Below the pieces are notes generated by a model. That model was not told the origin of the DNA. It saw only the letters and a list, made by a program, of their open reading frames with translations, and did no database searches. Positions 1 through 20,520 of a stretch of 20,520 bases of DNA are shown here, one piece after another; the first letter of the stretch is position 1, and every line of letters starts with the position of its first letter. The stretch is taken from the IMG/VR virus record IMGVR_UViG_3300042515_001556, positions 1 through 20,520 of that record, one strand, 5' to 3'. This DNA comes from a virus. A program made the translations under genes and the position numbers.

Positions 1-2
1 GC

Positions 3-2765
3 ATGAACAACGTAAGATTAGTGTGCGGCAATGTGAGCGTTGATTTGCCGAGTGACTTCGGGATATTGATTAATAAGTCCATTGCAGACATCCGGGAGCC
101 GGAAAGCCGCAGTTCGGATTGGTCAAAATCATTCACGCTGCCCGGCACAAAGACAAACAATAGGCTGTTTACACACTTGTTTGATTTGAATTTAAGCATC
201 CGCAACACAAGTGCAACGAATTTCAGCCCGGATTTCAATCCTAACTTGAAAGCCGATGCCATTCTGCAAGTGGATGAGGTGACACAAATTGAAGGTTTTA
301 TCCGATTGCTGTCAATTAAGGTGAACGACCTGAACCAAATAGAGTATGAATGCTCCATGCACGGGCAACTGGCCGACCTATTTGCAAAGATTTCCGATGC
401 CAAACTTGCTGATTTGAGCCTGACTGAGTACAATCACACCATCAGCAGCACAAATATTTTCAATTCTTGGAACACTTCCATCATAAAAAATGGCAGCACT
501 TATGTGAATTTCAGTGGTGGTGTACCGATTGGTGATGGTTATGTTTACGGATGGCTGGATAACGGCCAATATGCTGACTACAAAAATCTTTATACTGATG
601 ATATCACCCCTTATGTGTATGCCAAAACGGTTGTCGATAAGATTTTCAGCGGTGCCGGGTATACATATACATCGGATAGTTTTTTCAATTCTGCACAATT
701 TAGGCGGTTGGTTATTCCATGTCCAACCCAAATGCCCATACTTTCCGAGAGCCAAATTCAGCAACGGCAATTTGAAGCAAAATCTTCCGGGAGTACAAAC
801 TACACCAAAGGCAGTCAAATATTATTCCCTACTGAAATAACCGACCCAAGCAGCCAGTACAATCCAAGCACAAGCAAATTCACAAATGGGTACAGCGGAC
901 AGCGTTATGACTTTTTCTTTGTCTGCAGAGCGGAATTTCCATACACGACAAACTATGAATACCAATTTTGGTATGGACTTTATATAAACGGGGTGCGGAA
1001 AAAGTGGGTAATGATTGATACCTACAATATTAATCTTGCTAGCAACAAAGTTGAAATTGATGTGACCGTTGCATTTAGCAACATACAATTAAACACCGGT
1101 GATTTAGTTGAAATCCGGAGAGAGGAAATATTCAGGCAGGATACAACGCTTGGTGTCACAAACTGGACAGCGACATCCGCAACATACACCCAATTACCTG
1201 ACAGCAAATTCTTAAACGGAATTATTGATGGCATTTATGGCATTGGTGACACAATGGATTTGGCAGGATTTTTCACCGGGGTAGAAACAAAGCAGCGTGA
1301 ATTTATGCGGTGGATTTTTACCATGTTTAATCTTTACACGGAAGCCGACCCGGACATCACCAAAAGATTGGTGGTAATGGCTCGTGAAGATTTCAACCAA
1401 ACAACGGTCAAAGATTGGACAGCCAAACGTGATTTATCGCAGCAACTTGAAATTATCCCAATGGGTGAACTTGATGCAGGCAAATACACTTTCACATACA
1501 AAGAGGGTGACGATGATGGCAATAAGTTTTACAAAGAGGATTTTAGCAGAACGTATGGAGATAGGCAAATTGTAATCAACAATGACTTTGTAAAGGATGA
1601 TAAGAAAATCGAAATCGGATTTGTTCCGACTTTGATTGTCAAGCCTGAAAATGAAGCCGATAAATATTTGCCGGATTTGTCAACCAACGATGGCAAACAA
1701 AAGTCCGGTGATTTGAGGATTTTGCAGTACAAATATTTGACTTGCAAAAATTACAATGTGATTGAAGGTTCCAAGCAAACGGCAACGGCTTCAAGTGTGA
1801 CCGCCATCAAAACAAATTATCCGTACATGGGGCATTTGAACGACCCGACAGCATCAACCAGCGACATCAATTTTGGGATGCCACGTTTTATCGGAGTTGC
1901 AGCAGGCACATCAATCACCAATAATAACCTATTTAACGCATATTGGAGCAAATATATCAGCGAAATAACCGACAAAGACAGCAAGATTGTGCGTGGTAAT
2001 TTCTACCTTACCCCGGCAGACATGGAAAAGCTATCTTTCCGTGACCTTTATTTCTTTGATGGTAATTATTTTAGGCTCAATAAAATTGAAGATTACGACC
2101 CAATTAACCCATCAGTAAACATCTGCGAGTTTTTGTTCCTAAAAACCGGGCCGACATTCACCGCAAGCACTGGGGTAATTGGTGGCGGTGGAAGCCAAAG
2201 CAGTGGAACCGATGAGGAATACGACCCAAGAGGTGGCAATGTTAGCTCAAAAGTAATTCAGCAGCGTGGCATTGATATCGGAAACCTAAACAGCGCAGGG
2301 CAAGGTATAATGGTTGGAAATGGAAATGTAAATTTCGGCCAGCGCAATGCAGCGTTTGCAACCAGCGGAGTGGCTTTTTTGTGTGATGATAGTATCGTGA
2401 TTGGCGTGGCTCCGCCACAGCCAGTTAATTGCAACGAGGTGTGGATGCAAGGGCAGTTGATAGAACCCAACAATTTTGGAACAAACCGCTTTGTCTACCC
2501 AACGGCAAACTACACAGCCGAATTGCAGTACGACATCATTATCTTTTCAGCAGATGGCAACCACACAATCACTTTACCCCCGGCATCAACAAGCACATCC
2601 AAGGCGTTTTGGATAGTGAAGGCAAATTTGGGAGGAACATTACGCATAGAAGCACAAAGTGGGGAATATATAGATGGCAGCGACCATTACGACATCAACA
2701 ACCAATGGGGTACAGCATATTTGGTATGCAACGGAACACGGTGGTACGCATTAACAAACAAATAA
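3..2765 (+). CDS. Large tail/baseplate-like protein with C-terminal adhesin-type domain
   Basis: The 920-aa product looks like the large tail or baseplate protein of Bacteroidota siphoviruses. Residues about 15-130 hold a conserved N-terminal module with motifs such as IADIREPESRSSDWSKSFTL and LPGTKTNNRLFTHLF, followed by a beta-rich body. Around residue 720 there is a Gly/Ser-rich linker (VIGGGGSQSSG). The last 85 or so residues (HTITLPPAS ... YIDGSDHYDINNQWGTAYLV ... GTRWYAL) resemble the beta-structured C-terminal repeats of phage fibres that contact the host. No signal peptide or membrane segment is seen. The ATG lies two bases from the window edge, so an earlier start cannot be excluded. 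The tape measure gene begins one base after the stop, which fits a tail module. Family assignment comes from memory of related proteins; the adhesin role is inference. Confidence 0.7.
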   Translation: MNNVRLVCGNVSVDLPSDFGILINKSIADIREPESRSSDWSKSFTLPGTKTNNRLFTHLFDLNLSIRNTSATNFSPDFNPNLKADAILQVDEVTQIEGFIRLLSIKVNDLNQIEYECSMHGQLADLFAKISDAKLADLSLTEYNHTISSTNIFNSWNTSIIKNGSTYVNFSGGVPIGDGYVYGWLDNGQYADYKNLYTDDITPYVYAKTVVDKIFSGAGYTYTSDSFFNSAQFRRLVIPCPTQMPILSESQIQQRQFEAKSSGSTNYTKGSQILFPTEITDPSSQYNPSTSKFTNGYSGQRYDFFFVCRAEFPYTTNYEYQFWYGLYINGVRKKWVMIDTYNINLASNKVEIDVTVAFSNIQLNTGDLVEIRREEIFRQDTTLGVTNWTATSATYTQLPDSKFLNGIIDGIYGIGDTMDLAGFFTGVETKQREFMRWIFTMFNLYTEADPDITKRLVVMAREDFNQTTVKDWTAKRDLSQQLEIIPMGELDAGKYTFTYKEGDDDGNKFYKEDFSRTYGDRQIVINNDFVKDDKKIEIGFVPTLIVKPENEADKYLPDLSTNDGKQKSGDLRILQYKYLTCKNYNVIEGSKQTATASSVTAIKTNYPYMGHLNDPTASTSDINFGMPRFIGVAAGTSITNNNLFNAYWSKYISEITDKDSKIVRGNFYLTPADMEKLSFRDLYFFDGNYFRLNKIEDYDPINPSVNICEFLFLKTGPTFTASTGVIGGGGSQSSGTDEEYDPRGGNVSSKVIQQRGIDIGNLNSAGQGIMVGNGNVNFGQRNAAFATSGVAFLCDDSIVIGVAPPQPVNCNEVWMQGQLIEPNNFGTNRFVYPTANYTAELQYDIIIFSADGNHTITLPPASTSTSKAFWIVKANLGGTLRIEAQSGEYIDGSDHYDINNQWGTAYLVCNGTRWYALTNK

Positions 2766-2766
2766 A

Positions 2767-4890
2767 ATGGCAACGACAACGGTAGCAATAAATTTAGAGG
2801 CCAAAACCAAAGGCACGGAAAGCGTTAAAGGGCTACGAGCCCAAATGCGAGAAGCAATTCAAGATGCAGCAGCAATGTCAGAAAAATTCGGTGAATTTTC
2901 AACCGAGGCAATGCAAGCGCAGAAAAGGGTTGCAGAGTTAAGAGATAAGATGGATGATTTAAACGATGCTGTTAAAGCATTACATCCAGATAAATTTAAT
3001 AGAATAAACACCATAGCCCAAGGTGTGGCTAATGGTTTTCAGGCGGCACAGGGTGCAATGGCCTTGTTTGGTGCTGAAAGCGAAGATGTACAAAAGGCGT
3101 TGTTGAAAGTGCAGGGTGCAATGGCATTCGCACAAGGAATGGAAGGATTAGATGCACTTGGTAAACAATTTAAAACACTTGGACAAGACGCAATACAAGC
3201 GTTCAAAGGAATGACCACAGCATCCAAAGCATTTTTGGCTACTGGGATTGGTTTGTTAGTTGCTGCCATTGCTTATGTAGCTACCAATTTTGATGAGCTT
3301 GCACAATCAATGGGTTTTGCAGAAAGCGAAATGGAGAAAATGAACAAGGCAATGAATATTGCAGCGGCTGAAACACAACAACAAGCTGCTGATTTGCAAT
3401 ACTACAATAGCGTTGTTCAGGACACAAAAAAATCCGAGGGTGAACGTCAATTTGCATTGGAAAAATTAAAGGAAGCAGGGATTGCAACTGATGATGTAAA
3501 CATAGCAAATGCTAATTCTTTAGGTGCTTTGAATGACAGAATTGGAAAGCAAATTCTTTTGATTGCTCAACGAGCAAGAACCGAAGCAGCTGCACAAATT
3601 TTGCAAGAAAAGACAAAGAAACTTATTGAAATGCAGAATGGTGACTTAGACGATGCAACTGGAACTTGGGATAAATTTTATGCCTCAGCAAAGGGTGCTT
3701 TATTGGGTGTTGATAGAGGGGCGCAAGAATTAGTTGATAGAGGCTTAAATAATTTGAAAAAAGGACAGCAAGATGTCAATGATGCTACAAAAGTGTATCA
3801 AGGTGAACTTGAAAAAAACACAAAATTAAATGGAGAGCATACCACTATTTCCAAACAAGTTACATCAACCCTAAAGAAACAAAAAGATGCAACCAAAGAT
3901 TTGAAGCAAGCAGAACTTGAAAGGATTGCAGAAGTTTTATCTCTTGATAAATCAACGCTTGCTAAACAAATTGCAGCTGCCGATGCTGCATTTGCGGTTA
4001 CGGTTAAAGCATTAAGAGATAAAGGGCTGACCGAAAAGCAAATAAATCAAAAGCGTGATGCAGAACTTGAAAAAATAAGAACAGATTTTTATGCCAAACA
4101 AAAAGCGGATGAAGAAAAAGCAGCAACAGATTTGGCAACATGGAAGAAAACAAAAGACCAAGAGGAAATTTTAGCTTTAAATGAGTTCTACAAAAAGAAA
4201 CAGCTTGTTGCCATCCAAAATAAAGCAACCCCTGACCAACTTGCAGCACTGGAATTGCAGCGAATGGATGAGGAAAAACGACTGCGATTGGAGCAAGGAC
4301 AATCCATTGTTGATATTGAACAGCAAATTGCTTTAAAAAAGAAAGAGATATATGATAAAGATGTTGAAGACAAAAAGAAAGCAGAAGAACAAAAGAAAGC
4401 AGCTGAACAAGCAACATTAAAATTTACTGCCGATGGATTTGCTATAATTGCTGAAATGGCAGATGCTTTTGCTGGTAAATCAGAACAACAACAAAGAAAA
4501 GCATTTGAAATTAAGAAAAAAGCATCAATGGCGCAAGCTATTATTGAAACTATACAAGCATCACAATCTGCTTATGCTTCACAAATGGCAATAGCAACAC
4601 CGGATGCACCGATAAGAGCTGCAATTGCTGCTGGTCTTGCACTTGCATCAGGTATTGCTCGTGTGCGTAAAATTGAGCAAACACCATTTGAAGCAAAAGG
4701 TGATAGCGCAGGCGGTGGTGGTGGCGGTGGTGGCGGTGTTGCTCCTGCTCCATCGTTCATTCCGACAGCAGGCGGTGCGCTCCCGGAAGAAGCGCAGTTC
4801 GGTGGCATGGGCAGAGTGTACGTTCTTGAAGGCGATATTACCAAAACGCAAACAAGGGTTCGCAGGCTAAGAAATACAAGTGTTGTTTAA
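2767..4890 (+). CDS. Tail tape measure protein
   Basis: This 707-aa protein has the build of a tape measure protein, which sets tail length and is ejected with the DNA. It is mostly Lys/Glu/Gln/Ala-rich predicted coiled coil. A hydrophobic segment lies near residues 155-175 (ATGIGLLVAAIAYVAT). The C-terminal part has an Ala-rich helix (SMAQAIIETIQASQSAYASQ, then AAIAAGLALASGIARVRKIE), which is very typical of tape measure C-termini. A run of nine Gly codons (4711-4737, GGC/GGT) follows and leads into a short tail (residues about 660-707). The start ATG sits one base after the preceding stop and is preceded by A-rich sequence. The middle of the gene is visibly A-rich, as expected for Lys-rich coiled coil. 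Its place directly after a tail gene supports the call. At 707 aa it is on the short side, suggesting a modest tail. Confidence 0.85.
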   Translation: MATTTVAINLEAKTKGTESVKGLRAQMREAIQDAAAMSEKFGEFSTEAMQAQKRVAELRDKMDDLNDAVKALHPDKFNRINTIAQGVANGFQAAQGAMALFGAESEDVQKALLKVQGAMAFAQGMEGLDALGKQFKTLGQDAIQAFKGMTTASKAFLATGIGLLVAAIAYVATNFDELAQSMGFAESEMEKMNKAMNIAAAETQQQAADLQYYNSVVQDTKKSEGERQFALEKLKEAGIATDDVNIANANSLGALNDRIGKQILLIAQRARTEAAAQILQEKTKKLIEMQNGDLDDATGTWDKFYASAKGALLGVDRGAQELVDRGLNNLKKGQQDVNDATKVYQGELEKNTKLNGEHTTISKQVTSTLKKQKDATKDLKQAELERIAEVLSLDKSTLAKQIAAADAAFAVTVKALRDKGLTEKQINQKRDAELEKIRTDFYAKQKADEEKAATDLATWKKTKDQEEILALNEFYKKKQLVAIQNKATPDQLAALELQRMDEEKRLRLEQGQSIVDIEQQIALKKKEIYDKDVEDKKKAEEQKKAAEQATLKFTADGFAIIAEMADAFAGKSEQQQRKAFEIKKKASMAQAIIETIQASQSAYASQMAIATPDAPIRAAIAAGLALASGIARVRKIEQTPFEAKGDSAGGGGGGGGGVAPAPSFIPTAGGALPEEAQFGGMGRVYVLEGDITKTQTRVRRLRNTSVV

Positions 4891-4906
4891 TTGTACTATT
4901 CAAATT

Positions 4907-5920
4907 ATGGATTACCCAGTGTATAAAATAGTAGTCAATGAGGATGATGAAACGGGCGTTGAGTTCGTTTCACTCGTTGACAAGCCAGCGATAAAAAAAG
5001 ATTTCCTGCTTTTCCAAGAATTTGTTGAACCGGGTGCAAAAGAAAGCGAGGAAGAATTTATCAGCCGTTGCATCCCTTACATGGTTGGCGAAGGAATGGA
5101 ACAAGACCAAGCCGCAGCCGTGTGTTATTCCAAGTGGGGCAGCAAGCAGAAATTTGAAAGTTACAGCGATTACCCGGAAGCAGCAAAAGAAAATGCAAAG
5201 GTTGCACTCCGTTGGGCAGAAGAAAACGGATGGGGTTCCTGCGGCACAGCAGTTGGTAAAATCAGGGCAAACCAGTTGGCCAATGGTGAAGCCATCAGCC
5301 GTGACACGATTGCACGGATGGCAGGCTTTGAAAGGCACCGCCAAAACAGCGACAAAGAACTTGGAGATGGTTGCGGCCGCCTGATGTGGTTGGCTTGGGG
5401 TGGAGATGAAGGTGTTGAATGGGCACAAAGGAAGTTGTCACAAATTGACAAGTCAAAATTTGCCATACAATCGGAAGAAAAGCGCATCATTTCCGGCCCT
5501 ATCATGCTGGCAAACGTGCCCATCTACCGCTTTGATGATATTCGTGGTGAGTATTACGTTACGTTTCCACCCGACACCATTTTCAGTATCGTAAAAAAGA
5601 TGGCTCGTAAAGGGTTGTATAAGGCAGTAAATACCGACCATGCCAATCCGGTGGATGATGGTGTGCACATGATTGAACTTTACCTGATTGACCGGGAGCG
5701 TGGTGTCATGCCGCCAAAAGGTTACGAAGATGCCGAGGATGGAAGCGCATTTGCAAGCTACCTGATTGATAACGAGGAAATTTGGACAAAGGTAAAAGCA
5801 GGCGAATGGAAAGGCTTTTCAGTCGAGGGCATGTTTGACATGGAACAGCAGGATGATATTGTCGTGGCCATGCGTGAAATAGCTGCCATGCTCAAAAATT
5901 TTGCAGAGGAAATCAAATAA
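4907..5920 (+). CDS. XkdF-like head maturation protease carrying two inserted modules
   Basis: The 337-aa product is a probable prohead serine protease of the XkdF/Peptidase_S78_2 type, which trims scaffold and capsid proteins. Residues 2-35 (PVYKIVVNEDD ... FVSLVDKPAI) match the N-terminal strands of that family. The core resumes near residue 197 (SGPIMLANVPIYR) and includes His245 (VNTDH) and Ser305 (GFSVEG), the likely catalytic pair. Between them lie about 140 residues in two modules. The first is EEFISRCIPYMVGEGM ... AVCYSKW. The second runs from NAKVALRWAEENGWG through RMAGFERHRQ to LMWLAWGGDEGVEWA, a module recurrent in phage head proteins with no known function. I chose ATG 4907; a GTG at 4880 in frame would overlap the tape measure gene and adds unconserved residues. 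The scaffold-like and capsid genes follow directly, as expected for a protease. Confidence 0.8.
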   Translation: MDYPVYKIVVNEDDETGVEFVSLVDKPAIKKDFLLFQEFVEPGAKESEEEFISRCIPYMVGEGMEQDQAAAVCYSKWGSKQKFESYSDYPEAAKENAKVALRWAEENGWGSCGTAVGKIRANQLANGEAISRDTIARMAGFERHRQNSDKELGDGCGRLMWLAWGGDEGVEWAQRKLSQIDKSKFAIQSEEKRIISGPIMLANVPIYRFDDIRGEYYVTFPPDTIFSIVKKMARKGLYKAVNTDHANPVDDGVHMIELYLIDRERGVMPPKGYEDAEDGSAFASYLIDNEEIWTKVKAGEWKGFSVEGMFDMEQQDDIVVAMREIAAMLKNFAEEIK

Positions 5921-5936
5921 CTATTATTCTACACGT

Positions 5937-6485
5937 ATGGACATCAAAATTGAACTTTCCGAAATGAAAAGCGGACTTTCTGCATTTATGGCAGAGGTGC
6001 GCCAGCGTTTCGAAAGTGCCGAGCCCAAGATGAAATTTGCTGAATTGACTTTAGTTGATGGTACAATAGTATCATTTGAAGGTGAGGAAGCGGTTGTCGG
6101 AGCGGCTTTAAATGTACTTGGGTTGGAAGGCGTTGTGCCTGCCCCCGATGGCACTCACGAAACCACTGAAGGTTTGCTTATTACTACTATTGATGGCATT
6201 ATCACCAACATTGAAACCAAAGAAATGGAAGCCCCAGAAGCCGAAGCCGAGGTCATTGTTGAATTTGCCAGCAAGGAAGAATTTGCAGCCCTGAACGACC
6301 GCATCGCAAAACTCGAAGAAATGCTCGTTTCCCTTGGCAGCAAGGTTGAAGACACATTCAGCGTTTTTGAAAAGTTTGCATCACAAACCCCGGAGCCTGT
6401 TGCTAAACCTTTCGGCCCGGTTAAAACTGAAAAAAACGAAGCATTGAAAGGTTTTGCTTCTGCACTTAAAAACAACAAAAAATAA
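5937..6485 (+). CDS. Probable capsid scaffold protein
   Basis: This 182-aa acidic protein sits between the maturation protease and the major capsid gene, the usual place of a scaffold. It starts with MDIKIELSEMKSGLSAFM and has a Glu/Ala/Pro-rich middle (EMEAPEAEAEVIVEF). A predicted coiled coil follows (EFAALNDRIAKLEEMLVSLGSK), then a Lys-rich end (ASALKNNKK) like the capsid-binding tails of scaffolds. Residues about 35-105 contain repeated beta-like strands (TLVDGTIVSFEGEEAVVGAAL, then LITTIDGIITNIETKE), seen in related Bacteroidota phage proteins. I use ATG 5937 because the frame's alternative TTG at 5901 lies inside the protease gene. No homology to a named scaffold family is certain, so the role rests on position and composition. 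Confidence 0.6.
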   Translation: MDIKIELSEMKSGLSAFMAEVRQRFESAEPKMKFAELTLVDGTIVSFEGEEAVVGAALNVLGLEGVVPAPDGTHETTEGLLITTIDGIITNIETKEMEAPEAEAEVIVEFASKEEFAALNDRIAKLEEMLVSLGSKVEDTFSVFEKFASQTPEPVAKPFGPVKTEKNEALKGFASALKNNKK

Positions 6486-6492
6486 ATAAAAC

Positions 6493-7437
6493 ATGGCATT
6501 TGTAGTATCAGGGTTGACTAATTACACCAAGGAAACCCAACTCGAGCTTTTAGTAAAAGCAATGTTCAGCAGCAAAACCGCATCTTTGTTGCAGGGCGCT
6601 GGACAAGTTATTCCCGGCATTAAATCAGCCGAGGCACTCCCTCTTTTGAGCAGTGATGTATTCTTTCAAGCCGATGGTTGCGGATATGCACCATCAGGAA
6701 ACACCACCATCAGTCAGCGTGTGTTGACCGTTGGAAAGGTTAAGGTTGAAGAAACTCTTTGCCCAAAAACTTTGGAAACCAAATTCACACAGCAAGGTTT
6801 GGCCGCTGGTTCACCCGTTGACTTGGGAGTATTCCAAGACCAAATCGGTGCAGAAAAAGCAGGCAAAATTGCCGAAGCTATCGAAACTGCTATTTGGCAG
6901 GGTTCACTTTCCGGTAGCGGTAACAACGCAAGATGGGATGGTTTCTTGACTATCTTGACCGCTCTTGGTTTTGGTGGCGCAGGCGACCCAATCAAAGGTA
7001 ACGTTGCTGACGCTTACACTTCAATCACTTCCTCAAACATTGACGACATTATCGCTACCATTTACAGCGTAATTCCTGCCGCTTTGTTGGGCAAGCCTGA
7101 TTTGTTCATTGCTATGGGTACCGACACCTTCCGTTTGTATCGCACTTGGTTGGTAGGTGCTAACCTTTTCCACTATGCCGCTACTGAAACTGCTGAAATG
7201 GAAATTGTTGACCCTATCACTGGCATCAAAATCTACGGATTGAATGGCATGAACGGAACCAACAAAATCGTTGCTGGTCTTTGGTCTAACTTCTTTATCG
7301 GAACTGACATGATGAACGAAGAAGAAGAATACAAATTCTGGTACAGCCAAGACAACGATGAAGTTCGCTACCGTGCAACTTTCAAATACGGAACGCAGAT
7401 TGCATTCCCTGAGCAGGTTGTTTATTTCTCATTGTAA
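6493..7437 (+). CDS. Major capsid protein
   Basis: The 314-aa protein is the best candidate for the major capsid subunit. It follows the protease and scaffold, has a fitting length, and resembles major capsid proteins of Bacteroidota siphophages. It begins MAFVVSGLTNYTKETQLELL and has stretches such as VDLGVFQDQIGAEKAGKIAE, a helix likely equivalent to the HK97 spine helix. Near the C-terminus come MGTDTFRLYRTWLVGANLF and EIVDPITGIKIYGLNG. The ATG is preceded by AAATAAATAAAAC, with no Shine-Dalgarno site. Synonymous codons favour C-ending forms (GAC, AAC, TTC, ATC) more than in the neighbouring genes, consistent with high expression. A strong intrinsic terminator follows at 7462-7491. Confidence 0.85.
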   Translation: MAFVVSGLTNYTKETQLELLVKAMFSSKTASLLQGAGQVIPGIKSAEALPLLSSDVFFQADGCGYAPSGNTTISQRVLTVGKVKVEETLCPKTLETKFTQQGLAAGSPVDLGVFQDQIGAEKAGKIAEAIETAIWQGSLSGSGNNARWDGFLTILTALGFGGAGDPIKGNVADAYTSITSSNIDDIIATIYSVIPAALLGKPDLFIAMGTDTFRLYRTWLVGANLFHYAATETAEMEIVDPITGIKIYGLNGMNGTNKIVAGLWSNFFIGTDMMNEEEEYKFWYSQDNDEVRYRATFKYGTQIAFPEQVVYFSL

Positions 7438-7461
7438 TTCACTGAACTAAAGTTTAACCCG

Positions 7462-7491
7462 GGGGGTGGGGCACAACCCTACCCCCTTTTT
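7462..7491 (+). terminator. Intrinsic terminator after the capsid gene
   Basis: A 10-bp stem (GGGGGTGGGG with CCCTACCCCC, one G-U pair) closes a five-base loop CACAA and is followed directly by TTTTT. It lies 24 bases after the capsid stop and would make the capsid messenger end here for a share of transcripts. Confidence 0.85.
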
Positions 7492-7505
7492 AATTAAAAA
7501 AAAAT

Positions 7506-8024
7506 ATGCCTTGTGTACTAACCACCGGATTTACCTTGGATTGCAAAACCGCATCCGCAGGTATTAAAACAATTTGGCTCGTTGAATTTGATGCCAAATC
7601 TACATTGACCAAATCAAGCGGAGAAGTTTCCGCATTGACCCTTTCAGGCAGCAAAGTATTTTTCAAGTACGAACTTGAAAAAGAAACTGCTTCAATGACT
7701 TGGAGAACCATCCCAAGCACCGAGAACGGAACCGTATTTTATGAAGCCGACTTGGTTGCTCGTCTGCACAAAGTGACCACCGCCCAGCGTAACGAAATTA
7801 AACTGCTTGCTCAAAACAGAATGTTAGCCATTGCCCTTGATGCAAGTGGTGACTACTGGCTGTTGGGTGCCGATTATGGCGCACAATTACAGCAAAGCGA
7901 AAGCAATTTCGGTCAAGCGTTTGGTGACTTCAAAGGTCATGTGCTGAACTTTTTGCACAAAGAAACCGATTTACCTTTGAAAGTTCAAAGCGGTGTTGTA
8001 ACTTCGCTCGCTCTTGGTTCCTGA
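7506..8024 (+). CDS. Structural protein, possibly tail tube
   Basis: This 172-aa protein begins MPCVLTTGFTLDCKTASAGI, an N-terminus seen in a family of conserved Bacteroidota phage structural proteins. The rest is predicted beta-rich with one helix around VARLHKVTTAQRNEIKLLAQ. It ends with FGDFKGHVLNFLHKETDLPL and a short strand. No signal or membrane segment is visible. Size, beta content and its place after the capsid gene fit a tail tube or head-completion protein, but I cannot separate these. The start has an A-rich leader (AATTAAAAAAAAAT) that overlaps the U-tract region of the terminator upstream. The gene is flanked on both sides by strong terminators, so it is insulated from its neighbours, which fits a product needed in many copies. 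Confidence 0.6.
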   Translation: MPCVLTTGFTLDCKTASAGIKTIWLVEFDAKSTLTKSSGEVSALTLSGSKVFFKYELEKETASMTWRTIPSTENGTVFYEADLVARLHKVTTAQRNEIKLLAQNRMLAIALDASGDYWLLGADYGAQLQQSESNFGQAFGDFKGHVLNFLHKETDLPLKVQSGVVTSLALGS

Positions 8025-8048
8025 TTTTAGTTTTTCATAGTTTGCAAG

Positions 8049-8076
8049 AAAGGCTGCCGAAAGGTGGCCTTTTTTG
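8049..8076 (+). terminator. Intrinsic terminator with GAAA tetraloop
   Basis: A stem of about nine pairs, AAGGCTGCC with GGTGGCCTT (two G-U pairs), closes a GAAA tetraloop at 8059-8062 and runs into TTTTTT. It starts 25 bases after the stop of the preceding gene. Confidence 0.85.
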
Positions 8077-8103
8077 TTATGCTTCCAAAAAGTGTACTAT
8101 TTG
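8073..8103 (+). promoter_or_regulatory. Weak Bacteroidota-type promoter candidate
   Basis: TTTG at 8073-8076 is followed after 18 bases by TACTATTTG at 8095-8103, one base longer than the TAnnTTTG consensus. It lies just after a terminator and ahead of the 8110 gene, where a promoter would be useful. The mismatch and short spacing make this weak. Confidence 0.2.
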
Positions 8104-8109
8104 AATTAG

Positions 8110-8487
8110 ATGCTGTACATTACCAAAGCAGGAAGCCCCGAATTAATAATCACCGGAAAGGAGAAAGTGACAATCTCCCCGGTTTATTATTTGTTGGTTT
8201 TTGAGAGCGAAATGTCGCAGGAGCGCAAGGCATTTTTAGTCACCGACACAAGCACTGCACCCAATAGATACCAACTTTTCACATTTACCGAAGGCAGCAC
8301 CACAGCCAAAACGCTTGCAATCGGCACACATTACTGGTCACTATACGCACAAACTTCATCGAGCAACACAAATTATTTGTTGGCCAATGAGGAAATCGAC
8401 CGGGGACTGGCTTATGTAAGCACCAGCCACACCCCATTCAATGACCACGATGTAAACCTAACCATTAAACAACACAACGTAGGATGA
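8110..8487 (+). CDS. Small conserved phage protein of unknown role
   Basis: I do not recognise a function. The 125-aa product is predicted to be mostly beta strands, with motifs ISPVYYLLVFESEMSQERKA and TLAIGTHYWSLYAQTSS. No membrane segment or catalytic motif is visible. It follows a terminator and overlaps the portal gene by ATGA, so it is probably translationally coupled to the portal. Its beta-rich composition and place among head genes suggest a virion component. A small head- or tail-associated structural role is inference only. Confidence 0.65.
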   Translation: MLYITKAGSPELIITGKEKVTISPVYYLLVFESEMSQERKAFLVTDTSTAPNRYQLFTFTEGSTTAKTLAIGTHYWSLYAQTSSSNTNYLLANEEIDRGLAYVSTSHTPFNDHDVNLTIKQHNVG

Positions 8488-10229
8488 GCTTTGAGCTTTT
8501 AAAAATAGATTTTGCCGAAACCAAACTGCCCAAATTTAAGGAGCAGAAAAGCAAGGGTTTTGTATCGTATGGAGAGAAAAACGACTTTCCACAATCCCTG
8601 CTTGAATTTTATATGCGGGCACCAAAGCATGGAGCTATCGTGCGTACAAAAGCACGTTTTGTTTCCGGTGATGAATGCGTTATTGAGGGCAGCGATGAAG
8701 CGCAAAAGGTTCTTGAATATGTGAACCCATACGAAGGGCTGCACGAACTTAAGGCCAAATTAGCTTTGGACTTTGAAATCTTTAACGGCTTATGCTTTGA
8801 GGTGCATTACAACCGACTTGGCCAAATTTCTGCGCTTTATCATGTGGATTTTTCAAAGGTTCGGACACTCGACCATAAAAGTTACCAGTATGTCGAGGAC
8901 TGGCAGAAATACAAGGCAGAAGATGTAAAGCATTATCCGGCTTTTAACCCGGTAACAGCGCAGCCTTATAGCGTACAACTTTACTACGCACGGGAATATC
9001 AGGCAGGATTAGGAGTTTACCCATTGCCACCATACCAGCATGGGTTGCAGTATGTAGAGATTGAAGTGGAAATCGCAAACTTCCACAACAACAACATCCG
9101 CAACGGGTTTTCAAATGGTACATTGGTGCAGTTATTCAAAGGCCAACCAAGCCCGGAGCAGGCACGGATATTTGAGCGCAAGTTTAAGGAGCGCACAATC
9201 GGCACGGACAATGCAGGCGGTGTACTTATTCAGTTCAACGAGAACAACGAGAAGCCGGCCACCATTAACCACTTGCAACCGAGCAACATGGATGAGCAGT
9301 TTTTGATGTTGAATGGAACCGTGCAAAGTGAAATTGTAATTGCCCACGCTATTCCACCAGTGTTGGCAGGATTAAGAACGGAAGGCGCACTCGGTCAGCG
9401 CAACGAACTGATTGAAGCCTACGAGATTTTTCACAAACAATATGTCAACCACCGCCAGCGCAAAATTGATTACTGCTTGCAAAGCGTTTTAAGGCAACAA
9501 TACCCCGGCATCACCATCGAAACCCGTTCTGCTGAATTTATTGGCTTAGATTACGTTGAATTATATCAGGCAGGCATCGTGACAAAGGATGAAGCAAGGG
9601 AAGCATTGGGAATGAAAGCCGCCCCGGTTGCTGCATCTTTCAACACACAAAATGAATGCACCCGGTGGAATGAGCAGGACATTGATATCTTCATGCAATT
9701 TGGTGAGCCTGCGAGCAATTTTGAGGATGTGAGCATGAAATTTGCGGAACTTGGCAAGGATGAAATGAAAGTTTTATCGGTTGTTTCTGCCGATGACCAA
9801 ACAAGCATTGACGAAATTAGCGAAATAACCAAAATTGACACGGATGAGGTGACCAAAATCTTGAAGAAATTGCAGGACACTGGCAAAATCAAATGGACAA
9901 ACAACGCAATCCGGATTACCGACATCGGCAAAAAGGACATAAACGACACCGGAAAGTTGCCAAAATTGGAGCTACGTTGGAAATACACGCTTGACCCTGA
10001 TGCTTTACCACTGCAACCCGGTGGAAAAAGCCGTGAATTTTGCAAGAAAATGGTGGATGCTTCAAGGTTATACAGCAGGGAGGACATCGAAACCCTGACC
10101 GCACGATTGGGTTATGATGTATGGACAAGGCGAGGCGGTTGGTACACCGTACCTGACAGCGACCCACCCCTGCACATTCCGCATTGCAGGCATTATTGGA
10201 AACAACAAGTAGTAAGGAGGAAAAACTAA
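8484..10229 (+). CDS. Portal protein with C-terminal winged helix and Cys/His module
   Basis: The first 410 or so residues are portal-like, the ring through which DNA enters and leaves the head. Landmarks are FKEQKSKGFVSYGEKNDFPQ, FYMRAPKHGAIVRTKARFV, LALDFEIFNGLCFEVHYN, and the clip/crown region with VIAHAIPPVLAGLRTEGAL. Residues about 425-487 then form a winged-helix DNA-binding fold (SIDEISEITKIDTDEVTKIL followed by GKIKWTNNAIRITDIG). Residues about 515-581 carry a third module with SREFCKKM, RRGGWYT and PHCRHYW (His567, Cys568, His570), recurrent at the ends of Bacteroidota phage head proteins and reminiscent of MuF C-termini. The gene starts in an ATGA overlap and ends in a TAATG overlap. 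The portal call is fairly firm; the roles of the extra modules are unknown. Total length is longer than many portals. Confidence 0.8.
   Translation: MSFELLKIDFAETKLPKFKEQKSKGFVSYGEKNDFPQSLLEFYMRAPKHGAIVRTKARFVSGDECVIEGSDEAQKVLEYVNPYEGLHELKAKLALDFEIFNGLCFEVHYNRLGQISALYHVDFSKVRTLDHKSYQYVEDWQKYKAEDVKHYPAFNPVTAQPYSVQLYYAREYQAGLGVYPLPPYQHGLQYVEIEVEIANFHNNNIRNGFSNGTLVQLFKGQPSPEQARIFERKFKERTIGTDNAGGVLIQFNENNEKPATINHLQPSNMDEQFLMLNGTVQSEIVIAHAIPPVLAGLRTEGALGQRNELIEAYEIFHKQYVNHRQRKIDYCLQSVLRQQYPGITIETRSAEFIGLDYVELYQAGIVTKDEAREALGMKAAPVAASFNTQNECTRWNEQDIDIFMQFGEPASNFEDVSMKFAELGKDEMKVLSVVSADDQTSIDEISEITKIDTDEVTKILKKLQDTGKIKWTNNAIRITDIGKKDINDTGKLPKLELRWKYTLDPDALPLQPGGKSREFCKKMVDASRLYSREDIETLTARLGYDVWTRRGGWYTVPDSDPPLHIPHCRHYWKQQVVRRKN
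10215..10220 (+). promoter_or_regulatory. Perfect Shine-Dalgarno site that fixes a start
   Basis: AGGAGG lies eight bases before ATG 10229. Most genes here lack such a site, so it stands out and supports ATG 10229 over an in-frame upstream start at 10184 inside the portal gene. Confidence 0.7.
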
Positions 10230-10783
10230 TGGCAAACTTTGCATTTTTCGTAAGCGAACAAGACGTAAAAAAGAACACCCCTATTGACGAAAACGTTGAT
10301 AGTAAAATTCTGCAAACTGCCATGCGTACAGCGCAGGATATACAAATCCGTGACATCATTGGTTCCGGACTTTATGACAAGATTTGTGACGATATCAATG
10401 GTGCCGGGCTGGCAGGCAATTACCTTACGTTGGTTAACAAATACATTGCACCTTGTTTGTATCACTTCATTGTAACTGAAAGTATGTTGCCCATGACTTT
10501 CAAGATGATGAACAAAAGCGTGTCAACAAGGGGAGCAGAAAACAGCAATGCGATTGACCTTGACCAACTGACAAGGGTTGAGCAAAGCTATTTGAATAAG
10601 GCCCAATATTACAGCGAAAGATTGCGGGATTATTTATGTGAGAACAATACGCTGTTCCCGGAGTTCTTAAACCCCGGCAGTGGCATCGACACAATTCACC
10701 CACAAAACCAAGCTTTATTTGGTGGCTTCATTTTAGATAGTGACGATAACTGCTTTTACAATTACGACTTTCCAAAAGGATGA
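10229..10783 (+). CDS. Head-tail connector-like protein
   Basis: The 184-aa product starts MANFAFFVSEQDVKKNTPID. It is mainly helical and has the look of the head-tail connector (adaptor) proteins that follow the portal in Bacteroidota phages (DUF6712-like). Such proteins dock under the portal ring. Useful landmarks are ILQTAMRTAQDIQIRDIIGSGLY, the conserved block YIAPCLYHFIVTESMLPMTF, and KAQYYSERLRDYLCENN. The start ATG has a perfect Shine-Dalgarno site and overlaps the portal stop (TAATG). Position right after the portal supports the call; I cannot exclude another neck role. Confidence 0.65.
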   Translation: MANFAFFVSEQDVKKNTPIDENVDSKILQTAMRTAQDIQIRDIIGSGLYDKICDDINGAGLAGNYLTLVNKYIAPCLYHFIVTESMLPMTFKMMNKSVSTRGAENSNAIDLDQLTRVEQSYLNKAQYYSERLRDYLCENNTLFPEFLNPGSGIDTIHPQNQALFGGFILDSDDNCFYNYDFPKG

Positions 10784-10828
10784 GCAAGGTCAGGGAAAAA
10801 AACGAAAATAAACTGAAGATATTTTTAC

Positions 10829-11293
10829 ATGGTAACAATCAACCAACTACTGGAAGCACTGGACACGGCAGGCCAAAACCACAAGCAAATAAAGGCAACG
10901 CTCATAAACGTTGACCCCAATATAAATACAAGTGGTGAGCAGCTATATCCGTTAATGCGGATTTTTCCCGATGGTAGTCAGGTGACCGTTGACCAAGTGC
11001 GTTATCGTTTTGCGGTTGCCATTATGGATAGGCACCGGGAAGATTTTACCGATGCAGTGGAACGCATCAGCGACATGCACACGGTGATGTTGGACATTTA
11101 CTCCATGCTTCGTTACGTTTATCGTGGCAACATTGCAGGCAGTTGGAATATAAACGATGCAATCACCCCGTTTTATGATGACAAAACCGACATCGTTGCC
11201 GGGGTTGCTGCCGTGATTGAATTTGTCTGCCCAAATCTTCGTGATTACTGCGACACCCCCAATAACAATTTAACTTTTCCAAATATTAATTAA
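10829..11293 (+). CDS. Neck or tail-terminator-like protein
   Basis: This 154-aa protein begins MVTINQLLEALDTAGQNHKQ, has LYPLMRIFPDGSQV, and then RYRFAVAIMDRHREDFTDAV and RISDMHTVMLDIYSMLRYV. It ends with DIVAGVAAVIEFVC and DYCDTP. This pattern resembles tail-completion or neck proteins of phages, with a beta-alpha-beta layout and a Cys near the end. It follows the connector gene after 45 bases. A 44-codon reading frame at 10780-10914 overlaps its start but looks unlike a gene. Assigning tail terminator and not head closure is inference. Confidence 0.6.
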   Translation: MVTINQLLEALDTAGQNHKQIKATLINVDPNINTSGEQLYPLMRIFPDGSQVTVDQVRYRFAVAIMDRHREDFTDAVERISDMHTVMLDIYSMLRYVYRGNIAGSWNINDAITPFYDDKTDIVAGVAAVIEFVCPNLRDYCDTPNNNLTFPNIN

Positions 11294-11300
11294 TAAAAAA

Positions 11301-11570
11301 ATGAGTACAGCATTAGAATTTATGAGTGGCTATACTGGCTGCAAAGTTATTTCCAACACAAGCGCAAACACTGGCCGTTTTCAAGGCTTTGTAATCAATG
11401 CAGATGCCGTTGTTTCTGCTTGTTTAGACGAAGCAGGAGCCAGCCTGATGACATCAATTGGTTTGACCGGGGTAACTTTGAAGCAGGGCACATTTATCAG
11501 CGTAAGCGAAGATAAATTCATCAGCAGCATCACGCTCACAAGTGGCAGCATCGTAGCTTATAACGTATGA
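11301..11570 (+). CDS. Small decoration- or fibre-associated protein
   Basis: The 89-aa product is a small beta-rich protein. The motif TSIGLTGVTLKQGTFISVSE and the ending SITLTSGSIVAYN are like short proteins found beside tail fibre genes and in virion decoration sets. There is no signal peptide. ATAAAAAA before the ATG replaces a Shine-Dalgarno site. It overlaps the next gene, a lectin-like tail protein, by ATGA, so both are likely made together. Exact location on the virion is unknown. Confidence 0.6.
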   Translation: MSTALEFMSGYTGCKVISNTSANTGRFQGFVINADAVVSACLDEAGASLMTSIGLTGVTLKQGTFISVSEDKFISSITLTSGSIVAYNV

Positions 11571-12394
11571 TTAGGCGAGGTATTGGTGTTCAAAGCTTTG
11601 TTGCGGCAGGCGGTGGTCCTGATGCCGATGCACAAGCGTTTATTACGGCTGCTGCCATAACCAATGCCACGCAGCAGAGCGCCATCAATACTTTGGTGGT
11701 TGACCTAAAAGCGTATGGTGTATGGACAAAGATGAAAGCAATCTATCCTTTTGTTGGTGGTACTGCATCAACTCACAAATGGAACTTGAAAGACCCAAGG
11801 GATTTAGACGCTGCGTTTAGGTTGGTGTTTAGTGGAGGGTGGACACATAGTTCAACCGGTGCTTTGCCAAATGGTACGAATGGATATGCTGATAGTAAAT
11901 TAAATGCAGGGACAGTTTTAGTTTCGAGTTCTACACATTTAAGTTATTACTCACGCACAAACACTAATCCCGGTGCTGTTACTATATTTGAGATTGGTGT
12001 AGCCAATTTTTCCCTTAATAAAAGGTTTATAATGGCTGTAAGAACTACTGGTGATGTATTTGGTAGTCAATCTGGTGCTATTGCAAGTGTAATAAATTCA
12101 AGTAATACCGATGCAAGAGGTTTATTTATTGGAACACGGACAAGTACAACCGCAATTGCCCAATACAAAAATGGGGTTTTACAAACATCCAATACTATAT
12201 CCGATACAACAACCTTAGATAGTGCAAATGTATGGCTTGGTGGTATTCAAAATGTGGGCAACCTTACTGGTGCTTTTTGGTCAAATAGAGAATGTTCGTT
12301 TGCATCAATTGGTGATGGCCTAAGCAATACCGAAGTAGCCAATCTTTACACAGCAATTCAAGCCTACCAAACCACTTTATCTCGCAACGTATGA
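11567..12394 (+). CDS. Tail appendage protein with lectin-like domain
   Basis: The 275-aa protein has a short helical N-terminal part (ADAQAFITAAAITNATQQSA, then INTLVVDLKAYGVWTKMKAI) followed by YPFVGGTASTHKWNLKDPRD. This N-terminal block is shared by tail appendage proteins of Bacteroidota phages. From about residue 90 to the end the sequence is beta-rich and resembles concanavalin A-like/LamG sandwich folds (LSYYSRTNTNPGAV, VWLGGIQNVGNLTGAFWSNR, FASIGDGLSNTEVANLYTAI). Such domains bind sugars, so a receptor-binding role is likely. It is coupled to neighbours by ATGA overlaps on both sides. The fold call is from pattern, not from an alignment. The lectin half is A+T-richer than the first 240 bases of the gene, hinting at domain exchange. 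Confidence 0.65.
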   Translation: MIRRGIGVQSFVAAGGGPDADAQAFITAAAITNATQQSAINTLVVDLKAYGVWTKMKAIYPFVGGTASTHKWNLKDPRDLDAAFRLVFSGGWTHSSTGALPNGTNGYADSKLNAGTVLVSSSTHLSYYSRTNTNPGAVTIFEIGVANFSLNKRFIMAVRTTGDVFGSQSGAIASVINSSNTDARGLFIGTRTSTTAIAQYKNGVLQTSNTISDTTTLDSANVWLGGIQNVGNLTGAFWSNRECSFASIGDGLSNTEVANLYTAIQAYQTTLSRNV

Positions 12395-12639
12395 CCTTAA
12401 AAGATTTAACCCCGGAACAATATAGCACCTATGTAGGGTTGCTAACTGAAATAGAACATGAGGTACTTGTCGGCCAATGGTATGCACCAGACAGCTATTT
12501 CAATCCCATTCAGGATGCAGATGACAATTGGGTTATTTCGGTTGAAGAAATTGCCCAGTGTGAAAATCCATTGTGTATGTGGGTAAAAGATTTGCCGCTT
12601 ATTCCTTACAATCCGAAACCAGCACCGCCATTCCCCTAA
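12391..12639 (+). CDS. Small protein following the tail appendage gene
   Basis: The 82-aa product is acidic and Pro-rich at its end (YNPKPAPPFP). The block YFNPIQDADDNWVISVEEIA and the motif LWVKDLPLIPYN-like ending (here MWVKDLPLIPYNP) recur in small proteins located after phage fibre genes. It overlaps the preceding stop by ATGA. A chaperone or small virion part for the appendage is possible, but I have no direct evidence. Confidence 0.6.
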   Translation: MTLKDLTPEQYSTYVGLLTEIEHEVLVGQWYAPDSYFNPIQDADDNWVISVEEIAQCENPLCMWVKDLPLIPYNPKPAPPFP

Positions 12640-12797
12640 TGAAAAACGAAACTGAAACCATCGTAGGTAGCTGGCTGTTATGGCTGGCCGGGGCTGCTGC
12701 AAAACTGCTGCCGTTAATTCAATACTTATCTTTCACCGCTGCATTTGTTTTATCCTGCATCGGTATTTACCAAAAAATAAAACATGGCAAAAAGTAA
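12639..12797 (+). CDS. Small membrane protein, holin candidate
   Basis: This 52-aa protein starts MKNETETIVGSWLLWLAGAAA. It has one or two membrane segments (SWLLWLAGAAAKLLPLI and LSFTAAFVLSCIGIYQ) and a basic end (KIKHGKK). Its ATG shares bases with the preceding stop (TAATG); the frame can also be read from farther upstream, but that would lie inside the 82-aa gene. Size, membrane content and a position shortly before an endolysin gene fit a holin, which would release the endolysin at lysis. This is inference. Confidence 0.55.
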   Translation: MKNETETIVGSWLLWLAGAAAKLLPLIQYLSFTAAFVLSCIGIYQKIKHGKK

Positions 12798-12903
12798 AGA
12801 GGTAAGCAAATGGCAACCAAAAAGCAAACGGAAATTGGGGCGGCACACGAAGTCGGCCAACAAGCACAAGTCAGAAAAGCCGTACCAAGGTCAGGGAAGA
12901 TGA
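12784..12903 (+). CDS. 39-aa highly basic protein with PYQGQGR end
   Basis: A 39-codon gene starts at ATG 12784 and ends at TGA 12901-12903. The product begins MAKSKEVSKWQPKSKRKLGR and ends KPYQGQGR. It is about 40 percent Lys and Arg with several His. Short basic proteins ending in a similar YxGQGR motif occur in Bacteroidota phages, as far as I recall. It overlaps the end of the 52-aa membrane gene by 14 bases and the next gene by ATGA. A competing frame beginning at ATG 12810 has a fair ribosome site but would give the next protein an odd 30-residue extension. Function is unknown; nucleic acid or membrane binding are both conceivable. Confidence 0.6.
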   Translation: MAKSKEVSKWQPKSKRKLGRHTKSANKHKSEKPYQGQGR

Positions 12904-13079
12904 AACTCAAAAACTATTTCGCACCAACACCTAAAAGGTTCCGTGTCATTGGTGACAGCATTGCGGCTGCATCGTTGTTTATTGCCGGGCTGAACATTGA
13001 CCATCCCAAACTTATGCTCATTATCGGGGTTGCCGGGGCTGTTGGCAAATTCATTACAAACTTTTTCGCAGAGGAATGA
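12900..13079 (+). CDS. Small membrane protein, second holin-like candidate
   Basis: I read this as a 59-aa protein starting MKLKNYFAPTPKRFRVIGDS, a start shared by small Bacteroidota phage membrane proteins, and not as an 89-aa form from ATG 12810. It has two hydrophobic segments (SIAAASLFIAGLNI and LMLIIGVAGAVGKFITNFF) and a short acidic end. Its ATG overlaps the stop of the 39-aa gene (ATGA), and its own stop overlaps the next gene (ATGA). With the spanin-like and endolysin genes downstream, a lysis role is plausible. The 12810 start remains possible because AGAGG precedes it. Confidence 0.6.
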   Translation: MKLKNYFAPTPKRFRVIGDSIAAASLFIAGLNIDHPKLMLIIGVAGAVGKFITNFFAEE

Positions 13080-13588
13080 GGTATGTCGGGATTATTCTTT
13101 TTTTGCTTTTTCTCCTTGTGCTTAGCAATCGGGGCTGTGAAAGCACACCACAAGTTGTAAACAATACCGACAGCATGGCCAACATAGTGGACAAATACAA
13201 GGCAGACATTGACAGCATCAAAGCCGAGTATTTAACGCTGCTGAACAGCCGTGCCAAAAAGACAAAAATCCTGCGAGATTTTAGGACAAAATATGTCCAC
13301 GACACCATCACGCTGGACAAACTTGTTGGTGATACCGCCAAACTTGAAATAATCCTATCCGAAAACAAACTGATGCAGGAGATATTGTTTGACGATAGCA
13401 TTGTCATTTCAAATCAAGAGCAGGTAATAATCATGCAGGATAGTGTTATTTCTTATTTAGAAGCCATTACAGCCAATCAAACCAAAGAAATAAACCAATG
13501 TACCAAAGAGGTTGCAAAACTGCGTAAAAAGGCAAATAAATGGAAAGCCATTGCGGTTATCTTTGGAATAGTGGCCGCAGTGAAATAA
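13076..13588 (+). CDS. Spanin-like protein: N-terminal signal with Cys, coiled coil, C-terminal membrane segment
   Basis: The 170-aa product begins MRYVGIILFLLFLLVLSNRG with Cys21, a hydrophobic signal that may be a loose lipobox. A long charged predicted coiled coil follows (about residues 30-150, for example DKYKADIDSIKAEYLTLLNS). A short hydrophobic end (AIAVIFGIVAAV) flanked by Lys follows. This order matches unimolecular spanins, which join the inner and outer membranes during lysis, and the gene sits between membrane proteins and an endolysin. The residues before Cys21 (Asn-Arg-Gly) are a poor match to the classic lipobox, and the C-terminal hydrophobic stretch is short, so the call is tentative. 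Confidence 0.55.
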   Translation: MRYVGIILFLLFLLVLSNRGCESTPQVVNNTDSMANIVDKYKADIDSIKAEYLTLLNSRAKKTKILRDFRTKYVHDTITLDKLVGDTAKLEIILSENKLMQEILFDDSIVISNQEQVIIMQDSVISYLEAITANQTKEINQCTKEVAKLRKKANKWKAIAVIFGIVAAVK

Positions 13589-13597
13589 ATTTGCTTT

Positions 13598-13807
13598 ATG
13601 TTCACACTAATTAAACAGCACGGCATCCAAGATTTTTACTACTGCCGGGATGGCAAATGGCATCCATCGGCTGAATTAAATGCAGCTATTCGCCCGGTGT
13701 CTTTTCGCAACCAAATGGAAGCCAAAAAGGGATGGGAAAAAATCGGCAAGCCAGCGATGGTATTCATGCAGGAAATTTACAGCCGGGATAAAATATTACT
13801 CCAATGA
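13598..13807 (+). CDS. Small protein of unknown function in lysis region
   Basis: The 69-aa product (starting MFTLIKQHGIQDFYYCRDGK) is soluble and mixed charge, with FRNQMEAKKGWEKIGKPAMV in its second half. I do not recognise it. The ATG overlap with the endolysin gene (ATGA) suggests coupled translation, so it may belong to the lysis set. No catalytic or membrane motif is visible. Confidence 0.6.
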   Translation: MFTLIKQHGIQDFYYCRDGKWHPSAELNAAIRPVSFRNQMEAKKGWEKIGKPAMVFMQEIYSRDKILLQ

Positions 13808-14433
13808 GAAACTTGCAGGAATTTCTTAATACAAAAGGTGAAAACCTAAAAGTGGATGGAGTGGTTGGCCGCTTCACTTTGGATGCGTTAGACCGCTACA
13901 TACAAGCCGAGTGCATCAAACGCAAATGGTACACTCACGGCAACGGGTTGGTGTGGATTAGAACCGATAACATATTCAGCAACAAATTTGATGATTTTGT
14001 CGCAGTTTACAAAGGGCACCGGATTGTCTATGCGGCTCCGGCTTCCACCACTGCTGGGGATTTCTACGTTTACAATCCTCTCACCGTTGGTGGCATTACC
14101 GGAACAGCCGTTGCCGTTGAACAGCAAGTTCAAAACAGCCATAAATTTGTAAGCGGTGCGAATTGGGCCAATCTTTGGTTGGGTGCGCCATACTTTCAGC
14201 AAGTTTTACCCATTGAAATCTACCGGGATGGAAACAAAAACAACCAAGTGGACAAAGTCACCAAGCAGAAAGGGCTTTATGGCATCAACTTTCATCGTGC
14301 TGGGGTGGGTAATTTAGTCAACAAGTGGTCGGCAGGCTGTCAAACGGTGCCGGATGCGTACTGGTTTGAGATTGTCAAACGATTTAACCCCGGTGACGTT
14401 ATTGCTTTTACCCTATTTTGCACATCCGGATAA
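13804..14433 (+). CDS. Endolysin-like protein: peptidoglycan-binding plus YkuD-like end
   Basis: The 209-aa protein has an N-terminal peptidoglycan-binding-like repeat at residues about 1-35 (LQEFLNTKGENLKVDGVVGR, then TLDALDRYIQ). The C-terminal part has GINFHRAG (His164) and KWSAGCQT (Cys179), an arrangement like the His...Ser-x-Gly-Cys active site of L,D-transpeptidase (YkuD) type enzymes. No signal peptide is visible, so export would need a holin. It is the last gene of the plus-strand block and directly precedes the convergent terminator. Wall-degrading activity is likely; whether it cuts or transfers peptides is not decided by sequence. Length is in the usual endolysin range. Confidence 0.65.
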   Translation: MRNLQEFLNTKGENLKVDGVVGRFTLDALDRYIQAECIKRKWYTHGNGLVWIRTDNIFSNKFDDFVAVYKGHRIVYAAPASTTAGDFYVYNPLTVGGITGTAVAVEQQVQNSHKFVSGANWANLWLGAPYFQQVLPIEIYRDGNKNNQVDKVTKQKGLYGINFHRAGVGNLVNKWSAGCQTVPDAYWFEIVKRFNPGDVIAFTLFCTSG

Positions 14434-14486
14434 GCAAAATTTGCAAAAATTGCTCAATTGAATGAGCAAAATTGCAAAATGCTTTT
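14432..14486. terminator. Three-tier palindrome between convergent genes
   Basis: Nested stems pair AAGCA with TGCTT, TTTGCAA (14440-14446) with TTGCAAA (14472-14478), and TTGCTCA (14450-14456) with TGAGCAA (14463-14469) around loop ATTGAA. The outer ends carry the stops of both genes. On the minus strand the inner hairpin is followed by TTTTT; on the plus strand the outer one is followed by TT. It probably terminates both transcripts. Confidence 0.7.
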
Positions 14487-14745
14487 AAGATACAGCACTA
14501 ATTCTCTCAACCAATGTCGCCATGTCGATTTTGACAAGGTAAATTAACTCACCACAAACCACGCAGGAAATAGGTTTCTTTTTGGTGCTTCTTAAATCCG
14601 GCATGATAGCATCAATCTTGTAAAAACAAACCGTAAATGTTTCTGCTTCATAAAGGTCATCATTTGGTTCGATGCCCATATTTTCAAGCATGGTGCTGTG
14701 GTCATCGGATGCCACAACTTCAAGACACAATGCTATCTTAAACAT
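14485..14745 (-). CDS. Small protein of unknown function at the end of the replication block
   Basis: The 86-aa product starts MFKIALCLEVVASDDHSTML and has a Cys pair (SCVVCGELI) near its end, plus another Cys in the middle (VCFYK). One CxxC is too little for a zinc ribbon call. The ATG lies inside the end of the phosphoesterase gene (8 bases overlap), so the two are cotranscribed. I do not recognise the family. Its stop forms one edge of the convergent palindrome. Confidence 0.6.
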   Translation of the reverse strand: MFKIALCLEVVASDDHSTMLENMGIEPNDDLYEAETFTVCFYKIDAIMPDLRSTKKKPISCVVCGELIYLVKIDMATLVERISAVS

Positions 14746-15604
14746 ACATTTTTTGGCAAAAGGAAAATTCCGGAATGACTTTGTTATCTGAAAATGATGT
14801 GCTAAGTGTCAACCACATCGCTCCCAGTGGTTTGGGTGGCCTGCCCCTTTCAATGTGGAAGCCTGCAAAGCCATCTTCATATTCTTCCTTGTAACTTGAT
14901 GTCCTGATTTGGTGAACGTCACGGATTTTGATTTTCTTTTGGTGGCTGTCGTAAACTTCCACCGGGTTAATGTGGTGGTACAATTCGTGAACGTGGCCCT
15001 GCCATATACAATCGTAGCCTTCCATGAAGCTCATCATGCGCTGGTCTTGGATTACCCCTTTGGTAACAATACCACCACCACCAAATCCATGATAGTATCG
15101 GAGTGTCCATTTCCTGCGATGGCCCTCTGCGCTTAATTGGAATTTAAAATCAACCACCCCACCATAACCGCCAGCGTGAATTTCGGCTCCGTGCGTTGTG
15201 TTGAATAGGTCAACAAATCTTTGAATTGGGTCGGTTTCAAGTGCCTTCAAAATAGCTGTTTCGTGGTTTCCATAACCCACAACGAGAATGTGGTCTTTGT
15301 ACGGGCCAAACCAGTTCACAGCATCTTGTATAACAGCATCAATGTAATTGGCCTTGTTATGCTCCGGCAGGATATCTTTCTTGCTGCGCCTTGGGTCATA
15401 CTTTCCTTGCATCATGCAAAAGGTGTCACCGTTCAGGATGATTTTTGCATCACGTTTTACGGCTTCGTCAAGGTGGTTTTTCAGCAGCACCCGGTCGCAC
15501 TTGGGATTATCCCAGTGCAAATCGGAGAGCAACAATAGTTTGATTTCTTTTTCGCAATATACAGCATGCACGTTGCGAGATACACGGGTTATTTGTTTGG
15601 GCAT
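14738..15604 (-). CDS. Calcineurin-like metallophosphoesterase
   Basis: The 288-aa protein has all main motifs of the calcineurin-like phosphoesterases, which use two metal ions to hydrolyse phosphoesters. They are SDLHWD (Asp28, His30), LNGDTF (Asp60), GYGNHET (Asn113, His114), YHGFGGGG and GHVHEL. The product begins MPKQITRVSRNVHAVYCEKE. I chose ATG 15604; a TTG at 15622 in the same frame would start inside the hairpin's U-tract. Related enzymes include Mre11-type nucleases and nucleotide phosphatases. The location after recombination genes suggests DNA or nucleotide processing, but the substrate is unknown. No membrane segment. A hairpin with a U-tract ends 16 bases before the start (see the terminator). 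Confidence 0.85.
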   Translation of the reverse strand: MPKQITRVSRNVHAVYCEKEIKLLLLSDLHWDNPKCDRVLLKNHLDEAVKRDAKIILNGDTFCMMQGKYDPRRSKKDILPEHNKANYIDAVIQDAVNWFGPYKDHILVVGYGNHETAILKALETDPIQRFVDLFNTTHGAEIHAGGYGGVVDFKFQLSAEGHRRKWTLRYYHGFGGGGIVTKGVIQDQRMMSFMEGYDCIWQGHVHELYHHINPVEVYDSHQKKIKIRDVHQIRTSSYKEEYEDGFAGFHIERGRPPKPLGAMWLTLSTSFSDNKVIPEFSFCQKMYV

Positions 15605-15620
15605 CTTAGTAGAATAGTAC

Positions 15621-15645
15621 AAAAAAAGGGGATGAAATCATCCCC
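15621..15645 (-). terminator. Perfect hairpin plus U-tract just before the phosphoesterase start
   Basis: On the minus strand GGGGATG pairs with CATCCCC around a four-base loop (ATTT) and is followed by TTTTTTT (15621-15627). This is a textbook intrinsic terminator shape for transcripts from the replication block. It ends 16 bases before ATG 15604, leaving no room for a promoter in between, so it may act as an attenuator or affect translation. On the plus strand the following bases (TATTT) are a poor U-tract. Confidence 0.75.
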
Positions 15646-15823
15646 TATTTGAAAAATGTGTCAAAAAGTCAATCAAAGCCAATAGACACGGCAATAAATA
15701 AAGTGCAACACCAATGATATTTAAGGCATCGGATAACAAAGTGCAATCACATTATGCTGTGGTTTTAACATTATTCCAAAAAGATAAGATTGTTTTTTAT
15801 CGGTAATCCCCATTTTGATGTGA
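15646..15823. other. Noncoding region with inverted TTATCCG motifs
   Basis: No gene is seen in these 178 bases on either strand. Two copies of TTATCCG face each other, one on the minus strand at 15730-15736 and one on the plus strand at 15824-15830, just past this stretch. Each lies beside ATGTGA or its complement. A 9-base direct repeat AAAGTGCAA occurs at 15700-15708 and 15738-15746. The stretch is A+T-rich, with GATAAGATTGTTTTTTATCG near 15783-15802. It may hold a promoter, operator or origin. Confidence 0.4.
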
Positions 15824-16006
15824 TTATCCGGTTAAGGCAACCCCATTAAGTTCATCCTGCCATATCCGAATGCGGAACCAATCATCAACGCTGGGCATAT
15901 CATCAGGCATTTGGCTGTAATCGTATGGCTGTGCCTCGATAACTTCCGGCTCAACGGGTTGTTGCCAGTTCTCAACGGATTTGGGGGTTTCACGTTTAGT
16001 CAGCAT
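15824..16006 (-). CDS. Small acidic protein of unknown function
   Basis: The 60-aa product starts MLTKRETPKSVENWQQPVEP and is acidic and Pro-rich in the first half, with a Trp-rich end (DDWFRIRIWQDELNG). I do not recognise it. It overlaps the preceding gene by 11 bases and has a good ribosome site on the minus strand (AAGGAGAT, seven bases or so before ATG), which supports it as a gene. It is the last gene of the replication block before the noncoding region. Confidence 0.55.
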   Translation of the reverse strand: MLTKRETPKSVENWQQPVEPEVIEAQPYDYSQMPDDMPSVDDWFRIRIWQDELNGVALTG

Positions 16007-16400
16007 GGCTAATCTCCTTCAATGCAATGGTGTCACTTCCTGCAATATACTCCGCAGGCTTAACAATTTCACCGCCCTCGGTTACTGGCATTATATTCTT
16101 TTGCTCGCTTTGGTACGACCATTTTGCAAGATGCTCAACTTGCAGCATTTTTTGTTTTAACGCTGCCCATTCGTCTAAGTGGTCAAATTTCCACCGCCCG
16201 GCCCCGGCCCGGCACTGAATTTCAAATCCCATGTGCTGAAAGGTTTTCCCGTGCTTCTGCGCTTCCGATATTGCCTGCTGATGTATTTGTTCTTTGGCGG
16301 CTTTTATTTGCTTCTCCAATCGTGAGAGATGGCAGTATGCATCCAAAGCGGATGCGTTGCCTTCCTCAACATCAAATAAAACTTTTACAATGTCCATCAT
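15996..16400 (-). CDS. Helical protein next to the annealing protein
   Basis: The 134-aa product is rich in predicted helix (for example DAYCHLSRLEKQIKAAKEQI and EWAALKQKMLQVEHLAKWSY) and has a short central block with KHGKTFQHMGFEIQCRAGAG. It is probably coiled coil in part. No catalytic motif is visible. It overlaps the Rad52-like gene by ATGA, and similar small proteins occur beside Rad52-type genes in phages of this group, so an accessory recombination role is likely but unproven. A second ATG three bases into the gene gives a product one residue shorter. Confidence 0.6.
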   Translation of the reverse strand: MMDIVKVLFDVEEGNASALDAYCHLSRLEKQIKAAKEQIHQQAISEAQKHGKTFQHMGFEIQCRAGAGRWKFDHLDEWAALKQKMLQVEHLAKWSYQSEQKNIMPVTEGGEIVKPAEYIAGSDTIALKEISHAD

Positions 16401-16858
16401 GGCTTCAATATTATTATTTCCTTGTAATTACCAGCGTTTACCCAATCAACCAGTTTGCCGAGCTTGTCGTGTGCCCAATCAGGGATGAACTTGCCTTCGC
16501 ATTCAACCATTACTTTCGGGTAATCGTAAAGGCAGCGGCCAAGTCCGAACTGCACAGCAGCCCGTTTCATCGCATCACTGATGCCACCCTTTTCAGGCTC
16601 GATGTTGGTCTTGCTGGCACCATCTTCTCGGTAGATTGTGCGCTTGTCAATGGTCACTGATAAGCGGCAAATGAACCCGTTTGTAATTTCCCGGAACTCC
16701 GATGTCCAATTTGTCGGCCCAAAGGCTGCATCAAAGCGTTGCATCACACAACGATTGTTAATGTACGGAACGACAATTAACTTGCCAGTGCTTGTCTGCG
16801 ATTGCACTCGCCATTCGATTTCCGATGGCAGAATAGGTGCGGTTAAGATTTCGTTCAT
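16397..16858 (-). CDS. Rad52-family single-strand annealing protein
   Basis: The 153-aa protein carries the hallmarks of Rad52/Rad22-type annealing proteins, which pair complementary single strands during phage recombination. Early motifs are VPYINNRCVMQRFDAAFGPT and NWTSEF. The strongest is EKGGISDAMKRAAVQFGLGR followed by CLYDYPK, the conserved region of the family at roughly residues 85-115. It overlaps both neighbours by ATGA. The SSB-like protein, the nuclease and the primase-helicase in the same block make up a coherent recombination/replication set. It is a short version, limited to the annealing domain. Confidence 0.85.
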   Translation of the reverse strand: MNEILTAPILPSEIEWRVQSQTSTGKLIVVPYINNRCVMQRFDAAFGPTNWTSEFREITNGFICRLSVTIDKRTIYREDGASKTNIEPEKGGISDAMKRAAVQFGLGRCLYDYPKVMVECEGKFIPDWAHDKLGKLVDWVNAGNYKEIIILKP

Positions 16859-17076
16859 TTTTTGGCCCTTTCAATAGTTTCAAAAATATCTGCAAGTGTC
16901 GGCAAAATTTCAGCAGGGATGCTTAGGACTTTTAAGCCTTCGGTTGTCGGGCTCCATTGCTGAAATAAATAAACGGTGTCGCTGTCATCTTCCCAGTCAA
17001 TGCGGTAAATGACATCATCGTGTTCAAATTTGGCAGAGTAACTGCCGGTGTGTGTTACTGTTATCTTGGTTTCCAT
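16855..17076 (-). CDS. Small protein of unknown function before the annealing protein
   Basis: The 73-aa product starts METKITVTHTGSYSAKFEHD and is acidic with a beta-rich first half (YRIDWEDDSDTVYLFQQW) and a helical end (PTLADIFETIERAKK). I do not recognise it. It overlaps the annealing gene by ATGA. The start codon stands four bases after a TATATTTG promoter-like box, so it is likely the first gene of a separate small transcript. Confidence 0.6.
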   Translation of the reverse strand: METKITVTHTGSYSAKFEHDDVIYRIDWEDDSDTVYLFQQWSPTTEGLKVLSIPAEILPTLADIFETIERAKK

Positions 17077-17080
17077 GTTG

Positions 17081-17110
17081 CAAATATAGTATAGTTTTTT
17101 ATATTACAAT
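17081..17110 (-). promoter_or_regulatory. Promoter-like element directly before a start codon
   Basis: On the minus strand TATATTTG (17081-17088) matches the Bacteroidota -7 box TAnnTTTG. An ATTG lies 18 bases upstream (17107-17110), one base off the TTTG -33 box. The ATG of the 73-aa gene follows after CAAC, so the message would be nearly leaderless. Confidence 0.4.
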
Positions 17111-17283
17111 AGTTTTTGTGAGATTTTTTTTATCAGGTCATCGGTCAGCAGTTGCGCCTTATATCCTTGCTTCGTGTATTTTTTGATTGTCTTTTCCACG
17201 GCAATCTCCGGCACTGGCTCAAAGGAGAGCATTTGTTCCTGCCAATAGACAACCGTTTTAAAACCACGTTCTTCCGTTGTCAT
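17104..17283 (-). CDS. 59-aa basic protein of unknown function
   Basis: This short gene starts at ATG 17283 and ends at TAA 17104-17106. The product begins MTTEERGFKTVVYWQEQMLS and is basic toward its end (KKISQKLL), mostly helical. Its ATG overlaps the preceding stop (ATGA), exactly as for the neighbours, which is the main reason to call it real. Function is unknown. It lies in the same transcription direction as the replication block and fills what would otherwise be a gap of more than 180 bases. Confidence 0.6.
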   Translation of the reverse strand: MTTEERGFKTVVYWQEQMLSFEPVPEIAVEKTIKKYTKQGYKAQLLTDDLIKKISQKLL

Positions 17284-17465
17284 AGCAAGCCGAAGGCCAC
17301 ATCAATCACTTGCTGCTCCTTTTTGCTTTTATAGGTGCTTTCTTTGTTTAGAGATTTAATCACGGTGGCATAGCTGGCCATTCCTTTGCAGGCATTTACC
17401 ACTTGCATTTTCATACCTTTGCGGCTGTTTGCAATAAAGTGTTTTCGTTTTTCCTCGTGTGTCAT
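17280..17465 (-). CDS. Small basic protein of unknown function
   Basis: The 61-aa product starts MTHEEKRKHFIANSRKGMKM and is Lys-rich (KSLNKESTYKSKKEQQ). I do not recognise it. It overlaps the DUF1599/MazG-like gene upstream by ATGA and the 59-aa gene downstream by ATGA, so it belongs to the block. Nucleic acid binding is possible from charge only. Confidence 0.6.
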   Translation of the reverse strand: MTHEEKRKHFIANSRKGMKMQVVNACKGMASYATVIKSLNKESTYKSKKEQQVIDVAFGLL

Positions 17466-17743
17466 AACTTGTGCTTGTAATCAGGGTTAATTTCTTTTTT
17501 CGTTGCGATTTTCAGCAGGATAAGATATCCGATAAGGTCATTGAGCGTATCTTCATCCGGTGCTTCCAATCCGGTTGTTTTGATGCGGCTCAATTTATCG
17601 TCAATGCGAACCAGCAACTGCTCGGTTGTGGATGCCTTGCTGAATATTCGTGCAGGTTCAAGGGCTGAATTGCCATACTTGACATTCTTTTCCACGAGCA
17701 ACGTGCATAATTCATCGCAGGCTTTGATTATTTGGTTTTGCAT
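17462..17743 (-). CDS. DUF1599 / MazG-like nucleotide-associated protein
   Basis: The 93-aa product resembles the DUF1599 family (nucleotide modification associated domain 1), related in fold to MazG/dUTPase-type all-alpha NTP pyrophosphohydrolases. Signs are VEKNVKYGNSALEPARIF, LLVRIDDKLSRI and the helix DTLNDLIGYLILLKIA, which carries Asp residues typical of metal binding. Such proteins may clean up or modify nucleotides during phage replication. The start ATG follows the SSB-like gene by 26 bases. Activity is not proven by sequence. Confidence 0.65.
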   Translation of the reverse strand: MQNQIIKACDELCTLLVEKNVKYGNSALEPARIFSKASTTEQLLVRIDDKLSRIKTTGLEAPDEDTLNDLIGYLILLKIATKKEINPDYKHKL

Positions 17744-17769
17744 TAGAATGGTAATTTCAAAATAATATT

Positions 17770-18060
17770 CTAAAAAGGTAAATCATCGGTGCCATAAGAA
17801 GCAGGCGCATCAAATGTGGTTTGTGGTGCTGCACTGACTTTTTGCTCAAATTTGTAAGCCTTTCCACTGCCAACATACACCGGGGATGCTTTCGCTTCTC
17901 GCTGTTCTTTGGTTTGGCTTAGCTGCAAAGTATGGGTTTCACCATATTTGCCCTCGCTTTTGCGTTCATTGAGCACCAGTTTCAGGTACTTTTTTCCGTT
18001 TTTGCCCTCGCTGATTGCATCCTTTGGGATGTCGGAGAGGCAGATGTCAATAATAATCAT
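17770..18060 (-). CDS. Short SSB-like single-strand DNA-binding protein
   Basis: The 96-aa product starts MIIIDICLSDIPKDAISEGK and ends ASYGTDDLPF. The last residues match the acidic SSB tip (DDxPF) that recruits partner proteins. The body has strands (KKYLKLVLNERKSEGKYGET) followed by HTLQLSQTKEQREAK that suit an OB fold, but it is shorter than a typical SSB of 110-180 residues. Its place between replication genes supports the role. It overlaps the upstream 74-aa gene by ATGA. The family call leans on the tail and context. Confidence 0.7.
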   Translation of the reverse strand: MIIIDICLSDIPKDAISEGKNGKKYLKLVLNERKSEGKYGETHTLQLSQTKEQREAKASPVYVGSGKAYKFEQKVSAAPQTTFDAPASYGTDDLPF

Positions 18061-18281
18061 ATTGCTTTTGCTTTGTTTAATTGTTTGCGTTTGTACGTAA
18101 GTATATCCAAGTGTATTTTGGCTTCATTGTGGAACTTAAAAATTAGCAGATTGTCCACGCAATCCGTGTAAGTTCCAAATTCGGTTAGAAACTGCCAGCG
18201 GAAGTTGCGCCATTCCCGGATTGCAAAGCCACCATCGGGCAGCCGGGCAACGTGGGGTTGAAATGGATTGATGATTTTCAC
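18057..18281 (-). CDS. Small protein of unknown function with GTG start
   Basis: The 74-aa product starts MKIINPFQPHVARLPDGGFA and is basic, with a Trp-containing middle (REWRNFRWQFLTEF) and a helical, Lys-rich end (YKRKQLNKAKAI). There is no ATG in frame near the beginning, so GTG 18281 is used; a strong promoter-like element ends five bases earlier. It overlaps the SSB-like gene by ATGA. Function is unknown. Confidence 0.55.
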   Translation of the reverse strand: MKIINPFQPHVARLPDGGFAIREWRNFRWQFLTEFGTYTDCVDNLLIFKFHNEAKIHLDILTYKRKQLNKAKAI

Positions 18282-18285
18282 TTTG

Positions 18286-18316
18286 CAAATATAATAAATT
18301 AAATCTTATTTCCAAA
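18286..18316 (-). promoter_or_regulatory. Bacteroidota-type promoter before the GTG-started gene
   Basis: On the minus strand TTTG (18313-18316) is followed after exactly 19 bases by TATATTTG (18286-18293), a full match to the known Bacteroidota consensus. The gene start (GTG 18281) follows after CAAA, so the transcript would have almost no leader. The -33 box lies in the last codons of the upstream nuclease-like gene. Confidence 0.55.
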
Positions 18317-18785
18317 TATCAGTATCTTTTTTTATACTGAATGTAGAATAATATTTTTTGCATAAATTTCTATCCAAAATATATCCTTCAGTTCTTTCAC
18401 CATCACCACATAATTCTGCGATATTGATTTTTTCTTTCAATAGAAAAAGGCGAAATTCAGGCAATGGCATCAAATAAAATACTTCCAAATCCGGATAATA
18501 GTAGACGAAATAATCTGCTTTTGAAGCATTGATGCCGCTTGGTTTTTGATTGCATGAAATTTCAATAAACATATTGCCAGTGGTAATACCTTTTTTAAAT
18601 TCGTAGCGGTCGGTCTTTACTTCAAATGTGATTATTTTGCCATTAACATCTTGGCAGATAAAATCCCAATCTTTACCCTTACCTAAAAATTCTATTTTTT
18701 TGATTGCTCGCCTTAGCAAGAAATAATTGGCAATAACTCTTTCGCCCATTTCGCCCTGATTTAAATCATTCTTGAATTTTTCCAT
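18306..18785 (-). CDS. PD-(D/E)XK nuclease-like protein
   Basis: The 159-aa product has the core pattern of PD-(D/E)XK nucleases: a helix with GEMGERVIANYFL (Glu15), KGKDWDF (Asp41) and ITFEVKTDRY (Glu55, Lys57). This fold is used by resolvases and restriction enzymes. The rest (YFVYYYPDLEVFYLMPLPEF) is also usual for such proteins. It lacks ATGA overlaps with its neighbours (7 bases before, 24 after) and is visibly more A+T-rich than they are, so it may have come later. The role is likely DNA processing in recombination, though a protective or competitive nuclease is also possible. Confidence 0.65.
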   Translation of the reverse strand: MEKFKNDLNQGEMGERVIANYFLLRRAIKKIEFLGKGKDWDFICQDVNGKIITFEVKTDRYEFKKGITTGNMFIEISCNQKPSGINASKADYFVYYYPDLEVFYLMPLPEFRLFLLKEKINIAELCGDGERTEGYILDRNLCKKYYSTFSIKKDTDIWK

Positions 18786-18792
18786 TTGATTT

Positions 18793-19245
18793 TTAGTTTA
18801 CAAAGTTTTCAAAGGCCAGTTTGATTTTGTCCAAATCTTCCCGGTATTTTTTATTCGTGTCTGCAAGGTCATTTACCAGCCGGGTGCTGTGCATCACCGT
18901 TGTATGATGTCGGTTGCCACACATGGCCCCGATTTTCTTTAGCGGCATGGTTGTTTTGTTACGGAGAAGCCAAAGGAAAATTTGTCTTAGTTCCACGATT
19001 TCACGCTTCCGGGTGTGCAGTTTAATATATTCCGGTTGGTAATAAGGGAACACGGATTTGATTGCAAGGTGAGCCGCTTTTGCGTACTCATTGCTGGCAG
19101 TTAGGTTGTCAACTTTCAGCATCCTTTCAAGTTCGGCAATTCTCACCGCTTGGTGTTTGATAGTTTCTTTTAGGGTGTCAATTTCCGACATCCGGAATGA
19201 TGTCCTGATGTTGTTTTTCTTTGGTGGTTTTATTTTTACTCTCAT
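18793..19245 (-). CDS. DnaA domain IV-like protein lacking the ATPase domain
   Basis: The 150-aa product has a basic start (MRVKIKPPKKNNIRTSF), a short coiled coil (EIDTLKETIKHQAVRIAELE), and then a region from about residue 52 to 130 that matches domain IV of DnaA. It includes RKREIVELRQIFLWLLRNKT and the signature KKIGAMCGNRHHTTVMH. In bacterial DnaA the last motif is GxRDHTTV; here the Asp is His113. The AAA+ ATPase is missing. Such a protein would bind DnaA-box-like DNA and may recruit or block host replication. It is followed by ATGA overlap from the primase-helicase gene. Confidence 0.8.
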   Translation of the reverse strand: MRVKIKPPKKNNIRTSFRMSEIDTLKETIKHQAVRIAELERMLKVDNLTASNEYAKAAHLAIKSVFPYYQPEYIKLHTRKREIVELRQIFLWLLRNKTTMPLKKIGAMCGNRHHTTVMHSTRLVNDLADTNKKYREDLDKIKLAFENFVN

Positions 19246-20520
19246 GATTTTTCGATGTATAATCCGGTTGGTATGTCGTATTGAAATAGCTGCGCTCCGA
19301 TTGCGCCCCAGTGGCTAAATTTTACTTTCTGCACATGGACTTCAACACTATTGTTTTGAAAGTTGCGATAAACCGTAATTCCATTATCGGTCTTGTTGAA
19401 AAAGTTTGCGCTGCCTGCGATGTCGTAAAGGGTTGGCACTTCGTAATGGCCTGCTTCTTTCTTTTGTATCTTCCGGGGGTGGGCAACTAAAAAGCAATGC
19501 ACGTTGTACCGCTCGCAAAAATTGACAATCTTGTCCAATGACTGGCCGATGTATTTCGTTTCGCTTTCGGTATATTGGTGCTCCAATTTGTTCCACGCAT
19601 CAATCACAAACCAGTCAATATTTTTGCGGTTTTTAAGTTCGGCCACCTTTCCCAAAATGCTGTCGAGTGAAAAGTCCTTTTCAGGTTTCACAAAGAAGAT
19701 ATTGTTTTCAAGCAGCATCAATGCTTCGTACACTTCCTCTTGGTTCATGCGGTTATTGCCATCAAATGGCCGCTGTGTTATCTTCCGCATCAACTTGCTG
19801 ATGTGCAGTTCCACTGGTCTATTTTCGGGGCTGTAAAACGCACCTTTCCATCCGTGTTTTTGTAAAAGTTTAATCAGGATGTGGTCTAAAAAATCGGATT
19901 TACCGTGCCCCGGTACTCCGGTAATGGTAGTCAAATATCCCTTATGGAATTTCAGCAGGCTATCAAAGCCACGCATCCCGGTTCCGGCTCCTTCCGGCAG
20001 GCCGTAGTTGTAAAGGTTTTCAATTTCCGGGAGATAATCGGTAATGCTAAACACCCCTATCATGGGAAACTCAGTAAAATTCATACAAGCATCTCGCAGG
20101 GCAAATGCACCATTGAGCAGCAGGAACTCGTTGGCATCTTTGCAATCCGTGAATACAATGTAATTACACTTTTCTTTTCCAAACCTTTCTGCAATGGCAT
20201 TGCGCAAGTCAATCCCCGGGGCATCGTTATCAACTGCGATATGTATTTTATCGATGTGGTCAAATTCTGGCATGAAGCGGTCAAAGAAAGTAAGATTTGG
20301 CTGTGCTCCGTTGGGCACACTGATTACATTTTCAATCCCGGCTTCAATCAAAGCCAGTGCATCCATTTCACCTTCAACAATCCAAAGCTCGTTAGCGGCT
20401 GAGATGCAGTCAATGTTGTATGGGATTAGCTCCGCTCCCTTGTGCATCTTGAAATGTTTGGAAGCATCACGATATTTCACATTTTTGAGCTGCCCACCTC
20501 CAAAGTAATTGAAGCAAATG
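19242..20520 (-). CDS. Toprim primase / RecA-like helicase, 5' end outside window
   Basis: About 425 residues are visible; the frame is open to the window edge. The upstream codons read ICFNYFGGGQLKNVKYRDAS, typical of the region before the Toprim domain, so a GTG at 20480 is not the start. The Toprim part has VEGEMDALAL and VDNDAPG, which bind metal for primer synthesis. The RecA-like helicase part has Walker A GVPGHGKS (about 19896-19919), YSPEN, Walker B WFVIDAW, and FLVAHPRK. The order matches T7 gp4 and Twinkle type primase-helicases; a zinc-binding end may lie off the edge. It is the replicative motor of the phage and is coupled to the DnaA-like gene by ATGA. Confidence 0.85.
   Translation of the reverse strand, partial: ICFNYFGGGQLKNVKYRDASKHFKMHKGAELIPYNIDCISAANELWIVEGEMDALALIEAGIENVISVPNGAQPNLTFFDRFMPEFDHIDKIHIAVDNDAPGIDLRNAIAERFGKEKCNYIVFTDCKDANEFLLLNGAFALRDACMNFTEFPMIGVFSITDYLPEIENLYNYGLPEGAGTGMRGFDSLLKFHKGYLTTITGVPGHGKSDFLDHILIKLLQKHGWKGAFYSPENRPVELHISKLMRKITQRPFDGNNRMNQEEVYEALMLLENNIFFVKPEKDFSLDSILGKVAELKNRKNIDWFVIDAWNKLEHQYTESETKYIGQSLDKIVNFCERYNVHCFLVAHPRKIQKKEAGHYEVPTLYDIAGSANFFNKTDNGITVYRNFQNNSVEVHVQKVKFSHWGAIGAQLFQYDIPTGLYIEKS

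Follow-up and report, generated by a model that had tools for sequence, protein, structure and literature searches.

The 20,520-nucleotide stretch of viral DNA analysed here (the window) encodes a head maturation protease of the XkdF type, recognised by its profile match and by the conservation of its putative catalytic pair His and Ser, in which the N-terminal strands are separated from the catalytic core by an insert that is not part of the protease: it consists of two separable modules, whose presence and order vary among homologues. We propose that the site between strands and core is a tolerant slot for optional, independently folding passengers, drawn from a pool common to the head proteins of tailed viruses, a reading to which we attach nearly, though not quite, even credence. 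The original prediction described a maturation protease interrupted by two extra modules, and our analysis confirmed this observation and broadened it: the slot varies between proteases, and the second of its occupants is a domain without known function that is widespread in association with heads. This second module has neither a Pfam model nor a recognised solved relative, and it occurs among the head proteins of both phages and haloarchaeal viruses.

The 337-residue product matches PF14550 (Peptidase_S78_2, XkdF) over residues 184-309 with 29 bits, the Pfam gathering cut-off being 24 bits, and residues N242, H245, G303, F304, S305 and E307 are each at least 90% conserved in an alignment of 87 sequences. 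The whole-protein model obtained from that alignment (mean pLDDT 82.5, pTM 0.56) shows strands at residues 5-9 and 17-24, a poorly predicted linker (block 31-40, pLDDT 39) and a helical hairpin at 48-80. Five helices follow within residues 91-180, and the core, of mixed structure, begins at 186; the CYSKW hairpin was modelled within this whole protein. Searching with the protease model in VIA-align 2 returned T4 gp21 (5jbl) as top match (Z 8.3, 115 residues, rmsd 3.0), with the next entry at Z 3.9 and the HCMV protease (1nkk) at Z 3.6, and a plain Foldseek search of the full protease model against the PDB gave no significant matches. Within the insert, the CYSKW part matches PHROG 2423 weakly in the window (E 0.03-0.08) and at 8e-5 in the homologue at locus L184, and the second module matches PHROG 2859 over residues 89-183 (E 2e-12, or 7e-13 with the insert as sole query). 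Pfam gave no match to either window module at E 0.01, with one sub-cut-off match at 0.013. Profiles and model therefore agree with the order of parts proposed in the original prediction (N-terminal strands, CYSKW module, second module, protease core) and with its catalytic pair, positions 245 and 305 being indeed His and Ser. The core was also correctly placed after the insert, and its start needs to be moved from about residue 197 to about 184-186, which brings the insert, predicted at about 140 residues, nearer to 146. The coordinates of these parts and of the neighbouring head genes are collected in Table 1.

Table 1. Features of the head gene region, in window coordinates.
Feature	Coordinates	Strand	Basis
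XkdF-type head maturation protease ORF	4907-5920	+	337 aa, no internal stops
Protease N-terminal strands (aa 1-37)	4907-5017	+	AF2 strands E5-9 and E17-24; low-confidence linker 31-39
CYSKW module (aa 43-84), predicted helical hairpin	5033-5158	+	helices 48-61 and 66-80; PHROG 2423, weak
Second module (aa 85-183), autonomous five-helix domain	5159-5455	+	PHROG 2859, E 2e-12; stand-alone AF2 model
Protease core (aa 184-316), His245 and Ser305	5456-5854	+	PF14550, 29 bits; T4 gp21 fold match
KFA junction between second module and core (aa 184-186)	5456-5464	+	possible processing site or lead-in to first core strand
Scaffold-like protein, directly downstream of protease	5937-6485	+	PHROG 24921 positions 177-295, E 1e-3
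Probable major capsid protein	6493-7437	+	position and size; PHROG 11320 (function unknown)
Portal protein	8484-10229	+	PF04860, E 1e-14; portal domain aa 71-376

Four viral scans each gave at least 587 to 595 confirmed stretches, so that the insert is no chance feature. When the scan was made with the core only and the 80 ORFs of the best 80 loci were classified, both modules were present in 36, module 2 only in 17 and CYSKW only in 3, whereas 20 had the strands joined straight to the core and 4 were cut at the 5' end. A pool of 157 distinct full-length proteins from the first three scans, biased by its module queries, contained 88 with the order strands-CYSKW-module 2-core, 31 with strands-module 2-core and 19 with neither module; in the remainder, module 2 lay C-terminal to the core (8 proteins, plus 2 with other orders that place it after the core), the two modules were swapped (6), or CYSKW stood alone (3). 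The N-terminal strands are kept in homologues with and without inserts. The original prediction had also raised the possibilities that the insert is always present and inseparable, or that it is integral to the protease fold. The 20 insert-free proteins of the core-only scan speak against the former, and the latter is ruled out by these empty homologues together with the confident model of the second module by itself described below.

Differences in module content were observed even between proteins whose cores are identical. With 100% amino-acid-identical cores, locus L110 has no module, L107 has the second module and L102 and L103 have both; in a further core-identical pair, L111 has none and L106 has module 2. 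Nucleotide alignments of core-identical proteins showed that these module differences are in-frame and have clean edges, with alignable flanks. Comparison of 18 pairs by blastn gave identities of 83-97% for the block downstream, which starts at the core or at a shared module, and of 76-99% for the closest block on the upstream side, so that some pairs come from near-identical phages and others from looser relatives. Moreover, when proteins were clustered at 95% core identity, 8 of the 29 multi-member clusters were mixed in architecture. A quick tree built from the cores of 155 proteins requires at least 16 changes in the state of module 2 (lacking in 22 proteins) and at least 27 in that of CYSKW (lacking in 58), these changes being counted without direction and possibly inflated by short branches.

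The slot and the C-terminus also hold other segments. Counting those that no profile covered and that were at least 38 residues long internally or at least 50 at the C-terminus, we found 39, which fell into nine clusters, five of them singles. The largest cluster (13 segments) mixes a segment with a DxDxT motif and another with CxxC pairs; the others comprise a GPTH-containing module (12), a TPKHF module (7) and DUF3721 (2; PF12518, E 2e-15 in L156, the one scanned). The DxDxT segments of L031 and L184 are alike (48%) and look HAD-like by eye, a label to which Pfam gives no support, and zinc-ribbon matches of the CxxC segment are sub-cut-off only. A KTSC domain was seen in one relative (L184, E 2e-10). 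A further relative, L126 (2854-4149), is a protease without either module that carries at its C-terminus a RelA/SpoT-like fusion, seen in this one relative with a Pfam E of 0.006, below the cut-off; the same C-terminal region matches the C-terminus of a head morphogenesis (MuF-type) family, PHROG 7625, at E 4e-14. In a two-sequence comparison, a CRH-W segment inside the protease of L226 resembles the C-terminus of the window portal (28% over 83 residues, E 2e-5). It was also observed that the proteins at L070 (4001-5515) and L071 (1373-2887) are both 505 residues long, the protease of L070 being fused in-frame to a scaffold-like region.

The original prediction asked whether the insert folds apart from the protease. 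For the second module it is predicted to do so, as AF2 modelled it alone, from 55 sequences, as five helices with high confidence (pLDDT 95.7, pTM 0.87). All 55 sequences match PHROG 2859, a 740-position profile without a stated function in which the second module covers about positions 165-265, and nine residues are identical in every one of them (P90, A97, G117, R120, R143, G157, W164, G165 and G166 in P0001 numbering). The mean net charge of these 55 modules is only +1.3, and that of the window module is -2, so that general DNA binding is not suggested. In search of a known fold, the module was compared with the PDB by Foldseek (no significant match, best E 1.9), by VIA (Z at most 4.0) and by sequence (best E 0.5), and nothing significant was found, which does not prove a new fold. 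Among the predicted viral structures of BFVD, 50 models match it at E of 1e-3 or better; many lack a name, and XkdF, prohead protease, portal, HAD-like, Dps, TUDOR and ParB proteins are among those that have one.

Mean pairwise identity among 30 representatives, which lean to one subtype because the patterns of the source scan included a module peptide, was 50% for the N-terminus, 65% for CYSKW, 85% for module 2 and 53% for the core. The values of 85% and 53% first suggested a recent sweep or transfer of module 2; this was rejected, as the silent sites of the module are saturated too, and none of the 5939 pairs with at least 15 four-fold sites in both parts combined a core identity below 70% with a module four-fold identity above 75%. 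Over the 5139 pairs with saturated cores (core four-fold identity below 0.45), mean four-fold identity was 0.29 in the core and 0.37 in module 2, and mean amino-acid identity was 0.53 and 0.69, respectively. As its silent sites are saturated wherever those of the core are, module 2 is held by purifying selection and has not spread recently. The second module is thus under purifying selection though often absent, and strong conservation in a part that is optional among close relatives indicates a selected accessory function at the level of the head.

The second module is not restricted to XkdF proteases. Searching annotated phages by tblastn, we found it in the prohead protease of HGTV-1 (63.5% identity over 92 module residues, with the core unmatched), in the portal-MuF proteins of HRTV-4 and HRTV-28, in proteins of Synechococcus phage S-CBS1 and of Roseobacter CRP phages labelled capsid, and in Vibrio phages. 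From a scan for distant modules, the 80 loci most like the module of CRP-823 were kept, so that the hosts lean to that type; 77 of 83 hosts (those 80 loci plus three MAG loci) were profiled, with overlapping domain counts. Peptidase_S78 was found in 43 of the 77, Phage_capsid in 38, DUF5824 in 15, the Hva1 TUDOR domain in 11, Phage_portal in 9, Phage_portal_2 in 4, MuF in 3, S78_2 in 2 (the MAG loci L323 and L324) and ClpP in 1. Many of these hosts are protease-capsid fusions, and the module often lies near the N-terminus of proteins of 750-1000 residues. In addition, free-standing copies occur in PaBG (gp148), SCTP-2 (gp459) and Vibrio phage 150E35-1, which implies that the second module can act without the protease; PaBG gp148 adjoins topoisomerase genes, is annotated as a putative DNA-binding protein and has a net charge of +17. 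Hence, the second module also occurs with unrelated head proteases, with portal and MuF domains and as free proteins, in line with the earlier expectation that modules of this type are widespread in head proteins without a known function.

Two annotations deserve comment. Gene 0029 of Vibrio phage 234P10 (L235, 3477-4472) is labelled a DNA methyltransferase, yet its neighbours are head genes and its product contains the second module. PHROG 1530, a family that goes by the same name, has its match in the cores of XkdF proteases, and the label is probably wrong. Gene 40 of Roseobacter phage CRP-823 (L233, 3974-4690) encodes 238 residues, in which the second module is accompanied by a sub-cut-off DUF5824-like stretch; it is labelled major capsid protein, and the next gene has the identical label.

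Outside viruses, the module was found in 1 of 296 genomes of the one phylum surveyed, the seed genome itself, and scanning genomes for two peptide patterns confirmed three loci, all in proteases. The PHROG 2859 profile also had matches in 3 of 14 control genomes. Among 72,556 plasmid records, 3 matched the second module. Two of them, from alphaproteobacteria, encode free-standing module proteins (profile E 7e-32 and 2e-28) away from annotated phage genes, at L358 4748-5282 (Novosphingobium) and L359 4899-5252 (Rhodobacter), and the third has no open frame with a module match. These two proteins rule out a virus-only domain: the second module is common in tailed-virus heads, yet not confined to viruses, and copies located away from phage genes indicate that it is not solely a virion domain. 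The Novosphingobium copy lies directly after a DUF2945 gene. The Hva1 TUDOR domain, present in 11 of the 77 phage hosts, is of the same family as DUF2945, and it and the second module may therefore work together.

The gene directly downstream of the window protease encodes the scaffold-like protein, and the stretch of PHROG 24921 that it matches is the part that follows the protease in that family. Beyond its portal domain, the window portal has a winged-HTH-like stretch at about residues 421-475 (below the Pfam cut-off) and then the C-terminal CRH-W segment; in relatives, the distance from the portal domain to this region varies widely. A recurrent FA motif was noticed in these proteins. In 65 non-redundant proteins, the unassigned residues that separate profiled domains (4103 in linkers and other modules) contain 25 copies of [KRHE]FA, and the domains themselves (15444 residues) contain 4. 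A set of 53 scaffold-like proteins has 46 copies of [KR]FA, compared with a mean of 4.4 (maximum 11) over 200 shuffles; for 34 probable capsid proteins the two figures are 0 and 4.5. In the window, 23 chosen ORFs contain seven [KRHE]FA sites, four of them in the scaffold-like protein (182 residues), one at the junction of module and core, and one after the portal domain; of 30 portal rows, 8 have the motif at this place, before the C-terminal region, the window included. FA is 2.5-fold enriched between domains, behind YP, GM, KR, DY and others, and in scaffold-like proteins, whose repeats resemble coiled coils, DG and FS are enriched above it. The motif gives a weak hint of a site at which passengers might be released by processing, a hint weakened by the fact that FA is not the top dipeptide, that the first core strand follows directly on the junction, that the scaffold repeats are coiled-coil-like and that no more than 8 of the 30 portal rows have the motif after the portal domain.

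A head maturation protease must enter the prohead. A passenger placed in the slot would be carried there by the protease, would remain as a head-internal domain, possibly freed by proteolysis, and could act either on the DNA packaged with it or, with greater probability, at an early stage in the newly infected cell, as passages of the polyvalent-protein study propose for such proteins (PMC5512222). We infer release, ejection and function of the passengers, and an effector role of the window modules would follow by association only, as neither matches a domain of known activity. The original prediction had offered release into the head and guidance of the protease as alternatives; release is the likelier of these two conjectures, because close relatives commonly have proteases without the modules, and portal, MuF and free proteins also contain the second module. 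A bolder form of the passenger reading, which we regard as doubtful, would make many environmental phage proteases (probably of Bacteroidota phages) an evolvable cargo bay. Its slot would be fixed within an enzyme that is essential, close relatives would gain, lose and reorder the optional domains in it, and these would enter every prohead, be cut free by the protease at FA-type sites and so reach the next host. The highly conserved second module would then be a new counter-defence or take-over factor common to phages and archaeal viruses, small relatives of which are kept by some bacteria.

Purifying selection and association with the head would also fit a structural role. The modules might be assembly adaptors by which, inside the prohead, a protease, portal or capsid precursor docks to another of these proteins or onto the scaffold, with no role after maturation. 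The second module does occur mainly in proteins that meet inside the prohead (protease, protease-capsid fusions, portal and MuF), and its frequent position near the N-terminus of large hosts, many of them protease-capsid fusions, agrees with docking; we nevertheless consider this unlikely, since core-identical proteins without the second module show that assembly can do without it, and free-standing copies lie outside head operons, beside topoisomerase genes in PaBG and on bacterial plasmids. That the insert is a regulatory pro-region, keeping the protease inactive until maturation, appears very improbable. Its location between N-terminal strands and core would suit such a function, as would the example of T4 gp21, whose active site is blocked by an N-terminal region that self-cleavage removes, according to passages of PMC9958956, but insert-free proteases are common (the 20 of 80 given above), module 2 follows the core in 10 of the 157 distinct proteins, and it is present in non-proteases.

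The plasmid copies slightly lower the odds of the passenger, adaptor and pro-region readings and raise those of another, in which the second module is a nucleic-acid-linked domain of cells and phages that, in heads, organises, protects or ejects the packaged DNA. The annotation and strongly positive charge of PaBG gp148, the plasmid copy next to DUF2945, the 11 phage hosts with Hva1 TUDOR (by the presumed family link) and the winged-HTH-like match in the window portal are compatible with it. The near-neutral mean charge of the modules, negative in the window, and the lack of a significant fold match to a DNA-binding domain by Foldseek or VIA count against it, and we judge it improbable. Passengers in a tolerant slot thus remain our preferred reading, and natural pairs of filled and empty proteases would permit a direct test of the role of head-borne passengers.

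Regarding known systems, a term search of the phage protein-mosaicism study PMC10684548 gave no passages on proteases or portals, and PMC titles and abstract openings, a scope that mostly leaves subscription papers outside, describe no exchangeable domains in XkdF proteases. Passages of a jumbo-phage survey report XkdF peptidases as alternative head proteases (PMC7824862). With PF14550 proteases and T4 gp21 the window protein shares the core, the His and Ser, the gp21-like fold and a gene position just before the scaffold-like and probable capsid genes; it differs from them in its insert of about 146 residues with two extra domains. The passengers would have functional counterparts in T4 and P1. 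According to passages of PMC9958956, gp21 is present in the T4 head in about 55 copies, alongside internal proteins that the phage can dispense with and of which some are trimmed and injected, and P1 is described in passages of PMC12810830 as packing Dar proteins, one of which is trimmed by the P1 protease. As far as these passages go, the T4 internal proteins and Alt and the P1 proteins DarA and Hdf are head-internal and several are dispensable for assembly; some are trimmed by the head protease, and some are injected against restriction or to modify the host. Those are separate proteins, whereas the window modules are domains inside the protease.

A close parallel is offered by the polyvalent proteins of Iyer et al. 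(2017), for which passages of that study propose head packaging and injection of multidomain proteins and describe assemblin-like peptidases at C-termini (PMC5512222). The window protease is likewise multidomain and encoded with virion genes (a portal gene, a scaffold-like gene and, by position, a capsid gene), its peptidase lies on the C-terminal side with small domains before it, and a RelA/SpoT-like type, such as the one in relative L126, is listed there. Those passages do not describe presence and absence among close relatives. In contrast to the polyvalent proteins as presented there, the window modules have no Pfam match at E 0.01, some relatives have modules after the core, and the window modules are placed within the protease itself, with its N-terminal strands on one side and its core on the other.
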